A stretch of 64,000 nt of DNA from a virus. The stretch spans positions 1 to 64,000 of the IMG/VR virus record IMGVR_UViG_3300045977_000067; one strand, given 5' to 3'. Below the pieces are notes generated by a model. That model made no database searches and was not told the origin of the DNA. It worked only from the letters and a program-made list of their open reading frames with translations. Of this stretch, positions 1-64,000 are shown one piece after another (position 1 is the stretch's first letter; each line of letters starts with the position of its first letter). The position numbers and the translations under genes were made by a program.

Positions 1-1
1 T

Positions 2-235
2 ACTGAGGATGACACCGAAGAAGAATTGATGCTGAGTTTCCCCAAGAATACGTTGAGTTGTTATAATTACAATCGGCCGTGCCCATATTTAACTGTTTGC
101 TCGGCTTGGAACAATCCACTTCGTAACGCAGATGAGGAGCCACCAATGTCTATGCACGTCGAATATTGGGACCCAAGAAAGGACGACAAAATCCGTGAAG
201 CATTTGATCTAACGAAGGGAGAAACGGGTGAGTGA
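2..235 (+). CDS. PD-(D/E)XK (Cas4/RecB-like) nuclease, C-terminal end, phage A
   Basis: Partial gene whose 5' part lies left of the window; the frame is open from base 2. It aligns with the C-terminus of the complete phage B nuclease at 42720-43700 and keeps the C-x6-C-x5-C cluster (CYNYNRPCPYLTVC) that, with one N-terminal Cys, holds an Fe-S cluster in Cas4/AddB-type nucleases. The catalytic core is outside the window. It likely acts in recombination or end processing with the RecA-like ATPase that overlaps its 3' end by 8 bp. Confidence 0.85.
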   Translation, partial: TEDDTEEELMLSFPKNTLSCYNYNRPCPYLTVCSAWNNPLRNADEEPPMSMHVEYWDPRKDDKIREAFDLTKGETGE

Positions 236-1055
236 ATTCAGTGAGGATGAAGCAGAACGATTACGTAAAGAGTACCGTTCGAATGTACGCCAAAAGAAAA
301 TCAATATTCTTTTGACTGGCGAATCGGGTACGGGTAAAACGCATTTAGCGCGAACTGCGCGCAGACCTGTCCATATTGATTCGTTTGATCCAGGGGGGAC
401 AAAAAATCTACTTGACTTGGAGGAGAAAGGAGATATTATTATTGATTCGGAATACGAGAATGAAGATCCCGAGAAGCCATCTAAATTTAAAAGATGGAAA
501 GATATGTTCGAGTTTAGAAACTCTCGACATTACTTTGATAAAATCGGGACGTACTTTCTTGATTCATCCACTATGTGGAGCGAGGCAGTAATGAATTATG
601 TACTGCTTGCTGCGAAGAGACCTGGCACCGCACCGCTGTGGAATAGAGATTACATTCCACAAAAGGTAGAGATTCATAAAGCAATGCGCCAAATTATGAA
701 TCTACCATGCGATGTAATTGTTACCGGACATTTACGACCAGTTAATGAGAACCGAACAATAGATGGTGAAGATACACCAGTTTTAACTGGCTATCGCTAT
801 CTATCTACAGGCCAAGGGAGTATTATCATTCCGCTTATGTTCGATGAAATTTGGGTGAGTTTAGCTGAGGTAGTTGGACAAAAAGTTAGATATTCTATTC
901 TAACTCAGAAGTGGGATTTATACCTCGCTAAAACTCGCATTGGTAGAGACAAATTTGAAATGAAGGAGGTGCCGGATATAAAGAAACTGTTGGCTAAAGT
1001 TGGCTTGGATTGGGAAGATAAACCGAAACTTGGAGGTAATTCGAATGCCGCGTAA
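228..1055 (+). CDS. RecA-like/AAA_24 (Sak4-type) recombination ATPase, phage A
   Basis: 275-residue P-loop ATPase. Walker A GESGTGKT is at residues 31-38, followed by a conserved IDSFDPGG segment; LDSST near residue 108 is a plausible Walker B strand. The family (phage AAA_24/Sak4) provides single-strand annealing or recombinase-mediator activity, usually beside an SSB and a Cas4/RecB-like nuclease, as here. GTG at 228 is the likely start, overlapping the nuclease end; AAGGGA lies just upstream. The clear homologue in phage B is 43859-44656. Sak4 is the best guess; a general replication ATPase is the alternative. Confidence 0.85.
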   Translation: MSEFSEDEAERLRKEYRSNVRQKKINILLTGESGTGKTHLARTARRPVHIDSFDPGGTKNLLDLEEKGDIIIDSEYENEDPEKPSKFKRWKDMFEFRNSRHYFDKIGTYFLDSSTMWSEAVMNYVLLAAKRPGTAPLWNRDYIPQKVEIHKAMRQIMNLPCDVIVTGHLRPVNENRTIDGEDTPVLTGYRYLSTGQGSIIIPLMFDEIWVSLAEVVGQKVRYSILTQKWDLYLAKTRIGRDKFEMKEVPDIKKLLAKVGLDWEDKPKLGGNSNAA

Positions 1056-1545
1056 GCCTCGAATGACGGATGAAGAAAATTTTCGTGGTGATAAACTAAA
1101 TGGTACAACACCAACTACTTTAGAACGGAGTTCTAAAATGCCGATGATTGATCCAACCGAACTCGAAATGGACGACATCCACGAAACCTATGTAATGCCA
1201 GATAACACTGAGGCAAAGCTAAAGGTTTTACAAGTGTCGCGCCAAGAGCGTGATGATGGTCAAATTTACTATGTCTGCACCCATGAAATTATGGGTGAAG
1301 ATTACGCTGAAGAGGTGGCAGATTTTATTTATATGCCACACGCCTCGGCACAAACAGCAAAGCAGCGTAATAAAACAAAAACGCGTTTGCGCGATTATAC
1401 CACCTGCTTTGATTTGGATATATCCAGGCCATTTAATCCTGTGGATGACTGGCCAGGAGCTGAGGGCACAGTTATATTGGGTGTACGTGATGATGCTAAG
1501 TATGGTAAGCGTAACACCATTAAGGAGTTTCGCCGACCACGGTAA
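1045..1545 (+). CDS. DUF669-like predicted ssDNA-binding protein, phage A
   Basis: 166 residues from ATG 1045, preceded by GGAGG at 1032-1036; an upstream in-frame start exists but lies inside the ATPase gene. It has a low-complexity N-terminus, then a beta-rich core (PDNTEAKLKVLQVS ... TVILGVRDDAKYG) like the DUF669 family placed next to Sak4/Erf-type recombinases and thought to bind ssDNA. It overlaps the ATPase by 11 bp, so the two are translationally coupled. The phage B homologue (45142-45678) carries an HNH gene inserted at its start; this A copy has none. ssDNA binding is inferred from family and context. Confidence 0.75.
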   Translation: MPRKPRMTDEENFRGDKLNGTTPTTLERSSKMPMIDPTELEMDDIHETYVMPDNTEAKLKVLQVSRQERDDGQIYYVCTHEIMGEDYAEEVADFIYMPHASAQTAKQRNKTKTRLRDYTTCFDLDISRPFNPVDDWPGAEGTVILGVRDDAKYGKRNTIKEFRRPR

Positions 1546-1557
1546 TTTATAGTTAAG

Positions 1558-1601
1558 CTTGTCGTAGCTTCGAACTCTGCGGAGTTCGAGGTTACGATAA
1601 G
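1558..1601 (+). other. Intergenic stem-loop
   Basis: Two stacked stems: CTTGTCGTA with TTACGATAAG (one G-T wobble) outside TCGAACTC (1570-1577) with GAGTTCGA (1582-1589). It lies between the SSB-like gene and the next gene, ending just before that gene's ribosome site. No T-tract follows, so processing or attenuation is more likely than termination. Phage B has an unrelated hairpin in the same gap (about 45690-45712). Confidence 0.6.
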
Positions 1602-1615
1602 TTTTGGAGAATAAA

Positions 1616-1855
1616 ATGACAAAAGCATGGAAACCTAGAATAACTGTAGAAGTTTCGGAGCATCAATACAATATACTAAAGGAGCATATTCCATATGGTA
1701 TGCAGAAGCAAGTGTTCGGGGTTATAATTGAAGACCTAATCAATTTACTAGAGCGCTACGGACATGATGTTATCTTAGCAATTCTATCAAGGCAATTTTC
1801 CTTGCTTGAGCAGTACCGTAAGAAGCGGACTATAGAACTGCTAAGCGTATCCTAA
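1616..1855 (+). CDS. Conserved small protein of the replication cluster, phage A
   Basis: 79 residues from ATG 1616 (GGAG at 1606-1609; a TTG 12 bases upstream is less likely). Not recognised. The same pattern occurs in phage B at 45731-45952: beta strand ITVEVSEHQYNILKEHIPYG, then a helix FGVIIEDLINLLERYG. This resembles short ribbon-helix proteins, but I see no certain DNA-binding signature. The conserved position between the SSB-like gene and the ParB-methyltransferase in both phages implies a replication or recombination accessory role. Confidence 0.75.
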   Translation: MTKAWKPRITVEVSEHQYNILKEHIPYGMQKQVFGVIIEDLINLLERYGHDVILAILSRQFSLLEQYRKKRTIELLSVS

Positions 1856-1866
1856 AAGGATAAAGC

Positions 1867-2091
1867 ATGAACATCTACGACCTACCCATTCCGAACTTTG
1901 GGGAATTGAATGACGAATCTGCCCTGAAGTTAATTTTAGAGGTAAGGCGGAGACGACGAATCAGTTTACCACGCGAAATAAAAGTAAAGGAACCTTCTGC
2001 ACGTAAAGTGCAGAAAAAGTCTGCTAATTCTGTATTGCGTGGTTTAACCCGTGAGCAGATACAAGAGTTGTTGGATAAGTTGCGTGCTTAG
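1867..2091 (+). CDS. Conserved small basic protein, phage A
   Basis: 74 residues, start ATG 1867 after AAAGGA. The N-terminus IYDLPIPN...LKLILEVRRRRR matches phage B 46161-46370 (IDDLSIPS...LQLILTIRERRR); the C-terminal helix LTREQIQELLDKLRA matches LSDKQLADLYYTLAA. Basic patch plus two helices suggests a nucleic-acid or protein adaptor. No known domain recognised. It immediately precedes the ParB-methyltransferase gene in both phages. Confidence 0.75.
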   Translation: MNIYDLPIPNFGELNDESALKLILEVRRRRRISLPREIKVKEPSARKVQKKSANSVLRGLTREQIQELLDKLRA

Positions 2092-2134
2092 GCGCTTCCG
2101 CGCCGCGCGCTACGATTGAACTATGCATAACCTG

Positions 2135-2154
2135 TTCCAGTGTTAAAATTTTAA
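2135..2154 (+). promoter_or_regulatory. Phage-A palindromic site 1
   Basis: TTCCAGTGTTAAAATTTTAA. First of six near-identical sites between 2.1 and 16.7 kb, all in intergenic gaps, with the 12-bp palindrome TTAAAATTTTAA at the right. None is found beyond 16.7 kb. Candidate operator, stoperator or ParB-type binding site; the function is unknown. Confidence 0.75.
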
Positions 2155-2185
2155 TTGCGTCTAATCGACGCTAGGAGATTAGAAT

Positions 2186-3619
2186 ATGGACTTCGGCCAC
2201 CACACCGACTTAAAACGTAATTTATTGGCGGCACATAATGCGTTACAGCTAATGGGTCCATTACCCAAAGTTGATATGGGGAGATTAGAAATTGTACCAT
2301 TCGAGGATTTAATTTGTCAATATGAATTACGTTATAGGGAGGAGTACGGTGACCACAAAGAGTTAATCGATTTAGCATTGAATATAGCTAAGTATGGATT
2401 GATCCATCCAATAAGTGTATACTCAGAGTCGGGATTACCTCCATATACAGTATTGGCTGGAGGTCGTCGAGTCGCGGTATGCCGTGAAATACTCGAACTT
2501 GAAGAAATTTCGTGTCGAATATTTTGTACCAAAAAATCCACCGAGGAACTTCGTGCAATAGAGTATTACGAAAATACAATGCGAAAAGATTTTACCTGGC
2601 AAGAAACAGATAGTATGCGTAGGCTGTTACATTTAAGTTTAGTCGAAATGAAAGGCGAGAAAATTGCGCGTAGTGTAGACGACCCAGGCCATTCGCAAGC
2701 AGATACCGCAAAACTATTAGGTGTTAGTAAAGCAACTGTATCCAACTCCATTCGGCGCGCTGAAATTATGGAGGCGATGCCGCAACTTGGCATACAAAAT
2801 TCCAAGAACGCTTTCGAAGCGGATAAGAAGATTCGTGTTGCCGCGCAAATGGTTAAAGCACAAACTCAGGCCGAGCCTATACCACAGACTATGCCGGCTA
2901 AAGTCAAGATGATTCTTGATTCGTATATACGAGGCAATTTCTTTGATAATAAATTTCCCGATGAAAGTTTTAATTTTCTCGAAGTGGACCCGCCGTACGG
3001 AATTAACTTAGCAAAGAATCGCTTCTATGATCCAGACGAAATAATGGACATGAAAAATTATGTTGAGCCAATAAAAGAGGATTATCCAGAGTTTCTGGAG
3101 CAATTGGTGCATGAATGTTGGCGGCTAGGGGCGAAGGATAGTTGGATAATTATATGGCACTCAGTTTCGTGGGGTGAATTAATACGCGAACTCCTGGTTA
3201 AACGTGGATATAAAGTTCCACATAATGGTGGAATATGGAAGAAAGGGGGTAATCCAGGCTACAGTAATCACGTTGATACAATTTTAGGACATGCCCACGA
3301 GCGATTTATTTATGCTCGGAAGGGTGGTGCAATGTTACATAACAAAGGACGTAGCGATGTATTCGACCATCCACCAGTTAATCCACAGCAGCGTATTCAT
3401 CCAACAGAGAAACCCATGTCATTAATGAAAGATATTCTACAAACATTCTGCTTTGGTGGGCACAGAGTTTTAGTCCCGTTCGCCGGAAGTGGTAACACAA
3501 TACTTGCGGCGTATGATTACGGCATGAGTGCACGCGGATTTGATTTGTCTCAAGTGTTCTTTGCAGGATACTTTAAGCGGGTTATGCAAAACTACGCACA
3601 AATGGAGTTAGGCGAATGA
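2186..3619 (+). CDS. ParB-like domain fused to DNA methyltransferase, phage A
   Basis: 477 residues. The N-terminal ParB/Srx-like domain (about 30-165) has AGGRR at 91-95 and an ENxxR motif (ENTMR, about 129-133), both nucleotide-binding features of ParB CTPases. A helix-turn-helix follows (about 170-195, DTAKLLGVSKATVSNSI). The C-terminal half is an N6-A/N4-C methyltransferase: DPPYG at 268-272, then FAGSG at 432-436, with HPTEKP before it; this DPPY-first order is the beta-type arrangement. The phage B copy is 46367-47707. It probably binds specific sites and methylates phage DNA; the palindromes in this window are candidate sites (inference). Confidence 0.9.
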   Translation: MDFGHHTDLKRNLLAAHNALQLMGPLPKVDMGRLEIVPFEDLICQYELRYREEYGDHKELIDLALNIAKYGLIHPISVYSESGLPPYTVLAGGRRVAVCREILELEEISCRIFCTKKSTEELRAIEYYENTMRKDFTWQETDSMRRLLHLSLVEMKGEKIARSVDDPGHSQADTAKLLGVSKATVSNSIRRAEIMEAMPQLGIQNSKNAFEADKKIRVAAQMVKAQTQAEPIPQTMPAKVKMILDSYIRGNFFDNKFPDESFNFLEVDPPYGINLAKNRFYDPDEIMDMKNYVEPIKEDYPEFLEQLVHECWRLGAKDSWIIIWHSVSWGELIRELLVKRGYKVPHNGGIWKKGGNPGYSNHVDTILGHAHERFIYARKGGAMLHNKGRSDVFDHPPVNPQQRIHPTEKPMSLMKDILQTFCFGGHRVLVPFAGSGNTILAAYDYGMSARGFDLSQVFFAGYFKRVMQNYAQMELGE

Positions 3620-3951
3620 TGAACTTTGGCGATTACCAAGTGTTGGCTCGGCGTACAAGCAAATTTAAAGTGGGAGAATCCCTGCGAGAAAACGTGCTTA
3701 TGGCTGCACTAGGATTAAGCGGAGAAGTTGGCGAATTAAATGACAGAATTAAAAAAATGTTTTATCATCAACACCCAACTAGTCGCGCAGATATTGAAGA
3801 TGAGTTAGGTGATATACTTTGGTATTTATCTGAGATGTGTTCCGCGCTTAGTTTCAACCTACAGGTTATCGCCTACAGAAATATAGAGAAATTAGAAAAG
3901 CGTTATCCAGATGGTTTCGATTCAGAGCGAAGCATAAATCGCGGAGAATAG
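3616..3951 (+). CDS. mazG: MazG-like nucleotide pyrophosphohydrolase, phage A
   Basis: 111 residues. The MazG all-alpha signature is clear: LGLSGEVGELNDRIKK (ExxE) and EDELGDILWYLSEM (ExxxD) supply the Mg-binding acidic residues. MazG-type enzymes hydrolyse NTPs/dNTPs to monophosphates; phage versions may clean the nucleotide pool or lower (p)ppGpp. The start overlaps the stop of the ParB-methyltransferase. Phage B has a homologue, but in its early region (38871-39203), so the gene has moved between the two genomes. Confidence 0.9.
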   Translation: MMNFGDYQVLARRTSKFKVGESLRENVLMAALGLSGEVGELNDRIKKMFYHQHPTSRADIEDELGDILWYLSEMCSALSFNLQVIAYRNIEKLEKRYPDGFDSERSINRGE

Positions 3952-3953
3952 TT

Positions 3954-4196
3954 ATGGAGCGACGGGGTTATGTTGGACTGACATTTACCACGTTAGAATT
4001 AGCGGAGTTAGTCCAGGCAATTGAATGGCATGATGCTTCGCTTATGTTATTAGAGGAGACGCTTGAAGAAGATCCAACATTTAGTGATGCGCTTGAAACA
4101 ATAGCTCGGCGACGCGAAGTAGTACAGCAAGTACGAAATAAAATTCGCCAAATCGTAGTAAATGGTTCGTATCCGCGGAGATACAGAGCGAATTAA
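3954..4196 (+). CDS. Hypothetical small protein, phage A
   Basis: 80 residues, ATG at 3954 two bases after the mazG stop. Mostly helical; FTTLELAELVQAIEWHDAS and DALETIARRREVVQQVRNKIRQI look like two helices of a helical bundle. No family recognised. No counterpart at the same place in phage B, where a different 70-residue ORF (47704-47916) precedes the polymerase. Confidence 0.7.
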   Translation: MERRGYVGLTFTTLELAELVQAIEWHDASLMLLEETLEEDPTFSDALETIARRREVVQQVRNKIRQIVVNGSYPRRYRAN

Positions 4197-4218
4197 AATT
4201 TAAACGATGGAGAATAAA

Positions 4219-4296
4219 ATGTTAAATAATTTATGGGATTATGTTTTGGGCTTTATTTTTTGGGCAATAATGATATATATTATGTCACTATTATAA
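4219..4296 (+). CDS. 25-residue membrane peptide, phage A
   Basis: ATG at 4219 after GGAG (4209-4212). The product is almost entirely one hydrophobic segment (LGFIFWAIMIYIMSLL). A similar tiny membrane peptide exists in the phage B early region (36410-36493). Function unknown. Confidence 0.55.
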   Translation: MLNNLWDYVLGFIFWAIMIYIMSLL

Positions 4297-4306
4297 GGAG
4301 GTTAAA

Positions 4307-4444
4307 TTGGAAAATATAGAAGCTAGAATAATCCGTTTGGAACTGACAGTACGGCAGTTATTGATGTTACTGATACGAACTTTAGATATTAGTAGGGAAG
4401 AAGATTTATTAACTTTATATCATAGACTAATACGGAAGGACTAA
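4307..4444 (+). CDS. 45-residue helical peptide, phage A
   Basis: TTG start at 4307 with a strong AAGGAGG at 4296-4302. Encodes MENIEARIIRLELTVRQLL..., a likely coiled coil, ending five bases before the polymerase start. No homologue recognised; possibly a polymerase accessory or a translational coupler. Confidence 0.55.
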   Translation: MENIEARIIRLELTVRQLLMLLIRTLDISREEDLLTLYHRLIRKD

Positions 4445-4449
4445 CTGCT

Positions 4450-6927
4450 ATGCCTAGTACATTTGTACCGCCGAGCGGACGCCTGGATGCACAATTCGTT
4501 ATTATTGGTGAGCAGCCTGGTAAACAAGAAGTGCTGCGTGGTCAGCCATTTGTTGGTCCAGCAGGAGAAAATTTAAATGAGTGCTTACATGCAGCGGATA
4601 TATTACGCAGTAAGTGTTACTTAACTAATGTGGTAAAAGATTTCGATCATCCACTTAAATATTATTTCCCCACTTTAATCGGAGGTAAAAAAGAGAAAGT
4701 TGAAATAAGTGCTGCGGGATACGAATATATAAATAAATTGCGCCAAGAATTGGCGCAGACCTCAGCCAATGTAATAATTCCATGTGGGAATGTGGCACTA
4801 TATGCGCTAACTAATCGCGTTGGTATAACCAACTGGCGTGGTAGCATATTAGAATCCACACTTCTACCCGGTAGAAAAGTTATTCCTACATTCCACCCTG
4901 CTACTTATACACAAGAGAAATTATACGCCGAACCAGAGAACTATTTAAATAAGTATTTAATTATACTTGATTTAAAGAAAGCTCTGCGCGAAAGTTATTA
5001 TCCAGAAATACTCAACACTCCACGTAAGCTACATACTAAGCCTGATTACCATGATGTATTACTTTACTTACAACGATGTAAGGTTGCTGGCTATGGCGGT
5101 ATCACTATATGGTTTGATATTGAACTTACACCTAAAACACAAGAGTTATCCTGCATAAGTTTTACTTTAAGTGATGGCGAGTGTATGTGTATACCATTTG
5201 TCGATTCGAAAGGAGATTATTGGGACAGCGAGCAAGAAATGATAATAATGAAACACATAGCTGATTTACTAGGTAATCCTGAAATTAAGAAAGGTGGACA
5301 AAATATTATATTTGATTCGCATTTCCTTTTGAAGAAGTACGGCATCCGTACTTCTAATTTAGATGACACGATGATAGCACAGAAAATATTGTACCCTGAA
5401 TTTCGCGTCGGGTTAAACTTTATTACCGCGATGTGGACTGACATTCCATATTACAAGGCTGAGGGTAAAATTTGGTTGGAAGGTACAGGTGAATATCAGC
5501 GTGGTTGGGAATATAACTGCTACGATTCGTTTAGTTGTGCAAGTGCATTCCCACGCCAATTTTTAGAATTACATGACAGGGGAAATATTGGCGCATATTT
5601 CTCCAAGAGAAATGTTATTGAGCCATTCACCTATATGATGGAACATGGAATTAAAGTTGATTTACAGGGTATGAGCCTCGCACGAGACACCAATAAACAA
5701 CAGCTAGAAATGTTAGAAGAAAAATTTAAATCCCACGTTGGTGCGGATATTAATATTAACTCGCCAAAACAATTAATGGATTATTTCTATGTTAAGTGTG
5801 CTGTCCCTCCGTATATGGAGGAACAAAAACTAACGACAAATATTCGGGCACTCCATCATATAAAACGTAGTGGACATTGTGTAGAAGAATGCGATATATT
5901 ACTCCAATATCGTAAACTACATAAACAGCTCGGCACATATTTAAATTTAGAAAACGTGGACGCGGATGGTAGAATACGCTGCTCGTATAATCCCGTTGGC
6001 ACCAAGTATGGCCGAGCAAGTAGTTCTAAAAATATATTTGGCACAGGTTTAAATCTACAAAATGTTGCGCCTGAAATGGCGGAATACTTAATTGCTGATG
6101 ATGGGTACATTATTTATTCCATGGATTTATCCCAATATGAAAATCGTATTGTTGCGTACGTTGGTCAAATTCCTGAAATGGTACGCGTATTTGAGGAGGG
6201 TTTAGATTCGCATAGAATGACCGGGAGCTTGATATTTAATAAGCCCTACGAGTTAATTAGCGATGAACCAAACTCTTGTTCCATCGGCAACGGCGATGGA
6301 AGTGAACGCGATTGGGCTAAGCGATGTAATCATGCGTTTAATTATGGAATGGGATGGCGTAGAATGAGTCAGCTGTATGAAATACCTGGTAACGAGGCAA
6401 AATGGTTGCACTCTGCCTACCATAAAGCCTACCCACGCTTAGAACACGGCTATTGGAAACACGTACAAGATTCGCTTAAATCAAATCGAACAACTCGAAA
6501 TTTATTGGGTCGGCAAATAATGTTTCTTATGCCTTGGGGAGATAAAATGTTACACAACGCGTATTCTAGTATTCCACAATCGACATGTGCGGATGTAATT
6601 GATTCGCGCGGCATTGCCTTCACGTATTACAACGAGGCCCCGCACTTCCGAACGGTAGAATTGTTGACTCAAGTACATGATTCAATTGCATTTCAAATGC
6701 CCCTATCGACGCCAATAATCGATCATGCTAAAGTAATTCTAGATATAAAGGCTTCGCTAGAAACACCTCTTGTTTGGCATAGCCAAACAATAAATACTCC
6801 AGTTGATTTGGTTGTGGGTAAAAATTTGAATAAACGTTCAAATTATTCGAAGAAAGTTAGCTTGATTAATACGAATATAGATGCACTGGCGTATGCGCTA
6901 AAGGAGACACACATGAAACTTACTTAA
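4450..6927 (+). CDS. Family A DNA polymerase with N-terminal uracil-DNA glycosylase-like domain, phage A
   Basis: 825 residues. Residues 1-180 look like a family-4-type UDG: GEQPG at 20-24, PFVGPAG at 33-39, CYLTNVVK, and THPA-like FHPA at 148-151; the N-terminal CxxC of Fe-S family-4 enzymes is absent. The 3'-5' exonuclease follows, with DIE at 223-225, N..FD and YxxxD motifs intact. Polymerase motifs: A DLSQYENR from D559, B R620..K624...YG (632-633), C HDS 743-745. In motif B the residue equivalent to E. coli PolI F762/T7 Y526 is His628, and motif C has Ser instead of the usual Glu. It replicates the phage genome; the UDG part may detect or remove uracil. Confidence 0.93.
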   Translation: MPSTFVPPSGRLDAQFVIIGEQPGKQEVLRGQPFVGPAGENLNECLHAADILRSKCYLTNVVKDFDHPLKYYFPTLIGGKKEKVEISAAGYEYINKLRQELAQTSANVIIPCGNVALYALTNRVGITNWRGSILESTLLPGRKVIPTFHPATYTQEKLYAEPENYLNKYLIILDLKKALRESYYPEILNTPRKLHTKPDYHDVLLYLQRCKVAGYGGITIWFDIELTPKTQELSCISFTLSDGECMCIPFVDSKGDYWDSEQEMIIMKHIADLLGNPEIKKGGQNIIFDSHFLLKKYGIRTSNLDDTMIAQKILYPEFRVGLNFITAMWTDIPYYKAEGKIWLEGTGEYQRGWEYNCYDSFSCASAFPRQFLELHDRGNIGAYFSKRNVIEPFTYMMEHGIKVDLQGMSLARDTNKQQLEMLEEKFKSHVGADININSPKQLMDYFYVKCAVPPYMEEQKLTTNIRALHHIKRSGHCVEECDILLQYRKLHKQLGTYLNLENVDADGRIRCSYNPVGTKYGRASSSKNIFGTGLNLQNVAPEMAEYLIADDGYIIYSMDLSQYENRIVAYVGQIPEMVRVFEEGLDSHRMTGSLIFNKPYELISDEPNSCSIGNGDGSERDWAKRCNHAFNYGMGWRRMSQLYEIPGNEAKWLHSAYHKAYPRLEHGYWKHVQDSLKSNRTTRNLLGRQIMFLMPWGDKMLHNAYSSIPQSTCADVIDSRGIAFTYYNEAPHFRTVELLTQVHDSIAFQMPLSTPIIDHAKVILDIKASLETPLVWHSQTINTPVDLVVGKNLNKRSNYSKKVSLINTNIDALAYALKETHMKLT

Positions 6928-6936
6928 GGAGAAAAC

Positions 6937-8097
6937 ATGGACTGGCTAACAGATTATTTACGCCTAACCGACAACACTGAACCGCCAGAAATATTTAGAC
7001 GGTGGGTTGGCATTTCATGTTTGGCCAGTGTGCTACAACGAAAGGTATACTTGCCTCGCAGCGATGATTTGGTAATTTATCCAAATCTCTATATCGTGTT
7101 AGTCGCGCCACCTGGCAAAGCGCGCAAAGGAACGAGTATGAAAGTGGGATTTAAATTGTTAACTGAACCCGCTATGCAAGTCGTTCTCTCTGCCGAGGCA
7201 ACTACGCGTGAAGCGTTGATTCGATCTTTGAATAATGCTAGACTGTTTTATCGGAATGAAGATGGTCTTGAAACTCCACACTCTAGTCTAACAATTTATT
7301 CACCTGAACTCGCGGTATTCCTCGGTAATGGCTCCACACAAATGTTCTCGGATTTAACTGATTGGTATGATTGCCGCGATATTTGGAACTATGAAACGAA
7401 ACAGCGTGATACGAGTGATTCAATCGTAAACGTGTGGGTAAATATGATTGGCGCAACTACACCCGCATTAATACAGAAAACCATACCTCCGGATGCAATT
7501 GGGGGTGGGTTAAGCTCTCGAATAATATTTATCTACGCGAATCGAAAAGGTAAAATTGTACCAAATCCTCGTACCACTGAATTGGAACGTGAACTTCGAG
7601 CAGAATTATTGACGCGACTTGAGGAGATTCATTTACTTACTGGACCATTCGCTACTACACCAGCATATGATGAACTTTGGGATAAATGGTATACAAGTGT
7701 GGAAGATAATCCACCATTCCAAGATGATAAATTTGCTGGTTATTTCGAACGTCGGCCAGAGATGGTGTTAAAATTGTCTATTATTATGCACGTATCGCGC
7801 GAAGCTAGTATGATTATTGATGATATAGATTTGGCATTGGCAATTAAAACGCTCGAACATGCCGAGGTACATATGCCTAAAGCACTACGCGGCGTTGGAC
7901 AAAACTCGTATGCAACTGTAATTGCTAGAGTAATTGAAGTAGTTTCGCGCGCTGGTTCGATAAAGTACGGCGAGTTGTTGGGATTATTTTTGGATGATGT
8001 TATGCCACATGAATTCGATGATATATTGGTGTCACTTGAGAAAACTGGTTGCTTAAATTGGTTTCAGAATACAGGGGAGATTAGATTAGCGGATTAG
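6937..8097 (+). CDS. DUF3987-like P-loop ATPase, likely replicative helicase, phage A
   Basis: 386 residues. N-terminus DWLTDYLRLTDNTEPPEIFRRW leads to a P-loop-like APPGKARKGTS at 57-67 and an acidic strand SLTIYSPELAVFLG, the arrangement of DUF3987 helicase-like proteins found in phage and plasmid replication modules. A C-terminal winged-helix-like region is possible (YGELLGLFLDDVMPHEFDDILVSLEKTG). Last rightward gene; it sits 9 bases after the polymerase and ends at the convergent junction. The phage B homologue is 50872-52071. No separate DnaB-like helicase or primase is visible in either replication block. Confidence 0.8.
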   Translation: MDWLTDYLRLTDNTEPPEIFRRWVGISCLASVLQRKVYLPRSDDLVIYPNLYIVLVAPPGKARKGTSMKVGFKLLTEPAMQVVLSAEATTREALIRSLNNARLFYRNEDGLETPHSSLTIYSPELAVFLGNGSTQMFSDLTDWYDCRDIWNYETKQRDTSDSIVNVWVNMIGATTPALIQKTIPPDAIGGGLSSRIIFIYANRKGKIVPNPRTTELERELRAELLTRLEEIHLLTGPFATTPAYDELWDKWYTSVEDNPPFQDDKFAGYFERRPEMVLKLSIIMHVSREASMIIDDIDLALAIKTLEHAEVHMPKALRGVGQNSYATVIARVIEVVSRAGSIKYGELLGLFLDDVMPHEFDDILVSLEKTGCLNWFQNTGEIRLAD

Positions 8098-8098
8098 G

Positions 8099-8118
8099 TT
8101 CCAGTGTTAAAATTTTAA
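8099..8118 (+). promoter_or_regulatory. Phage-A palindromic site 2
   Basis: TTCCAGTGTTAAAATTTTAA, directly after the helicase stop codon at the convergent junction. Identical to sites 1 and 5. Confidence 0.75.
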
Positions 8119-8121
8119 ATC

Positions 8122-8146
8122 GGAGGGAAGCTAACAACTTCCCTCC
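8122..8146. terminator. Hairpin at convergent gene junction, phage A
   Basis: GGAGGGAAG (8122-8130) pairs with CTTCCCTCC (8138-8146) around a 7-base loop. Read on the minus strand, it is followed by a T/A-rich stretch formed by the palindromic site, so it fits a terminator for the leftward virion operon. It may also stop the rightward transcripts. Confidence 0.6.
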
Positions 8147-8148
8147 AC

Positions 8149-11100
8149 TTACCTTACCCCACCTAAACTCGGTCGATCATCCCGATTAGATTTAAACGAT
8201 TGTGTGTTCTTCTTCTCTGGCGCGAAGAACATCTTATCTATTTGCAGTCCACCAGGCACTAAACTGCGCAGAACTGTTCTAGGTAAACTTGTACCTTCTT
8301 CACCAATTAATGCTCGGCCCATACTCGAAATAAATCCCGCTGTTGGTCCTCCGAGCTGCCCGCCTCGAACTTTCAGCGAACTAGCAAATGGAATAATCTT
8401 AGCCGCCTCACCCAACGTACTACCAAGCCCAAGCTCAACGAGATAACTTAACTCGCTCTGATTCGGCTCAGGTCCACGCAATAATGTCCGTGTAAATGCT
8501 AAAGGCGGATTTGGCAGAGGTGATGTACCCTCGCCCATATCTTCCATTAGGAAGTTGAGTATAGTTCCAGCACCAAGAAACTTTAGCACATTACCCACCA
8601 CCTGTTTATTGGTCATATTTTTGTTAGCTATACCCAACACTTGACTGGTTATCATATCATAATTATTAATCGCAAATGTTTGAAACTGCGTTAGTGCACG
8701 ACCCCACTGCTTACGTTGAATTGGAGCACGCTCACCGCGAAGTGCACTGCCTTGAGTTAGCGTAACTGCATCGTCCGCTATATTAAATGCAGCTTCGCCA
8801 GTTTTACCCGCCTTCAGCGCGAAATCATATCCAACATCCCAACTAATATCTGCAGCAATTTGGTCAGTAAATCTAAGCCCCCGTGTACCTACATCACCAA
8901 GGTATGTGCTAGCTCGCTGTGCGGCCTCTCCTGCGCGTCGAGTCAATCTATTCTGCTGGAGTAAATTTTCTAATACTCCCGCGCCAGCTTCATCAAAGTA
9001 TATATCCGGATTACGCACGTCCAAACTTTTAGAATGTTCCCGCCTAAATTTCATCTTAGGATGACCCGGCGTAGCTAAATCGGCCATATATCCCAATGTA
9101 GCTTGGATTGTTCTACCATAACCATACAGCTGCCCTGTGTTTAGCAGGCCCAATGGCTGAATAGCTATGGAAGATATATTACCTGCTATTTGCGAATTAC
9201 CTAAACTTCGACCAATTGAGAATAGTATACTGTTCCAGGGTGATGGAATAGATTGTTCAGGCTTACCTGCGATGTGATTATTCCACTCACTTATCACCTT
9301 GTACAGTTCAGGCTTCTCCACCGACATACGCCAAGTATTACCCGTAGTTGGATCAATAATAGGCGTGTCGATTAATTCGTGCACTTTAGCTACGAATGGA
9401 CCCAAGTGTATTTGTCGCAGCGCATAATCTACATAATTCTCTAGTATATCAAACACGTTCATCTCAGCTGGAAATACACCACCTCGCCTAGTACGCTCCA
9501 TTGGAAATGGGGTGTTCTTTAAATTTGCGAAGCGTTGGTTCTGCAAAGCTGCAGTGTCCTCAACAATGCTAGTTTTTATACCAAATGCTTCATCTAAATT
9601 AGTCGCACGCATATGAGTAATATAGTGTGTTACATAGTCCATCGGACCTCGACCGGTATTAGATCTCACTTCCTGTGCACGTCCAAACAAATCGTCGAAT
9701 ATACCCCGAACAAATGCTTCAACAGTTAATTCCTTTGCTGTAATTGGTCGAGGTTCTACATTCGATTCAATTAAAAGATCAATCGAACCTTCATTCAAGA
9801 ACATATCCGCCCCAATTGCGCGCTGTTGTTCCTCAGAGAATTGGCGTCGGATACGCTTAATTGCCTTCATATAATCTGCGCGATCCTTAATTAAATTTTG
9901 CTCCACTCCTCTATACGCATGTACAATATCACCCTGACCAGCGGCAAGTAGCTTACGTGCTAAAGTCTGGAAACTTTCAGGCCGAGTCACCTTCTGAAAA
10001 TTAGTTAGCTGTGCTCGCGGAGTTAAATCATCTACCGAAGCTACCGCAAACCAATCGTTAAAATAAATCTCTGGTCTGTGCGTACCATCAACTTCGCCTT
10101 TCGTACGCTTTATAACAAAGTCTCCGCGTAGCGAAGCCTCACTATCGAAGCCCATATTATTTAGGCTCATGTAAGGCTTAGGCGGAGGTGATTGCGATGA
10201 TCTATTGTACTCCTCATAGATGGCTTTTTGGATTTCATTTAATCTTGGGTCGCGCCTAATTATTTGCATTATATCTTTACCAAATCGAATCGCATCATTC
10301 TTCAATTCATTAAATGCCATACGCTGCTCTGGACCAATACCACCAGGATAAAATGCACCGAGAGTAGTTTCATCAGGCGTGGGGACTAAATTTTTAATCG
10401 ACCGAAGTATTTGGTTATACGTGCGTCGATTCGGTGTTTCAATCTGGTCAGTGTGATACTTTAAAGCTCGGCGGTAAAGTTCACCAAGTTTAGGCGGCAA
10501 CTCCGCGCTAATATCTACACGATTCTCTAAATTCTGTTTGATTTGCTCATAAGTGTATGGGATAGTTTCGTGCTCGCCTGAAGCAACATATTCTGCACGT
10601 TGCTGTTGAGTTAAATCCTTGGGTTGGCTCAAGTTACCGTCATTTAATTTTGCCGTTGCTTCAGTCAACCCGGTTGAATGATTACGCAGATAGTTCTGAG
10701 CATAGCTTGCTAGAGCTTCCGGAGTTTGCGGTATCTTACTAGACTCCGCACTCATAGCATTAAATTGTTGTTCAGTTAACTCGATTCCCTTTTGGCGTAA
10801 AAAGCGCGCTATAACTAAATCTGGTTGAGGTACGCCATTAATAGCCGTAGCATTTCGCTGATATTCTTGGAATCGCGTAGGAGTTACAACTGCTTCAGTT
10901 GCAGGAGCACTAATTTCCGAACGTAGAGTTTCTGGTTTAACGCTCAACCTTTCCGCAATACCTTGTATCATACTGCGCGCATCATTACGTTCACGTAGCG
11001 GCGCATTAGGATCATTCAATATTCTATTTGCTTCATCGAGTACACCTTGCTGTTCAGGAGTAATTTTATTCGCTATAAGTTCCGGGCCAACTAAACCTGT

Positions 11101-13335
11101 CTTTTGTATCCGCGCACGAAGTGTCTTTACAGCAAGATCAGTTGAAGCGGCAGTATCATCTAAGAATCTGCGCGCCTCTGCCAGCGCTGTTTCACTATTG
11201 GGATTTCTAAATAATGCGTCTAGTATATCACGTGCGCGTGTAGCAAAATCACCTTGACGTGTAGGTAACACAGGTTCACTCGGAGCCACGGGCCTGGAAG
11301 GAGGTTCTTCAACTATAGTACGCGGTATAGTTGGTGCAGCTTGCCGTGGTCTACCAACAACAGTTTGACGCATAGCAGGTAAAAAATCAGCTATGTATTG
11401 TTCTTCCACGCCTAACTTACGCAATCCCGCCTCGACATTACCAGGGACAGCTCGAAGAGCTTCGCGTTTTAAATCGCTCAATGCAGCACCACGAGTTTGT
11501 AACGTACTATCATTGCTAAGTAAAACATCAAGCGCGTCGCTAACTACTTGCTCAGGAGTACGCACTCTGGTTGGTATGCGCTCACCAGCTAAAGGTGCCG
11601 CAGCTCCAGTTGGCGCAGTTGGAGTAGGCGTAGGTGTTGGTGTAGGTTCAACTGGTAAAGGTTCCGGTGGTGGTTCAGGCGGACGTTCGCTGGGTAATAT
11701 ATTCCGCATGCGCGGTTCAAGTCGAGCAACAATTGCCTCATCTAATCCAAGTTTATCTAATCCACCCGCCTCTTGAGCACGCAACTGCAACTCACGCATA
11801 GCACCAAGGCGTGCTTGTGCAGAGTAACGTTGGTCATAAATCCGCTCAGCTAATTGCTGAGGATTTAATTGATTAGCTACCGGAGTAAAATCTTCAACCG
11901 TCATACCGCGCACAGGAGTACGACCAGTAACAGTTTGTATTGGTTGAATATCAGGCAAGTCTAAAGCCGCATTTAATACTGTATTAAACATTGGACCAAA
12001 ATCACGTATAATATCATCGGGTAAGCCAAGTCCACGCAGGCCCGCTTCTAAATTTCCTGGACTAGTTACATTAGCTTCACGCATTATCCGCCGCGCCGCG
12101 TTCATCTGTGCGCTTGGCGGTTGATTCGGATCCATCATAACATCAAACGCATCTAAAATATAATTAGAGAACATTCCAGGTGGACGAGCACGCGGTACCG
12201 CAGATTCAATTGGCGGTAAAACTTCAGGTTCAGTAGGTACAGTTGGTACAGCACGCCTAGGCTGGTCTGGTACGTTGCGTCGTGTTACTGATATATCACG
12301 GAGTCGCGGGGTAAGGTAATTAATAGTTGTTTCACCATAACCAAGCTCGGCTAATCTCTCCGCTGTAGTACCAGGCGATGTAGCGTTATAAATTGCACCT
12401 TTAAGTTGGCGTAAATTTTGTGTTAATTGCATTCCACGCAACTCGCCACCCTGAAGTTCATCTAAAAGCGGATCAATTATTCCACGCGCCGCCATTAAAG
12501 CATCTGCTCGAATATTTCCAGTGATTAAATTTTGTTCCCGAGTTCGTAATGTACCAAGTAAACGGTTCCTAGCTGCAGTTAATTCTTCTTGACTAATTTT
12601 AGAAAGAAGTTCGTTAGTATTAGCTTGTATTCTTACATTATCACCTAACTCCATAGCTTGCATTAAATCAATCGCAGCGCGCCTGTTAGCTCTATGTACA
12701 CGACCGAACGCACGATCAGTAAGAATCATCGCAGCAATTTCAACACCAGCACCAACTGCACCAGCAATTTCAGGCGAAAAGCCAAGATCAATTGCTTTCT
12801 TAGATGCAGCAGTTGCCGCGCCTTGAACTAACGCAATTGGTGCGAGTGCTATATCCGATCCAATTTGGCCTAATCTAGTACGCGGTTGGTACGTATATTG
12901 TTGCGTAATATTTTCAAACGGAGCAATATCGGGTGTATCGGGTAAAGATAGTGCGCCTTCATCATACAAGCGTTTTAAATAACTTAGTGCGCTACCCACA
13001 CTACCAGCTACATATGCAGCACCACCAGTTAATGCCTGCGCACCAACTTCAGCATACGGATTAAACCTCAGCGCACCCAGTGGTTGCGCGCGTGAAGGTA
13101 AAACAGTACTTATTGCTTGACCAGCTGCGGCTGGTATATCACGTATAGCTTGGGGAACAGTAAACGAAGTTTTAGGCGCTTGAGGAAGCTGGATATCTTT
13201 ATTTAACTCTAAATTATATAAAGCTCGCTCTACAAGTTGCGCTTCTTCATCATCAAATACGCTTGGTGGTTGGGTGGTCTTTCTATTCATTCGTTCAAAT
13301 ATTACACTTTCTAAACTTGGAAATACAGTTGCCAT
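8149..13335 (-). CDS. Giant internal virion (DNA-ejection type) protein, phage A
   Basis: 1728 residues. It shares its C-terminal third with phage B 52285-57822 (MHELI.T..DP.TG.TW; FTDQIAADISWDVGYDFA; ALTQFQTFAINNYD), a pattern typical of very large podovirus virion proteins. Hydrophobic stretches occur near 90-120, 175-205 and 1560-1580. Residues about 310-690 hold four divergent copies of a helical unit ending in GLRxLGxxxxxIxxxxPxxxxxV, separated by Pro/Thr-rich linkers. No enzymatic motif is certain. The role in genome ejection is inferred from size, partners and position. Start ATG 13335. Confidence 0.8.
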   Translation of the reverse strand: MATVFPSLESVIFERMNRKTTQPPSVFDDEEAQLVERALYNLELNKDIQLPQAPKTSFTVPQAIRDIPAAAGQAISTVLPSRAQPLGALRFNPYAEVGAQALTGGAAYVAGSVGSALSYLKRLYDEGALSLPDTPDIAPFENITQQYTYQPRTRLGQIGSDIALAPIALVQGAATAASKKAIDLGFSPEIAGAVGAGVEIAAMILTDRAFGRVHRANRRAAIDLMQAMELGDNVRIQANTNELLSKISQEELTAARNRLLGTLRTREQNLITGNIRADALMAARGIIDPLLDELQGGELRGMQLTQNLRQLKGAIYNATSPGTTAERLAELGYGETTINYLTPRLRDISVTRRNVPDQPRRAVPTVPTEPEVLPPIESAVPRARPPGMFSNYILDAFDVMMDPNQPPSAQMNAARRIMREANVTSPGNLEAGLRGLGLPDDIIRDFGPMFNTVLNAALDLPDIQPIQTVTGRTPVRGMTVEDFTPVANQLNPQQLAERIYDQRYSAQARLGAMRELQLRAQEAGGLDKLGLDEAIVARLEPRMRNILPSERPPEPPPEPLPVEPTPTPTPTPTAPTGAAAPLAGERIPTRVRTPEQVVSDALDVLLSNDSTLQTRGAALSDLKREALRAVPGNVEAGLRKLGVEEQYIADFLPAMRQTVVGRPRQAAPTIPRTIVEEPPSRPVAPSEPVLPTRQGDFATRARDILDALFRNPNSETALAEARRFLDDTAASTDLAVKTLRARIQKTGLVGPELIANKITPEQQGVLDEANRILNDPNAPLRERNDARSMIQGIAERLSVKPETLRSEISAPATEAVVTPTRFQEYQRNATAINGVPQPDLVIARFLRQKGIELTEQQFNAMSAESSKIPQTPEALASYAQNYLRNHSTGLTEATAKLNDGNLSQPKDLTQQQRAEYVASGEHETIPYTYEQIKQNLENRVDISAELPPKLGELYRRALKYHTDQIETPNRRTYNQILRSIKNLVPTPDETTLGAFYPGGIGPEQRMAFNELKNDAIRFGKDIMQIIRRDPRLNEIQKAIYEEYNRSSQSPPPKPYMSLNNMGFDSEASLRGDFVIKRTKGEVDGTHRPEIYFNDWFAVASVDDLTPRAQLTNFQKVTRPESFQTLARKLLAAGQGDIVHAYRGVEQNLIKDRADYMKAIKRIRRQFSEEQQRAIGADMFLNEGSIDLLIESNVEPRPITAKELTVEAFVRGIFDDLFGRAQEVRSNTGRGPMDYVTHYITHMRATNLDEAFGIKTSIVEDTAALQNQRFANLKNTPFPMERTRRGGVFPAEMNVFDILENYVDYALRQIHLGPFVAKVHELIDTPIIDPTTGNTWRMSVEKPELYKVISEWNNHIAGKPEQSIPSPWNSILFSIGRSLGNSQIAGNISSIAIQPLGLLNTGQLYGYGRTIQATLGYMADLATPGHPKMKFRREHSKSLDVRNPDIYFDEAGAGVLENLLQQNRLTRRAGEAAQRASTYLGDVGTRGLRFTDQIAADISWDVGYDFALKAGKTGEAAFNIADDAVTLTQGSALRGERAPIQRKQWGRALTQFQTFAINNYDMITSQVLGIANKNMTNKQVVGNVLKFLGAGTILNFLMEDMGEGTSPLPNPPLAFTRTLLRGPEPNQSELSYLVELGLGSTLGEAAKIIPFASSLKVRGGQLGGPTAGFISSMGRALIGEEGTSLPRTVLRSLVPGGLQIDKMFFAPEKKNTQSFKSNRDDRPSLGGVR

Positions 13336-13368
13336 ATTAGCACCTTACATTTTTAATGTTTCGCACCA

Positions 13369-13525
13369 AGGGGTCCCCCGTAATTTGCTTTGCTGCTTGA
13401 CAAGCGAGTCGCACAGTTATATTGCCAGCAAGGCGCCTCCTTCGATCGTCGCCCCAGCTGGCAATCGTAACTGTGCTTGCGCTAACGCTTCCTCGCTTGT
13501 AAAGCATCGCAAATTACGAGCCCCT
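13369..13525. repeat. Long stepped inverted repeat (structured intergenic element), phage A
   Basis: One long interrupted hairpin. Arms pair in order: AGGGG/CCCCT, GTAATTTGC (13380-13388)/GCAAATTAC (13509-13517), GCTTgACAAGCGA/TCGCTTGTaAAGC, GCACAGTTA/TAACTGTGC and TTGCCAGC/GCTGGCAA, with small internal loops. The right side is followed by two reversed phage-A sites. It fills the gap upstream of the giant protein gene. Same architecture as the phage B elements, different sequence. Confidence 0.8.
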
Positions 13526-13556
13526 AAGTGCTACACGCTGGAATAAAATCAGCGAA

Positions 13557-13576
13557 TTAAAATTTTATCACTGGAA
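13557..13576 (-). promoter_or_regulatory. Phage-A palindromic site 3 (reverse)
   Basis: On the minus strand TTCCAGTGATAAAATTTTAA, one base different from site 1. Lies in the gap between the giant protein gene and the frameshift product gene. Confidence 0.7.
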
Positions 13577-13638
13577 CCTGTTCACCAAAGGTGAACACCG
13601 TGGGCGGGGTGCCGTGCAAGCACATAAAGTCCTCGCAA

Positions 13639-13658
13639 TTAAAATTTTATCAATGCAG
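13639..13658 (-). promoter_or_regulatory. Phage-A palindromic site 4 (reverse, divergent)
   Basis: Minus strand ends in GATAAAATTTTAA like site 3, but its left part is CTGCATT rather than TTCCAGT. It abuts the stop codon at 13660. Divergent copy. Confidence 0.55.
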
Positions 13659-13659
13659 G

Positions 13660-14577
13660 CTAATCGCGTAATTCCTTCGGCGCTGGTTGCTTGGCCATAT
13701 CTTCCCAAACATGGAGTAAAAACTCCTGAAAACTTCTCCCGCCACGCAATTGCCTATTATTAAACATAATCATTAGTTCGCGTGCGGTTAACTGCTCTAT
13801 CGCGTCAGTACCGGGCTTCTTTAGTTTAGGCAACGGAATTTTTACAGCAGTACCAGGTGCGCGTCCAGCAAATGGATTATACGCATTTGGATTAAATACG
13901 CTACGCCCACCCACTTTTGGTAAGTACGCGTAATCCGCCCTTGAGCGAGTGTTAAATATATTTGCCTGTGATGTTACATCTTCCCCCTCTTTAGGATTTT
14001 GTATTATACCCTCCGCTTTAGCCGCCTGATCTTCATCGCGCTGTATATCTTCACGCTCTTGTCGCTGTATTTGATTGCGCTGGAATTCGGTTAATCCACC
14101 ACTCTCACCACGCGACCCCAGAGAACGAATTAGCGCTTCGAGATACTGCGTCGAAGGTACTTTGAATTTACGCCCTTGATCGTCTTCTAGTTCAATAGTG
14201 GCTTTACCTTGCTCAATATCTTGGCGTAATTTATTTATCTCCTCCACTAGTTTCTCTTTAGGCAAGGTGCCCAACATTTTAGCCAGTTCAACTCTTTGCC
14301 GAGATTCAGCCGCTTGAGCATTACGCAGATCAGTTTCAGCTTGTTGTGCTTCAGCAGCACCAGGCATAAGCTGGCGTAACCTCTCGGCCTGCTGCTCGTC
14401 AAGCAATCCCGCATCTTCGAGCCTATTAATCTGTGCCATATTAACGCCAGCATCAAACAAACTACCCACGCTCCTCTGGCGTAATTGTTCTAACGCTATA
14501 TCACGCGAAGCAACTTGGTTAATTTGTTCTGGTGTAAGCCCGGCTACAGATACGCTTCCTGCACCCGGGCCAGCTAA
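13660..14577 (-). CDS. Virion protein, -1 frameshift extension of the upstream gene, phage A
   Basis: Open from the slippery site, giving 305 residues read in the -1 frame after CCCTTTT. No well-placed ribosome site or ATG is seen at its beginning; the first usable GTG (14469) has AGGAG only one base away. Phage B has the same arrangement (58072-59100), with matching peptides across the overlap (PFL..PG...VAGLTPEQ versus PFL..PG...LAGLNPEQ). Mainly helical, Gln/Glu/Arg-rich (EFQRNQIQRQEREDIQRDEDQ), ending in a compact C-terminal region (LTARELMIMFNNRQ). Likely made as a fusion with 14574-15683 and part of the ejection machinery beside the giant protein (inference). Confidence 0.75.
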   Translation of the reverse strand, partial: LAGPGAGSVSVAGLTPEQINQVASRDIALEQLRQRSVGSLFDAGVNMAQINRLEDAGLLDEQQAERLRQLMPGAAEAQQAETDLRNAQAAESRQRVELAKMLGTLPKEKLVEEINKLRQDIEQGKATIELEDDQGRKFKVPSTQYLEALIRSLGSRGESGGLTEFQRNQIQRQEREDIQRDEDQAAKAEGIIQNPKEGEDVTSQANIFNTRSRADYAYLPKVGGRSVFNPNAYNPFAGRAPGTAVKIPLPKLKKPGTDAIEQLTARELMIMFNNRQLRGGRSFQEFLLHVWEDMAKQPAPKELRD

Positions 14578-14583
14578 AAAGGG
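14538..14583 (-). promoter_or_regulatory. Programmed -1 frameshift signal, phage A
   Basis: Minus strand: slippery heptamer C-CCT-TTT (14583-14577) in the correct phase, directly followed by the TAG stop of the upstream gene. After a 6-base spacer comes a stem CCGGGC/GCCCGG type pairing (14565-14570 with 14538-14543) with a 21-base loop. Slippage yields ...P-F-L-A-G-P-G.... The same signal is conserved in phage B. Confidence 0.8.
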
Positions 14584-15683
14584 ATTACGTCTCGTAAATC
14601 TGGAATAGTTTGCGAGCGTCTGCGCGGTGTTGGCAACAAAGCTTGCGCGTTTGGCGGTAACACCATTCCACCTCCACCACTAATTACCGGCTGTTCTACT
14701 GGACGCTCTGCACGTTGAGGTACTTGGCGTTGTGGTGGGTTAGATAATGCAGTTATAGCTTGTTGCATTGGTATGCGTGAGGGTATTGGTGATTGGCTTG
14801 GGCCTAATGGTGCATCACCGCCAGGGAAAAGTTCGCGCTGTGCAGTTACAACTTCGGGCTCTAACATTTGCGGAACATCTGTAGGCGCCTGTAGCGATTC
14901 AGTCTGCATAGCTATACGTCGAATAGGCGCGCCAGTTGGACTAACTTCAGTAGTAGGTCCCTCAGTACCATAATATCTTTGATTATTAGGCCGCGGTGGT
15001 AAAGGTGCTGGCTCTATTCCAGGTACAGGTAGTGGAATTGGTACGGGTGGTGTAGGCTGAGTTGGTACGTACATTTGTGGTGTAGGTTGTACACCTCGAG
15101 TTTGTCCGCGAAACTGCGCTACACGCTCTGGATCTGCATTAGTTATTGTTCTTCCAGCAGGCATATCAGGTTCCATTGGTGGCATAATTCTATTTCGCAT
15201 CACATCAGGTTCGCCAGTGCTAACTGGCCTTCCTTGCATATCAGTTTGTTTAATTGGTTGATCTGGATCATTCGCCAAATTTCCTTTAATTGTCACGCTA
15301 CGATCTGGATTTACTTGTGCCGAAGTTGGCCCCATTTCACCTTTTGGACCCATTGGTCCCCAGCCTCGTAGTATTCTAAATAACTCTTCGTTACGCGCAC
15401 TGTAATTTTTCATTTGTTCGTTATAAGCGCGCTCAGCCGCTTGAGCATTACTGTAGTTTATCGTAGCCCGGCCCAATATTCCGCCTGCGCCACGCGGATC
15501 CATTTCAGCACCAATTCCAGCTATCATTTGAATCAAATATGGATTAATCCGTCCTTCTGGTGTTAGCAACCAATCTGGGTATGAACGTTGCTCATAAAAA
15601 TATGGCGTAGTATCGGGAGTTGGTTGGGGTGGTGGCGCGGTAGGAATAAGTTGACCTTCTGGATTTACTGTAACTAATGCCAT
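14574..15683 (-). CDS. Virion protein with Pro-rich tail, frameshift donor, phage A
   Basis: 369 residues, ATG 15683. Residues about 30-115 include a conserved helical segment shared with phage B 59094-59654 (IQMIAGIGAEMDPRGAGGILGRATINYSNAQAAERA versus LANMGRQMDPEGAGGVIGTAAANMISSKAAQSA; quoted pieces only share the pattern). The middle is a long low-complexity Pro/Thr/Gln region absent from the shorter B protein. It ends in DVIPF at the slippery site, so two products are expected: this 369-residue form and a fusion of about 674 residues. Function unknown; grouped with ejection proteins by position. Confidence 0.75.
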   Translation of the reverse strand: MALVTVNPEGQLIPTAPPPQPTPDTTPYFYEQRSYPDWLLTPEGRINPYLIQMIAGIGAEMDPRGAGGILGRATINYSNAQAAERAYNEQMKNYSARNEELFRILRGWGPMGPKGEMGPTSAQVNPDRSVTIKGNLANDPDQPIKQTDMQGRPVSTGEPDVMRNRIMPPMEPDMPAGRTITNADPERVAQFRGQTRGVQPTPQMYVPTQPTPPVPIPLPVPGIEPAPLPPRPNNQRYYGTEGPTTEVSPTGAPIRRIAMQTESLQAPTDVPQMLEPEVVTAQRELFPGGDAPLGPSQSPIPSRIPMQQAITALSNPPQRQVPQRAERPVEQPVISGGGGMVLPPNAQALLPTPRRRSQTIPDLRDVIPF

Positions 15684-15694
15684 CGCGAGTTTCC

Positions 15695-15714
15695 TTCCAG
15701 TGTTAAAATTTTAA
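15695..15714 (+). promoter_or_regulatory. Phage-A palindromic site 5
   Basis: TTCCAGTGTTAAAATTTTAA, 11 bases upstream of the start codon at 15683 (gene on minus strand). Confidence 0.75.
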
Positions 15715-15876
15715 TTCGGGGGCACATCTCCGATATACGATACAATGAGCCGCAGGCGATAACCTCCCATTCCTACGAGCACCGATATACCGGAGGAGCA
15801 CCTTGCACGAAGTGCCGGGGCGACGATTGAACTTTCTACGTTTACACCTTACCAACTGGCGCTACGCGCAACTAAA
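15715..15876. repeat. Structured intergenic region, phage A
   Basis: GC-rich gap with weaker self-complementarity than the other elements: CCGATATA near 15733 can pair with TATACCGG near 15790 with one mismatch, and GCAC-gaa-GTGC forms a small hairpin near 15808. I see no gene in it. Probably a degenerate member of the stepped inverted-repeat family. Confidence 0.4.
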
Positions 15877-16179
15877 TTAAATAATACTTTCTACAAGTAA
15901 TTCGCCTTTATCTGAGTGTCCCTTGTACGGAGGTATTTCTAAATAAAGTTGCCAAATGTAAATTCCGGTAATATTAAGCACTCCTGCTTCCACTACATAA
16001 TACACTCGACCATCGCTGCCATCAGTCTGAAAACTTAGTGGCTTAGTTACAGAAGTTAAATCGGGTTTAAGTAATTTAACTTCCTTTACTGTAGCTAAAC
16101 TAATATCCGCGATGTTTATATCGTCATAGATAGTCCATCGCATTACTACACCTACATCTTCCTCACGTAATTCGAGCAA
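15877..16179 (-). CDS. Small Ig-like fibre/baseplate accessory protein, phage A
   Basis: 100 residues, homologous to phage B 59878-60183: both have GRVYYVVEAGVLN-type and WQLYL/WQLYV strands. The pattern (linear term, LLKPDLT, strand, then GxYxWQLY) resembles the small beta-sandwich N-terminal domain of BppU-like baseplate proteins. Probably a virion surface or fibre adaptor. The ATG at 16179 lies inside the end of the preceding gene. Confidence 0.65.
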   Translation of the reverse strand: MLELREEDVGVVMRWTIYDDINIADISLATVKEVKLLKPDLTSVTKPLSFQTDGSDGRVYYVVEAGVLNITGIYIWQLYLEIPPYKGHSDKGELLVESII

Positions 16180-16633
16180 TTGCTACCTCCTCTTCTTTGT
16201 CCACTATAGTGGACAAACTTAATTCCAAATTTGCTCTAGCAATTAGTTCTGGCTCAAAACTAAGTAAAACTTTACAAGAAATTTGCGTAGTAATATTTGC
16301 CAATAATTCCGGCTCGAAATCTAAATATACCTCGAAGTCTAAATAAAATACTTTATGTCCAAGTGCTCCACCATTTAACTCAAAGTTTAATCTAATCGGA
16401 TCAACATAGATAATATTCCGTGTACTTACTTGTGCTACACCTGTAAGATGAAGTTCTAAGTATATTGGCGAAGCATAAATAATGCTCGGTTGTTGGACTT
16501 GACCAACACCAGTTACAGTAAAATTAAGTCGTATTGGACTTGCGCTAACTATTACCGCAGTACCTATAAAGCCAAATCCATGTGTAACGATGTACTGTGG
16601 TGCACCAAGTTTAGTAACAATATTCGCTAACAT
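16163..16633 (-). CDS. Beta-repeat virion protein, phage A
   Basis: 156 residues. The first 20 resemble the start of phage B 60185-60463 (short YIVT segments). Three imperfect repeats follow (ASPIRLNFTVTGVGQV, ASPIYLELHLTGVAQV, VDPIRLNFELNGG), then two copies of a FEPELLA/FEPELIA unit. The B version has 92 residues and lacks these repeats. Unknown function; likely a structural spacer near fibre genes. Confidence 0.6.
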   Translation of the reverse strand: MLANIVTKLGAPQYIVTHGFGFIGTAVIVSASPIRLNFTVTGVGQVQQPSIIYASPIYLELHLTGVAQVSTRNIIYVDPIRLNFELNGGALGHKVFYLDFEVYLDFEPELLANITTQISCKVLLSFEPELIARANLELSLSTIVDKEEEVAIARIT

Positions 16634-16647
16634 AAAAGTAAAGTATC

Positions 16648-16667
16648 TTCCAGTGTTAAAATTTTAA
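16648..16667 (+). promoter_or_regulatory. Phage-A palindromic site 6
   Basis: TTCCAGTGTTAAAATTTTAA just upstream of the start of 16163-16633 (minus gene). Last site of this type in the window. Confidence 0.75.
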
Positions 16668-16675
16668 ATCCGAGC

Positions 16676-17209
16676 TTAGCTCGTTCTTATTCGTTGGAGT
16701 GGCGTTGTGCTACTGTCCATAGTAAATATCATTGCATCTGTAGCACCATCTAATCTCTTCGCATTTATTGTCGTACCTGAAATTATGAATTGAGCCACTG
16801 CAGAATAAATCATAAATAACATTTGGTCGCGAGTCGGCGCGGTCCCGTCAGGGGCATATGCTTCGATCATTTGCGTTGTGCCTAAATTTTGATAATCGCT
16901 TGCGAACAGCATGTTCGCAGGTGCATCAAAAAATACGTAGCCATCACCCCATTCAAACTCGGGATCACTCCACACAACTTGTATTTTATCTGCAGTCATT
17001 TCAATTGCGCTTAGTGTAACTGTTATACATCCCGAACCTGCAGGTGCTTCGCTTGGTAACGTAGCTAAATTAGCTAACGTACCAGCATCTTTACTTATCT
17101 TAAAATCGCCCGCAGTAATTGTTGGTGTTTTTTTAATTCTACCTGGATTCGCTGAATCCAATAAACTTATATTGAATGAGTAACTTACCCCGCGCTGCGG
17201 AAGTGGCAT
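16676..17209 (-). CDS. Conserved virion-module protein, phage A
   Basis: 177 residues from ATG 17209 (AAGGA upstream). Strongly similar to phage B 60463-61005: both have RIKKTPTI.AGDFKISKDAG, AGSGCITV.LSA.EMTADKI, EWGDG.VFFDAP and end in QRIRTS. Predicted beta-rich N-terminal domain (Ig/baseplate-like) plus a helical segment (DQMLFMIYSAVAQF). Probably a fibre-attachment or host-contact protein. Among the best-conserved proteins between the two phages. Confidence 0.7.
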   Translation of the reverse strand: MPLPQRGVSYSFNISLLDSANPGRIKKTPTITAGDFKISKDAGTLANLATLPSEAPAGSGCITVTLSAIEMTADKIQVVWSDPEFEWGDGYVFFDAPANMLFASDYQNLGTTQMIEAYAPDGTAPTRDQMLFMIYSAVAQFIISGTTINAKRLDGATDAMIFTMDSSTTPLQRIRTS

Positions 17210-17211
17210 AA

Positions 17212-17439
17212 CTAATCCTTCTGAGTGCAATTACGTGCTAAATCAACCTGTTTATCTAAACATGTAATTAATTTCTCGTAGAAAACACGCGATATTTCTT
17301 GCGAGCGATTTAACGCTCCGATAAGCCACCATACAGTTATCGTACCTATAAGTAATAATGTTAGCGATACTATAGGCCCGCCCTCACGTAATATTGGGAG
17401 CACAATACTTAACCAATTTCTTGTACGTTCAGGCTGCAT
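17212..17439 (-). CDS. Single-TM holin-like protein, phage A
   Basis: 75 residues: short N-terminus, LREGGPIVSLTLLLIGTITVWWLIGALN membrane segment (residues about 16-43), then a charged C-terminal helix with two Cys. Nearly the same as phage B 61009-61236, including identical DNA stretches. Size and topology fit a small holin or spanin-like lysis protein. No endolysin gene is recognised nearby, so the assignment rests on shape only. Confidence 0.55.
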   Translation of the reverse strand: MQPERTRNWLSIVLPILREGGPIVSLTLLLIGTITVWWLIGALNRSQEISRVFYEKLITCLDKQVDLARNCTQKD

Positions 17440-17446
17440 ATTTAGC

Positions 17447-18421
17447 CTAGCGTGTTAATAATGCGTCATACTTAGCAGATAATTCTTGTAGTGCGCCAAC
17501 AAGCCACGGTACGAGTTTGCTAAAATCAACTTGCTGCGGCTTTATACTGCCATCCTCATTGAGCGCATTAGGTTCGCCTGTAACAGCTTCTGGAACAACT
17601 TGCTGTAATTCATGCGCGGCAAATCCATGCCCTTCTTCACCGGTAGATTTCCATAAAAAGCGAATTGGATTGAGCGATGTTATACGCTCCAGGGCGCCGG
17701 TGATGGGGGTAATGGCGGTTTTGAGGCGAATATCGCTGGAGGTGCTGTACGCGGTCGCTGTGGCAGTCGTACTGATGGAGCCCACTTCCGCTCCAGAGGC
17801 ATTGGTGAAAAACAGGGCTTTGGCGTTGGTATCTGTCGATGGCTGCACCTGGATACCGTACTGCACCCCGCTGGCGGTATACGCCACCGTGATAGCCCGA
17901 GCGCTGAGTGGACTGGCCTGCATGCCAACAGTTCCGGCAAAATAATTCGGCGCGGTGCCCTCCATATAACAGTTATAACGATTTGCTCCAGCGGCAATCA
18001 ACCCACGGAAAGCGTAGCATTGATTGGATATAGGAATAGTCGGATTCAGAACTTGAAAACCACGGTATCCGCCACAAGTACTGCCACCTGTTAGGGTCGG
18101 ATCTTCTATAGTAATTCCAGCTATCGTTACATTCGATCCACTTCCTGAGTGCGGATATACGCGCTGTGCTGTCCAAGCCAAAGGATTATCTGAGTTGCCC
18201 TGGTTACTACTAAGCACCAACTGTGCCAAGCCACTAGTTGCACCGCCAAGCGCGACGCTTCCGCCCGTAATCGCCACGGCGTTGGCGTTCTGCGTGGCCA
18301 TGGTGCCAAGCTCAAGATTGGTGCGCGCATTAGCCGCAGTTGTAGCACCAGTTCCTCCGTTACTAATAGCTAGCGGAATCGTGAGACTTGTATCTGCAGG
18401 CGGATATGTTGCCACACTCAT
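17447..18421 (-). CDS. Tail fibre protein with S74 intramolecular chaperone domain (A/B junction gene)
   Basis: 324 residues from ATG 18421 (overlaps the upstream stop). The N-terminal fibre part contains NGGTGATTAANARTNL; the middle is beta-rich and GC-rich. The C-terminal 110 residues are a peptidase S74/endosialidase chaperone: SDIRLKTAITPI, NPIRFLWKSTGEEGHGFAAHELQQVVPEAV, KLVPWLVGALQEL. These domains trimerise the fibre and are released by self-cleavage. The C-terminal DNA is almost identical to 62881-63744 of phage B. This is where phage-A features stop and phage-B features start, so the gene may be a hybrid. Confidence 0.85.
   Translation of the reverse strand: MSVATYPPADTSLTIPLAISNGGTGATTAANARTNLELGTMATQNANAVAITGGSVALGGATSGLAQLVLSSNQGNSDNPLAWTAQRVYPHSGSGSNVTIAGITIEDPTLTGGSTCGGYRGFQVLNPTIPISNQCYAFRGLIAAGANRYNCYMEGTAPNYFAGTVGMQASPLSARAITVAYTASGVQYGIQVQPSTDTNAKALFFTNASGAEVGSISTTATATAYSTSSDIRLKTAITPITGALERITSLNPIRFLWKSTGEEGHGFAAHELQQVVPEAVTGEPNALNEDGSIKPQQVDFSKLVPWLVGALQELSAKYDALLTR
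17570..17678. repeat. 109-bp exact direct repeat, copy 1
   Basis: Identical to 63010-63118 (offset 45,440). Lies in the S74 chaperone part of the fibre gene; flanks stay similar from about 17480 to 17703, then diverge. Candidate crossover or mis-assembly point. Confidence 0.9.
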
Positions 18422-18747
18422 GTCCGTTCCTCTCCCCACCCAATAAACGTTACAGTCGCCGCGCCAGCATACACACGGATCTTATCTGTTGCAGCCAGCG
18501 TAATGCCGCCAGTAATAATCACCGTACTGTTGGCTGCGAGTGGTGCGTCGTAATAAATGTAGTGGCTATTCGCATCGGCAACACCAGCAGGAGAATGTGC
18601 AAGCCTGAATGTTGTTGGCGTCGCACTGCGGTTGCACACGCTGATACTCGATACTATTACTTGCGTTGCAGCAGCAACGGTGTACGCATCAGTCAGCGTT
18701 GTTGCTGCGGGAGCACTTGCAAAAAGCTGTTTGTAGGCGCTGGGCAT
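18418..18747 (-). CDS. Small beta-rich fibre-associated protein
   Basis: 109 residues. MPSAYKQLFASAPAATTLTDAYTVAAATQ... followed by VCNRSATPTTFRLAHSPAG and LAANSTVIITGGITLAATDKIRVYAG: a small all-beta fold seen beside fibre genes in many phages. Its stop overlaps the fibre start (ATGA), indicating coupling. Probably a virion decoration or fibre-adaptor protein. Confidence 0.65.
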   Translation of the reverse strand: MPSAYKQLFASAPAATTLTDAYTVAAATQVIVSSISVCNRSATPTTFRLAHSPAGVADANSHYIYYDAPLAANSTVIITGGITLAATDKIRVYAGAATVTFIGWGEERT

Positions 18748-18748
18748 A

Positions 18749-20203
18749 TTATGCTCCCATCAATAAGAATGGAGAACCAAACTCAGGCGGCGTCGTCCAT
18801 GCACCCGTGCCATCTAAATACTGTGTACTAGTACCAGAAAGTTTAGGCAGAAAGCCGTGCTGCGTGATGCTCGCATTGTCCGCAGTAAGATCGCTTAACT
18901 GAATATGTGTTTCAGTCACCGAGTTGCTAAGCAAACTTGCGGTAATCGACGGCGTAGCATCGTCGTACGTGAAATCTATCGTGGCACTATCCGTGAGTAT
19001 GGTCCCTACAGCATCCTGCGCCTGTTCGTCCGTGTAGCCAGGGGGCACCGAGGCATTAGCTTTAATTTGTCCAGCAGTAGTTCTATCCCATGTAACAGTA
19101 GCAGTATCAGTGAGTACTCTCTCAGCACTAAGAGTAGTATTAGCAATACTAGTGACGTACTCCGCATCTACAGGCGCGCTAGTAGGAATAATAGCATTCG
19201 CTTTTGCTTGCCCTACTGTAGCAAAATCCCACGTTACAGTACCAGTATTAGTAAGAACGCGTTCTGCAGTGAGGGTTGCATTAGCTGTGCTTGTAATATA
19301 CTCTGCACCAATTGGTGTAAGTGTAGGAAATATAACATCAGCAGTAATTGAAGGAGTTGTATCATTATACGTAAAGTTTACCGTTGCACTATCTACCAGA
19401 ATATTTCCTACTGCATCTTGTGCCTGCTCATCGGTATAACTGGTTCCTCCGGCTGGGGTACTCCACGCTCCAGTTCCGTCGAGATATTGTGCGGCACTAT
19501 TTGGTGCTTTAGGTACGAATCCGTGTTTAGTAATACTTACATTTTGTGTAGTGACATCACTTAAGTTAAGCATTGGCTCGGTGATGCTATTGTCCTTAAC
19601 TAGGCCCGTTACATAAGGAGTAGCATCATTGTACACGAAATCAATAGTTGCTGAATCCTGCAGGATATTGCCTACGGCGTCTTGTGCTTGCTCATCTGTG
19701 TAGCCTCCACCGCCACCGCCAGACCCAGCACCTTGGAACTGCACAATAGCAGGTGAAGCATTACTTATCATTCCAGCACTACTTGTAACGAATGTTACAC
19801 CTAGTTGATACCAGCTTGTATTGTTAGTCACAGAATCAATAGTATATCGTGCCCAGATTGTAGAATCGCTTTTCGATTGAAGATACAAACCATCACCAGC
19901 TTGAATTGCGCCAAGTACATTAGCTGCATCTAATCCACCATCTGTAGTAGTCGAGAATGCAAGCGCAGTGATTGACGCAAAAGTTGTAGCATTCATACAA
20001 AAGTTACCACTACCAGGATCAGCCATCGCAACGAGGTTGCGGAAGATCCATTCACCGGTTAATGTACCAGGACTCGATATAGTAAGAACGTTTGCAGCGT
20101 CATCATAATTAAGAGTGATATTAGCGCCAGCATCGAGCAGCACAGCTACACGATCATCAATCACCTCTGGTGATAAGGGCATTGGTTGTACGCTGATTTG
20201 CAT
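18749..20203 (-). CDS. Repeat-containing tail fibre protein, phage B
   Basis: 484 residues from ATG 20203 (AAGGA upstream; a longer reading has no ribosome site). Three copies of YTDEQAQDAVGxIL-xDSATIxFxYNDATP alternate with LSDxTxxNxSIxxHGFxPK and TxxxLDGTGAWxTP units, typical of long fibre shafts and knobs. Two further units share ITSTANATLxAERVLTxTxTVTWD. Gly-rich linker near residue 160. Likely the receptor-binding fibre or its base. Confidence 0.8.
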   Translation of the reverse strand: MQISVQPMPLSPEVIDDRVAVLLDAGANITLNYDDAANVLTISSPGTLTGEWIFRNLVAMADPGSGNFCMNATTFASITALAFSTTTDGGLDAANVLGAIQAGDGLYLQSKSDSTIWARYTIDSVTNNTSWYQLGVTFVTSSAGMISNASPAIVQFQGAGSGGGGGGYTDEQAQDAVGNILQDSATIDFVYNDATPYVTGLVKDNSITEPMLNLSDVTTQNVSITKHGFVPKAPNSAAQYLDGTGAWSTPAGGTSYTDEQAQDAVGNILVDSATVNFTYNDTTPSITADVIFPTLTPIGAEYITSTANATLTAERVLTNTGTVTWDFATVGQAKANAIIPTSAPVDAEYVTSIANTTLSAERVLTDTATVTWDRTTAGQIKANASVPPGYTDEQAQDAVGTILTDSATIDFTYDDATPSITASLLSNSVTETHIQLSDLTADNASITQHGFLPKLSGTSTQYLDGTGAWTTPPEFGSPFLLMGA

Positions 20204-20216
20204 AGTAAATCCTTTA

Positions 20217-21089
20217 CTAAATGAAGCTCGCACCAAGTCCAAGAACTGCACCGATAGCAGTACCATATCCAGGAGCAATTGCACTACCAGCAGCAGCACC
20301 ACTAAGTGCGCCACTTATTGCACTCATTGCTTGTGACGGACGATTCTTTTGGTTTGCTGCTGCGGCACCATTAAGCGCACCTAACATCGCACGAGGTTCA
20401 TCAAATAAGTCCATATTCCAGAGGCGATCTTTAGCTAGATATTCCATCTGCCTATTATCAACGTCCAAACGAGTGGCATAATAAAGTTTAGTCATTTCCA
20501 TGTACGTACCAATAACAGCCTTATCCCAATCGAGATGACTTCGCCACAATTGACCGCTCAATTCAACCGCGCTTAATCGCAGGCGTGTCTGGAATTCGTT
20601 GATTGAACGCGTGTAGCCGTCGGCAATAATTGCCTTGCCAATGACGAAAGTGGTGCTTTGCACCGCGTTAATATCCCTCATACCTGCCAGGAACGAAGGT
20701 AAAACCTTTGTATTAATCTCATTTTGCACCAGCTCACTCTGAGCTGTGACTGCAGCTGCAATTTCAGGACCATGAATAACGTCTTCATACACGTCACCCC
20801 AGAGCGTGTGTACATCAAGTCCAGCCATGAACTTACCAAACATATCGTACAAAGAAGGAAAGTTTCGTACTTCATATGTTGTAGTATCATTACCAGGTAC
20901 GCGTCCAAAAAAAGCATCGTCGATATCGTACGTTTCGTACTCTTTATATGGAGACTTATCGAACAAGTCGTTAAGTACGCGAAATACTCCACGCTGCGGA
21001 ACTACGCCACCTGATTCGTCGAGAATACGCTTATGAGCTTGCTCAATGTGAGGCGCATAACGTATAGTTTGAGTACCACCACCACCCAT
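20217..21089 (-). CDS. Internal virion/tail protein with Gly-Ala-rich C-terminus, phage B
   Basis: 290 residues. Helical body (residues about 100-230; SELVQNEINTKVLPSFLAGM, RLRLSAVELSGQLWRSHL), then a Gly/Ala-rich amphipathic tail (SGALSGAAAGSAIAPGYGTAIGAVLGLG) resembling membrane-inserting ends of ejection proteins. A promoter-like sequence lies upstream on the minus strand in the structured gap. Precise family not recognised. Confidence 0.65.
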   Translation of the reverse strand: MGGGGTQTIRYAPHIEQAHKRILDESGGVVPQRGVFRVLNDLFDKSPYKEYETYDIDDAFFGRVPGNDTTTYEVRNFPSLYDMFGKFMAGLDVHTLWGDVYEDVIHGPEIAAAVTAQSELVQNEINTKVLPSFLAGMRDINAVQSTTFVIGKAIIADGYTRSINEFQTRLRLSAVELSGQLWRSHLDWDKAVIGTYMEMTKLYYATRLDVDNRQMEYLAKDRLWNMDLFDEPRAMLGALNGAAAANQKNRPSQAMSAISGALSGAAAGSAIAPGYGTAIGAVLGLGASFI

Positions 21090-21104
21090 AATTTACTCCT
21101 ATCA

Positions 21105-21305
21105 GTCCTCGCAAGATTTGTCCCTGCAGGGGCTAGGGATTATGATGCTGCACTGCGCTGCTTGTCAAGGATGCCCTTCGGGCGGAGGCTTCCTTGACAA
21201 CCTGCTCGCTTGCAAAAGACAAAGGCGCCCCTGCCGGGAAAAATCTTGGGGCGGCCTGTAGCACGGTTGTGGCAAGCGGGTTCGCGTTGCTCACATCGGT
21301 GCTTT
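21105..21305. repeat. Long stepped inverted repeat, phage B element 1
   Basis: CAAGATTTgTCCctGCAGGGGC pattern on the left pairs with GCCCCTGCcgGGaAAAATCTTG on the right (broken into short stems); the centre is TTGTCAAGG/CCTTGACAA (21161-21206). A phage-B palindrome follows at 21306. No gene in it. Confidence 0.85.
21139..21168 (-). promoter_or_regulatory. Sigma-70-like promoter inside element 1
   Basis: Minus strand TTGACA (21168-21163), 18-bp spacer, CATAAT (21144-21139). Would drive the leftward gene starting at 21089. The -35 lies in the central hairpin arm. Confidence 0.5.
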
Positions 21306-21320
21306 GGTTAATTCTTAACC
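21306..21320. promoter_or_regulatory. Phage-B palindromic site 1
   Basis: GGTTAATTCTTAACC, a variant of GGTTAAAsTTTAACC, overlapping the stop codon of the minus-strand gene 21315-21755. Confidence 0.65.
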
Positions 21321-21755
21321 ACAAGAAAGCAAATACTCCATCTTGCCAGCTTTGAATCCAACCAGCTCTAGCAAGCGTGCTGCACGCGGATTGCCTGTCA
21401 GTGCATGTATCCGCTCGCACCGTACAGTACATGCATACTCTCGCATGCTAGCTGTTGCATCACGCGCCAGCTCATCCGTCATTGTCTGGAAGCTGTAGAA
21501 TGCGTCCACATGCAGTGATCGCACGTCAGTTAGGTTGTCCTCTACTATGCACGTGATTCCCATTGCGTACAGTTCCCGCTCGTCATCCATAATGAGCCAG
21601 GCTTGATGCGTGCTATTAAGCAGCGATATAAACAAGTTATTACTGTACTCACTCGTATTCGGGTCGAGTGGATCTAATTCCATGGCAGCGATTGCCGCCG
21701 GCTTAATCTTGGCCCAGTACTCGCTCACCTGGTCTGGTTGAAGTTGTAGAATCAT
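21315..21755 (-). CDS. GNAT-like small virion-region protein, phage B
   Basis: 146 residues, ATG 21755. The mid-region AWLIMDDERELYAMGITCIVED followed by a helix and a late TGNPRAARLLELVGFKAGKMEYLLS motif is GNAT-like (the AARLLELVGF end is characteristic). Similar acetyltransferase-fold proteins occur in podovirus head-tail regions, often without known substrate. Overlaps the upstream gene by 53 bp. Confidence 0.55.
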   Translation of the reverse strand: MILQLQPDQVSEYWAKIKPAAIAAMELDPLDPNTSEYSNNLFISLLNSTHQAWLIMDDERELYAMGITCIVEDNLTDVRSLHVDAFYSFQTMTDELARDATASMREYACTVRCERIHALTGNPRAARLLELVGFKAGKMEYLLSCG

Positions 21756-22866
21756 GACTTACGCTCCCAGCAAAAGCGCTGATAGCAAGATTGCCTACGT
21801 AGGCACTCCTGCTAAAGCGCTGATCCGTAGTCTTGAAACTGATATTAATGTAGTCGACGTCGAGTCTAGCAACTCTACGAGCACGCACTTTGATGCGAAA
21901 GTCAATGCCTGCACATGCAAGATAAGCAATTCCTTCAATGTTAAGACGTACCCAACGAGTAGATCTGAATGGCTGCTTTAGATCATAGCGGTAATCATAG
22001 GCTATTTCTAGCCACTCTGGAACATCAGTGCCTACCTGAATGTTAGTTAATGTTTTTTGCGAACGCCGACCGAAGTCAAGAATATCCGTGGTAAGTGAGA
22101 GTGGCTCATACTCAATTAGCTGCGGGGAGCTAACGAGTAGTGAACCACTCTCGTACACGTACCCGCTCAGCTTAGAGTAACCGTCACCCATACGGTCCTC
22201 TGCCAGTGTGAACCCGTGCTCACTGTCGCTGATAAGTACGTGCTTTATATACTCGTCATAGAACAGCACTGGATTAATAAGTACTTTAAGATGCTCGCTG
22301 AAGTCCAGGTACGTTGCACCCTCAGGCGTTAGTTTCCATAATTGGTACTTTGCATCAATAAAGTAATGAATGAATTCTGTTCCACACACGGCGTCTTTAG
22401 ATAGTAATCCTGTATATGCTAGATCACGAAAAGAGAATGTTGGTGCTGGACTTGAGACCGGCGACATAAGTGTAATGCCATTACTGCCATAAATCACGGC
22501 GCCGCGGCCTAGTTGTTTAATGGCAAGTACATCACCACGCCAATTCATTGGCCTGTATCCGGCATCGTTAACAGTATCTAGAACAAAGCTCGCTTCACCT
22601 ATCTTACTCCAACCAACCCAGTTTCTACGAGAAGATTCAATTAATGCTTCGGCGCGCAACACTAAATTAAGGCTGATTACATTGCCGCGTGCGACAGCGC
22701 CTTGAGGTATATAGCTGCCAATACGCAGTGATAGAACAATACGTGTCAGTTCTACTGGAATTGTTGCAGAAAGCGAGTGTCCGTCAAGGCGTGGCTCGAG
22801 CCTTATAGCGCCATCTTGATACAAGCATTCGAAAGTAACATTTAGTGCTGGATCAGCTACGCTCAT
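21703..22866 (-). CDS. Beta-rich virion protein, phage B
   Basis: 387 residues. Alternating beta strands, many aromatic/Gly turns; VVIYGSNGITLMSP and YHFIDAKYQLWKL-like repeats suggest a beta-propeller or stacked sheet. It is one of four consecutive genes of this kind (21.7-26.2 kb). Start ATG 22866 overlaps the preceding stop. Likely a tail or spike component; family not recognised. Confidence 0.65.
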   Translation of the reverse strand: MSVADPALNVTFECLYQDGAIRLEPRLDGHSLSATIPVELTRIVLSLRIGSYIPQGAVARGNVISLNLVLRAEALIESSRRNWVGWSKIGEASFVLDTVNDAGYRPMNWRGDVLAIKQLGRGAVIYGSNGITLMSPVSSPAPTFSFRDLAYTGLLSKDAVCGTEFIHYFIDAKYQLWKLTPEGATYLDFSEHLKVLINPVLFYDEYIKHVLISDSEHGFTLAEDRMGDGYSKLSGYVYESGSLLVSSPQLIEYEPLSLTTDILDFGRRSQKTLTNIQVGTDVPEWLEIAYDYRYDLKQPFRSTRWVRLNIEGIAYLACAGIDFRIKVRARRVARLDVDYINISFKTTDQRFSRSAYVGNLAISAFAGSVSHDSTTSTRPGERVLGQD

Positions 22867-23282
22867 AGTTCTACCAGTGGATTAGCTATAGTAAACGTAC
22901 CGCTGTCATATGTAACGAGTGCGGCACCGAAGTCAATAAATCCTACCGTTGGCTTGCTTGCTAAAGTGTCGTCCAAGATTATAGCACCTTGAGCAGTAAT
23001 ATCGCCGCCGGTTGCAAGCCAGCTAGGATTATTCCAAGTAGCGACTGTTACGTTAGCACCATCGTCGCGAGTCACCGTGCCGCCTGCAAGCGTTTGACCA
23101 CCAGCTGTATAACCACTACCTGTTGTTAGTTCGTCTGCAGTCACATCAGCATACGTGTTATGTGTTGCACGGTTGAAAACATAACCGGCTTTCATGAGTA
23201 TTATCTTGAACACGTCTGCACCAAAGTCGATCCCCGCAGTCATCAATAAATACTTACAGTTATTAGATGGAAGTGTCGCCAT
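22863..23282 (-). CDS. Small beta-rich virion protein, phage B
   Basis: 139 residues from ATG 23282 (a longer reading would run into the preceding gene). MATLPSNNCKYLLMTAGIDFGADVFKIILMKAGYVFN followed by regularly spaced Thr/Gly strands resembles small phage proteins with the DVFKVALY/FNR.TH.TYADV pattern that accompany fibre or tail genes. Function inferred as structural only. Confidence 0.65.
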   Translation of the reverse strand: MATLPSNNCKYLLMTAGIDFGADVFKIILMKAGYVFNRATHNTYADVTADELTTGSGYTAGGQTLAGGTVTRDDGANVTVATWNNPSWLATGGDITAQGAIILDDTLASKPTVGFIDFGAALVTYDSGTFTIANPLVEL

Positions 23283-23283
23283 A

Positions 23284-24447
23284 TTATAGCTTAGCTCCTT
23301 GAGAAGTAAATGGCCAGCGGGGGTCATCCCCGAGATTTAGTGTTTCTTCAAATGTTTCGTAATAGTCAAGTGGTGTTTGAATCTCAATCCAACGCTCGCC
23401 TAAATTACGTGATAGCAGAATAGAAACAATATTACCTTCTGAGCCATCGACCCGAAGTTTAGCTTGTGAGTACACAGCTATCTGGCCGGCGTTGTGAAGT
23501 GTCGCGCGATCAAGAGAAGTACCAAATTGAGTTATTTCATTCCACACTATTGTCGCATTCTCATAGTTATCCGTGCGATAATCCGTTAATTCTGCAAGAT
23601 TGTAGAAGAGCGTGTCAGTTGCAGCAAATATAACACTTGGCTCTTGAAGCACGCGCGCCGTGAAGCTAGTACAATCATTCGTACTGTAATAGAACTGCGA
23701 GCCCGCAGCCACAAAGAAGCGTCCAGTGTCTACGTGAAATCGAAGACCTGTAGGATTACCTACAAGAGCCGTTGTTGATTTGAGTGTGTAGGTAGGCCCT
23801 GCATAAACACGTAATTGATTAGCTGGACCATCGAGAATCGCTACGTACGTAATACTGTCAGTTGGATTTATTACTACCGCCGCGTCCGTAACGGGGGGCG
23901 TGAGTGTGAATGCTAACGAATAGTTAACACCGTAGTCAGTTGAGCGCTGCAATTGCCATGCGGTGGCAGTGCGTATAATACATGAGACGATACCGCTAGC
24001 AGTTACCGCAATCTTATTGCGACCGTGCAATTCAATAGTGCTGGGCCAATCCTTAATATTTGAGTTTACATACGTGCGCATGCGTGGATTCGAGGTGATT
24101 TCCTGGAATTGTTCACCGGAAATATCGTACGCGTAATTGTGAAAGGCTGATACATTGCCTGCAAGTGCAGCTCCACCATCCCAGTTAGAATGAAGTACGT
24201 CATCTTGGAACAGTAATGTTCCCCAGGTGTTTTGTGGTATCTGATAATTAAGCATATAGATTTCGTTAGGTCGATGCCTGCCGCATATCACGTACAATGC
24301 ACGCGTGCCATCTGTAGCAATAGTTGGCTCCCAGCAATTAGCAGCAAATGATTCTTCGAGTCGAGCAGTATTACCCCCACCCTTATGCCAATGGCCGCAA
24401 GGATCGTGAGCACGAAGTTGTGGCAGTGGAGGATAAATACTAAGCAT
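23284..24447 (-). CDS. Probable beta-propeller virion protein, phage B
   Basis: 387 residues from ATG 24447, which overlaps the end of the RCC1-like gene. Repeats with TDGTRALYVICGRH, YSTNDCTSF, LSRNLGERWIEI resemble BNR/sialidase-type propeller blades (S-x-D-x-G-x-x-W). The gene follows a clear propeller gene, so these may form a spike complex that binds glycans. No catalytic residues identified. Confidence 0.6.
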   Translation of the reverse strand: MLSIYPPLPQLRAHDPCGHWHKGGGNTARLEESFAANCWEPTIATDGTRALYVICGRHRPNEIYMLNYQIPQNTWGTLLFQDDVLHSNWDGGAALAGNVSAFHNYAYDISGEQFQEITSNPRMRTYVNSNIKDWPSTIELHGRNKIAVTASGIVSCIIRTATAWQLQRSTDYGVNYSLAFTLTPPVTDAAVVINPTDSITYVAILDGPANQLRVYAGPTYTLKSTTALVGNPTGLRFHVDTGRFFVAAGSQFYYSTNDCTSFTARVLQEPSVIFAATDTLFYNLAELTDYRTDNYENATIVWNEITQFGTSLDRATLHNAGQIAVYSQAKLRVDGSEGNIVSILLSRNLGERWIEIQTPLDYYETFEETLNLGDDPRWPFTSQGAKL

Positions 24448-25783
24448 GAGTAAGTACTCCTGGTATTGCTGGTGTTCCATCGTCCAGTGTTGCGAATGGT
24501 GAACATTCTACAGGAAAATAAGAATCAACAGTTGGAGCACTTTGAAACTCACCTATACCGAGCAATCCGTACACGTTGCTGCCCCACGTAAACATCCTTC
24601 CTTGATTATCGAGTGCCATATGACTCCAGTTGTTTATTCCTACTTTAATCCAGTTTCCATCACCCTCATTTTGAGCAGCGGTTATAACAGGAATTGTAGG
24701 ATCTCTTATATCATTGCCAGTCGAATTAGATATCAGATATGCTTGATTTCCCCAGGCCCAAATATTGCCCGCATTATCTACTGCAGCAGCACCTGTTTCA
24801 CTAACATCAATATGCACAAAGATTCTGCTAACAGGACACAGCACAAAATTAGCTGAGTCAGCTGTAGGGGGTGAGGCAAATCCTATTCTATCTCCCTGTG
24901 CGTACAACTGACCATTAGATAGCAACACTACAATACCAGATGGTGAGCACTTAATATCCGTAATAGAGACACCAGCTGGCAAGCTAAGTGGCCGCAGTGT
25001 TGGTACGGCTTCTGGATAGTGCGAATTCCACCAGTTACCCCATGTGTAAATTTGGTTACTCTCGGTCACCACGGCATTTACACTATAGTGTGCACTAATT
25101 AACTTTATTGGTCCAGGTACCCAAGTCACCTGTATTGGTGTTCTAGATACATAATCTTCTGCATATCCAGCATCACCATATGTCAGCGCATCTAGATTCT
25201 TACCCCAAATCCACAGTGTACCATCAGCTTTCAAACCAAGCATGTGATATTGACCTGCTGCAAAGTCCTTCCATACTACGTTATTTATAAGCTGCGGCAC
25301 GATTGCCTGCTCACCGCCAGGAATAAACGGATTACTTGGAGGCCTGCCTGAACCACTGTACTGCGATGCAAGTGCCCACCCACCACGCCCAAAAGTATCG
25401 TCTTCTCCCCAAGCGTATAAATATCCGTCAGCATCGAGTGCTACATAAATATACTCAAGATGGTCGCATTTCATCCAGTTATTTTTAGTACCTACCTGAT
25501 AAGGGTATACCATTGCTTGATAACCATCACTATGACGGTACGTTGCCTCATGCCTAAAGTAATTGGGACCGCTATCTATAAGCACCGGAGTCTGTCCGCC
25601 ATATTGCCAGCTAGAACTTCCCCATGTGTATAAGCGGCCACGATTGTCTATTGCCATATGCGTATCAAGACCAGCACTGATGTCTACAAAGCGAAATGGT
25701 AATTCTCCTGGTCCTGGACAGTTACCATTGTACAGCATTGTCCATCCAGACTTGCGGCCAGAAGGTGAGGTTACGGTTGTCAT
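24440..25783 (-). CDS. RCC1-repeat beta-propeller protein, phage B
   Basis: 447 residues from ATG 25783 (TTGGAGGT ribosome site). At least six RCC1-type units are visible, each with a [LIM]-x-N/D-G-x-x-[YW]-x-W-G core: RGRLYTWGSS, DGYLYAWGED, DGTLWIWGKN, NQIYTWGNW, AGNIWAWGNQ, QGRMFTWGSN. RCC1 propellers bind protein or carbohydrate partners. In the virion block it is likely a spike or receptor-contact protein; RCC1 folds are unusual in phage structural clusters. Confidence 0.8.
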   Translation of the reverse strand: MTTVTSPSGRKSGWTMLYNGNCPGPGELPFRFVDISAGLDTHMAIDNRGRLYTWGSSSWQYGGQTPVLIDSGPNYFRHEATYRHSDGYQAMVYPYQVGTKNNWMKCDHLEYIYVALDADGYLYAWGEDDTFGRGGWALASQYSGSGRPPSNPFIPGGEQAIVPQLINNVVWKDFAAGQYHMLGLKADGTLWIWGKNLDALTYGDAGYAEDYVSRTPIQVTWVPGPIKLISAHYSVNAVVTESNQIYTWGNWWNSHYPEAVPTLRPLSLPAGVSITDIKCSPSGIVVLLSNGQLYAQGDRIGFASPPTADSANFVLCPVSRIFVHIDVSETGAAAVDNAGNIWAWGNQAYLISNSTGNDIRDPTIPVITAAQNEGDGNWIKVGINNWSHMALDNQGRMFTWGSNVYGLLGIGEFQSAPTVDSYFPVECSPFATLDDGTPAIPGVLTHA

Positions 25784-26241
25784 AGAATACCTCCAACGAT
25801 CAACTGAGAGTTGATCTCGCATACACACAAGCACGGAGGTATCTTGCAATCAAGGTACTCAGCAAATATTCCTGTTTGCGGATCGCGCACAATAATGGCT
25901 GCACCATTAGAGAGAACTATATACTCACCAAAATCCGCATGACTCCACGTGTCACCTGCAACAGTATTGCACAGCAAATCGAGTACGCCGGCCTTATACT
26001 CGTATATTGCTGTGCGATCACACACGAGAGTCATGCGGCGTAGGTGAAATAGCTGCGGGAATGGCCACTGAGCATTGAGAACGCTGATAGGATCAGGCAG
26101 AGCACGAAGCGTGCTAATTACATCGTCGTAAGGAATCGCACCGCGCAACGCCGCAAGGAATTGTGAATTGCGTGGATTACGCTCGTTAGGGCGAAGTCCT
26201 TTCGCCAGGCCTTCTTTGTAGGTTACTGTATATTCACGCAT
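25780..26241 (-). CDS. Virion-region protein, phage B
   Basis: 153 residues, ATG 26241. Beta-rich; RRMTLVCDRTAIYEYKAG and EYIVLSNGAAIIVRDPQTG suggest a partial propeller or jelly-roll. Four-base overlap with the RCC1 gene start. Not recognised; probably a tail or spike component co-translated with the propeller genes. Confidence 0.65.
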   Translation of the reverse strand: MREYTVTYKEGLAKGLRPNERNPRNSQFLAALRGAIPYDDVISTLRALPDPISVLNAQWPFPQLFHLRRMTLVCDRTAIYEYKAGVLDLLCNTVAGDTWSHADFGEYIVLSNGAAIIVRDPQTGIFAEYLDCKIPPCLCVCEINSQLIVGGIL

Positions 26242-26576
26242 TATTTACGCATCCTTATCTGCTTGCGTGCGAGCGGCGCGGCTTCTTTAAGCAATTGCTC
26301 TAGGTCAATTCCAGGAGCTTTCAATTCGAGGCCCTCAATAACCCGTGCAACTACATCCTTGTGCGCGACGAGATCCTTATTCTGCTCATAGAAGCGATCG
26401 GTTAAGTCACGTAGCATAATAGTACTCTTCACTAAGTTGCGAATGACGCCTGGTAAAATTCGCAACATCTCTTCTACCGACTTGTAGACTAATAAACACG
26501 CCATTTCATGAGCAAATTCATAATCGTGATTACGTTCTGCCCATTTATTGAAGTCGTCTCTTGTAAAGATTTCCAT
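26241..26576 (-). CDS. Helical virion-region protein, phage B
   Basis: 111 residues, all-helical prediction (VYKSVEEMLRILPGVIRNLVKSTIMLRDL...). Basic C-terminus (LARKQIRMRK). Sits between the head-tail adaptor region and the propeller genes. Family not recognised. Confidence 0.65.
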   Translation of the reverse strand: MEIFTRDDFNKWAERNHDYEFAHEMACLLVYKSVEEMLRILPGVIRNLVKSTIMLRDLTDRFYEQNKDLVAHKDVVARVIEGLELKAPGIDLEQLLKEAAPLARKQIRMRK

Positions 26577-26577
26577 A

Positions 26578-26754
26578 TCAGCTCATCTTATTACGCTTTT
26601 TGCGGCGCGCAACGAAGTCTTCGTCATGCTCTATAGCATTCAGTAAACGCACCTGAGCCTTGGCCTTTTTCTTAGATGTACCCTTAGCACGAACACCACT
26701 TGGTGAGCTAACCTCATACTTATCGCCATCCTTTTTACGTATTTTGTAAGGCAT
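26578..26754 (-). CDS. Small Lys-rich conserved phage protein, phage B
   Basis: 58 residues, ATG 26754: MPYKIRKKDGDKYEV, then SPSGVRAKGTSKKKAKAQ and VRLLNAIEHDEDF. The SPSG-x4-KGTSKKKAxAQxRLLNAIEH pattern recurs widely in phage structural clusters. Probably binds nucleic acid or head proteins; role unknown. Confidence 0.8.
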   Translation of the reverse strand: MPYKIRKKDGDKYEVSSPSGVRAKGTSKKKAKAQVRLLNAIEHDEDFVARRKKRNKMS

Positions 26755-26785
26755 TATAATTATTCCTCATGTAAACGCCAGCAGT

Positions 26786-26973
26786 CATTTATCCTGCGGA
26801 GGCAAGAGAGCCTAATCGCTTAATTGCTTCACTGTCAAGGGACGCTTCGCTGGGGACCCCTTGACAGCTCGCAAGTCGCGATTTGTCTCAAGATGCCTCC
26901 TACGGAGAAATGCCTGGGGCGGCTGGAAGCAGCAGAGACGTAGCCACAAGGGCGCCTCGTTGGGCGCAGCTGT
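26786..26973. repeat. Long stepped inverted repeat, phage B element 2
   Basis: Left arms CATTT-aTCC-tgc-GGAGGC and ATCGC..TTGC pair with GCAA..GCGAT, GCCTCC..GGA and AAATG; the centre is CTGTCAAGGG/CCCTTGACAG (about 26839-26875). A second hairpin (CCACA..GGCGC/GCGC..TGTGG) precedes the palindrome at 26974. No gene in it. Confidence 0.85.
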
Positions 26974-26988
26974 GGTCAAACTTTAACC
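26974..26988. promoter_or_regulatory. Phage-B palindromic site 2
   Basis: GGTCAAACTTTAACC, one base off the GGTTAAAsTTTAACC consensus; 11 bases past the stop of 27000-27695 (minus). Confidence 0.65.
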
Positions 26989-26999
26989 ATAGCCACATT

Positions 27000-27695
27000 C
27001 TATCCCTCCATTTGCTTTATAGGAAGTGATAATTGCTCGACGTAATCGTACTCTAGTCCAAGCATTTCACTACGTATAGCTGTTTCCCAATCGGCCACGC
27101 CATCACGGTTACGCTGAGCTACTTCCATTGCACGCATAGCCGCGAGCACCAGCACCCAGGGATGCTGTGTGCTCCAGAAGTTGTAGTCAGTGTCATTTAC
27201 CAGCGGCGACTGGTAGAAGTAACCAACAACTTGTAATTGCGTCTGCTCACTGAAGGCCGTGTTGAATACTATAGCATTGTAAGGAAAGTTGTCCTCCATA
27301 ACGATAGTATTCGGCGGCACCGTGGATTGCCCCGCAATCTCAGGCTGAGTGCGAATTGCACACGGCGCGTAAAGGTACGGACAACCTGGCTCTTGTGTAC
27401 GATGCATACGCTCAAGCGAGAGAGGTTTGAGCTTCACGACTACGCCACTTAAGTTAGTTGCCCGTACCTCACGTATAACTCTGCACTCAGGTATAAGTAA
27501 GTACCAATTACCGGCGGCAAGGGTAGCATAATAGTTTGCGGTGGACTTAAGTACTTCGAATGTCCGGTCTAGCCACCGCTGGCCGCTAAGTATAAAGAAA
27601 TCCGCACCAGAGTCCTGGTACGATTCGGTATCCGTGATCAAATCGTAGCGGCCACTCAGCTCAATAAATTTGGTGCGTATTTCTAGAAGAGTCAT
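27000..27695 (-). CDS. Putative head-tail connector/adaptor protein, phage B
   Basis: 231 residues. MTLLEIRTKFIELSGRYDLI followed by WLDRTFEVLKSTANYYATLAAGNWYLLIPECRVIREV, a form common among podovirus adaptor proteins encoded next to the capsid gene: N-terminal helix bundle, beta domain, C-terminal helix (AMRAMEVAQRNRDG). Only 27 bases, holding one palindromic site, separate it from the capsid gene upstream. Confidence 0.65.
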   Translation of the reverse strand: MTLLEIRTKFIELSGRYDLITDTESYQDSGADFFILSGQRWLDRTFEVLKSTANYYATLAAGNWYLLIPECRVIREVRATNLSGVVVKLKPLSLERMHRTQEPGCPYLYAPCAIRTQPEIAGQSTVPPNTIVMEDNFPYNAIVFNTAFSEQTQLQVVGYFYQSPLVNDTDYNFWSTQHPWVLVLAAMRAMEVAQRNRDGVADWETAIRSEMLGLEYDYVEQLSLPIKQMEG

Positions 27696-27706
27696 AACGG
27701 TCCTAT

Positions 27707-27721
27707 GGTTAGATTTTAACC
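27707..27721. promoter_or_regulatory. Phage-B palindromic site 3
   Basis: GGTTAGATTTTAACC; fills the 27-base gap between the capsid and adaptor genes, with no room for a separate promoter or structured element. Confidence 0.7.
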
Positions 27722-27722
27722 A

Positions 27723-29015
27723 TTACGGCTTATCTTTACCTACATCATTCAGCAAACCAAACTTCGTTGGGTGATGATACTCAAGACCGCACTCAGTTAG
27801 CCACTCTTCTTTAGTACCGTCGAGCCGCTCGTGCGATGGTGATACTTTAGTCGTGTCCATACTCATGAATGTAGTATCATCAATGTAGCGGTACTTGAGC
27901 ATTTGTGGCTCTAGTATAACCAGTAGATTACGCGTAGTTGCATCGTAACTGAACAATGGGTGCGTCATTAGGTTAAGTGTACCAAATGGTGTAATCCATT
28001 GCGTAACCTTGAGACCGTATGAAGTAGCCGTGGGTGTGAGGTTAATCTGACCAGCTGCTTTTGCAATGCGATTAATGCCAAGCAACGCACCACTACCAGC
28101 AAAGGCCATTTTATCACTTGAGCCATAACGGAAGATTACTTCAAGTGATCTATCTAGCCATTCTTCACCACCTTCAAGCCAAGTAGTACTCGCCGGAACA
28201 CTTGCATCGGTGGTGTATGTAAATGAGTTGCTAGGTGCACCTGTTTTGATTGCCTGAATGACACCCATAGTAGTGCGTTCAGGCTTGCCGTTAGTGCCAA
28301 CGTTCTCCGTGCGAATGCCCCAGAAGAATGCTTTCTCCATCTCAATAGAGTGAAGTTCGAGAGATTCACGTTTTGCTTCTTTGTACGCGTCCTCGGTACG
28401 CAGCGTAGTTTTACGCGCGGTACGAGTAATGTCCAAAGGAGTACGGAAAATCTGAGTGTAGTTGAACCACTTCACAGGATCATAGGCAACAGCATTAGGA
28501 ATTGGCGCACCTTCAGAGTTAATGTTACCGATAATAAGAATGGTATCTGCAGTAGACAGGTTTGTTGCTCCACCATTATCGTCAGCCTCTAAGAGTTTAA
28601 CATCTATCTTAGAATCAGCACCGGCGAGAGTTACGCCAACTACTTTAGCGTTTACGTCTACGTTAAGGTTGGTAGATACCCGCAATAGAACCTGATGGCC
28701 GACACGAAATTCAGTGGCAAGCGCCTGAGCTACCTTCACGTAGAGTGTGACGCCAGCTGCAGTACCGCCGGCAGCGAGTGCAGCTGTCATTCCTGAGTCA
28801 GTATAAATGTCAGTGATAGTTCCGCCTTGAGTCGCGAGGTTCTTTGTCCACCACGCAAATTCAGGGTCAGTAACTACTTCTTCTCCCATCTTACTCAATA
28901 AGCCCGTAAGTGGCGCCATTCCGTTCGGGTAAAGGTAAAGTATTCCTTGCCGCCAGTTCTTTGGACGCTCGTCAGTTGCCCAGTCACCAGTACCACGCAT
29001 TCCCATGAAAGCCAT
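27723..29015 (-). CDS. Major capsid protein, phage B
   Basis: 430 residues, ATG 29015. N-terminal MGMRGTGDWATDERPKNWRQGILYLYPNGMAPLTGLLSKM, a beta-rich inserted domain (about 85-150; VGHQVLLRVS...), then FNYTQIFRTPLDITRTARKT and a long helix-beta region ending in TKEEWLTECGLEYHHPTKFG. This matches HK97-fold capsids of the SU10/DUF5309-like type. It lies downstream of scaffold and portal, in the usual order. Single copy in the window; phage A's capsid is not present. Confidence 0.85.
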   Translation of the reverse strand: MAFMGMRGTGDWATDERPKNWRQGILYLYPNGMAPLTGLLSKMGEEVVTDPEFAWWTKNLATQGGTITDIYTDSGMTAALAAGGTAAGVTLYVKVAQALATEFRVGHQVLLRVSTNLNVDVNAKVVGVTLAGADSKIDVKLLEADDNGGATNLSTADTILIIGNINSEGAPIPNAVAYDPVKWFNYTQIFRTPLDITRTARKTTLRTEDAYKEAKRESLELHSIEMEKAFFWGIRTENVGTNGKPERTTMGVIQAIKTGAPSNSFTYTTDASVPASTTWLEGGEEWLDRSLEVIFRYGSSDKMAFAGSGALLGINRIAKAAGQINLTPTATSYGLKVTQWITPFGTLNLMTHPLFSYDATTRNLLVILEPQMLKYRYIDDTTFMSMDTTKVSPSHERLDGTKEEWLTECGLEYHHPTKFGLLNDVGKDKP

Positions 29016-29070
29016 GATAATACCTTTCTGTAGTTGGCTCTGAAGCCCAGCACTTACTCCAGAAAGTTAA

Positions 29071-29259
29071 TTAAGGATTCACTCCATCAGTAGGCGCATC
29101 AGCCGCAAGCAAGAATAATATCTTACCCTCACGTTCGTATTCAGTTCCATCCGTAAGAGTGAATACGTGCCCCTCTGCACGCAAACGATCTTCAGTTGAT
29201 GTACCAATTAGCTTGTCTAAACAGTGTCTATCATAGGTGCTCAAATAGGTGATTTCCAT
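29071..29259 (-). CDS. Small hypothetical head protein, phage B
   Basis: 62 residues between scaffold and capsid genes; VFTLTDGTEYEREGKILFLLA is a short beta unit. Could be a decoration or assembly factor by position; no family recognised. Confidence 0.6.
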   Translation of the reverse strand: MEITYLSTYDRHCLDKLIGTSTEDRLRAEGHVFTLTDGTEYEREGKILFLLAADAPTDGVNP

Positions 29260-29261
29260 AG

Positions 29262-29978
29262 TTATAACTCCACTAAATCCATGATCTCTTTCTCTAAGCC
29301 CGTTAGTTCAGGCTCAACTTCTACTTTGCGACCACGCTGTGGTGCGAAGCTTCTATTAGTTTGCTTCGGCGCGGGAGAATCTAGTTTCTTAAGTTTCAGC
29401 GCGGTGCGAACGTGAGTGGCAGTTTTTGCGAATACCTCCTGTGGCTTGAGTTCAGGATTCTCCTTAGATATATCCTTTGCATATGCAGCTACAGTGCGAC
29501 GGAATTGCCGCAGGTCTGGATTAGCGTCATAGAACTCCTTTACCATTTCACTCATTGTGAGCTGCTCGCGAACGTATCGTGATACAAGGTCTTGCACAGA
29601 GCCAAGCACGTTGTCTGAAGCTCTACGCATCGCTTCGCCAACACCACGATTGTATACAGCAAGTAAAAGTCGATTAAGATTCTCGCTAGAACTAAGTACT
29701 TCATCAATATCGAGCCCTTCCAAGAAATCTGGATCAGCGGGCTGATCGCCAGCTGCATCAGGTTCGGGTGGCAGCTCCCTTTCCAATTGCAGGCGACGAC
29801 CAGTCTCTTCTTCAAGCCGAGCAAGTAATGCAGACTCGTGATCGCCTTCTTCAGGTTCAGGCGAAGATTCAGTAGAAACTGGTTCATCACTTTGGATCGC
29901 CGGCTCAGGCTCAGGTTCAGGCTCATTTGGTTCGCTAGAACCAGGTCCGAAATCTAATAAGTCAAAATTCTCTGCCAT
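29262..29978 (-). CDS. Scaffolding-type protein, phage B
   Basis: 238 residues. The acidic, Pro/Glu-rich N-terminus (SSEPNEPEPEPEPA...) is followed by long helices (LNRLLLAVYNRGVGEAMRR, LVSRYVREQLTMSEMVKEFYDANPDL) and a basic C-terminal region (RSFAPQRGRKVEVEPELTGLEKEIMDL). This composition and the position directly upstream of the capsid gene fit a head scaffold. Expected in procapsids only. Confidence 0.7.
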   Translation of the reverse strand: MAENFDLLDFGPGSSEPNEPEPEPEPAIQSDEPVSTESSPEPEEGDHESALLARLEEETGRRLQLERELPPEPDAAGDQPADPDFLEGLDIDEVLSSSENLNRLLLAVYNRGVGEAMRRASDNVLGSVQDLVSRYVREQLTMSEMVKEFYDANPDLRQFRRTVAAYAKDISKENPELKPQEVFAKTATHVRTALKLKKLDSPAPKQTNRSFAPQRGRKVEVEPELTGLEKEIMDLVEL

Positions 29979-30210
29979 TTACATTCTCCTCGATTGCATC
30001 GCAAATGCTTTGAGGTAGATTTATAAAGTGTCTACATGCTTCAGCGATGCCCTGAAAGCGTTTAATTTCACCTATGTCGTCTTCAACTTCTAGTTTATTA
30101 CGTATCTCCTGAAGCCAGGTATCAACTTCGCTACGCATATCACGCCAGGCTACGCTCTCAATAAGTGCGTGAAATTCACTAAGTGTTGCATGAAAGTTTT
30201 GTTCAGCCAT
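29962..30210 (-). CDS. Small helical head-region protein, phage B
   Basis: 82 residues from ATG 30210 (AAGGTG upstream). Helical throughout (FHALIESVAWRDMRSEVDTWLQEIRNKL). It matches the size and position of small portal-adjacent helical proteins in podoviruses. Overlaps the scaffold start by 17 bp. Function unknown. Confidence 0.65.
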   Translation of the reverse strand: MAEQNFHATLSEFHALIESVAWRDMRSEVDTWLQEIRNKLEVEDDIGEIKRFQGIAEACRHFINLPQSICDAIEENVNGREF

Positions 30211-30225
30211 ACTGTGCACCTTCGT

Positions 30226-30433
30226 TGCATTTATCCCTGCAGGAGGCTAGAGATTATATCACTACAGGGCACTAGTGCAGTCAACGCTTCGCGTGCTCCA
30301 CTTCGTTCCGCCCCTTTGGGTGACTGCGTGCCCTTTCGTGAAGGGAGAAATTCGCCTCCTGCGGGAAAATGCATCGGGCGCGAGAAGCATCGGTCCCATA
30401 AGGGCTTCGCGCGTTGCTGCTCGCCAATCTTAC
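30226..30433. repeat. Long stepped inverted repeat, phage B element 3
   Basis: TGCATTT-aTCC-ct-GCAGGAGGC pairs with GCCTCCTGC-gg-GAaAATGCA; inside, GGGCA..GCAGTCA (30278-30298 region) pairs with TGACTGC.TGCCC. A GCGCG/CGCGC hairpin follows, then a palindrome. Best-paired example of the family. No gene in it. Confidence 0.85.
30253..30258 (-). promoter_or_regulatory. Extended -10 promoter candidate in element 3
   Basis: Minus strand TGATATAAT, 43 bases upstream of the gene start at 30210. A TTGACT lies 20 bp upstream, too far for an ideal -35. Confidence 0.5.
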
Positions 30434-30448
30434 GGTTAAACTTTAACC
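30434..30448. promoter_or_regulatory. Phage-B palindromic site 4
   Basis: GGTTAAACTTTAACC, perfect consensus, directly after the portal stop codon. Confidence 0.75.
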
Positions 30449-30452
30449 ATAG

Positions 30453-32417
30453 TCATCCCTGTTCAAGCAATGAAACCAGCTCACCGTTCGCCACTTGATT
30501 CATGACCTGCTCATCAGGCGCAGCTGCTACTTGTGCTGCTGGCTGCTGCCTCTCGAATGCGTCAACATTCTTAGCACCAAGCGATGTAGCTATGTACTTG
30601 AAGATGTTGACCACATCGAATGATTGCATGAGTTGTTCGTTGCTACCTATTATCTGAAACAGCTGAGTCCAGATGTCACTGAAATTGCCGCCCGGGATGG
30701 AGCCGTCGCGTACAATCAAGTCGTAGTCTACTAGGATGTCCATAGGACTGACGAGCACTCGCTGGTCAGTAATGTTGAACTGGCGTTGAATTGATGCTGG
30801 CCATTCACCGACGGATTTAACATACACTTCCTGTGACATGAACTGTTGCGCGTGGTAGGCGAACATGTACCCGATGTCCTGCATAGCCTGCAGACCTACT
30901 ATTTTGGCTATGCGCTCAAGACGGTTTACTGCACCTTGCGCAGTACCTTGAAACTCACGTGCGCTTAAACGCTCAGGACCACCTTTACGGAGATTGCCCA
31001 TTACTGCGTTGTCAGTGCCAGTCATAGTCTGCATGTATTCTACTATGAAGGCCACGTCCTGAAGGTTGGTGCGAGTGATGTCAGTTACTGCTAGTTGCTT
31101 AACTGCATTCTCAACACCACGACCCCAGGCAGGACGACGTAAGCGTATGAGTCCACCTGGTTCGGGATCACGCAAGTCTTCTATGTTAAGTAGGTATGGA
31201 TCGACAATGAGCATGTCGTTGATAGCTTTACGGACATTTGCCACGTGCGAGTTGAAGAGCCAGTCGATTACTGTTTGCATGCCGCTAAGTATTTCGAGGC
31301 GGCTGTATGCTACGGGTGAATAGCCGTCGAAATCTGGAGCACAAATCCCAACTGGAAACATATCGTGATCAAGATCAAGAGGATTAGCACGTATGATAAT
31401 AGCGTCATTTGCGACAGTGAATAGCCACTTCTCAGGTATATCTGATTTACCAAGTTTCCACATACTCGGAATAAGTTTGACGTAAACATGAAACTGATCA
31501 ACTGGCTGAGAAATGTTCCGGTCGAATGAAGTAGCGTCACCACGAAGTGCGCGAGTGCGAGAAGTGCGCGTGTCAGTACCGAGAATACCGCTAGCTTTAT
31601 TAGGAGTATGACGTAGATAACGAACATTGAAGAGTGTAGGATCATCCTGTTCCTCACTGAGCAGATCCATGTAGTTTGAGCGATCTAGCCAGCCTACGTA
31701 CTCACCTTTCTGTACGTCGTGAATGGAGTAATTAGGGTCTGGTAGATAGTTGTACGGATCTATATTGGTGATAGCGTTTCCCTCAAAGAGAATAGCATTC
31801 TCGCGCAAGGTGCGAGCGAATCCTGTTTGAGTGAACTCACCATCACCGTCATAAAAGCCTCGTGGCGAGCGAGACTGTTTTTTGCCATAGCGAGTGAGCC
31901 AATAGGGTGACACGGCGCCGAAGCCATAGGCACAAGCATCACGGAACATTGTGTGCAGTGAAAGTGCTACCTTGTTGCGCGTGCACTGAAGGTCTATTAC
32001 TTTTTCCATAAGTATTGCGCCGGCGACATCTTCTGGTGACGCGCCTTCGTAACGAAACATTGGATTAGGAAAGAATGCTGCGACGAGATACGAGACTAAA
32101 GTTTCCAGGATTGCATAAGAGTATGGAAATACGATGCTGACTGGCTTGCGGGGGTCCTTGCGCTTGATTAAGCGTTCTTTGTCACTGAGTGAAATGTACG
32201 CGGTGAGTGTTTCGTTAGTTGCATCCCACGCAGGTCTGCGAGCTGATTGCACTTTAGCTGATTCCCAACCGTAGCGAAGTAAGCGTGAAAGCAAACGTTG
32301 ATGAAGCTCGCCACCTGGCTTTAGGTTCATGTCTTCAGGATAATCGTACTTGTAGTCGTACTTTTCAGTATCACCCATGTTAATGAGCGAATCTGGGTTC
32401 GTCAGTTGGTACGGCAT
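30453..32417 (-). CDS. Portal protein, phage B
   Basis: 654 residues, ATG 32417 overlapping the terminase stop. Features of podovirus-like portals: early ESAKVQSARRPAWDATNETLTAYISL, long clip/wing region, and GLDRIARYVGLQ-like ERIAKIVGLQAMQDIGYMFAYHAQQ stem helices. It forms the dodecameric DNA gate at the head vertex and docks the terminase encoded upstream. Nothing looks truncated. C-terminal Ala/Gln-rich end. Confidence 0.85.
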   Translation of the reverse strand: MPYQLTNPDSLINMGDTEKYDYKYDYPEDMNLKPGGELHQRLLSRLLRYGWESAKVQSARRPAWDATNETLTAYISLSDKERLIKRKDPRKPVSIVFPYSYAILETLVSYLVAAFFPNPMFRYEGASPEDVAGAILMEKVIDLQCTRNKVALSLHTMFRDACAYGFGAVSPYWLTRYGKKQSRSPRGFYDGDGEFTQTGFARTLRENAILFEGNAITNIDPYNYLPDPNYSIHDVQKGEYVGWLDRSNYMDLLSEEQDDPTLFNVRYLRHTPNKASGILGTDTRTSRTRALRGDATSFDRNISQPVDQFHVYVKLIPSMWKLGKSDIPEKWLFTVANDAIIIRANPLDLDHDMFPVGICAPDFDGYSPVAYSRLEILSGMQTVIDWLFNSHVANVRKAINDMLIVDPYLLNIEDLRDPEPGGLIRLRRPAWGRGVENAVKQLAVTDITRTNLQDVAFIVEYMQTMTGTDNAVMGNLRKGGPERLSAREFQGTAQGAVNRLERIAKIVGLQAMQDIGYMFAYHAQQFMSQEVYVKSVGEWPASIQRQFNITDQRVLVSPMDILVDYDLIVRDGSIPGGNFSDIWTQLFQIIGSNEQLMQSFDVVNIFKYIATSLGAKNVDAFERQQPAAQVAAAPDEQVMNQVANGELVSLLEQG

Positions 32418-33931
32418 TACACGAGCCTCCAGTCGTCGTCTAGAGGTGGATCGTATTCGAGTGATGCGAACTCGTCGGCATCTTGTGATGCGTCAGCATC
32501 AGGAGTGGTGAAGTACCTGCCGCCTAATTCAAGTAGCTCAATGACGTAGGCTGTCGCATCGGCAACGTCCACGAGACCGCTACGTGGAAATGACAGTAAT
32601 TGTGCTTCGAGCTTACTGCAATTAGTTTTGTTGTGGTAGATCCAGCCCTGTCTGTAATAAGGCGAAAGCGCACCAATGCGCTTAATCTTACCTTTCTCGC
32701 CATCAGGAGCTCCACCTCTAGCCTTAAGCCATACAGCTTCAAAAGAGTCAGCGGGACCGCGTCGTAGCATTTCGTTAGTGATAGGTTGCTTAATAAATTC
32801 CTCAAGTCCTGTTACCTCTATGCCCACTACGTGTGCGTTAAGGCGGCGACGCATAGCAAACATTTCATCGTACAAGTCGTTAGGGAAGAACTTGCCGCTG
32901 ACTACGTCTCTGACGTATATAGCGTTGTGGCTGTAGTCAATGCCAATGCCAACGATTGCACTGTCTGCTGAGTGCATATTAGCAGTTTTGGCAGGATCAA
33001 CTATGATTACATTCTCGAGATTCGCAGAATCTAGCTCGCGTTCTTCGTAGTACTTGAAGTATTCTTGACGGAATGTTGCGTCTTCTTTTGAGATAGGTAA
33101 GTTACGATATTCCATGTAGAATACGTCGAGTAGTCCTTTGTTGCGGTGCGATTCTACTTCGCGGCGGAGTTCATCGGTAGAGATTAAGTGTGGTGCCAGT
33201 GATTCGTAAGAATCATTGCATAGATCCAGGCGCATTGAGTGCCATTCATCACTGGTTAGGAGTTCTTGAAGAAGCGAGTCGTAATGTTTGAGAGTGTCTA
33301 TGTAGATAACACGCCACTTGTCGCTATAGCGATCTACACACTTGAGTAAGTCGGAGTTGAACCACTCTTTGAGTTTACGGCGATTCTCGGAGTTCTCTAA
33401 CTCCTCTTTCTTTTCAAGGTCGTCTACTATTATTAGTTGAGGGCGATAGTTCTTATATAATAGTCCCCGAACTTGCTGACCAGCGCCGCGGGGCATGACG
33501 AGTGTACTTCCAAACGCCACCCAGGACTGTTTGCTGAAGGACTCATCCAGCTCGGGATCATCTGCGTTAATTTGTACGTTACCAAATATCCGTCGAATTT
33601 CTCGATTAGTAAGAAGCTCACGTTTTATGTTCTCCGTTTGCATAGTAGCGATTGTCTCGCTGTTGGAGATGTACGTGACGAATTCGTATTCACGGAATAG
33701 GATTGACTTTTCTACTAACGCACGGGCCAGTGAAGTTTTGCCTAAGCCTCGCGGTGCAGCTATGCATATACGCTGATGAGGTGAGTCTATAGCATCGAGG
33801 ATTGACGCGTGAAGCGTCGACCAGGGCGTGTTGAATGCTTCTGGAAGCAACGTCTTGCAGAACACGCCGATGTTTTGGTAGCAGAGTGCCAGGATGTCTG
33901 CTAAGTCAGGTGTAAGTGTCGCTAGTGGCAT
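32417..33931 (-). CDS. terL: Terminase large subunit, phage B
   Basis: 504 residues. ATPase: Walker A APRGLGKTS at 59-67, Walker B LIIVDDLE near 170, followed by a WRVIYIDT coupling strand. The RNaseH-like nuclease begins at VIIVDPAKTANMHSADSAIVGIGID (Asp pair) and contains GIEVTG. It packages and cuts concatemeric DNA into the procapsid with the portal. ATG 33931 follows a perfect palindromic site. Confidence 0.92.
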   Translation of the reverse strand: MPLATLTPDLADILALCYQNIGVFCKTLLPEAFNTPWSTLHASILDAIDSPHQRICIAAPRGLGKTSLARALVEKSILFREYEFVTYISNSETIATMQTENIKRELLTNREIRRIFGNVQINADDPELDESFSKQSWVAFGSTLVMPRGAGQQVRGLLYKNYRPQLIIVDDLEKKEELENSENRRKLKEWFNSDLLKCVDRYSDKWRVIYIDTLKHYDSLLQELLTSDEWHSMRLDLCNDSYESLAPHLISTDELRREVESHRNKGLLDVFYMEYRNLPISKEDATFRQEYFKYYEERELDSANLENVIIVDPAKTANMHSADSAIVGIGIDYSHNAIYVRDVVSGKFFPNDLYDEMFAMRRRLNAHVVGIEVTGLEEFIKQPITNEMLRRGPADSFEAVWLKARGGAPDGEKGKIKRIGALSPYYRQGWIYHNKTNCSKLEAQLLSFPRSGLVDVADATAYVIELLELGGRYFTTPDADASQDADEFASLEYDPPLDDDWRLV

Positions 33932-33949
33932 ACAGAGTTTCCGTGTTGT

Positions 33950-33964
33950 GGTTAAAGTTTAACC
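33950..33964. promoter_or_regulatory. Phage-B palindromic site 5
   Basis: GGTTAAAGTTTAACC, perfect palindrome, 18 bases upstream of the terminase start. Between here and 34029 there is a short GGGCC../CGGTCG..CGACCG hairpin and no gene. Confidence 0.75.
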
Positions 33965-34029
33965 ATAGCGATTTATCGTTACTTGCGGGCCCGTCGGTCG
34001 CCCTCGACCGAGCTAACATTTACAAGTTA

Positions 34030-34521
34030 TTATTCCTCGCTTGCGAGGAGTCCGGCGTCAGATGCCGCATTAAGTGCACGCATCTTGATTGCCTCAATGT
34101 CGTCGCGTGAGAGATGGGTGTTGATAGAGGCTACTTTGTGCACCTCACCAAAGCCGGCGCGACCTAGATGTACTGAAGCGTACTTTGCACGAATGGCAAT
34201 GGGTGCTTCAATTTCGCCAGAGATGACTTCCTCCAGAAGTCTCAGCGCTTGCGGTGCGAATTCAGTGATTCTAGCACCAATGTCTATTGCCTCGGCATCG
34301 AGTTCCTGGCGAAATTGCCGCAATTTTGCTTGAGCAATAGGTGAATTGCGGACGTTAGATACAGTTTGTGCTGTCACTCCGCATGTCGCAGCGACATGTT
34401 CGTTGGAGTGTCCAAGAGCCACCATGCGAAGCATTTGCTCATGGTTGGCCCAGAGGGACTTGATTTCGTAGACTCGCTTTGGAACGAACCTACGGTCGTA
34501 TTTGTATTTGTCCTCAGACAT
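34030..34521 (-). CDS. terS: Terminase small subunit-like HTH protein, phage B
   Basis: 163 residues. Helix-turn-helix HEQMLRMVALGHSNEHVAATCGVTAQTVSNVRNS (residues about 27-60), then a coiled helical core (RQFRQELDAEAIDIGARI) and a flexible C-terminus. Fold and position next to TerL fit a small terminase, which selects the packaging site. First gene of the leftward virion operon; GGAG precedes ATG 34521. An unrelated regulator with the same HTH is possible. Confidence 0.75.
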   Translation of the reverse strand: MSEDKYKYDRRFVPKRVYEIKSLWANHEQMLRMVALGHSNEHVAATCGVTAQTVSNVRNSPIAQAKLRQFRQELDAEAIDIGARITEFAPQALRLLEEVISGEIEAPIAIRAKYASVHLGRAGFGEVHKVASINTHLSRDDIEAIKMRALNAASDAGLLASEE

Positions 34522-34598
34522 TAATTACTCCTTTGTTGCAGCTTGAAGAGCTGCTTGTGAGCGCGCATGTCGCTCAACAAGCCTGTATTCTGTTTACT

Positions 34599-34627
34599 AT
34601 TGTATCAGATTACAGTCAGTTTGTCAA
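34599..34627 (-). promoter_or_regulatory. Sigma-70 promoter for the leftward virion operon
   Basis: Minus strand TTGACA (34627-34622), 17-bp spacer, TGA-TACAAT (34604-34599): near-consensus with extended -10. It lies 78 bases upstream of the terminase small-subunit start and diverges from the early promoter at 34715. Confidence 0.8.
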
Positions 34628-34714
34628 GGGATTTTAGCTTAAATAACGTAGTTTGTGCAAAAATGTATTTTGAAAGTTACAATATCTAACCATAGCTAAA
34701 AATTGAATGCTAAC

Positions 34715-34743
34715 TTGACATTTGAATAATTTTCTGATATAAT
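34715..34743 (+). promoter_or_regulatory. Consensus early promoter
   Basis: TTGACA (34715-34720), exactly 17 bp, TATAAT (34738-34743) with TGA just before (extended -10). A perfect sigma-70 site; expected to be very strong early after infection. Confidence 0.9.
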
Positions 34744-34768
34744 AGCTTGTAAATGTAAGGAGCATGAT

Positions 34769-34921
34769 TTGAAATTGCAGCACAAGAGAGGAGGCTCTCC
34801 CCAAGCGGCGCGAATTTGCTCCCCCCATGGTCGGGTGCGCGCGAAGACAGGCACGCGAGTCTTCACACGCGAGCGCGAGATGTATCTGCCTATTGCTGCT
34901 CAAAATGCGATCTGGCCTTGA
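34769..34921 (+). CDS. Possible 50-residue leader ORF
   Basis: TTG start 11 bases after AAGGAG (34758-34763); basic product (KLQHKRGGSPQAARI...). It lies directly downstream of the consensus promoter. The rest of the 34744-35111 gap is GC-rich with promoter-like and hairpin segments. Weak support, so it may be only a leader. Confidence 0.35.
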   Translation: MKLQHKRGGSPQAARICSPHGRVRAKTGTRVFTREREMYLPIAAQNAIWP

Positions 34922-34983
34922 CAACCGCGTTTGGATGTGCAACAATATAAGTGTGAGCGGCAAACGCCACTCGCAAGGCGGCC

Positions 34984-35012
34984 TTGACAAGGTGAGTGCC
35001 GCTAGGTACAAT
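34984..35012 (+). promoter_or_regulatory. Second early promoter
   Basis: TTGACA (34984-34989), 17-bp spacer, TACAAT (35007-35012), about 100 bp upstream of the first early gene. A weaker tandem copy (TTGACA at 34918, AACAAT at 34941) precedes it. Confidence 0.7.
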
Positions 35013-35111
35013 GTTAGTGTGAGGCAGCGATGGTCGCTGCACACAGCGTTCTTTCAGATAGCGCACTTGCTCATGCGAGTGCATGCGGGCAGTGCGCGTA
35101 GGAGCTGGATT

Positions 35112-35501
35112 ATGCCTACTTATGACGCAGCTGACCTGAAGGTAAACATTGACTTCGAGTGCCATGTTGAGGGTAACAAGAACAAGCCGATTGTGAAGTA
35201 CCAAGCAACCGTTTTGTTCTCTAGCCTCAGCAAACTGCTGGAACGTGGCGGTGAATCCGTCAAGCGTACACTGCAAACTAAGGCACGAGACGGAAAGTTT
35301 CCTACAGGTAGGCGAGTATTAGTAGACGAGGATGGCAAGTACACTCAGACTCTTGAGGACAAGGTATCCGCAATGTCTGACGCTGAGACTGAGGCGTTGT
35401 TTGCCATGCTGCAGGCTAAAATGCAAGCCAAGGCAGCACAAGAAATGGCAGCAATTGCCGAGGATGAACCAAAAACTCAGAAGGTAAAGGGCAAAAAATA
35501 A
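35112..35501 (+). CDS. Early protein, phage B
   Basis: 129 residues from ATG 35112 (GGAG 35101-35104). First gene after the early promoters. ADLKVNIDFECHVEGNK, IVKYQATVLFSSLSKLLERG, then a Lys/Gln/Ala-rich helix (AMLQAKMQAKAAQEMAAIA). Fold not recognised; could be a nucleic-acid or host-protein binder. A longer in-frame reading from 34827 lacks a ribosome site and crosses the promoter. Confidence 0.7.
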   Translation: MPTYDAADLKVNIDFECHVEGNKNKPIVKYQATVLFSSLSKLLERGGESVKRTLQTKARDGKFPTGRRVLVDEDGKYTQTLEDKVSAMSDAETEALFAMLQAKMQAKAAQEMAAIAEDEPKTQKVKGKK

Positions 35502-35516
35502 GGTGTAACAAGAACG

Positions 35517-35536
35517 GGCTAGGATGAGAACTAGCC
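35517..35536 (+). other. GGATG-loop hairpin 1
   Basis: Stem GGCTA/TAGCC, loop GGATGAGAAC (35522-35531). Lies just after the first early gene. See the family finding. Confidence 0.75.
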
Positions 35537-35631
35537 TAACTCTCACAAACTAGTGCAGCCTTGACGTGGCGTGAGAGCTACTCGCATGGTGCGAGTTCCA
35601 ATGCACAACTCATTGACAAGAGGAATAAGAA

Positions 35632-35853
35632 ATGTCCTATCATGCTGACGATTATTTGGACGAGCAGGTCGATGACCGTGATGCAATGGTGGCACAAGCC
35701 ATTGCCAACATTCTGAGACATGATATTGAGGCACTAAAAGACCTGGTAAGGCTGAGCGATAAACATGCTGATCTGTCTATGCTCAATATCATAAAGAATC
35801 ATCTGGCCGCGATGCGTCATGAGGTGCAGACTGAGCTGAAGGCGCGTAGGTAA
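35632..35853 (+). CDS. Small helical early protein
   Basis: 73 residues, ATG 35632, GAGG upstream. Acidic N-terminus then helices (AQAIANILRHDIEALKDLVRL, MLNIIKNHLAAMRHEVQTEL). No family recognised. It is set between two GGATG-loop hairpins. Confidence 0.7.
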   Translation: MSYHADDYLDEQVDDRDAMVAQAIANILRHDIEALKDLVRLSDKHADLSMLNIIKNHLAAMRHEVQTELKARR

Positions 35854-35862
35854 CAACTAACC

Positions 35863-35884
35863 GGGCTAGGATGAGCACTAGCCC
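35863..35884 (+). other. GGATG-loop hairpin 2
   Basis: Stem GGGCTA/TAGCCC, loop GGATGAGCAC (35869-35878). Confidence 0.75.
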
Positions 35885-35905
35885 AACTCATAAGGTGAAC
35901 AAGAA

Positions 35906-36040
35906 ATGTCTGGATACTGTACTATGTGTTGCTCGCATGTATACAGTGATTTAATTCTAGTCGACGAAAACACTGCATTATGCCCGCAGTGTTATGAGGA
36001 ATTGTTTGAAGAGTTCGCGCCAAACAGCGTAGAAGAATAA
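35906..36040 (+). CDS. Small zinc-ribbon early protein
   Basis: 44 residues, ATG 35906. YCTMCC near residue 4 and LCPQCY near 26 give a CxxC...CxxC zinc ribbon, then an acidic tail (EELFEEF). A typical host-takeover-sized protein; target unknown. Related small ribbons in phage B: 39739, 39983, 43693. Confidence 0.65.
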   Translation: MSGYCTMCCSHVYSDLILVDENTALCPQCYEELFEEFAPNSVEE

Positions 36041-36049
36041 CTAGCAATC

Positions 36050-36071
36050 GCGCTGGGATGAGCACCAGCGC
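36050..36071 (+). other. GGATG-loop hairpin 3
   Basis: Stem GCGCTG/CAGCGC, loop GGATGAGCAC (36056-36065). All six stem positions complementary, sequence differs from hairpins 1-2. Confidence 0.75.
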
Positions 36072-36085
36072 AGAAAGGAACCGTT

Positions 36086-36364
36086 ATGCCTAACTGTTTT
36101 ACTCTCACTCGCAAAACTGAACTGGAAGCTGGTCCAGTTCAATTAACACTGATTGATGAAGAGCTCTGCGCATACCTAGGACAGGAAGTTGATCCTGACA
36201 ACTGGGTATACGGCTGGTACAATTCTATAGGACTTATGCTGGCTATAGGCAAGTCCTTTGAAGAGTGCAGGGAGATATTCGCTGAGTCTAATCATCTGTT
36301 GCCAATTGTGGCATATCTTGAGGCTAATTTCGTGACTGACGCATGGTATCAGCACGGTAGATAA
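36086..36364 (+). CDS. Early hypothetical protein
   Basis: 92 residues, ATG 36086 after AAAGGAAC. YLGQEVDPDNWVYGWYNSIGLMLAIGKSFEECREIF suggests a compact alpha/beta fold. Not recognised. Confidence 0.65.
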   Translation: MPNCFTLTRKTELEAGPVQLTLIDEELCAYLGQEVDPDNWVYGWYNSIGLMLAIGKSFEECREIFAESNHLLPIVAYLEANFVTDAWYQHGR

Positions 36365-36375
36365 CTCACACGCGG

Positions 36376-36395
36376 GGCGAGGATGTGAACTCGCC
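36376..36395 (+). other. GGATG-loop hairpin 4
   Basis: Stem GGCGA/TCGCC, loop GGATGTGAAC (36381-36390). Confidence 0.75.
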
Positions 36396-36409
36396 TCAAA
36401 GGAACACTC

Positions 36410-36493
36410 ATGGATGACAGCTGGGTATTGATAATTATGTTCTTTGCTATTTGCCTACTAGGCATGATAGCACAGTATAGACTAGGATACTAG
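36410..36493 (+). CDS. 27-residue membrane peptide
   Basis: ATG 36410 with AAAGGA upstream. One hydrophobic segment (VLIIMFFAICLLGMIAQY). Compare the similar peptide at 4219 in phage A. Last gene of the first early operon. Confidence 0.55.
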   Translation: MDDSWVLIIMFFAICLLGMIAQYRLGY

Positions 36494-36499
36494 AATAAT

Positions 36500-36526
36500 G
36501 GGCTGGCTGAGACCAGCCCTTTTTTT
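36500..36526 (+). terminator. Rho-independent terminator of the first early operon
   Basis: GGGCTGG (36500-36506), loop CTGAGA, CCAGCCC (36513-36519) followed by seven T. A classic intrinsic terminator. Confidence 0.9.
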
Positions 36527-36554
36527 GCGCCTACACACGTAAGCAGTATCCATA

Positions 36555-36596
36555 AATGAATATCCGCCAATGAATATCCGCCAATGAATATCCGCC
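36555..36596. repeat. 14-bp tandem repeat, three copies
   Basis: AATGAATATCCGCC repeated exactly three times, with a partial fourth copy (AATGAATACC). Lies between the terminator and the end of the HNH gene. No gene in it. Confidence 0.9.
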
Positions 36597-36609
36597 AATG
36601 AATACCAGC

Positions 36610-36969
36610 TCAATTAGAGAGTAACTTATCTAACTTAGACAGCACCTCAGCATATTGAGCTCGCACGCGCAGTTCACAGATACGCTCGAGAATATACTTT
36701 CGCTTGGCAGATATAGACGCGAAGAACTTATTGCCGGCTATGGAATTGCAGCGTGTGCAACAGGGAACTAGTTGCAGGAGTTCACTAGAGAACTCAAAAT
36801 AAGGCATTAGACGCGCTAGCGAGACTGGTAGCACGTGATCCATAGCTTTTGCTGGTAGGCTACAATAATAACACTTAGACGGATCACAGGATGCATAGAC
36901 ATACTTATATTCGTTACTCACGCGGGGGCGTTGGGGGGAAATTTTAGCTAATAGACGATCTAAAAACAT
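36610..36969 (-). CDS. HNH endonuclease, phage B
   Basis: 119 residues from ATG 36969 (AAGGAG eight bases upstream). CYYC, then MDHVLPVSLA and LVPCCTRCNSIAGNK give a zinc-containing HNH fold (D-H...C-C..C-N). Only leftward gene in the early region, with its own consensus promoter (37037-37065). Likely a free-standing homing nuclease, or packaging-associated nuclease given its place near the terminase side. Confidence 0.75.
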   Translation of the reverse strand: MFLDRLLAKISPQRPRVSNEYKYVYASCDPSKCYYCSLPAKAMDHVLPVSLARLMPYFEFSSELLQLVPCCTRCNSIAGNKFFASISAKRKYILERICELRVRAQYAEVLSKLDKLLSN

Positions 36970-37036
36970 ACAGCACACTCCTTAGTTTGTAATACAAATG
37001 TAATACAATCTCATAGACGATACTCGAATCATGTAG

Positions 37037-37065
37037 ATTATATCATACTCTGAATGAAATGTCAA
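37037..37065 (-). promoter_or_regulatory. Consensus promoter for the HNH gene
   Basis: Minus strand TTGACA (37065-37060), 17 bp, TGA-TATAAT (37042-37037). Perfect consensus with extended -10. Confidence 0.85.
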
Positions 37066-37159
37066 GTCACGGATTTGAGCGTAAGTTACATGCTAAATAG
37101 CATATTTTGGTAGTATTTTAACCATAGCATGATGATTAGGCTTAAAATTTTGAGTATAC

Positions 37160-37188
37160 TTGACAACCCAATTTATTTCTGATATAAT
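37160..37188 (+). promoter_or_regulatory. Consensus promoter of the second early operon
   Basis: TTGACA (37160-37165), 17 bp, TGA-TATAAT (37183-37188). Same -10 context as the promoter at 34715. A degenerate palindromic site (GGTAGTATTTTAACC) lies 36 bp upstream at 37109-37123. Confidence 0.9.
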
Positions 37189-37223
37189 TTCATGTGTTCA
37201 GCCATTCATGCGCTATGCATGGT

Positions 37224-37381
37224 GACCGGGGGGGTGATGTTAGTAGTGATATTATACTATCTCCGTTAGTTCTCTAATAAGTATTATATATATACTAAAT
37301 ATATATTAGTAATAATACATAGAAGATAGAGAAAGAAGCAGAATGTAAGTAATAGAACATACGTAACAACCACCGCCGGTC
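37224..37381 (+). repeat. Stepped inverted repeat in the second early leader
   Basis: GACCGG.GG.G.TGTTA.GTA on the left pairs with TAC.TAACA.C.CC.CCGGTC on the right; inner AT-rich arms (TATCT..GTATTAT..ATATAT) pair with ATATAT..ATAC..AGATA. It lies in the 5' leader downstream of the promoter, so it would form in the transcript. No gene between 36970 and 37411. Confidence 0.65.
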
Positions 37382-37411
37382 AATAGGCTGATTACATGAA
37401 CTGGTGAACTC

Positions 37412-37711
37412 ATGAACAAAGCATACGTATACTTTATAAGAACTAAATACAAGCAAACATCTCGTCTATACATCGGATCTACTAACAATTTAGAGAGGAG
37501 AATAAAAGAACATTTACGTTACGGACAATTAGCACCAGGTGTAAAGGGTAATTTATGCGGCGTAATAATAACGCCCAACAGAAAATCAGCATTTTGGACA
37601 GAGCATTTCTGTCACCAAATTAGTAAGTACATAGATGAAAGTGTAATAGAAGCGTTCTGTTCAGAAATGCTATTCCATTACTGGTGGGATGAGGAGGAAT
37701 TAAATTGCTAA
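37412..37711 (+). CDS. GIY-YIG endonuclease-like protein
   Basis: 99 residues. AYVYFI then RLYIGSTNNLERRIKEH provide the GIY-YIG signature (YVY...YIG, Arg, Glu-His); a late Glu in WTEHFC is a candidate catalytic residue. Likely a small free-standing homing endonuclease. First gene after the 37160 promoter. Confidence 0.75.
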   Translation: MNKAYVYFIRTKYKQTSRLYIGSTNNLERRIKEHLRYGQLAPGVKGNLCGVIITPNRKSAFWTEHFCHQISKYIDESVIEAFCSEMLFHYWWDEEELNC

Positions 37712-38154
37712 AAGAATCAGACGCAGTAGTATACTCAACAATAGAACGCACAAAACTAGCCAGAGCCGCAAGGCATATACAAGAATCTGGCACACATCTA
37801 AGAAGTTTAAGTGAGATGATACGAATAATAGTAGATGTATTCGACGAATGGCTAAATAAGCAAGGAGTACCGCCTATAGAATCAACACACGAAGCAACTG
37901 AAATACTACAGCATATGTTCAGAGCCTCACTTAATCCTGGTGAAAGGAAAGCCAAACAATTGCTACGCAATTTACAGCAAGATTCGTTCGGTGAAATGGA
38001 GGAATTTAATAAATACCCAAAACAACGTGGTAAACAACCTGAATGGACGGCATCTGACGATGCCAGAATGATGCAAGCAGCTGAAAAGGCTCTCAAGTAT
38101 CCCAACATACAAAAATTGCTAAAGGAAAATAATGGTCAAGGAGATAGTAAATGA
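37705..38154 (+). CDS. Early helical protein
   Basis: 149 residues, TTG start with GAGGAGG upstream, overlapping the GIY-YIG end. Helical and charged (KLARAARHIQESGTHLRSLSEMIRIIVDVFDEWL). The first 60 residues resemble short helix-turn-helix or ribbon segments but no motif is certain. Confidence 0.65.
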   Translation: MLKESDAVVYSTIERTKLARAARHIQESGTHLRSLSEMIRIIVDVFDEWLNKQGVPPIESTHEATEILQHMFRASLNPGERKAKQLLRNLQQDSFGEMEEFNKYPKQRGKQPEWTASDDARMMQAAEKALKYPNIQKLLKENNGQGDSK

Positions 38155-38405
38155 CTAAATCTAATGACGAGAGGCTGCTGGACCTTCGTGCATTAGTACG
38201 ATCACGCCTAGAAAGGGATCTACGATCCCTAGCTGATATATCAAGCGCACGACCAGAGCTTACTCTACGTGACATTCTAGACGAAGTACACAACGTGTAC
38301 ATTCATTACCTACAACAAAATGCGTTACTAGATAATGCGTCTTCGACGCAGAGTTGTGATACTCAGTTAAGAGAAGAGTTGAATAAATTACGTTCCATAG
38401 ACTGA
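38151..38405 (+). CDS. Early small protein
   Basis: 84 residues, ATGA overlap with the preceding gene (38151). Arg-rich helix (LLDLRALVRSRLERDLRSLADI) then an alpha helix. Unknown function. Confidence 0.65.
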   Translation: MTKSNDERLLDLRALVRSRLERDLRSLADISSARPELTLRDILDEVHNVYIHYLQQNALLDNASSTQSCDTQLREELNKLRSID

Positions 38406-38422
38406 TCTTCAGGAGGTGCTGC

Positions 38423-38593
38423 TTGACTTCTGACCAGAATCCACAGCTGGAGGGTTATGTACGACTAATTAGAAACAATCAAACACTACTCACATTAGAG
38501 CAAATGGAAGAGCGTAGACTCTACGAACAAATAGAGTTTGAAAGGGAACTTCGTTCCATAGTCTACGAAAGATTCTTTGAGTATCGCAGATAA
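38423..38593 (+). CDS. Early small coiled-coil protein
   Basis: 56 residues from TTG 38423 (AGGAGG 38411-38416). Charged helix MEERRLYEQIEFERELRSI. Unknown; last gene before a structured gap. Confidence 0.6.
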   Translation: MTSDQNPQLEGYVRLIRNNQTLLTLEQMEERRLYEQIEFERELRSIVYERFFEYRR

Positions 38594-38623
38594 TAATTAA
38601 CGTTGTTCACTTGAGCCGGTTGT

Positions 38624-38838
38624 TTCTCCTACAGGCACAAGCGAGGATACTGACTACAGCAGAACCGTGTCAAGGATGCACTTCGTGCGGAGGCTCCTTG
38701 ACAGAACCTGCTTTCGTCAGTCTCAAAGATTGTGCCTTTCGGAGAAAAACCGACCGGCCAGTAAGCACCAACGGGGCATCTGTAGTCCCAAGGCGGCAAG
38801 TTTTGCCTTCGGTCATACACGTACCAAATACCTGCTTT
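38624..38838. repeat. Long stepped inverted repeat, phage B element 4
   Basis: TTCTCC.GGCACAA pairs with TTGTGCC.GGAGAA (ends 38746); inside, ACTGAC.GCAG pairs with CTGC.GTCAGT; the centre is TGTCAAGG/CCTTGACA around a GCAC-TTC-GTGC tip. A further GACCG/CGGTC hairpin follows. The palindrome at 38839 ends it. Same strand orientation as the elements in the leftward operon. Confidence 0.85.
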
Positions 38839-38853
38839 GGTTAAACTTTAACC
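38839..38853. promoter_or_regulatory. Phage-B palindromic site 6
   Basis: GGTTAAACTTTAACC, 17 bases upstream of the mazG start; it leaves just room for the GGAG ribosome site. Confidence 0.75.
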
Positions 38854-38870
38854 ATTGGAGTACAAAACAA

Positions 38871-39203
38871 GTGAATCTAAATACCTATCAAGAACTAGCT
38901 CACCAAACTTCACGGTTTGCAAAGTATCCAGATTATCGTGGCAATATTACTATGGCAACCTTAGGCCTCAATGGTGAAGCGGGTGAAGTAGCTGACATTA
39001 TCAAGAAGTGGCTCTATCACGGCCATCAACTGGCGTTAGACAATCTAGCGTCTGAATTAGGCGATGTTCTCTGGTATATTGCAGAGTGCTGTACAGCACT
39101 TGGCATCACTCTGGATGACATTGCAGAAGGCAACCTAGCTAAGCTTAGTACAAGATATGGAACAGCCTTCAGCTCTGAGGCCTCTATTAACAGAACTGAT
39201 TAA
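38871..39203 (+). CDS. mazG: MazG-like nucleotide pyrophosphohydrolase, phage B
   Basis: 110 residues from GTG 38871 (GGAG 38857-38860). LGLNGEAGEVADIIKK and ASELGDVLWYIAEC carry the MazG acidic residues. Homologous to phage A 3616-3951, which sits instead in the replication cluster. An upstream reading to 38667 would cross the structured element and is rejected. Confidence 0.9.
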   Translation: MNLNTYQELAHQTSRFAKYPDYRGNITMATLGLNGEAGEVADIIKKWLYHGHQLALDNLASELGDVLWYIAECCTALGITLDDIAEGNLAKLSTRYGTAFSSEASINRTD

Positions 39204-39210
39204 TCACTGT

Positions 39211-39225
39211 GGTTAGAATGTAACC
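39211..39225. promoter_or_regulatory. Phage-B palindromic site 7
   Basis: GGTTAGAATGTAACC, imperfect, directly after mazG. Confidence 0.55.
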
Positions 39226-39268
39226 GTAACAAACCTGGAGCAACGCGACCCTACTGTCTCTGACCCAC

Positions 39269-39439
39269 ACTTCCAGGCCGCAGATGCATTTTCCCAGGCA
39301 GGGCGAATTACCTTCTTAGCGGATGAGGTTGCGCTGTCACTGGAAAACTTGGGTGGTTTTTCCAAGTTTTCCATTGACAGAAGGAGCAACCTCAGTAGCG
39401 CATAATCAGTAGCCCTGCTAGGGAAATAGCATCCGAAGG
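39269..39439. repeat. Long stepped inverted repeat, phage B element 5
   Basis: Nested arms from outside in: CTTCC/GAAG, GATGC/GCATC, GCAGGGC/GCCCTGC, GAGGTTGC/GCAACCTC, then TGTCA.TGGAAAACTTGG/CCAAGTTTTCCA.TGACA. The innermost arm is much longer than in the other elements. The 39226-39458 gap holds no gene. Confidence 0.85.
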
Positions 39440-39458
39440 CAAATAGGAGTATACTTTA

Positions 39459-39665
39459 ATGGACCTACAAATATCTACTAACAATTTCACTTGCTTAGTT
39501 ACGGTTAATCCAAGCGGATACATTACGAGTATTGCACCAGTACTGCGTGTATTCTCCAGACAACCTAAAGAGAATCTCATTCACTGGCTTAACACTCACT
39601 TTCCTGAGGCTTCAATCTTTGACTTATCTACAGGAGAAAAAATATACCCTTTACTTGACAACTGA
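39459..39665 (+). CDS. Early small protein
   Basis: 68 residues, ATG 39459, AGGAG upstream. Alternating strands (NNFTCLVTVNPSGYITSIAPVL) and a short helix. Unknown. The next promoter overlaps its 3' end. Confidence 0.65.
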   Translation: MDLQISTNNFTCLVTVNPSGYITSIAPVLRVFSRQPKENLIHWLNTHFPEASIFDLSTGEKIYPLLDN

Positions 39666-39684
39666 CCATTTCGTGTGGTACAAT
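39655..39684 (+). promoter_or_regulatory. Promoter of the third early operon
   Basis: TTGACA (39655-39660), 18 bp, TACAAT (39679-39684). The -35 lies inside the end of the preceding gene. Confidence 0.7.
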
Positions 39685-39738
39685 TACGTATGAATGTTGC
39701 ACAAGGCAACTAGCAATCTCTAGCCTTAAGGAGCGAGT

Positions 39739-39882
39739 ATGAATTACCAGATCACCTTCTCTCACGTGCATGTGTGCACCGATTGTCATGAAGCGTTTGA
39801 GTGCTTCTGTAGTGAGCCCCACACTGCAAAGCGCTGTGCTGACTGCTTTATGCAGCTGCGTTTACTGGAGTTTAATGACTGA
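39739..39882 (+). CDS. Small Cys-rich early protein
   Basis: 47 residues, ATG 39739 after AAGGAG. VCTDCHEAFECFC and KRCADCF provide two CxxC pairs plus extra Cys, a likely zinc ribbon. Function unknown. Confidence 0.65.
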   Translation: MNYQITFSHVHVCTDCHEAFECFCSEPHTAKRCADCFMQLRLLEFND

Positions 39883-39964
39883 ACTGAGTTCAGTAAGAGT
39901 AATTTCATTTAACTTATCTGGGCGCGGCAAGCGCACGTCCCGCGCCGAAGTAACAGGCAATTAA
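39875..39964 (+). CDS. 29-residue early peptide
   Basis: ATG 39875 overlaps the upstream stop (ATGA), suggesting coupling. Basic (SGRGKRTSRAE). Very short; could be chance. Confidence 0.4.
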   Translation: MTELSSVRVISFNLSGRGKRTSRAEVTGN

Positions 39965-39982
39965 CTGAAAGGAACATCAGCG

Positions 39983-40363
39983 ATGTTATGCCCACTCTGC
40001 AACGAAGAACTCGTAATTGATGGTGAATGGTCAGACTCAGATTGTGACTTCATTGACTCGAGTACGGTCACTGGTACTGTTGAATTCAATCTATTCTGTA
40101 CGGAGTGCACTGACAGCCTTACTGATTTCGAGCTGGAATTCGAGCAGGATGTATCTGACTTCGTTAATGAGCACGAAGATCATTGCCGTGATGAATTCAC
40201 CTGCGAAGTGCAAGGTGAAACCTTTGCTAAGCGCAAAGATGCCTATGGTAATGAGCATGTAGGATGCAGTTTCACAATCTACGTACACTGCATCTGCAAT
40301 CAAATGGCAATGTACGAGTATGCTGATGACGCACCACTCACCGAGGTACTGGAGGGAATCTAG
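39983..40363 (+). CDS. Acidic zinc-ribbon early protein
   Basis: 126 residues, ATG 39983, AAAGGA upstream. LCPLCNEE, LFCTECTD and later C-x-C (HCICN) suggest zinc binding; the middle is strongly acidic (FELEFEQDVSDFVNEHEDH), like DNA-mimic inhibitors. A DNA-mimic role is only a guess. Confidence 0.65.
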   Translation: MLCPLCNEELVIDGEWSDSDCDFIDSSTVTGTVEFNLFCTECTDSLTDFELEFEQDVSDFVNEHEDHCRDEFTCEVQGETFAKRKDAYGNEHVGCSFTIYVHCICNQMAMYEYADDAPLTEVLEGI

Positions 40364-40381
40364 CTGAAATAACAAGATGAC

Positions 40382-40410
40382 TTGACTTTGCTGTGGAAAT
40401 ATGTTATAAT
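40382..40410 (+). promoter_or_regulatory. Promoter of the fourth early operon
   Basis: TTGACT (40382-40387), 17 bp, TATAAT (40405-40410) with TGT before it (extended -10). Confidence 0.8.
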
Positions 40411-40439
40411 AGTACCATAATCTAAGCAAGGAGTTTCTT

Positions 40440-40844
40440 ATGGACCGTGAGTTGTTAGTTAAGATGCTTAACGAACTGCCAGCAAACGAGCGGCGCGCCA
40501 TCACTTACATGGCCAAAGGTGGTCATAGATGCGAGGACTCTACGAGTCTAATAAAGTGTTGCAATGTGAGTCGCTGCCAGGCATGTCACATTCCACACTT
40601 GAAGGAGAAGCATGATGCAATCATGCTACATGCATACGAGAAGTTCTCGCAGGCTGGTGCACTTACTTGGAAAGGTCGCGAGTATAAGAAGCCACTAGAA
40701 CCTAAGGCGAACAAGAAAACTCGCAAAGTGTCAGCTCAGCCGAGGGCGGCTGACCCGCGCGTTAGCATCACAGATCAAGTGCCCGATGACCAACTAGAGG
40801 CAGTGCTAGCAATGATTGCAGCTAAGCTTGGCCGCAATGGTTAA
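40440..40844 (+). CDS. Early Cys-containing protein
   Basis: 134 residues, ATG 40440 with AAGGAG. N-terminal helix LLVKMLNELPANERRAI, then KCCNVSRCQACH (zinc-like), basic middle (KKTRKVSAQPRAADPR), C-terminal helix. Possible nucleic-acid-binding protein; not recognised. Confidence 0.65.
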   Translation: MDRELLVKMLNELPANERRAITYMAKGGHRCEDSTSLIKCCNVSRCQACHIPHLKEKHDAIMLHAYEKFSQAGALTWKGREYKKPLEPKANKKTRKVSAQPRAADPRVSITDQVPDDQLEAVLAMIAAKLGRNG

Positions 40845-40853
40845 AGTTTAACC
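40839..40853. promoter_or_regulatory. Phage-B palindromic site 8
   Basis: GGTTAAAGTTTAACC, perfect; overlaps the stop codon of the preceding gene and precedes a GIY-YIG gene. Confidence 0.75.
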
Positions 40854-40868
40854 GAAGGGGATAATTAA

Positions 40869-41288
40869 ATGTGCTCTATAAGTACGTATCATCTTAGCAA
40901 ACTGCAATCGTACTGTTGGGTGTACGTTATAAGACTAAGGTACAAAGATGGGCACTATATAGGAAGTACTTCGAACTTACTTCGTCGAGTACGTGAGCAT
41001 CAAGAGATGAAAGAGAGTGCTGCTAGATCTATTATGAGATACGGATTTGGGGAAGTGGTATGGACACACCCTACTGTAGGAAGGGAGGAAGCATACCTAT
41101 TAGAATGTTACTTGTTTAGATGTACGAATCAAATTGGGCACTGGGTGATTCCCAATAAAGAACGCTACAGAATATGGAGGCGTTCTCTTTCTCCTGAAAT
41201 GATGGAAGAGATAATACACGGTAATTTTGGCATGACTATTGTACAACCTATTTCAAGGAGTAATTATGATACGTGCATTGAATGCTGA
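40869..41288 (+). CDS. GIY-YIG endonuclease-like protein
   Basis: 139 residues, ATG 40869. YCWVYVIR then GHYIGSTSNLLRRVREH is the GIY-YIG core; EAYLLECYL supplies the likely catalytic Glu. The basic C-terminus may bind DNA. Its end overlaps the next gene by 23 bp. Likely a free-standing homing endonuclease. Confidence 0.8.
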   Translation: MCSISTYHLSKLQSYCWVYVIRLRYKDGHYIGSTSNLLRRVREHQEMKESAARSIMRYGFGEVVWTHPTVGREEAYLLECYLFRCTNQIGHWVIPNKERYRIWRRSLSPEMMEEIIHGNFGMTIVQPISRSNYDTCIEC

Positions 41289-41463
41289 TGGCCGATCAGT
41301 GCTGGCATTCGAGCTGCAAGAATCGCCTGGCGATTCCTTTACGTGCCCACATTGCAGTCAGCCAGTTTACTTAATTACGTCGCATGACGTGAGTTACTTT
41401 GTGCATGACGAGGACCAAACAGTATACTGTCCATTACTCGCAAAGTATGCTGGAAAGGATTAG
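41266..41463 (+). CDS. Small Cys-containing protein
   Basis: 65 residues from ATG 41266 (AAGGAG). FTCPHCSQPVYLI is a zinc-knuckle-like CxxC; a later Cys is also present. Unknown. Confidence 0.6.
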   Translation: MIRALNADGRSVLAFELQESPGDSFTCPHCSQPVYLITSHDVSYFVHDEDQTVYCPLLAKYAGKD

Positions 41464-41467
41464 ACGA

Positions 41468-41707
41468 TTGAGCAAGCATGATTGCTTCACTAATCCAGTA
41501 TTCGTACTTGACAATATGCTGTTATGCGCACGTTGTTATGCCATACGTGCACTGCGTACTTATGGAAAGGAGGCTTACTTTCAGAATGGTTCGCTAGTAA
41601 TGGTTGAGTACCAGGACTTATCCCACTTAGAGGCCGCAGCTGGTTGTGATGCGTTAGTTACACGAGCTGCATTGTATAAGGAGTACCTAGAGACTAAAAA
41701 TTTCTGA
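41468..41707 (+). CDS. Small Cys-containing protein
   Basis: 79 residues from TTG 41468, five bases after the preceding stop with AAGGA at 41455-41459; an in-frame ATG at 41447 overlaps the preceding gene. LLCARCYAIRAL is a CxxC segment. Unknown. Confidence 0.55.
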   Translation: MSKHDCFTNPVFVLDNMLLCARCYAIRALRTYGKEAYFQNGSLVMVEYQDLSHLEAAAGCDALVTRAALYKEYLETKNF

Positions 41708-41723
41708 GTATGCAAAATAATGG

Positions 41724-41752
41724 TTGACAGCTTACAAATTCCGTGTTACAAT
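41724..41752 (+). promoter_or_regulatory. Promoter of the fifth early operon
   Basis: TTGACA (41724-41729), 17 bp, TACAAT (41747-41752), followed by a long leader before 41820. Confidence 0.75.
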
Positions 41753-41819
41753 TACAACAGAGTCAACGAAGCGTGTTGCTTCGTGAAACCAACTTTATTC
41801 CACAAGTGGAGATTGTACC

Positions 41820-42350
41820 ATGATTCGTGAAGAAGTTTCTGTAGCTACCGCAGGCCGCCCCGAAGTAAAGTTCTCTTACAATTTCAGTGAGAATATTACT
41901 GAAGCTATTCAGATGTTTGATCGCCAGGATCAAAATGAGCAGAATGTGCACGAGCTATTTAAGCGTGCACTTACTATTAACGCGCAGGCTGCGGCTCGTA
42001 AGATGCTTTCTGCTGGCTTCACTGCAGAACGTATCCAAATGGAGATGGATAATTGGAAGCCAGGCGTATCGCTTAGCACTCGTGCCTCAACTAAAACAGT
42101 TGATGCAGCCAAGGTGATCGCTGAGAACTTCGATGACTGGACTCCTGAGCGACAGGAAGAAATCTACCGCCTGATCCAGGAGCGTTTCGCAAAACGTGGT
42201 CAGGCAGCTCCTGTTGCTGCCGAGAATGGTTCATCTGAGCCTACTGAGGAAGAGATCGCAGCTGTCACTGCTGGAGTTAACGGAGGAGAATCAGCTCCGG
42301 AACCTACACCCGCAGAACAGGCAGCGGAAGGCCGTCGGCGTAATCGCTAA
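41820..42350 (+). CDS. Abundant-type early protein
   Basis: 176 residues, ATG 41820, own promoter 41724. Helical core (ENITEAIQMFDRQDQNEQNVHELFKRALTINAQAAARKML), WKPGVSLSTR linker, then an acidic Glu/Ala-rich tail ending in RRRNR. Acidic tails are common in DNA-replication accessory proteins, but no family is recognised. Confidence 0.7.
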   Translation: MIREEVSVATAGRPEVKFSYNFSENITEAIQMFDRQDQNEQNVHELFKRALTINAQAAARKMLSAGFTAERIQMEMDNWKPGVSLSTRASTKTVDAAKVIAENFDDWTPERQEEIYRLIQERFAKRGQAAPVAAENGSSEPTEEEIAAVTAGVNGGESAPEPTPAEQAAEGRRRNR

Positions 42351-42365
42351 CTAACATTAACAAAG

Positions 42366-42390
42366 GGAGCCAGCAAACACTGGCTCCTTT
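42366..42390 (+). terminator. Intergenic hairpin, possible attenuator
   Basis: GGAGCCAG (42366-42373), CTGGCTCC (42380-42387), then TTT and AGGAG. The right arm borders the ribosome site of the next gene, so it may control translation as well as termination. Confidence 0.55.
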
Positions 42391-42400
42391 AGGAGTCTAA

Positions 42401-42745
42401 GTGAGTGAGAAACATAAAGTATTCATTCCTGCTAAGGGCTATCATAACTGGGAAGCTGCAGCGAGGTATGGCGAGCTAGTATTCATGAGCAATGAACCAT
42501 TCAGCCGCGCCGCAGTATCGAACATGATCCGTACCTTTGAACCTTTTATTGAGGAGAGCGATTCAGAAGACTACATCGTAATCACTGGCCTATCAGTGAT
42601 GTGTTCACTAGCGTGCTCACTGTTCGTGTTGAAGCACGGTAGATTAAACCTGCTGTTATTCGACGCGGCATCGTCAAAGTATATTAAACGAACTGTAATC
42701 CTTAGAGAGGAAAAAGAAAGTGAAATTGTTGGACTTAATTCCTGA
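42401..42745 (+). CDS. Hypothetical protein upstream of the nuclease
   Basis: 114 residues from GTG 42401 (AGGAG). FIPAKGYHNWEAAARYGELVFM and DYIVITGLSVMCSLACSLFVL suggest an alpha/beta fold similar to small phage regulators or inhibitors; not recognised. Overlaps the nuclease start by 26 bp. Confidence 0.65.
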   Translation: MSEKHKVFIPAKGYHNWEAAARYGELVFMSNEPFSRAAVSNMIRTFEPFIEESDSEDYIVITGLSVMCSLACSLFVLKHGRLNLLLFDAASSKYIKRTVILREEKESEIVGLNS

Positions 42746-43700
42746 ACAGGATACATGGAGTGTAATAGATCCCTCCAAGTTGTCAGTGTATATGTCATGC
42801 CCGCGTCGTTACTTCTACGAACAGGTACTACAATGGCGTGAAGATTACGTAAATAACCATTTACACTTCGGCTCATGTTGGCATCTGGCAGTTGAACACT
42901 TACTGAACAAGCAGTACTCTAAAGAAGCTGTTGAAGAGGCATGCGAGTTGTTCTATCAATCCTACCGGCTTAAGTTAGATAGTGAATCTGATGGACTCTT
43001 CGCTCCGAAGGATCCACAGAATGCTCGCAAGACTCTCGTTGAATATGCACAGCGATTCCGCACGGATGCTCAAGACTATCTAGTACTAGCCACAGAAATA
43101 GGTGGCACAGTACTGATAGCGCCAGACTCCCCAATGTTCTTCAAGCTTGATGCACTATTGCAGAGGAGAAGAGATAATAAAGTAATTTGTCTTGACCACA
43201 AAACTTCGCAGCGTCGAATGAGCAACTGGCAAGAACAGTGGCTACTCAGTACGCAGATGCTCACGTACCTACATGTACTATACTGTTTATTCGGCGAGGA
43301 TAATTCAGTAGGGGGTATTAGGGTAAGATGTTCCTTCTTTTACAAAGCTAGACCATCTGAGTTCGATGAGGCTATTGTTGAGAAGAATTTAAGTCAGATG
43401 CAGGCATGGCTCGTCAGTCAAGCTAGTTGGTATGACGCACTCAAGTACGACATGGAATATCTACTTACTGCTGATGACTCCAATTCGCAGGTAATGAAAT
43501 CCTTCCCAATGAATGAGAAGGCATGCTTTGACTACAATAGAAAGTGTCCATACTTCGACTTCTGCATGAGCTGGTCGAATCCACTCCAACGCTGCGAGCG
43601 GCCTCCAATAGGCTTCGTACACGAGGTGTGGGACCCACGAGTAGATAGTGGCGCTAAAACATTTGTTGACTTAACAAAGGAGCAAACAACTAATGCCTAA
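42720..43700 (+). CDS. PD-(D/E)XK (Cas4/RecB-like) nuclease, phage B
   Basis: 326 residues, GTG 42720 with AGAGGA upstream. One Cys at 27 (YMSCPRRYFYE) and C269, C276, C282 form a Cas4/AddB-type Fe-S set. The active site reads FKLDALL (D144) and CLDHKTS (D159-x-K161). It is a 5'-3' or end-processing exonuclease by family, working with the Sak4-like ATPase and SSB-like protein downstream for recombination. Phage A's copy is cut by the window edge. Confidence 0.9.
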   Translation: MKLLDLIPEQDTWSVIDPSKLSVYMSCPRRYFYEQVLQWREDYVNNHLHFGSCWHLAVEHLLNKQYSKEAVEEACELFYQSYRLKLDSESDGLFAPKDPQNARKTLVEYAQRFRTDAQDYLVLATEIGGTVLIAPDSPMFFKLDALLQRRRDNKVICLDHKTSQRRMSNWQEQWLLSTQMLTYLHVLYCLFGEDNSVGGIRVRCSFFYKARPSEFDEAIVEKNLSQMQAWLVSQASWYDALKYDMEYLLTADDSNSQVMKSFPMNEKACFDYNRKCPYFDFCMSWSNPLQRCERPPIGFVHEVWDPRVDSGAKTFVDLTKEQTTNA

Positions 43701-43854
43701 ATTACACGCTCATTTCTGCGCTGATTGTGGTAACGATTGGCAATGCGAGCGAGATTGGTGCAGTGATATTACTGGTGAGATTTCTAGAGAGTGTCCGAGC
43801 TGTTACGAGAAGCGTATTAAGGCCGGCTTCAACGAAGCTGAGATTGGAGGGTGA
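43693..43854 (+). CDS. Small zinc-ribbon protein of the replication cluster
   Basis: 53 residues, ATG 43693, overlapping the nuclease stop. FCADCGNDWQC...ECPSCYEKR: two CxxC pairs. No counterpart between nuclease and ATPase in phage A. Possibly a DNA-binding partner. Confidence 0.7.
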   Translation: MPKLHAHFCADCGNDWQCERDWCSDITGEISRECPSCYEKRIKAGFNEAEIGG

Positions 43855-43858
43855 TTAA

Positions 43859-44656
43859 ATGCCTCTTGATGCACGACTCGAGAACGAACGCTTAAGAAAG
43901 TTGTACCTTGAAGACGAGAATCAAGATCGCTACAATTTGTTATTGCTGGGCGAGAAAGGAGTAGGTAAGACGTACCTAGCACGTACTGCACGTCTGCCAG
44001 TGTATATTGATTCTTTCGATCCTGGCGGCACACTGTGCTTACGCGAAGCTAAGAAGAAAGGTGATATTCTCGCTGAAACTAAGTACGAGAAAGAAGATCC
44101 ACTCAAACCTACTATGTTCGAGCAGTGGACTCGAGACTTTGAAGAGAAGGTGCGAGCAAAGTACTTCGATAACTTCGGTACATATGTACTTGATTCAAGT
44201 ACGGTATGGGCCGAGAACATAATGAACCTCATCCTAGCGAAGGATGGACGCGCCGGCACTGCACCACTCTTCACAAAAGATTACGTACCACAAAAGGTAC
44301 TTATTCATAACTGGCTAAAGAAGGTACTGGCACTTCCCTGTGATGTTATCGTTACAGGTCACCTAGAGCCAATGAAGGATGATGTGTTAGGCAGTATAGA
44401 GTACCGATATTCCACCACTGGTAAAGGCACGGTCATCATACCGCTGCAGTTTACTGAGGTGTGGGTAGCAGATACAACACAATCCTCGAAAGGAATTGAG
44501 TATAGAATAATCACGCAACGAACTGGTAGGTACATGGCAAGTAGTCGCCTGTCTGCTGGCAAGCTCGATACTTACGAGCCGCCAGATATTAAGGCAATAC
44601 TCAAGAAATGTGGTATGGACATCAAAGATAAGCCGTCGCTGTTCGGGAGTAAGTAA
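43859..44656 (+). CDS. RecA-like/AAA_24 (Sak4-type) recombination ATPase, phage B
   Basis: 265 residues, ATG 43859 (GGAGG 43846-43850). Walker A GEKGVGKT near 31-38, IDSFDPGG after it, and LDSSTVWAE, as in phage A. The phage-A version is 275 residues and about half identical by eye. Its stop overlaps a dead start of the SSB-like gene, showing that an HNH gene was inserted between them. Confidence 0.85.
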   Translation: MPLDARLENERLRKLYLEDENQDRYNLLLLGEKGVGKTYLARTARLPVYIDSFDPGGTLCLREAKKKGDILAETKYEKEDPLKPTMFEQWTRDFEEKVRAKYFDNFGTYVLDSSTVWAENIMNLILAKDGRAGTAPLFTKDYVPQKVLIHNWLKKVLALPCDVIVTGHLEPMKDDVLGSIEYRYSTTGKGTVIIPLQFTEVWVADTTQSSKGIEYRIITQRTGRYMASSRLSAGKLDTYEPPDIKAILKKCGMDIKDKPSLFGSK

Positions 44657-44703
44657 TGCCTCGCAAACGTAGTGCAAAACCAACTGACCAGGACTTCCTA
44701 TGA
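44656..44703 (+). pseudogene. Abandoned start of the SSB-like gene
   Basis: ATG overlaps the ATPase stop (TAATG) and encodes MPRKRSAKPTDQDFL, then TGA. This repeats the first residues of the live gene at 45142 (MPRKRSAKPTDDDF) with 13 of 14 residues conserved but many synonymous changes. It is the original 5' end left behind by the HNH insertion. Confidence 0.85.
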
Positions 44704-45164
44704 CTGAGAAGCGATTATTTCTCTTTCTGAAAAAAGTGAGTATCAATAAACTTACTGAGTGCTGGGAGTGGACGGGAGCAACAAATGGAACTGGATATCC
44801 ATTACTGTGGGATAATAGTTCTGGGAAATCCAGGTTGCATTATGCTCATAGACTATCCTATGAACACTACGTTGGAGAAATAACTGCTAATAATCAGGTA
44901 GATCATATCTGCTCAGTTAAACACTGCGTTAATCCAGATCATTTACAGCAGGTAAATGGAGCAGATAACCAATCACGTGCATCTATTAGAAAGGAGAACT
45001 ATAACAGCGCCAAAACACACTGCAAAAATGGTCACGAATTTACAGAGGAGAATATAATATACTCTAAATGGTGCGGTCGAAATGGAGTACAACGCAAGTG
45101 CCGAAAGTGTCGAAAGGAAATGTTAACAAGGAATAAGAGTAATGCCACGGAAGAGAAGTGCTAA
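44700..45164 (+). CDS. HNH homing endonuclease inside the SSB-like gene start
   Basis: 154 residues, ATGA start overlap with the abandoned start. HNH core: VDHICSVKHCVNPDHLQQV; then ENYNSAKTHCKNGHEF and C-x2-C pairs (KCRKC) that bind zinc. Its last 23 bases overlap the restored SSB-like start. Free-standing homing nucleases cut unoccupied homologues; here the neighbouring sequence is recoded, which would protect it. Absent from phage A. Confidence 0.9.
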   Translation: MTEKRLFLFLKKVSINKLTECWEWTGATNGTGYPLLWDNSSGKSRLHYAHRLSYEHYVGEITANNQVDHICSVKHCVNPDHLQQVNGADNQSRASIRKENYNSAKTHCKNGHEFTEENIIYSKWCGRNGVQRKCRKCRKEMLTRNKSNATEEKC

Positions 45165-45678
45165 ACCCACAGACGATGATTTTCGTTGGGATTCAAGTAA
45201 GCCTCCATTGCTTATGGAGAAAACTGCCGAAGAAACCAGAGTAATTAAACCGAACCACTTTTCTGAAGGAAAAGTCATGCCTATTATTGATTTCTCAGAC
45301 ATGGGACTAGACGATCTGCCAGAACTGAAGATACTGCCCGCCGGCACTGAGGCGAAACTGAGGATACTTGACGTTAGCATCAAGCCAGATCGTAATGGTG
45401 ATGAGATGCTACAGATACGGTTGGATGTAGCTGATGAACCTAACGTGAAGGAAGTGTACTGGCAATGCCACTTCCCTAAGGCGAGTATGAATGACAAGAG
45501 AGTGTTCATGCTGAAACAGTTTCTTAGTGGATTCTGCGAAGCATTTGAGATCGACAAGACAGCAGCAAATGATACTAATGATTGGGTCGGTAAGGAAGGC
45601 TGGGCGATACTAGGAGTAAGAAGTGATCCTAAATATGGTGACTCGAATGAGGTTACTCGGTGGGTAAGAGGTCAGTAA
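45142..45678 (+). CDS. DUF669-like predicted ssDNA-binding protein, phage B
   Basis: 178 residues with a restored start (MPRKRSAKPTDDDFRWDSS). PAGTEAKLRILDVSIKP, LDVADEPNVKEVYWQCHF and EGWAILGVRSDPKYG match phage A. The functional 5' end is physically joined to the end of the HNH gene. Role as in phage A: ssDNA binding with the Sak4-like ATPase. Confidence 0.8.
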   Translation: MPRKRSAKPTDDDFRWDSSKPPLLMEKTAEETRVIKPNHFSEGKVMPIIDFSDMGLDDLPELKILPAGTEAKLRILDVSIKPDRNGDEMLQIRLDVADEPNVKEVYWQCHFPKASMNDKRVFMLKQFLSGFCEAFEIDKTAANDTNDWVGKEGWAILGVRSDPKYGDSNEVTRWVRGQ

Positions 45679-45730
45679 GTTAGCTTTGAGGAGGAGGCTG
45701 CGGCTTCCTCCTTTAAGGAGCGCAGCTACT

Positions 45731-45952
45731 ATGCGACGCATAACCTTTGAGGTAACTGATGAACAGTATTGTAAGCTGAAGGATCATCTAGAGTACGGGC
45801 TAATGAAACGCTTCTTTGGTGCACTCGTAGACGACACAGTCGTCATGCTAGATGAGTTTGGTGACTTGTTTATAATAGCGGTGCTATCAAAGCGGGTGAG
45901 TTACCGGCAGATAATGGAGGATAAAAATGCTTTGGTTAAAAGTCAACCGTAA
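45731..45952 (+). CDS. Conserved small protein of the replication cluster, phage B
   Basis: 73 residues, ATG 45731 following a GGAGGA..TCCTCC hairpin and AAGGAG. RRITFEVTDEQYCKLKDHLEYG matches phage A 1616-1855. A palindromic site (45934-45948) lies inside its 3' end. Confidence 0.75.
   Translation: MRRITFEVTDEQYCKLKDHLEYGLMKRFFGALVDDTVVMLDEFGDLFIIAVLSKRVSYRQIMEDKNALVKSQP
45934..45948. promoter_or_regulatory. Phage-B palindromic site 9 (in coding end)
   Basis: GGTTAAAAGTCAACC, two bases off perfect symmetry. Lies within the last codons of the preceding gene, before element 6. Confidence 0.6.
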
Positions 45953-45956
45953 CGCA

Positions 45957-46130
45957 CAACCGAAGCACAACGTGCGCTGCCTGCCACCAGCTGCTCTCTG
46001 TACTACCAGCGCGGTCGTTTTTCTTCCGAAGGGTGGCGCCTTTTCCCTGCGCGAAGGGAGTGTTTGTCAAGGCACTGCCTCCAGCGAAGCGGCCTTGACA
46101 AGCAAACGACCGAAGTGCTATAATCACTAG
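45957..46130. repeat. Stepped inverted repeat, phage B element 6
   Basis: GGTCGTTT pairs with AAACGACC, and TTGTCAAGGC with GCCTTGACAA near the tip. The right arm supplies the -35 of the promoter at 46095. No gene in it. Confidence 0.8.
46095..46124 (+). promoter_or_regulatory. Promoter embedded in element 6
   Basis: TTGACA (46095-46100) in the hairpin arm, 18 bp, TATAAT (46119-46124). Drives 46161 and the ParB-methyltransferase. Hairpin formation in DNA or RNA could modulate it. Confidence 0.8.
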
Positions 46131-46160
46131 CCACCTTGAGGAAAGGAACGAGCTGTAATT

Positions 46161-46370
46161 ATGGCGAACATAGATGACCTATCCATTCCAAGCCTCGAAT
46201 CTCAAGGCTTGCAATTAATTCTCACCATACGTGAGCGTAGACGATTCACGCCTGAGAAAGTACGCGAGAAGAAACTCCCGTCAGAAGCTATGCTCAATAA
46301 ACTGAGCGATAAACAGCTCGCTGATCTATACTACACTCTAGCAGCCAAGATGCAAAAGGAGTTACTGTGA
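46161..46370 (+). CDS. Conserved small basic protein, phage B
   Basis: 69 residues, ATG 46161. IDDLSIPSLES...LQLILTIRERRR and LSDKQLADLYYTLAAKMQKEL match phage A 1867-2091. Overlaps the ParB-methyltransferase start by four bases. Confidence 0.75.
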   Translation: MANIDDLSIPSLESQGLQLILTIRERRRFTPEKVREKKLPSEAMLNKLSDKQLADLYYTLAAKMQKELL

Positions 46371-47707
46371 AACTAGGAATCCTGCGTGTTGTTCCGATGT
46401 CTCAAATTGAAGTTGATCTAGATGCACGTGGGCGTCAGGCTTATGGTATTATACCTGAACTTGCAGCGTCCATACAGAAGCATGGACTAATTCACCCCAT
46501 TGCAGTGTACTCAGTAAATGGTGAGCCACCATATAAACTTGTTGCTGGTGGGCGTCGATTTATGGCTTGCACTGCACTGAAATGGGAAGAGATTAGTTGC
46601 CGCATATATGACACGCCAATGACCGAGCTGGAATTGAAGGCAGTTGAATTATTCGAGAATCTTGACCGTATGAATTTGAACTATGATGAAGAAGTGAAGA
46701 TGAAAGAGAAGCTTCATCTAACACTGGTTGAAATTCACGGTAGGAAAATAGCAAAGACTGCAGATGCACCTGGACACTCAATACGTGATACGGCACGAAC
46801 ACTTGGTGTTAGTCATGCTACAGTCATACAGGATATGAAACTCGCTGAAGCAATGCGCATTCTGCCTGAACTTGAATTGGATAAGGAGAAAAATAAGTCA
46901 GCTGCCATGAAAAAGCTGACGCGATTTGCGAATGTCATCAGCAATAAAATGGCTGTGTCTGAAGCTAAGAAAGACGCCGTCCTTTCAGGCAGAATGACAA
47001 GCCCGGATGATCCACTCGCAGCCTACATAGTAGGAGATTTCTTCGAGAATAAACTCGCACCTAATCAGTTCAATTTTATAGAATGCGATCCGCCGTATGG
47101 AATTGATCTACCAGAGCAGCGAGCTGATGGTGAAACTGATTTCAGTTTGCAGCATGATTATAAGGAAATTTCTGGCCCGGATTATTTAATGTTCTTGAAT
47201 AAGCTGCTCGAAGAATGCTACAAACTAGCGGCAGAGAATGCCTACATTATCCTCTGGTGCGGCCCGCAGCATTTGAATAGGGCACTGGACGCAATGAAGC
47301 GTGCAAAGTTCTCTACGGTTCATATACCTGGAATTTGGAAGAAAGGTGAGAGTGCTGGTCAGGCAATGGGCATGAGAACGAACCTTGGAAATGCGTACGA
47401 GATGTTTGTGTACGGGCGTAAAGGTAATGCAGAGTTACGCAAGCAAGGCCGCTCAAATATATTCGACTTTAATGGAGTGCCATCATCGCAGCGCATCCAT
47501 CCTACTGAAAGGCCAAGGGCGCTAATGAAGGAACTCATTGATACCTTTGCTTGGCCCGGGTCAAATATACTAGTTCCATTCGCAGGAAGTGGAGTTACAA
47601 TAGTCACGGCATTTGAACAGGGACATAAAGCCGTTGGCTACGATCTCAGTCAGAATTTCTACAATGCGTACGTGAAGCGTTTAGTTGAGGAGGTAACGGC
47701 TAAATGA
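46367..47707 (+). CDS. ParB-like domain fused to DNA methyltransferase, phage B
   Basis: 446 residues. ParB domain with AGGRR and ENLDR (ENxxR); HTH DTARTLGVSHATVIQDM; methyltransferase with DPPYG at 241-245, HPTERP and FAGSG. It is shorter than phage A's 477 at the N-terminus. The HTH recognition helix differs from phage A (SHATVIQDM versus SKATVSNSI), as do the palindromes of the two phages. Confidence 0.9.
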   Translation: MKLGILRVVPMSQIEVDLDARGRQAYGIIPELAASIQKHGLIHPIAVYSVNGEPPYKLVAGGRRFMACTALKWEEISCRIYDTPMTELELKAVELFENLDRMNLNYDEEVKMKEKLHLTLVEIHGRKIAKTADAPGHSIRDTARTLGVSHATVIQDMKLAEAMRILPELELDKEKNKSAAMKKLTRFANVISNKMAVSEAKKDAVLSGRMTSPDDPLAAYIVGDFFENKLAPNQFNFIECDPPYGIDLPEQRADGETDFSLQHDYKEISGPDYLMFLNKLLEECYKLAAENAYIILWCGPQHLNRALDAMKRAKFSTVHIPGIWKKGESAGQAMGMRTNLGNAYEMFVYGRKGNAELRKQGRSNIFDFNGVPSSQRIHPTERPRALMKELIDTFAWPGSNILVPFAGSGVTIVTAFEQGHKAVGYDLSQNFYNAYVKRLVEEVTAK

Positions 47708-47916
47708 TAGATGCTGATAGAACACTTATATTACTTAGACAAATAGAATCTCTAAGTAGAGAAGGCAAATTAGTAATTGCTGGATCACTGATAGATGCAC
47801 TATATCCGAAGCCTATTCCCGAAATGGATTTAGATATAGTATTTGCGTGCAAGCAAAAAGTGCTTAGTTGGATAGCACAACAACTAGGAGATAATGATGC
47901 CTTACGTTCCAGCTGA
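47704..47916 (+). CDS. Hypothetical small protein, phage B
   Basis: 70 residues, ATG 47704, overlapping the methyltransferase stop. ADRTLILLRQIESLSREGKLVIAGSLIDAL looks like an alpha/beta strand-helix-strand. Its end overlaps the polymerase start. No clear equivalent in phage A. Confidence 0.6.
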   Translation: MIDADRTLILLRQIESLSREGKLVIAGSLIDALYPKPIPEMDLDIVFACKQKVLSWIAQQLGDNDALRSS

Positions 47917-50380
47917 TGGATCACTCAACTCCAAAATAGCTATTGTTGGCGAGCAGCCGGCAAAGTACGAAGCTAGATACAGCAAGCCATTTACTGGCCC
48001 CGCCGGTCGTAATCTAAATGAGTGTTTGCAGAATGCTCGCATACCACGAGGTGGTTGTTATCTGACGAACGTAGTGAAACAAACTGAGTTTGAATTAGAA
48101 CGCTATTTTAATTTGAAGGGTAAGAATCCTGCCGCGACGCAGCTAGGAAAGGCGTGTATAGAGGAGCTACGTGATGAGCTTATGGATTGTCGCGCTAACA
48201 TCATTGTGCCTCTTGGCAATACTGCATTGTTCGCTCTATGTGATAGAACTGGCATTAATAGTTGGCGTGGAAGTGTGCTTGAGTCTACGCTTTTACCAGG
48301 GCGCAAAGTCATTCCTACATTGCATCCAGCTGTGTATACAGATGAGAAGGTACTACAGAACCCAGCTGCATACCTGGCTAAATATCTAATTACTATAGAC
48401 CTTAAGAAAGTCCGTAGTGAGTCTGAATTTCCGGAGATTCGCTTAGCGGACAGAAGATTGAGGATCCAGCCAAACTTCTATGAAGCGCTTACATGGCTGG
48501 AGCGTTGTAAGGTACGTGCTGAGGATGGTGGAATTGTATACTATGATATAGAGTTAACACCAAAGACCCAAGAACTGAGTTGTATTAGCTTCTGCACATC
48601 GCCCGATGATGTAATGTGCATACCATTTGTAGATGCAAACGGAGACTATTTTACTGCTGAGCAAGAATACAAGCTAATGTTGAGCATTGAAGAATTGCTC
48701 AGCAATTCCAGCTGGATGAAAGGGGGACAGAATATTATCTTCGATTCGCACTTTCTATTACGCAAGTATGGTATACGCACTCGTAATATTGTTGCTGACA
48801 CTATGGTAGCTCAGCATATACTCTACCCAGATTTCGGAGGTAAAACGTACCGTGGAAAATCACTTGAATTTATTACGTCAATGTGGACGGATATACCTTA
48901 CTACAAACGTGACGGAAAGTTGTGGCTCACTGGCATAGGCGACTACGCCAAGGGCTGGAATTATAACTGCCTAGATAGCGCAGTATGCGCTGATGCGTTT
49001 CCTAAACAGCTCACCGAGCTCGAAGAGCGTGGTAATTACGACTCGTATGAGCGACAAATAAAACTCATTGGACCTCTGAGTTATATGATGGAGCGTGGAA
49101 TTAAAGTGGATAAAGAAGGAATGGAGCGAGCGTCCAGAGATGCTTTGTTAGAAGCTGATGAATTAACGCAACAAACGTTCGAGGTTATGGGCAGCTCGGC
49201 CTTTAACCTAAATAGCCCGCAGCAAGTAGCGGAATACTTTTATGGTAAGTGTGGAGTTACACCTTATTTAAATAAGAATGGCAAGCCTACTACAGATGAG
49301 GAGGCATTAACACGCATAGCGAATAAGGGATTTAAAGAAGCTAGTATGATCCTCGAGATTCGACGTTTACGTAAGAAGGCATCAACATTTCTAAATGTCG
49401 AGAACGTTGACGATGATGGTAGGATGCGATGTAGCTACAATCCAGTAGGTACACGATTCTCGCGGATTAGTTCGAGTGCAAATATATTCGGTACTGGTGG
49501 AAACTTACAAAATGTACCACATGATGTACTGAGTTATTACGTCGCAGATTCTGGATACGTAATTTATTCACTTGATATGTCGCAGATTGAGGCGCGCATT
49601 GTCGCGTACGTTGGAAACATCACTCAAATGAAGGAAGTATATGAACAAGGTCTGGATATACACAGACAAACGGGAGCACTCATTTTTAATAAGCCTTACG
49701 ATGAAGTCAGTAACGCACCTGGATCGAGTACCATTGGTAATGGAACTTACAGTGAGCGCGATTGGGCAAAGCGTGCCAACCATGCTTTCAATTACGGTTT
49801 TGGTTACAAGTCTTTCAGCTTGCTATATGAAATCCCTGAAAAAGAAGCTAAGTTCATTTATGATAGATACCATTCTGCTTATCCAGGACTTAGAGGTGGA
49901 TACTGGAAGTATGTAGAAGGGTTGCTTAAGGCAACCCGTACGCTCACTAATCTATTTGGTAGAAGAATTACGTTCCTAGGAAAGCTTGATGATAAATTGC
50001 TCAATGAAGCTTACTCGTGTATACCGCAAGGAACATGTGGAGACCTAGTAAATGAGTGGGGATTGAACTTCGTTTATTATAACTCAGATGCGTTGTTCCA
50101 ACGCGTGGAGCTGTTAACTCAAGTACATGATTCAATTAGTATACAAGTGCCGCTGGATTTGCCACTGATAGATCACGCACGTATCTTGACTGCGATTAAG
50201 CGTTCTCTAGAACAGCCGCTGGAGTTCGGCAGAACCCAGTTTGTCGTGCCTGTTGATCTGGTAGTAAATAGTTGTCTCAACAAGAACAAAGGTATAGAGC
50301 TGAAAGGCACGAAGTTTAGTAATGATCCTCGTGTACTGGAAGTGTATTTACAGGACGCTATTCTAACACTGGGAGTTTAA
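47894..50380 (+). CDS. Family A DNA polymerase with N-terminal UDG-like domain, phage B
   Basis: 828 residues; start at ATG 47894 or 47897. UDG-like GEQPA (Ala where A has Gly), PFTGPAG, LTNVVK, LHPA. Exonuclease DIE, N..FD and YxxxD intact. Polymerase motif A DMSQIEAR from D561; motif B R622...K626...H630...YG; motif C HDS 745-747. It shares with phage A the unusual His in motif B and Ser in motif C. Flanked downstream by an HNH gene. Confidence 0.93.
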   Translation: MMPYVPADGSLNSKIAIVGEQPAKYEARYSKPFTGPAGRNLNECLQNARIPRGGCYLTNVVKQTEFELERYFNLKGKNPAATQLGKACIEELRDELMDCRANIIVPLGNTALFALCDRTGINSWRGSVLESTLLPGRKVIPTLHPAVYTDEKVLQNPAAYLAKYLITIDLKKVRSESEFPEIRLADRRLRIQPNFYEALTWLERCKVRAEDGGIVYYDIELTPKTQELSCISFCTSPDDVMCIPFVDANGDYFTAEQEYKLMLSIEELLSNSSWMKGGQNIIFDSHFLLRKYGIRTRNIVADTMVAQHILYPDFGGKTYRGKSLEFITSMWTDIPYYKRDGKLWLTGIGDYAKGWNYNCLDSAVCADAFPKQLTELEERGNYDSYERQIKLIGPLSYMMERGIKVDKEGMERASRDALLEADELTQQTFEVMGSSAFNLNSPQQVAEYFYGKCGVTPYLNKNGKPTTDEEALTRIANKGFKEASMILEIRRLRKKASTFLNVENVDDDGRMRCSYNPVGTRFSRISSSANIFGTGGNLQNVPHDVLSYYVADSGYVIYSLDMSQIEARIVAYVGNITQMKEVYEQGLDIHRQTGALIFNKPYDEVSNAPGSSTIGNGTYSERDWAKRANHAFNYGFGYKSFSLLYEIPEKEAKFIYDRYHSAYPGLRGGYWKYVEGLLKATRTLTNLFGRRITFLGKLDDKLLNEAYSCIPQGTCGDLVNEWGLNFVYYNSDALFQRVELLTQVHDSISIQVPLDLPLIDHARILTAIKRSLEQPLEFGRTQFVVPVDLVVNSCLNKNKGIELKGTKFSNDPRVLEVYLQDAILTLGV

Positions 50381-50383
50381 GAA

Positions 50384-50869
50384 ATGACAAACAAGGAATT
50401 TGCTAGATTCTGTAAATACTTCGTTGTAATGACAGACGACGCAGAACAAAGTCATAGAGTATGCTGGTTATGGATAGGTGCTTTAACGGAGGGATATGGA
50501 TTTCTTAAAGTCAAAGGTAAGAATATAAGAGCACACCGACTTATGTATGAGCACGTATATGGTGAGATAAAGGAAGATTACGTAATACATCATAAGTGTC
50601 ACAACAAGCGTTGTGTAAGCCCGTTTCATCTAGAAATGGTAACACGCGAACATAACGTTAGTGAAGCCCAAACTAAGACACATTGTAAGCGTGGACATGA
50701 GCTATCCGATGATAACGTACATATGTATAGAGACAAATACGGAAAGTTTAGAAGATACTGCAAGAAATGCGCTTCAAATTCAGCACGTAATAGATATGCG
50801 GCTCGTACTTTAGTTGATAAATTAACGGATGAAGATATAGCTAAATTGATGAGTCTAAAAGGAGAATAA
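50384..50869 (+). CDS. HNH homing endonuclease between polymerase and helicase
   Basis: 161 residues, ATG 50384. VIHHKCHNKRCVSPFHLEMV is the HNH_3 core; KTHCKRGHELSDDN and C-x2-C (CKKC) follow. Insertion absent from phage A, where helicase follows polymerase by nine bases. No duplicated host-gene fragment is visible here, unlike at 44656. Confidence 0.9.
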   Translation: MTNKEFARFCKYFVVMTDDAEQSHRVCWLWIGALTEGYGFLKVKGKNIRAHRLMYEHVYGEIKEDYVIHHKCHNKRCVSPFHLEMVTREHNVSEAQTKTHCKRGHELSDDNVHMYRDKYGKFRRYCKKCASNSARNRYAARTLVDKLTDEDIAKLMSLKGE

Positions 50870-50871
50870 GA

Positions 50872-52071
50872 ATGGCGAGACACTTGAGTAATTTCCTGGA
50901 TGCTTATCTCTACTTTACCGAAGAAACTGAGCCATGCGAGCTTTACCGCAAGTGGGTAGGAGTCAGCATTATTGCTGCAGCATTGCAGCGGAAATGTTAC
51001 TTGCATTGGGGCTCGCAGATTTGGTATCCTAATCTGTACATAGTATTAACCGGTCCTCCAGGTGAGCCGCGTAAGGGTACAGCTATGGCTTCTGGCTACA
51101 GCATTCTGAGACCGCTCAATCTAAAGCTATCTGCAGACCGACTGTCACCTGAGTATTTTATAAAAGAACTCAGTGCCTCACTCACTACAACGCAGCTGGG
51201 CAATGGTAAGTTTATAAATCACTGCAGTATGACAATCTTCAGCAGTGAGTTGACAGTATTTCTGGGATATAAGAACTCGCAGTTCTTAGCTGATTTAACT
51301 GACTTGTATGATTGTAAGGATCCATGGGCGTACAGGACTAAAAATAGTGGGCACTTTGAAGTAACAGGTGCATGGCTAAATATGTTGGCTGCAACCACAC
51401 CTGAGCAAATACAAGCAGCATTGCCAATTGAAGCAATAGGAGGTGGCTTTGCAAGTCGAGTGTTATTTATATTCGCTGATAGGAGAGGTAAAACTGTCCC
51501 TATGCCAATAGAGAACGAAGAACTTAAGGCGAAATTAAGAAGCGATTTAGAAGAGATTTCGTTGTTAGCTGGTCCATTTGTTGCTACAGAAGATTACATA
51601 CTCACTCGCACTGAGTGGTATTTGAACGAGTCTCAGGAGAACCAAATAATTCAGGATCCAAGATTCGCTGCGTATTATAGCAGGAAAGCGAGCACTGCAA
51701 CAAAGCTCAGTATGATACTCTGCGCGTCACGTAGCGACGATATGAAGCTGAGAGGTGAGGATTTCGTTAACGCAATCGATATGCTTAATGAAGCTGAGAT
51801 ACAAATGCCACGTGCATTAAGTGGCGTTGGTAGGAGTGATTATGCTGAGCTGCTTCCAATGGTAATGGAAGAAATACTGAGACATAAAGAGGTGACTATA
51901 AGGTATTTGATGAACCGATTTTCGCACGATACGACGTACTTCCATTTGATTAAGATGGTAGAAACACTTGAGATTATGGGCGTTTTGAGTTACGCTCCAT
52001 TAACTAAGAAGATATATGCGAATCCTAACTTCGGGAATAGTTCGAGTGGAGAAAGTGCGGTTGTCAATTGA
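50872..52071 (+). CDS. DUF3987-like P-loop ATPase, likely replicative helicase, phage B
   Basis: 399 residues, ATG 50872 after GGAG. NFLDAYLYFTEETEPCELYRKWVG, then GPPGEPRKGTA and IFSSELTVFLGY; the C-terminal winged-helix-like segment matches phage A. Same place, at the convergent end of the replication module. Confidence 0.8.
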   Translation: MARHLSNFLDAYLYFTEETEPCELYRKWVGVSIIAAALQRKCYLHWGSQIWYPNLYIVLTGPPGEPRKGTAMASGYSILRPLNLKLSADRLSPEYFIKELSASLTTTQLGNGKFINHCSMTIFSSELTVFLGYKNSQFLADLTDLYDCKDPWAYRTKNSGHFEVTGAWLNMLAATTPEQIQAALPIEAIGGGFASRVLFIFADRRGKTVPMPIENEELKAKLRSDLEEISLLAGPFVATEDYILTRTEWYLNESQENQIIQDPRFAAYYSRKASTATKLSMILCASRSDDMKLRGEDFVNAIDMLNEAEIQMPRALSGVGRSDYAELLPMVMEEILRHKEVTIRYLMNRFSHDTTYFHLIKMVETLEIMGVLSYAPLTKKIYANPNFGNSSSGESAVVN

Positions 52072-52075
52072 GGCC

Positions 52076-52259
52076 GGAAGACTCCGCTGGACCGCTGCTG
52101 ATTATAGCACTTACGTTGCCTAATGCTGTCAAGGACCCGCTACGCTGGGGATCCTTGACAGCGGCAACTCCAGTGCAGAGAGTAGACGCGGTCCGGCGGA
52201 AAAATCTGCCGGCCTGGAAGTATGGAGAGTTGCTGGCAGCCGCACTCCCGTTGGTCGTG
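52076..52259. repeat. Long stepped inverted repeat, phage B element 7
   Basis: GGCCGG/CCGGCC, GGACCGC/GCGGTCC, GCACT.GTTGCC/GGCAAC.AGTGC and GCTGTCAAGGA/TCCTTGACAGC nest in order. It separates the convergent replication and virion modules. Minus strand TGCTATAAT (52114-52106) is an extended -10 candidate that would read antisense into the helicase gene. Confidence 0.85.
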
Positions 52260-52264
52260 AGTAT

Positions 52265-52279
52265 GGTTAAAATCTAACC
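52265..52279. promoter_or_regulatory. Phage-B palindromic site 10
   Basis: GGTTAAAATCTAACC; six bases from the stop codon of the giant protein gene. Confidence 0.7.
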
Positions 52280-52284
52280 ATAAA

Positions 52285-55200
52285 CTATCTTCTCTCACGT
52301 CTCTCTGAGCGTTCACGTCTCGCTCCTCTTGTTGGCTCCTGCGAATACCAGCCCATCAAACTGTCGTAAACATTCTCACCGCGCTTTTGTGCTCTAGTAA
52401 ACTTACTTATTTGACGGGTGCCAGGTACACCTAAAAGTGTAGCTGTTGGTTCCCACCACGGCGGGCTGAGTGGATCATTTCTGTAGGCGCGTGCAGCATC
52501 TCGTGCTGTTTCTATTGCAGGCCCGGCTATTCCTTTACCGTACCTCATGCCACCTATAATAGGCAGTCTCTCTATTTGTCCTACCGCCAAATCAAGCGCA
52601 AGTTGTGGTAGTGAATGTCTAGCCTGCATTCCTTTCCGCACATCTTCAACAGGATCAGGTAACGCTGGTTGAATGTGCAGCAGTTTGTACAACTCGTTAA
52701 TGATCTGGGTGATGATGAGGAATCCAATTACGTTGCGCATAAATCTCATATTACTGCGTGGTGCTCCAGGCTCTTCCCAACTGCCAGGACCACTGGCTAC
52801 TCCACCTGGAGGTATCTGCCCACCACCTCCACCACCAATCTTACCTTTAGTGAGCACTTCGTCTCGCAGGAAATTGAAGTCACTAATCAAGAACGTCTGG
52901 AATTGCGTGACAAGTTTACCTAATGGGTTACGCTGTATGCCTGCAAGATCGCCTGGCATCGTACTTCCTTGCGTACGCACCACAAGATCGTCTGCGTAGC
53001 GTACAGCATCCTTATGATTGTATCCGACCTTCGGACTCGTGGCGAACTTGTAGCCGGCGTTCCACGTAACAAGTGCAGCTTCCATATCCAGCAATTCAAT
53101 CAGCTTGAATCCTGGCCGGCCAACCATTTGCTGCAGTTCAGCTAAGTTACCTCTGCCTAAGGCACGAAATAATTCTCCTGGTCGTCTACCTACGAATGCA
53201 CTAGTAACTTCATTGTAGGCATCAATGAACTTACGTGAGCTGAGTATCTCACTGTTACGTAATGCGAAATCCTTCTTCTTGCCTAGTGGTAAATCGGCTA
53301 ACATCTCGAATGCTGATCCTAGTGTCTTTGGTATACCAAGTGTTTGGCTAGTATTTACCAATGTAGACAGCTGGATTGTACCTGATCTTATAAGCCCAGA
53401 TAGTGTAGCGTACGCAACGTTCTTGTTGACAGTATTTAGTATCATCCGCTGCGTTGCAGTGAATTGCTTGTTTGTACCGGTTGCAATATAGTCAGTCCAG
53501 TTACGTAGCTCTTCATACAGGCCTGGTTTATTGTCCTTAAGTTGCCACGTCTCTTTACCAGTAACAGGATCAGGTAAGTTAGTTTCAATAAGCTCATGCA
53601 TCTTCGCAATGAATGGACTCATGTGAATGTCCTTCAGCGCCGATTGAGCATAAGTATCAAGTATTTTTAGTGCGTTCATTTCGGCCGTGTAGAATGCATG
53701 CTTGCGTACAATGTACGGGAAGTTTGTTGCTCGATGTTTGATGTACTTTGCGTGCACAGAATCGGAAGTATCGCGGGCAAGATCTACTTTAATACCAAGC
53801 GCATTCAGCACGTTTATTGTGCGCGCGAAGGTTTGGTAGTCATCCACTCGTGCAAGTGGCTCACGTCCAGTTGCAGCACGTACTTCATTTACTCGATTAT
53901 ATAAGTAAGCATAAACACCATCAAGATTTGCCTGCAATCGCCGCTCAGCAGAAGTAAGCGGCTGAGGTGTGACCTTATTATATGTAAGTATTCGTTGCCC
54001 GTCTCCACCTTGACGCGCATAACCATTAGCGCCAATATTCTCTAGTGATTTTGAACTGAAGCCACGACCTAATTCTTCCATATCTGCGTGTAAAGTATTC
54101 AGCTCGGCATTCAGGTTCTTTTGTGCAGTGCGATACGCATAGTAGAGAAATTCTGTACCTGCTGCTTTGTGCTGGCGCAATGGTAGCTTTAAGTTCCACT
54201 CACCACCACCCGGCTTAATGTCACGTGCATTCTGAATGCCTCGCACCTCACTCTGCCACAAAGGTACGTACGTATTGCCACTTGCAACGCGCTGCTTAAC
54301 AACTCTATCTCCTGGAATTACGTTCTCAGGATCGAAGCGCATATTACGCGGATTCGTTGAGTTTGGAGGTTCAGGATTATTGATACCTTCTAGGTACCGC
54401 TCAAACATTGCTACATCTTCAGGACGTGCACCAAACAGAAATTCTCGTACGTTCTTTCCTGCCTTACGCATATCAGCTTGCAATCGCTGAGCGGCCATAC
54501 GTGCTTCACGAGACCAGTTACCTCCTATTGCACCTTCCTCACCAAGCATAGTATTCACATCATTCAGTATATCTATGAACGCCCTACGCTCAGACGTGTC
54601 AATGCCAGCTCTTGCTGATTCGCGCATAGCTTTGTAGTGAGGTATCAAATCAGCCGGCAATTTATCTGTAATATCCACGCCTTGCTCTATAGCACGTAAC
54701 ATTTCTTCTATTTGTTCCGGACCAATAGGTGATGTTTTACTCTCAACGTATGCACCTGCAGCGTCCTTAGAAATCGGGACAGCTCGTAGATCGTCACCAC
54801 TGTTAAGACGAGCATCAGTCCTGACAACGTCCTTAGGAACGAGTTCATAGTTCCTGCCCTTCATTACGTATAAATCAAGGTCATTCTCTGCAGCAACACG
54901 AGTTGCTTCACGTATCAGTTCTTGGCCAGTAAACTCATGTGCACGCTCGATTGGTAGACCAGTAAAATCAGCTTGTGCTTGTAAGGAACGTTTTAATACC
55001 TGCCCTAATTCAGGGCTCGTTCTTCCTCGCTGTATCTCAAGCTCAATATTTGCAAGTGATGTACGGGCGTTCATTCCTCTAGTATCAACGAAAATAGCAT
55101 CAGGCCTGCCTTCTATAGTACGTACTTGTATTGGTGCTGATGATATAAGCTCTGTGTACTTAAAGGGTAATATAGATGCCTTAGCACTGGGTTCTAAATT

Positions 55201-57822
55201 AGTAACGGATTTTATTTCAGTGAAACCAACATTCGTGACTACAGGACGGGTATATGCATAGTAAGCTGTATCCGCCGTACGTCTTGCTACATCTTCAGGC
55301 AGTCCCATACTGATAAGAGTTTGTCTCAGTTGTGATGGTCGCACTCCTTTACTAAAAGCATCCATGACGTCGGCCAGATTCATGCCTATTTGCTGCAGTG
55401 TTTCTTGAATTTCTTCTTTAAATGACTCTACATTCTTACGCACGGCGCGTTCTTCAAAAACGCTTTGTTCTGCTGCGGCACGTGATTCTGGAGTACTTGT
55501 CTCATATATAGGTCTACGAGTGGGCCTATTTATAAGAGGCTCTGTATCTGGCGCTTTCACTACCTTACGTTTACGTTTAGGCTTCTCAATGACAGGAGAT
55601 GTATCTATTACTGGTTCTGCAGGTGCAGGTATTTCTACTTCAGTTCCTGCCGGTGCGTTTTCTAGTACAGCTTCAGTTGCTGCTTGCTGAACAGCTGGCT
55701 TATTGACGGTATAATAACGAGTGTAATTACCTTGCTTTACTTGAGTTATACTACCTTCATTCAGAAGATTTTGAATTGCTTCATTAACTTCACTACGTGC
55801 AAACCCCACTCTATTTACTATAGCTTGTATTGTAGCCCCACCTTCCCGAGATAGAAAATCCCTCACTGCTCCACTAACATCTGAAACTGGCATTTCAGAT
55901 AGCTCAGATAAACTGCTCTCCACAATTCCTCTTTCAGACTTCGCAGCGCGTACTTTTTTAAGTTGTGGTATTAACTCCTGAATTGTTTCCTCATCTACAC
56001 CAAGCTGCCGTAATCCACGCTCTACGCTTTTCGCGTCAGTATTAAGAGCTTCACGTTTCAAGTTTGCTAACGACGTTTTACGATCAGCTGGACTTGTTTC
56101 CTCATTTTGAATTGCTTCTATTGCCGCGAACGCAGGCCCTCTATATTCAGTGCGAGTAGGAGTTATTACTTCTGGAGCCGTAGGCGATACCGCAGCTACT
56201 GCTGGAGTCTCGGGTGAAACTGGTGCTGGTACAGTTTCAGGAGCAACAGTAGCTGCAGCCTCAACACGTGGTGTTTCGATAGGTGCAATTTCACGAGTCG
56301 GTCTTGGTGCCTCAGGCGTAACAGGAGCTAAAGCTGTCTCACCTCGCACTACAACTTCAGGCTGCACTGGCCGCTCAGCAGTCATAGTTGGTGCTGCACG
56401 CTGAGGTTCAGGTGCGCGTTGAGCTTGAGGCTCAGCTGACCTTGGTGCTTCAGGTGTAGGAGCAGCAGGTCTTGCAGCTTCAGGCGTTGGTGTTGGGCGC
56501 GTAGGCTCAGCAGGAGCTCTAGGTGTACCTTGTGGTTTAGGTACGCGGCCTAAGCGCTCTCGTAAATCCGTCATGATACTGCCTCTATTTGGATCAGCTG
56601 CCCATTCATCCGTTACACGATCTAGCTCTGATTTGTACGCACGCAATTCAGCTGGATCATATACTATATCTGCAGCAGCTCCACCACCAGCTGGCCCTTC
56701 ATCCGGCGGCTTAGGTCCTCGTGGTGGCATGCCGACTTCACGATCAGCTTCATCTCTAAACTTTCCACGAGCTTCTTCAAGCGCGTTATTTAGTCGAGGA
56801 TTTTTTGATGCTGCATTCGCAAGATCTTCTGCAGCTGCTGCGGCTTGCGCGTCAGTTGTAGCACGTGACATACGAGTTTTGTATTCAGCAATCTTTGAGC
56901 GTATTTCTGGAGCAGCTTTGCGTACGCCCTGATCTAGCTTGTAGAATAGATAAAGTTCAGTGGCAAAGCTAAGCACTCGAGCTGTATCCTCGTTAAGTAC
57001 GCCTGTTGCCACAAGTGCGCGACCAGGTAGTTCAGCTACATCCTTAATTAAACCGGTTACAGTGCCTACAGCTTTATTTACGTTCTTTGCAATATCTGAG
57101 CGTGGTTCAGGAGTTAGTGACGTAATGCGCTGATCCATTCGGTTGAATATATCACGGTAATGAGTTTTACTTTCGGGCCCACCGGCCATTGGTCCGCCAC
57201 GTGCAACACGTGCAAGTTGAGTATTCAAAATATCGCTAACTGCAGTTGCAGCACCAAATGCAAATGCTCCAGCACCGGCGAGTACATTACCACCAGCTTC
57301 GGCAATATCGCGCACAAAATTCGTGGATCGTTGCAGCGTACCATATAATCCAGGAGAGTATTGTCGCGTCGGCGTTGCTCCTGGTGCTCCAGGCTGAAGG
57401 TCACGTCTGCTAGTATAACGCTGTGACTCTGGAGCTTGAGTAGGAACTGTGCGAATTCCACTAAAACTTCCAGTGCCGGTATATTCGCGTGTTGTATCTG
57501 GTACTAATTTTTCAGCTACCGATCCAATAGCTGAACCAACATCACTTGCTATTTTGCCAGGATCTATACTAGGTAGATAGCCAGAAATTCCTGTGCCTGA
57601 TGGTTCTGCAGGCGGCACGTATTGAGGCGGCAATTGACCAGGGCTGAGCCTCTGCTCAGCGGGTAAGCCGCTATTATAGTTATTTAATAATGCTTCATTC
57701 AAGTCCGGCTTCTTAGGAGCAAGCGGCGTTTTGCCTATTCCTAAGCGTCCAAGTAATTCTTCATTTTCTGGCTCACCTTGAAGAAGGTAGCGTTCTACGT
57801 CAATAGGTGCGACTGTTGACAT
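52285..57822 (-). CDS. Giant internal virion (DNA-ejection type) protein, phage B
   Basis: 1845 residues, ATG 57822. The C-terminal third matches phage A (MHELIETNLPDPVTGKETW, ALVTWNAGYKFA, LVTQFQTFLISD). The N-terminal half is low-complexity, with hydrophobic stretches near 185-205 and a TM-like IGFLIITQIINELYKLL near 1700. Residues about 630-715 contain a winged-helix-like unit (VRDFLSREGGATIQAIVNRV, RSEVNEAIQNLLNEGSI), absent from phage A, and one copy of the GLRxLG repeat that A has four times. Ejection role inferred. Confidence 0.8.
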   Translation of the reverse strand: MSTVAPIDVERYLLQGEPENEELLGRLGIGKTPLAPKKPDLNEALLNNYNSGLPAEQRLSPGQLPPQYVPPAEPSGTGISGYLPSIDPGKIASDVGSAIGSVAEKLVPDTTREYTGTGSFSGIRTVPTQAPESQRYTSRRDLQPGAPGATPTRQYSPGLYGTLQRSTNFVRDIAEAGGNVLAGAGAFAFGAATAVSDILNTQLARVARGGPMAGGPESKTHYRDIFNRMDQRITSLTPEPRSDIAKNVNKAVGTVTGLIKDVAELPGRALVATGVLNEDTARVLSFATELYLFYKLDQGVRKAAPEIRSKIAEYKTRMSRATTDAQAAAAAEDLANAASKNPRLNNALEEARGKFRDEADREVGMPPRGPKPPDEGPAGGGAAADIVYDPAELRAYKSELDRVTDEWAADPNRGSIMTDLRERLGRVPKPQGTPRAPAEPTRPTPTPEAARPAAPTPEAPRSAEPQAQRAPEPQRAAPTMTAERPVQPEVVVRGETALAPVTPEAPRPTREIAPIETPRVEAAATVAPETVPAPVSPETPAVAAVSPTAPEVITPTRTEYRGPAFAAIEAIQNEETSPADRKTSLANLKREALNTDAKSVERGLRQLGVDEETIQELIPQLKKVRAAKSERGIVESSLSELSEMPVSDVSGAVRDFLSREGGATIQAIVNRVGFARSEVNEAIQNLLNEGSITQVKQGNYTRYYTVNKPAVQQAATEAVLENAPAGTEVEIPAPAEPVIDTSPVIEKPKRKRKVVKAPDTEPLINRPTRRPIYETSTPESRAAAEQSVFEERAVRKNVESFKEEIQETLQQIGMNLADVMDAFSKGVRPSQLRQTLISMGLPEDVARRTADTAYYAYTRPVVTNVGFTEIKSVTNLEPSAKASILPFKYTELISSAPIQVRTIEGRPDAIFVDTRGMNARTSLANIELEIQRGRTSPELGQVLKRSLQAQADFTGLPIERAHEFTGQELIREATRVAAENDLDLYVMKGRNYELVPKDVVRTDARLNSGDDLRAVPISKDAAGAYVESKTSPIGPEQIEEMLRAIEQGVDITDKLPADLIPHYKAMRESARAGIDTSERRAFIDILNDVNTMLGEEGAIGGNWSREARMAAQRLQADMRKAGKNVREFLFGARPEDVAMFERYLEGINNPEPPNSTNPRNMRFDPENVIPGDRVVKQRVASGNTYVPLWQSEVRGIQNARDIKPGGGEWNLKLPLRQHKAAGTEFLYYAYRTAQKNLNAELNTLHADMEELGRGFSSKSLENIGANGYARQGGDGQRILTYNKVTPQPLTSAERRLQANLDGVYAYLYNRVNEVRAATGREPLARVDDYQTFARTINVLNALGIKVDLARDTSDSVHAKYIKHRATNFPYIVRKHAFYTAEMNALKILDTYAQSALKDIHMSPFIAKMHELIETNLPDPVTGKETWQLKDNKPGLYEELRNWTDYIATGTNKQFTATQRMILNTVNKNVAYATLSGLIRSGTIQLSTLVNTSQTLGIPKTLGSAFEMLADLPLGKKKDFALRNSEILSSRKFIDAYNEVTSAFVGRRPGELFRALGRGNLAELQQMVGRPGFKLIELLDMEAALVTWNAGYKFATSPKVGYNHKDAVRYADDLVVRTQGSTMPGDLAGIQRNPLGKLVTQFQTFLISDFNFLRDEVLTKGKIGGGGGGQIPPGGVASGPGSWEEPGAPRSNMRFMRNVIGFLIITQIINELYKLLHIQPALPDPVEDVRKGMQARHSLPQLALDLAVGQIERLPIIGGMRYGKGIAGPAIETARDAARAYRNDPLSPPWWEPTATLLGVPGTRQISKFTRAQKRGENVYDSLMGWYSQEPTRGARRERSERRERR

Positions 57823-57842
57823 TTACGTTTCCTCTGCTAGCG

Positions 57843-58040
57843 GCATTTCTCCCTGCAGGTGCAAGAGAGTGTAGTTCCTTTGTGGAGAACCTGCTAGAGA
57901 AAAATGCGGGGCCATTTTTCTCTTGCAGAACCTCCAGTCGTCACAACACGGGAATTGCCCCTGCTGGGAAAATGCCATCGCGCCGGTAGCACAAGAGAGA
58001 TCAGCGGCACTAGGGCTCCCGTTGGTCGCAGCTTCATCTC
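57843..58040. repeat. Long stepped inverted repeat, phage B element 8
   Basis: GGCATTTcTCCctGCAGG.GC pairs with GC.CCTGC.GGGaAAATGCC; inside, GCAAGAGA-type arms and an AGAGAAAAATG/CATTTTTCTCT tip. It shares the ATTT-TCCCTGCAGG basal arm with elements 1 and 3. No gene in it. Confidence 0.8.
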
Positions 58041-58047
58041 CAGCTAT

Positions 58048-58062
58048 GGTTAAAATCTAACC
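58048..58062. promoter_or_regulatory. Phage-B palindromic site 11
   Basis: GGTTAAAATCTAACC, nine bases past the stop of 58072 (minus gene). Confidence 0.7.
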
Positions 58063-58071
58063 GTAACAATC

Positions 58072-59100
58072 TTACTCTTTGGGCCTGAGTTTCCAGGGTA
58101 TCGGCTGCTTTAAGCTTGGATAAAATACTTGCTCAAGGTATTGTTGCACGTTCATTGCGCCACTAGGGTAATTCTGAGCTGCGTCATAAACCTCTTGGGC
58201 CGTATAGCGATGACCATCTACAGTAGGCAAATCTATCTTCTTCATTCGAGTACCTGAATAGATGCGGCCAGGATTATCCTCAAAGATATACACGTACGGC
58301 TGTTTGCTTGTCGCATGAAACAGCTCAGCTTCAGGTGCTAATTCACTCTCATCGTACGAGTTCTGTAGTGCATAGCCACCAGGTCTCTTCGAGCGTAGAT
58401 TCTGTTCTGCATCTGTTGCTACTTTCATCTCAGTGCGAGCATCCGTGCGCGCTTTAGCTATTTTCTCTGCACGCTCTTTCTCGAGCTGCATCATCTTCTG
58501 TATATTCTCGTTACGCTCTTGAGCAAGTGTCATTCCTTTGGCTGAGAACTCCTGACCACCGATCTTCAGCTTTACGTATTCATCATTCTGTTTATCTAGC
58601 AGTGCAGCCTCTCTCGGATACAGTTGACGGATGCGCTCAGCATTGGCATTGCTGGCATTAACAGCTGCCATACTTTGCTCAATATTAGCTCGTATGTTCT
58701 GCTTCTCTAAACCGAGCAGCTCAGTAACGCGGTTTGATTGTGCTTGATACAGGCCTGTCTGTGCACGCTCCTGTGCAACGCGTTCTGGCAACAGTGTTTC
58801 GGTACTGATTCGCTGAGCACGACTCGCACCAGCTGCTTCACGTGACTGGTCAATATCCGCAAGCATCTTAGCGGCAATGTGAGGCTCTTCTGCACGTAAC
58901 CGTGCTGCCTGCGCTTTATTCAAATCACCTGAAGTTTCACGGTACGCAATCTCACTTTGTACATTACGTGCCTGTATAATGTCCTGCACGCTGCGTAGTC
59001 GCAGTGCTTCTCGTTCTGTGTCGAGTCGGCCCATAGCTGCAACCTGTTCTGGATTAAGCCCCGCAAGACTTCCACTTTCAAATCCTCCGGGGCTTAGTAG
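58072..59100 (-). CDS. Virion protein, -1 frameshift extension of the upstream gene, phage B
   Basis: 342 residues read in the -1 frame after CCCTTTC. An internal ATG (59034) exists but has no ribosome site. Long helical, Arg/Glu/Gln-rich (REALRLRSVQDIIQARNVQS), with the C-terminal third SELAPEAELFHATSK and HRYTAQEVYDAAQNYPSG. Homologue in phage A at 13660-14577. Probably a fusion partner of 59094-59654, giving about 527 residues in total. Confidence 0.75.
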   Translation of the reverse strand, partial: LLSPGGFESGSLAGLNPEQVAAMGRLDTEREALRLRSVQDIIQARNVQSEIAYRETSGDLNKAQAARLRAEEPHIAAKMLADIDQSREAAGASRAQRISTETLLPERVAQERAQTGLYQAQSNRVTELLGLEKQNIRANIEQSMAAVNASNANAERIRQLYPREAALLDKQNDEYVKLKIGGQEFSAKGMTLAQERNENIQKMMQLEKERAEKIAKARTDARTEMKVATDAEQNLRSKRPGGYALQNSYDESELAPEAELFHATSKQPYVYIFEDNPGRIYSGTRMKKIDLPTVDGHRYTAQEVYDAAQNYPSGAMNVQQYLEQVFYPSLKQPIPWKLRPKE

Positions 59101-59106
59101 AAAGGG
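59056..59106 (-). promoter_or_regulatory. Programmed -1 frameshift signal, phage B
   Basis: Minus strand C-CCT-TTC (59106-59100), then TAC TAA. After 4 bases a perfect 8-bp stem AAGCCCCG (59095-59088 read on minus) / CGGGGCTT (59063-59056) closes a 24-base loop. Phase and spacing match a classic -1 site. Confidence 0.85.
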
Positions 59107-59654
59107 GCAATATCTAGTATGCTGGGATCACGTCTAGCTGCAGCAGTTCTTATTGGTGCTGGTGCATTAGTTACGGGAACTGGAGCCGTAGTAGCTGGAG
59201 TAATCACGGGTGCTGTCTGTGTACGTGCAGGTGGCTGAGCTGGTGCTACGTTAGTCGGTCTGGTTGCTGCAATGTCACGAAGCGTATTTGAGAATGCACC
59301 GTACTCCGGCGTGCTCGTAATATTTCGTGGCTCAGGCAAGTTGAGGTCGAATGTGTACGAGCCAGATGGCGTTGCCTTAACGCTGTTCAGACCAGGACGG
59401 TCTGGCTTCGTGATGCCACCGTGCAAGTCAATAAGCTGTTTAATTTGTGCTGATCGCGCCGCGTCGCGTTTCTCGATGGCAGATTGAGCGGCTTTACTGC
59501 TAATCATATTTGCAGCGGCGGTACCAATTACTCCACCTGCACCCTCAGGGTCCATTTGCCTACCCATGTTCGCGAGCAGTAACTGGAAGTTGGGATCACT
59601 TAACATACCGCTAAAACTCCACGGTTGCTGTGTGGCTGCTGAACCTTCTGCCAT
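59094..59654 (-). CDS. Virion protein, frameshift donor, phage B
   Basis: 186 residues, ATG 59654. FQLLLANMGRQMDPEGAGGVIG.. matches a segment of phage A 14574-15683, but the Pro/Gln-rich middle is much shorter here. It ends in DIAPFY at the frameshift site. Expected to yield both the short and the fused product. Confidence 0.75.
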   Translation of the reverse strand: MAEGSAATQQPWSFSGMLSDPNFQLLLANMGRQMDPEGAGGVIGTAAANMISSKAAQSAIEKRDAARSAQIKQLIDLHGGITKPDRPGLNSVKATPSGSYTFDLNLPEPRNITSTPEYGAFSNTLRDIAATRPTNVAPAQPPARTQTAPVITPATTAPVPVTNAPAPIRTAAARRDPSILDIAPFY

Positions 59655-59667
59655 GATAAATTCCTTT

Positions 59668-59682
59668 GGTTAAAGTTTAACC
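59668..59682. promoter_or_regulatory. Phage-B palindromic site 12
   Basis: GGTTAAAGTTTAACC, perfect, 14 bases upstream of the start codon at 59654 (minus). Here it lies on the gene side of the structured element. Confidence 0.75.
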
Positions 59683-59689
59683 ACAACGC

Positions 59690-59877
59690 ACCGACGCGCA
59701 GTATAGCGCGCCACTGACTCTCTTGGTACTTCCCACCGCCGCAGCCTTTCCGATCGGGCCACCCATCCCTTCCACAGCGTAGGGTAGCGCTTGTCAAGCA
59801 TCCCAGCGGAGCGGATGCTTTACAAGCAAGCGTACCGAAGCGACAATCCCACGGGTGGCACGAGAGGAGCTAAGGCG
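59690..59877. repeat. Long stepped inverted repeat, phage B element 9
   Basis: CTCTC/GAGAG, GCCACCC/GGGTGGC and a central GCTTGTcAAGCATCC/GGATGCTTtACAAGC hairpin (about 59788-59826). It resembles the phage A element at 13369 in its GCTTG.CAAGC core. No gene in it. Confidence 0.8.
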
Positions 59878-60183
59878 CTAAAACAATACATCGCCTACAA
59901 CTAGCGTACCCTTTGAGCTATGATCAGACCACGGATTAATTGCTACATATAATTGCCACCTGTATGTGCCAGCAATGTTCAATACTCCTGCCTCTACTAC
60001 GTACTCAACACGTCCGTCAGTTCCATCCGTAATATTAGTGAGCGGCTTTACTACCTGCGTGCCATCAGGCTTCACTAACTTTACTTGTTTAGAGCCAGCT
60101 GTAGATACGTCTAGTGTTTCACCATTATCTAGTACTGTCCAACGTAGCTTCACACCTACAGCATTTTTATGAATGTCGTACAT
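59878..60183 (-). CDS. Small Ig-like fibre/baseplate accessory protein, phage B
   Basis: 101 residues, ATG 60183. LKLRWTVLDNGE, KLVKPDGTQVVKPL, GRVEYVVEAGVLNIAGTYRWQLYVA; homologous to phage A 15877-16179. Beta-sandwich adaptor by resemblance to BppU-type N-terminal domains. Confidence 0.65.
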   Translation of the reverse strand: MYDIHKNAVGVKLRWTVLDNGETLDVSTAGSKQVKLVKPDGTQVVKPLTNITDGTDGRVEYVVEAGVLNIAGTYRWQLYVAINPWSDHSSKGTLVVGDVLF

Positions 60184-60184
60184 A

Positions 60185-60463
60185 TTATAGCTCCACTAGA
60201 ACCAGCGGTTCTTTGAGAACCTCTGCAATAAGTTCTTTTTGTAACGAAACTGTTGCAGTTTCTTCTATCTGCACAGTGACAGCTGTGATGTAGTCTTTGT
60301 TTCTGCTTACATTTGCCGTCTCGTTTAACGCTTGAATAAAGTGCGCTGGCCCAAGCTCAATAATCTCACCGTATCCAACACCGGGCGTAATTAACGGAAT
60401 GAATCCACGCGTTACAATATGTGGTATTGATTGTAACTGAGTTACAATGTACTGAATAGCCAT
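60185..60463 (-). CDS. Beta-rich small virion protein, phage B
   Basis: 92 residues. Shares the IVT segments of the first residues of phage A 16163-16633 but lacks its repeats. QIEETATVSLQKELIAEV near the end. Unknown; fibre module. Confidence 0.55.
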   Translation of the reverse strand: MAIQYIVTQLQSIPHIVTRGFIPLITPGVGYGEIIELGPAHFIQALNETANVSRNKDYITAVTVQIEETATVSLQKELIAEVLKEPLVLVEL

Positions 60464-61005
60464 TAGCTAGTCCGTATACGCTGTGTTGGATTAAGCCCAT
60501 TATCCATCGTGAATATCATTGCGTCCGTTGTACCGTCAAGTCGTTTTGCTTTAATTAAGTTAGACTCAATAACAAACTGCGATAATGTAGACCACATCAT
60601 AAACAGCAATTGATCCCGAGTAGGAGCGGCTCCGTCGGCGGCATAAGATTCGGTTAATGCAGTAGTATTAAGTGCTCCAATATTTGTTAAGTCATTATTA
60701 GTAAGCATCACTGACGGTGCGTCAAAGAATACCGAACCATCACCCCACTCAAATTGTGGGTCGCTCCACAAAACAAGAATTTTGTCTGCAGTCATTTCAG
60801 TTGCAGACAATGACACGGTAATGCACCCGCTTCCTGCTGGCGTCTCGGTTGGTAGTGTTGTTAAATCAACTGGTGCTCCAGCGTCCTTACTTATCTTAAA
60901 ATCACCGGCAGCAATTGTAGGTGTTTTCTTTATACGGCCAGGAACAAGCGTATCTAAGAGCGTTATTCTAAATGAGTAAGCAACGCCGCGCTGTGGATTT
61001 GGCAC
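60463..61005 (-). CDS. Conserved virion-module protein, phage B
   Basis: 180 residues from GTG 61005. Strongly conserved with phage A 16676-17209 from start to QRIRTS end. Both use an early RIKKTPTI.AGDFKISKDAG block. Likely fibre attachment or baseplate. Confidence 0.7.
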   Translation of the reverse strand: MPNPQRGVAYSFRITLLDTLVPGRIKKTPTIAAGDFKISKDAGAPVDLTTLPTETPAGSGCITVSLSATEMTADKILVLWSDPQFEWGDGSVFFDAPSVMLTNNDLTNIGALNTTALTESYAADGAAPTRDQLLFMMWSTLSQFVIESNLIKAKRLDGTTDAMIFTMDNGLNPTQRIRTS

Positions 61006-61008
61006 TGA

Positions 61009-61236
61009 TTATTCCTTTCGGCGACAATCACGCACTAGTTCAACTTGCTTATCTAGGCACGTAATTAATTTCTCGTAAAAAGTACGGGATATTTCCTGCG
61101 AGCGATTAAGTGCTCCAATAAGCCACCAAACAACTATAGTACCCATTAGTAATAGTGTTAGCGATACTATAGGCCCGCCCTCACGTAGGACAGGAAGTAT
61201 AATACTTAACCATCCACGTGCTCGTTCTGGCTGCAT
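61009..61236 (-). CDS. Single-TM holin-like protein, phage B
   Basis: 75 residues from ATG 61236 (a longer reading starts inside the upstream gene). ARGWLSIILPVLREGGPIVSLTLLLMG membrane segment and a charged C-terminus, as in phage A 17212-17439. Lysis role inferred from topology. Confidence 0.55.
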   Translation of the reverse strand: MQPERARGWLSIILPVLREGGPIVSLTLLLMGTIVVWWLIGALNRSQEISRTFYEKLITCLDKQVELVRDCRRKE

Positions 61237-61490
61237 GACTTTAGTCTCTGTTGATAAGAACGCATAACTGCACGACAATTATCGCAGCGCGCATACGAGC
61301 CAGATACTTTAGCAATGGTGCATTGCACGCATAACTTAGCTCGTTTTAATTGCTTGTAACGTTTACGCTGATAAATTCGGTTATCCATTACGCAACGTTC
61401 GCACTTTCGATTTGAGAACAGCGATTTTCTACCACAATTAGCGCAGCGTTTCTGCCGTATATAAATAGCACGTTCGGCTGCTCTAGCCAT
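61206..61490 (-). CDS. Zinc-ribbon protein with four CxxC pairs, phage B insertion
   Basis: 94 residues, ATG 61490. RCANCGRK, KCERCVM, LCVQCTI and RCDNCRA, with basic spacers (YQRKRYKQLKRAK). This repeated C-x2-C/Arg-Tyr design occurs next to HNH nucleases and in phage DNA-binding proteins. Absent from phage A, which runs directly from the holin-like gene to the S74 fibre. Overlaps the holin-like start. Confidence 0.7.
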   Translation of the reverse strand: MARAAERAIYIRQKRCANCGRKSLFSNRKCERCVMDNRIYQRKRYKQLKRAKLCVQCTIAKVSGSYARCDNCRAVMRSYQQRLKSCSQNEHVDG

Positions 61491-61492
61491 AG

Positions 61493-62884
61493 TTAGTTTA
61501 CCTTACTGCAGATCATAGTAATTACACCTTTAGCGCCTAATTCGCCTGCACAATTAAGAATTAAATCTCCAGATGGTGGCGGTTCTGGTAAAGGTGTAGT
61601 ACCAAAAACATATGCGCCTAAATCAGGTGGCTGCGTGTAGGGCTGTCCTTGTACGTCACTTTCTACAGCAACAGTTATTCCAGCTCGTATCGCTGGCGAA
61701 TTTGATTTAAGTGTCAAATCTCCACTTGCAGAGTCGGTGTATATATTCTCTACAGGTGCAATTAGCGTAATACCAGTGTTACCACTTTTATCTGACATGT
61801 TGTGGTGATTTTTATCCGGGTTTGGTGATACGCCTGCAGAATTGCCCAGCGATAAATAAGCATTTTTTTGTTCAGTAATCAGATTATTTACTACTGTAAA
61901 TCCACTGCCATCTCCTGAAGTTGTCCAGATACCAGTAGGATCATCGTTCCATCCAGCTTCTTTCCATCCGTGAATTGTATTGTTAGCAATTAATCCGGAA
62001 CCTGATAGTGTAATTCCTGAACCGTTGTGTTCAAGTAGGTTTGATGCTACTGTACAATCTGATCCTGCACAGCGGATACCAACACTGCTATTGTGACGTA
62101 CTATATTACGCTCTATCTTTATTCGCGAAATTCCTCCGCCCTCACACGATACGTGAATGCCATAGTAAGAGCAATATTCTACGCGATTATCACTAATAAT
62201 TTGATCCGTACCGCACACGTACATTCCGTGCGGACAGCCACTTGGCGTAGGCTTATTGTCGCTATGGGGGCATTCTTTAAGTCCAGTGTGGTGAATATAG
62301 TTATGCGTAATAGTTAAGTATTTACTAGTACTGCCGCCCTTAATTTGACCATCGGCTAATTCATTTCGCGTTATAGTAACGTGCTGTGCATTGCCGATGT
62401 ATACACCACCAACAGAACCAGCATTACTATGACGTACTATTCTCAAACCCTCGACGTGAATAAACCTCGCGTAATCTAGTAACGTAATTGCCGAACCACC
62501 ACCAGGAAATTGTTTACCTGCTGGTGAAAGAACAGCATTTCCAGCCGCAATTAACTTAGTAGGCTGATCCGGATCTATACCATTAACTATTGGATAACAG
62601 GGTTGTTGCACAGCAGAATCACCACTAGAGCAGGCACGGCTATTAGATTGCTGCGAGATTAGCAATTCGTTGTACGTACCCGGGCCGATAATTAGCGTAT
62701 CTCCAGAAGATAAGCATTGTAAGCCAGCATTAATTGAAGCACGTGATGTAGCTGGATTTTTCGCTTGCTCGCATGTATGACTATCATTACCTCGTGGTTT
62801 ACGTGTTGCCTGTTGACTTACGTAATACGTTTCGTAGGCATATACTTCTGCTGATAAAAACAGTAGTAGTATAATGCTTATCAT
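61493..62884 (-). CDS. Secreted parallel beta-helix protein (pectate-lyase/NosD-like), phage B
   Basis: 463 residues, ATG 62884. The first 16 residues (ISIILLLFLSAEVYA) are a good signal peptide. Many right-handed beta-helix rungs follow (HNYIHHTG, ISDNRVEYCSYYGIHVSC, RNIVRHNSSVGIRC, VASNLLEHNGSGI, IANNTIHGW), about 16 Cys in total, and a late P-rich linker before a short C-terminal Cys pair. Cys content and signal peptide fit export. Possibly a polysaccharide-modifying or host-surface protein. Absent in phage A: a moron-like insertion between lysis and fibre genes. Confidence 0.75.
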   Translation of the reverse strand: MISIILLLFLSAEVYAYETYYVSQQATRKPRGNDSHTCEQAKNPATSRASINAGLQCLSSGDTLIIGPGTYNELLISQQSNSRACSSGDSAVQQPCYPIVNGIDPDQPTKLIAAGNAVLSPAGKQFPGGGSAITLLDYARFIHVEGLRIVRHSNAGSVGGVYIGNAQHVTITRNELADGQIKGGSTSKYLTITHNYIHHTGLKECPHSDNKPTPSGCPHGMYVCGTDQIISDNRVEYCSYYGIHVSCEGGGISRIKIERNIVRHNSSVGIRCAGSDCTVASNLLEHNGSGITLSGSGLIANNTIHGWKEAGWNDDPTGIWTTSGDGSGFTVVNNLITEQKNAYLSLGNSAGVSPNPDKNHHNMSDKSGNTGITLIAPVENIYTDSASGDLTLKSNSPAIRAGITVAVESDVQGQPYTQPPDLGAYVFGTTPLPEPPPSGDLILNCAGELGAKGVITMICSKVN

Positions 62885-63744
62885 ACGCGCGCTCCCTCAA
62901 GCACTTTAATACGTGCCGACAATTCTTGTAGTGCACCTACAAGCCACGGTACGAGTTTACTAAAATCAACTTGCTGTGGCTTGATACTGCCATCCTCATT
63001 GAGCGCATCAGGTTCGCCTGTAACAGCTTCTGGAACAACTTGCTGTAATTCATGCGCGGCAAATCCATGCCCTTCTTCACCGGTAGATTTCCATAAAAAG
63101 CGAATTGGATTGAGCGATATTATACGCTCCAGGGCGCCGGTGAGTGGGGCGATGTCGGATTTGAGGCGGGCATCACTGGAGGTGGCGTAGGTGGTGCTCG
63201 TGGCATTGGCGATAATGTAACCTACTACTGCCGCAGCGGTATTGCGAAAGACAATGGACGAGTTGCCAGACGTGTCGTCGCCGTAATTCTGAATTATCAA
63301 GCCATGACTGGTAGGCTTGTCAAACAGCATAAATACCTTCGCATTATTGCTGACATCTGTGGTGCCAAGCACAATGTTTCCCTGGATATAGTTTGCGGCG
63401 CTGCCCTGCATAAAGAGTTGCCAGCGACCGCTGCCCACCGAGAGATTCGAGTTAAACGCCGTCAGCGGACTACCTGCCGTATCGCTGACAGTATGCTGCC
63501 GCGCGTTCACGTTTTGCTGGCCGGTGATGTCCCCGCTGGCGATGAGCGTATTCAACGTCGCACTCCCCCCCGTAATCGCCACCGCATTCGCATGCTGCTC
63601 GGCCATAGTGCCCAAGCCTAAATTATTACGTGCTGTCGCAGCTGTCGTTGCGCCAGTACCACCACCACTAATACTCAGCGGCATACTTTGCCCGTTCCAC
63701 AACGTCGCATTGAGCACACTTGTTGGATATACGTCAACAGCCAT
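62881..63744 (-). CDS. Tail fibre protein with S74 chaperone domain, phage B
   Basis: 287 residues from ATG 63744. N-terminal fibre part with ISGGGTGATTAATARNNL, variable GC-rich middle, then the S74 chaperone (SDARLKSDIAPL, KSTGEEGHGFAAHELQQVVPEAV). The C-terminal DNA includes the 109 bp shared with 17570-17678. The stop overlaps the next gene start (ATGA). Confidence 0.85.
   Translation of the reverse strand: MAVDVYPTSVLNATLWNGQSMPLSISGGGTGATTAATARNNLGLGTMAEQHANAVAITGGSATLNTLIASGDITGQQNVNARQHTVSDTAGSPLTAFNSNLSVGSGRWQLFMQGSAANYIQGNIVLGTTDVSNNAKVFMLFDKPTSHGLIIQNYGDDTSGNSSIVFRNTAAAVVGYIIANATSTTYATSSDARLKSDIAPLTGALERIISLNPIRFLWKSTGEEGHGFAAHELQQVVPEAVTGEPDALNEDGSIKPQQVDFSKLVPWLVGALQELSARIKVLEGARV
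63010..63118. repeat. 109-bp exact direct repeat, copy 2
   Basis: Identical to 17570-17678; see that entry and the junction finding. Confidence 0.9.
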
Positions 63745-63910
63745 CTTTGCACTCCTGCTGCACTTTCTTGAGTGCGGTAATTCCACCATCAATTCTGTGC
63801 AGCGTGATTTCGAGATACGCAACACGCTCACGTAAACGCAGCAATTCATTTTCACCAGCAGTAAATTCGTCCTGGAGACGGCTAATTTCTTGTGTAATTA
63901 ATTCAAGCAT
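63734..63910 (-). CDS. Small coiled-coil protein of the fibre module
   Basis: 58 residues, ATG 63910. ITQEISRLQDEFTAGENELLRLRERVAYLEITLHRIDGGITAL is a heptad coiled coil. Its end overlaps the next fibre start. Likely a fibre assembly or linker peptide, or an S74 fragment left by recombination. Confidence 0.6.
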   Translation of the reverse strand: MLELITQEISRLQDEFTAGENELLRLRERVAYLEITLHRIDGGITALKKVQQECKDGC

Positions 63911-64000
63911 GCTGGAGTTCCTCTATCATCGTGAGCATTTCTTGCATGCTAGCAATAACGTAAGGCAGCAGTTTTGAGCTATCCATTTGTTGCGGCATGA
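63903..64000 (-). CDS. C-terminal end of another S74-type fibre gene (partial)
   Basis: Cut by the window edge. MPQQMDSSKLLPYVIASMQEM aligns with PQQVDFSKLVPWLVGALQEL, the last part of the S74 chaperone domain. It indicates a further fibre gene upstream (beyond 64 kb), so the sequence after 63.1 kb may belong to phage A (figure-eight model). Confidence 0.65.
   Translation of the reverse strand, partial: MPQQMDSSKLLPYVIASMQEMLTMIEELQHA

Follow-up and report, generated by a model that had tools for sequence, protein, structure and literature searches.

A predicted programmed −1 ribosomal frameshift joins two late genes of unfamiliar function in podovirus-like phages

How are two overlapping open reading frames of an uncultivated phage expressed when the second lies in the −1 frame relative to the first and opens at a possible slippery site? 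The pair in question, ORF1 and ORF2, occurs twice in a window of 64,000 nucleotides (the whole stretch of DNA analyzed here), which derives from an IMG/VR record of 64,399 bases and contains sequence from two related phages. Phage B makes up nearly all of ~17.7–64 kb, and phage A is a partial genome confined to the first ~17.7 kb; because an independent 46.8-kb contig (3300045884_000072) matches window positions 18.2–64 kb at 99.99–100% identity, we treat B as an independently confirmed genome and A, which is partial, as a fragment. The two meet in a tail-fibre Peptidase_S74 chaperone region (window 17684–18314; record end ~64141–64399), where they share 98.7% identity; the A–B junction reflects either chimeric assembly or recombination.

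Joining of two proteins by a −1 frameshift is well known in phages. We conclude that a programmed −1 ribosomal frameshift very probably joins ORF1 and ORF2 (Table 1). The original prediction argued for function from the conservation of slippery site, stem, and frame despite sequence divergence, and evidence from eight loci supports that argument.

Table 1. Positions of the overlapping pair, its recoding elements, and neighbouring genes in the window
Feature	Position	Strand	Description
ORF1, phage B	59094..59654	−	186 aa, ...DIAPFY*; zero frame, short product; homologues at 8 other loci
Slippery heptamer C_CCU_UUC, phage B	59100..59106	−	In ORF1 frame
ORF1 stop TAA, phage B	59094..59096	−	One codon past heptamer, at hairpin base
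ORF2, phage B	58072..59106	−	−1 frame from CCC TTT; 344 aa; fusion 527 aa
Stimulatory hairpin (predicted), phage B	59055..59096	−	Lower stem 59096–59088/59063–59055; loop 59079–59072
Inner parts of phage B hairpin	1x1 mismatch 59087/59064; upper stem 59086–59080/59071–59065	−	
ORF1, phage A	14574..15683	−	369 aa, ...VIPF*
Slippery heptamer C_CCU_UUU, phage A	14577..14583	−	Stop TAG 14574–14576 immediately after
ORF2, phage A	13660..14583	−	−1 frame; fusion 674 aa
Hairpin (predicted), phage A	14537..14571	−	Lower stem GGCCCGG/CCGGGCU, mismatch, 6-bp upper stem
Giant gene, phage B	52285..57822	−	1845 aa, downstream of pair; phrog_9880, internal-virion-like
Giant gene, phage A	8149..13335	−	1728 aa, same position
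gp7-like gene, phage B	20217..21089	−	Weak similarity to ejection protein gp7 of P22 (E 0.0033, under the Pfam cut-off)

Slippery site and reading frame at eight loci

In phage B, the 3′ end of ORF1 reads ...GCC CCT TTC TAC TAA, and the −1 frame is open through CCC TTT CTA CTA AGC CCC GGA; the heptamer thus lies in phase at 59106–59100 on the minus strand, just as had been predicted. An in-frame X_XXU_UUY stands just ahead of the ORF1 stop in eight non-identical loci, seven times as CCCTTT[C/T] and once as AAATTTT; these are B, A, L004, L010, L012, L014, L087, and L096, of which B, L004, and L010 are close, leaving few independent lineages. CCCTTTY alone occurs across the window about as often as expected by chance (10 instances against 10.4). 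In frame, X_XXT_TTY is found in all eight ORF1/ORF2 overlaps, which are 5–34 codons long, and in none of ~12,100 control codons taken from the giant gene and genes nearby. Both C_CC.U_UU.Y and the AAATTTT site fall within the class H_HH.U_UU.Y, which is among the most efficient −1 motifs in Escherichia coli (PMC4066793).

The relatives were reached by several routes. Protein and profile scans yielded L004, L010, L012, and L014, in each of which CCCTTT[C/T] lies in phase, one or two codons before a stop, and is accompanied by a hairpin; a motif scan of the whole viral collection returned only loci already known and a second copy of B. Terminase was used to gather 39 loci, and an ORF2 profile run on 25 of their records identified L087, whose terminase is 49% identical to the query, and L088. 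The very distant L096 was found in another record by a covariance model of site plus hairpin (E=6.6e-5), and its heptamer, AAATTTT at 1824–1830, is altered in sequence while keeping the X_XXU_UUY rule. Alignment of relatives, proposed at the outset as a check for CCCTTTn and a covarying stem, thus bears out the site in eight loci, two of which (L087, by the ORF2 profile, and L096, by the site and hairpin model) were found without requiring the motif. A further weak match to the RNA model (E=0.18), within a different gene of G030, was taken as chance. The giant gene had no match in 84,980 prokaryote genomes; genes in the same slot of Vibrio phage 1.021 and L026 are unrelated by profile comparison, and the corresponding region of Microcystis phage Mel-JY34 has no X_XXY_YYZ heptamer.

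Sequence beyond the heptamer evolves as −1-frame coding sequence. The overlap peptides of A and B match in this frame, as the original prediction held, and over the 66 nt past the heptamer all 7 base changes between B and L004 are synonymous in the −1 frame (7 synonymous, 0 other), compared with 1 silent and 5 other in frame 0 and 0 and 6 in frame +1. Identical residues are encoded by identical codons at a frequency of 0.80 in the first 20 ORF2 codons, versus 0.43–0.67 elsewhere.

The adjacent hairpin

A perfect 8-bp stem had been predicted four bases past the phage B heptamer. Its arms, AAGCCCCG (59095–59088) and CGGGGCTT (59063–59056), and the 4-base spacer TACT were recovered, but the structure is larger than that: at minimum energy, a lower stem of 9 bp and an upper stem of 7 bp, separated by a 1x1 mismatch, are capped by a loop of 8 nt. 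We compared hairpin stability with that of synonymous recodings of the same peptides drawn from each phage's codon usage. The phage B hairpin, at −25.9 kcal/mol, stands apart from its recodings (−13.3 ± 2.9 kcal/mol), none of 2000 being equally stable; the hairpins of B, A, L004, L010, L012, and L096 are unusually stable by this measure (P <0.0005 to 0.03), and those of L014 (P 0.08–0.10) and L087 (P 0.18) do not differ significantly from what the peptide imposes. Combined across six lineages by Fisher's method, the energies give P ~4e-7.

A hairpin is present in 8/8 loci, with its base 3–5 nt past the heptamer; in L087, for example, CCCTTTC is followed by an 11-bp stem. In the lower stem, 98% of cells across the eight sequences are paired, and the covariation score of 0.367 exceeds that of shuffled alignments (0.133; 0/500 as high) and lies well above the scores of slid registers. 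One stem pair displays all four Watson–Crick types, C-G three times (B, L004, L010), A-U twice (L012, L014), U-A twice (L087, L096), and G-C once (A). It links the third position of a Pro codon with that of an Ala codon (in L014, an Arg codon), and since both positions are fourfold degenerate, their matching is not explained by protein constraint. The upper stems differ in sequence between loci, and their shape recurs.

The lower stem by itself is partly forced by the Ser-Pro-Gly...Ala-Gly-Leu peptide and is modestly unlikely under synonymous recoding (P = 0.04–0.15 per member); because this stem-only comparison is weak, we do not take the stem alone as proof. The weight of the case comes from the full hairpin, its covariation, and the frame evidence rather than from the lower stem. 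Two further elements were considered and rejected: a pseudoknot, in which loop GGAUU of B and L010 would bind AAUCC immediately past the 3′ side of the stem, is broken in L004 and competes with the conserved upper stem, and a general upstream Shine-Dalgarno stimulator is at odds with the distribution of AAGGAG ahead of the site (only in L012 and L014) and AGGAGG (L087). The site has no match among known RNA families in Rfam.

Translation of the overlap and its alternatives

We posit that, when a ribosome on ORF1 arrives at C_CCU_UUC, tRNA-Pro occupies its P site and tRNA-Phe its A site, and the hairpin that starts 3–5 bases downstream would make it pause. Both tRNAs could then re-pair one base back, on CCC UUU, allowing a fraction of ribosomes to continue into ORF2 while the remainder would terminate one codon later. 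The phage B products would be ORF1 (186 aa) and an ORF1–ORF2 fusion (527 aa), the latter built from ORF1 as a helical domain, a linker rich in Pro, Ala, and Thr, and ORF2, which is long-helical and ends in a small domain at the C terminus. The heptamer, the hairpin, the −1 reading, and the unsplit version of the fusion in a relative are all read from sequence; slippage in cells, its rate, and a role in the virion are inferred.

In that relative, G026, the same slot lies between a gp7/gp14-like gene and the beginning of a giant gene and is filled by a single unbroken ORF of 409 aa, whose product aligns end to end, through the junction, with the frameshift product predicted for L096 (32% identity, E=1e-48). 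The L096 site (1824–1830, frameshift) and the G026/L100 ORF (969–2198, in-frame fusion) represent the same protein in phages with closely related terminases; in the terminase tree G026 is, with full support, the sister of the L096 phage, in a clade that also holds L087. This placement suggests that the frameshift was replaced by a fusion in G026, unless recombination misleads the terminase tree. In Desulfofustis phage LS06-2018-MD01 the slot is occupied by one ORF of 487 aa, probably likewise an in-frame fusion, with an ORF1-like N-terminus (hhalign E 1e-4), and more distant phages also have a single ORF there. L088 (G014), by contrast with the fused forms, has two separate ORFs, a GGGAGGG Shine-Dalgarno sequence, and no heptamer. 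Relatives with an in-frame fusion, or with an intact separate start and no slippery site, had been named in advance as cases that would speak against frameshifting; both exist, yet only among the more distant relatives. The frameshift is thus not universal, and by sequence it appears to be one of three solutions (frameshift, fused, split) for this protein. The in-frame fusion in a relative also shows that the predicted fusion protein is real, which supports the frameshift reading, and since G026 appears to make the fusion only, the long form may be the essential one.

Could the two ORFs instead yield two separate proteins, by termination at the end of ORF1 and restart within ORF2? The ORF1 stop and ORF2 overlap closely, an ATG overlaps the stop in L012 (TTATGAG) and occurs 24 codons past the heptamer in B and L004, and G014 does use separate ORFs with a Shine-Dalgarno sequence. 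Past the slip, however, the first in-frame ATG, GTG, or TTG comes only after 39 codons in L010 and 79 codons in L014, within conserved peptide, and phage A has none within 38 codons, all of which speaks against ORF2 being initiated independently. Between the heptamer and those starts, the peptide is conserved and its codons change silently; reinitiation would leave the heptamer and the covarying hairpin unexplained, and one relative carries the fusion as a single ORF. We consider reinitiation very unlikely.

Slippage of the polymerase on the T-run, generating mRNAs that join both frames, would fit the five consecutive T that follow CCC in A, L004, and L014. The run is only 3 T in B, L010, L012, and L087 and 4 T in L096, however, which is short for polymerase slippage, and tRNA slippage accounts better for the XXXYYY rule and for the conservation of an RNA hairpin downstream, making a transcriptional origin very improbable. 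A recent frameshift mutation or assembly error that split one gene is the least credible explanation, with next to no chance of being correct: although relatives with one uninterrupted ORF exist, seven further independent records, outside the window, share this break at the same position, B being confirmed at 100% in one, and such recurrence already contradicts an accident. Moreover, ORF2 shows no decay, and the heptamer is retained across loci as its flanks diverge. We therefore return to ribosomal −1 frameshifting.

The proposed site has familiar counterparts. In E. coli dnaX and the IS3 family, an X_XXY_YYZ heptamer is likewise followed, after a short spacer, by an adjacent RNA structure, whereas the conserved upstream Shine-Dalgarno-like stimulator of those systems is lacking here. 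In the lambda G/GT tail assembly chaperone, two overlapping late genes are likewise joined by a −1 slip just ahead of the first ORF's stop; here, in contrast, the late region is podovirus-like and the next gene is an internal-virion-like giant (phrog_9880), not a tape measure, with no tail-tube/tape-measure pair recognized and no PHROG match to chaperones. Gene 10A/10B of the podoviruses T7 and T3 also yields short and C-terminally extended forms of a virion protein by −1 frameshifting close to the gene's end, and the T7 site, G_GUU_UUC, is related to the heptamer described here. Gene 10A/10B, however, extends the major capsid protein, which ORF1 is not (the major head protein candidate of phage B lies at 27723–29015; phrog_1328, E=2.6e-34); the extension here, at >300 aa, is much longer than that of T7, and a hairpin lies adjacent here, as opposed to the distant 3′ element involved in T7 (PMC5009743).

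Genomic context and probable role

ORF1 and ORF2 have no family match in PHROGs or Pfam. ORF2 is predicted to fold into long helices and, at the C terminus, a small alpha/beta domain, and the prediction for ORF1 is of low confidence; neither showed a sequence or fold match to gp15 or gp20, nor was a PDB fold match found with a moderate model (pLDDT 69). Genes with Gly/Ala-rich ends, like the gp7-like gene of phage B, directly precede ORF1 in L012, L014, L087, and L096 and the fused ORF in G026; in phage B the gp7-like gene and the pair are not adjacent. The giant gene comes next after the pair, except in L014, where a beta-helix-like gene lies between. This order (small Gly/Ala-rich, helical, giant) resembles T7 gp14-gp15-gp16 and P22 gp7-gp20-gp16, an analogy by position only. 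With a gp7-like gene before it and a giant gene after it, the pair, judged from position alone, probably encodes a component of the ejection complex (internal virion) in a short and a long form. By analogy, we lean slightly toward the view that frameshifting sets the short/long ratio of an ejection-complex protein in uncultivated podovirus-like phages, whose relatives carry it fused (G026) or separate (G014).

Searches of the open-access literature gave no report of frameshifting in podovirus internal or ejection protein genes beyond capsid frameshifts (PMC7881722), and recoding of ejection genes may, as far as that literature shows, be a use not previously described. Phage frameshifts are usually annotated in tail-chaperone and capsid genes, and the locus adds a well-supported site beyond these, in a gene slot that is otherwise unannotated. 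Comparing the frameshift, fused, and split versions of one protein is a natural way to ask whether its short form has a separate function, and programs for gene calling that are blind to recoding will go on mis-annotating this protein.

Other late genes bear their own resemblances. Right-handed beta-helix genes occur in the late region of the window (61493–62884) and in L014 (from 7539, between ORF2 and the giant gene). Residues ~650–710 of the phage B giant protein form a winged-helix-like, TrmB/MarR-like stretch, just below the Pfam cut-off, that is not seen in the phage A giant, and a late gene of phage B at 24440–25849 resembles PHROG families of the RCC1 type (regulator of chromosome condensation).
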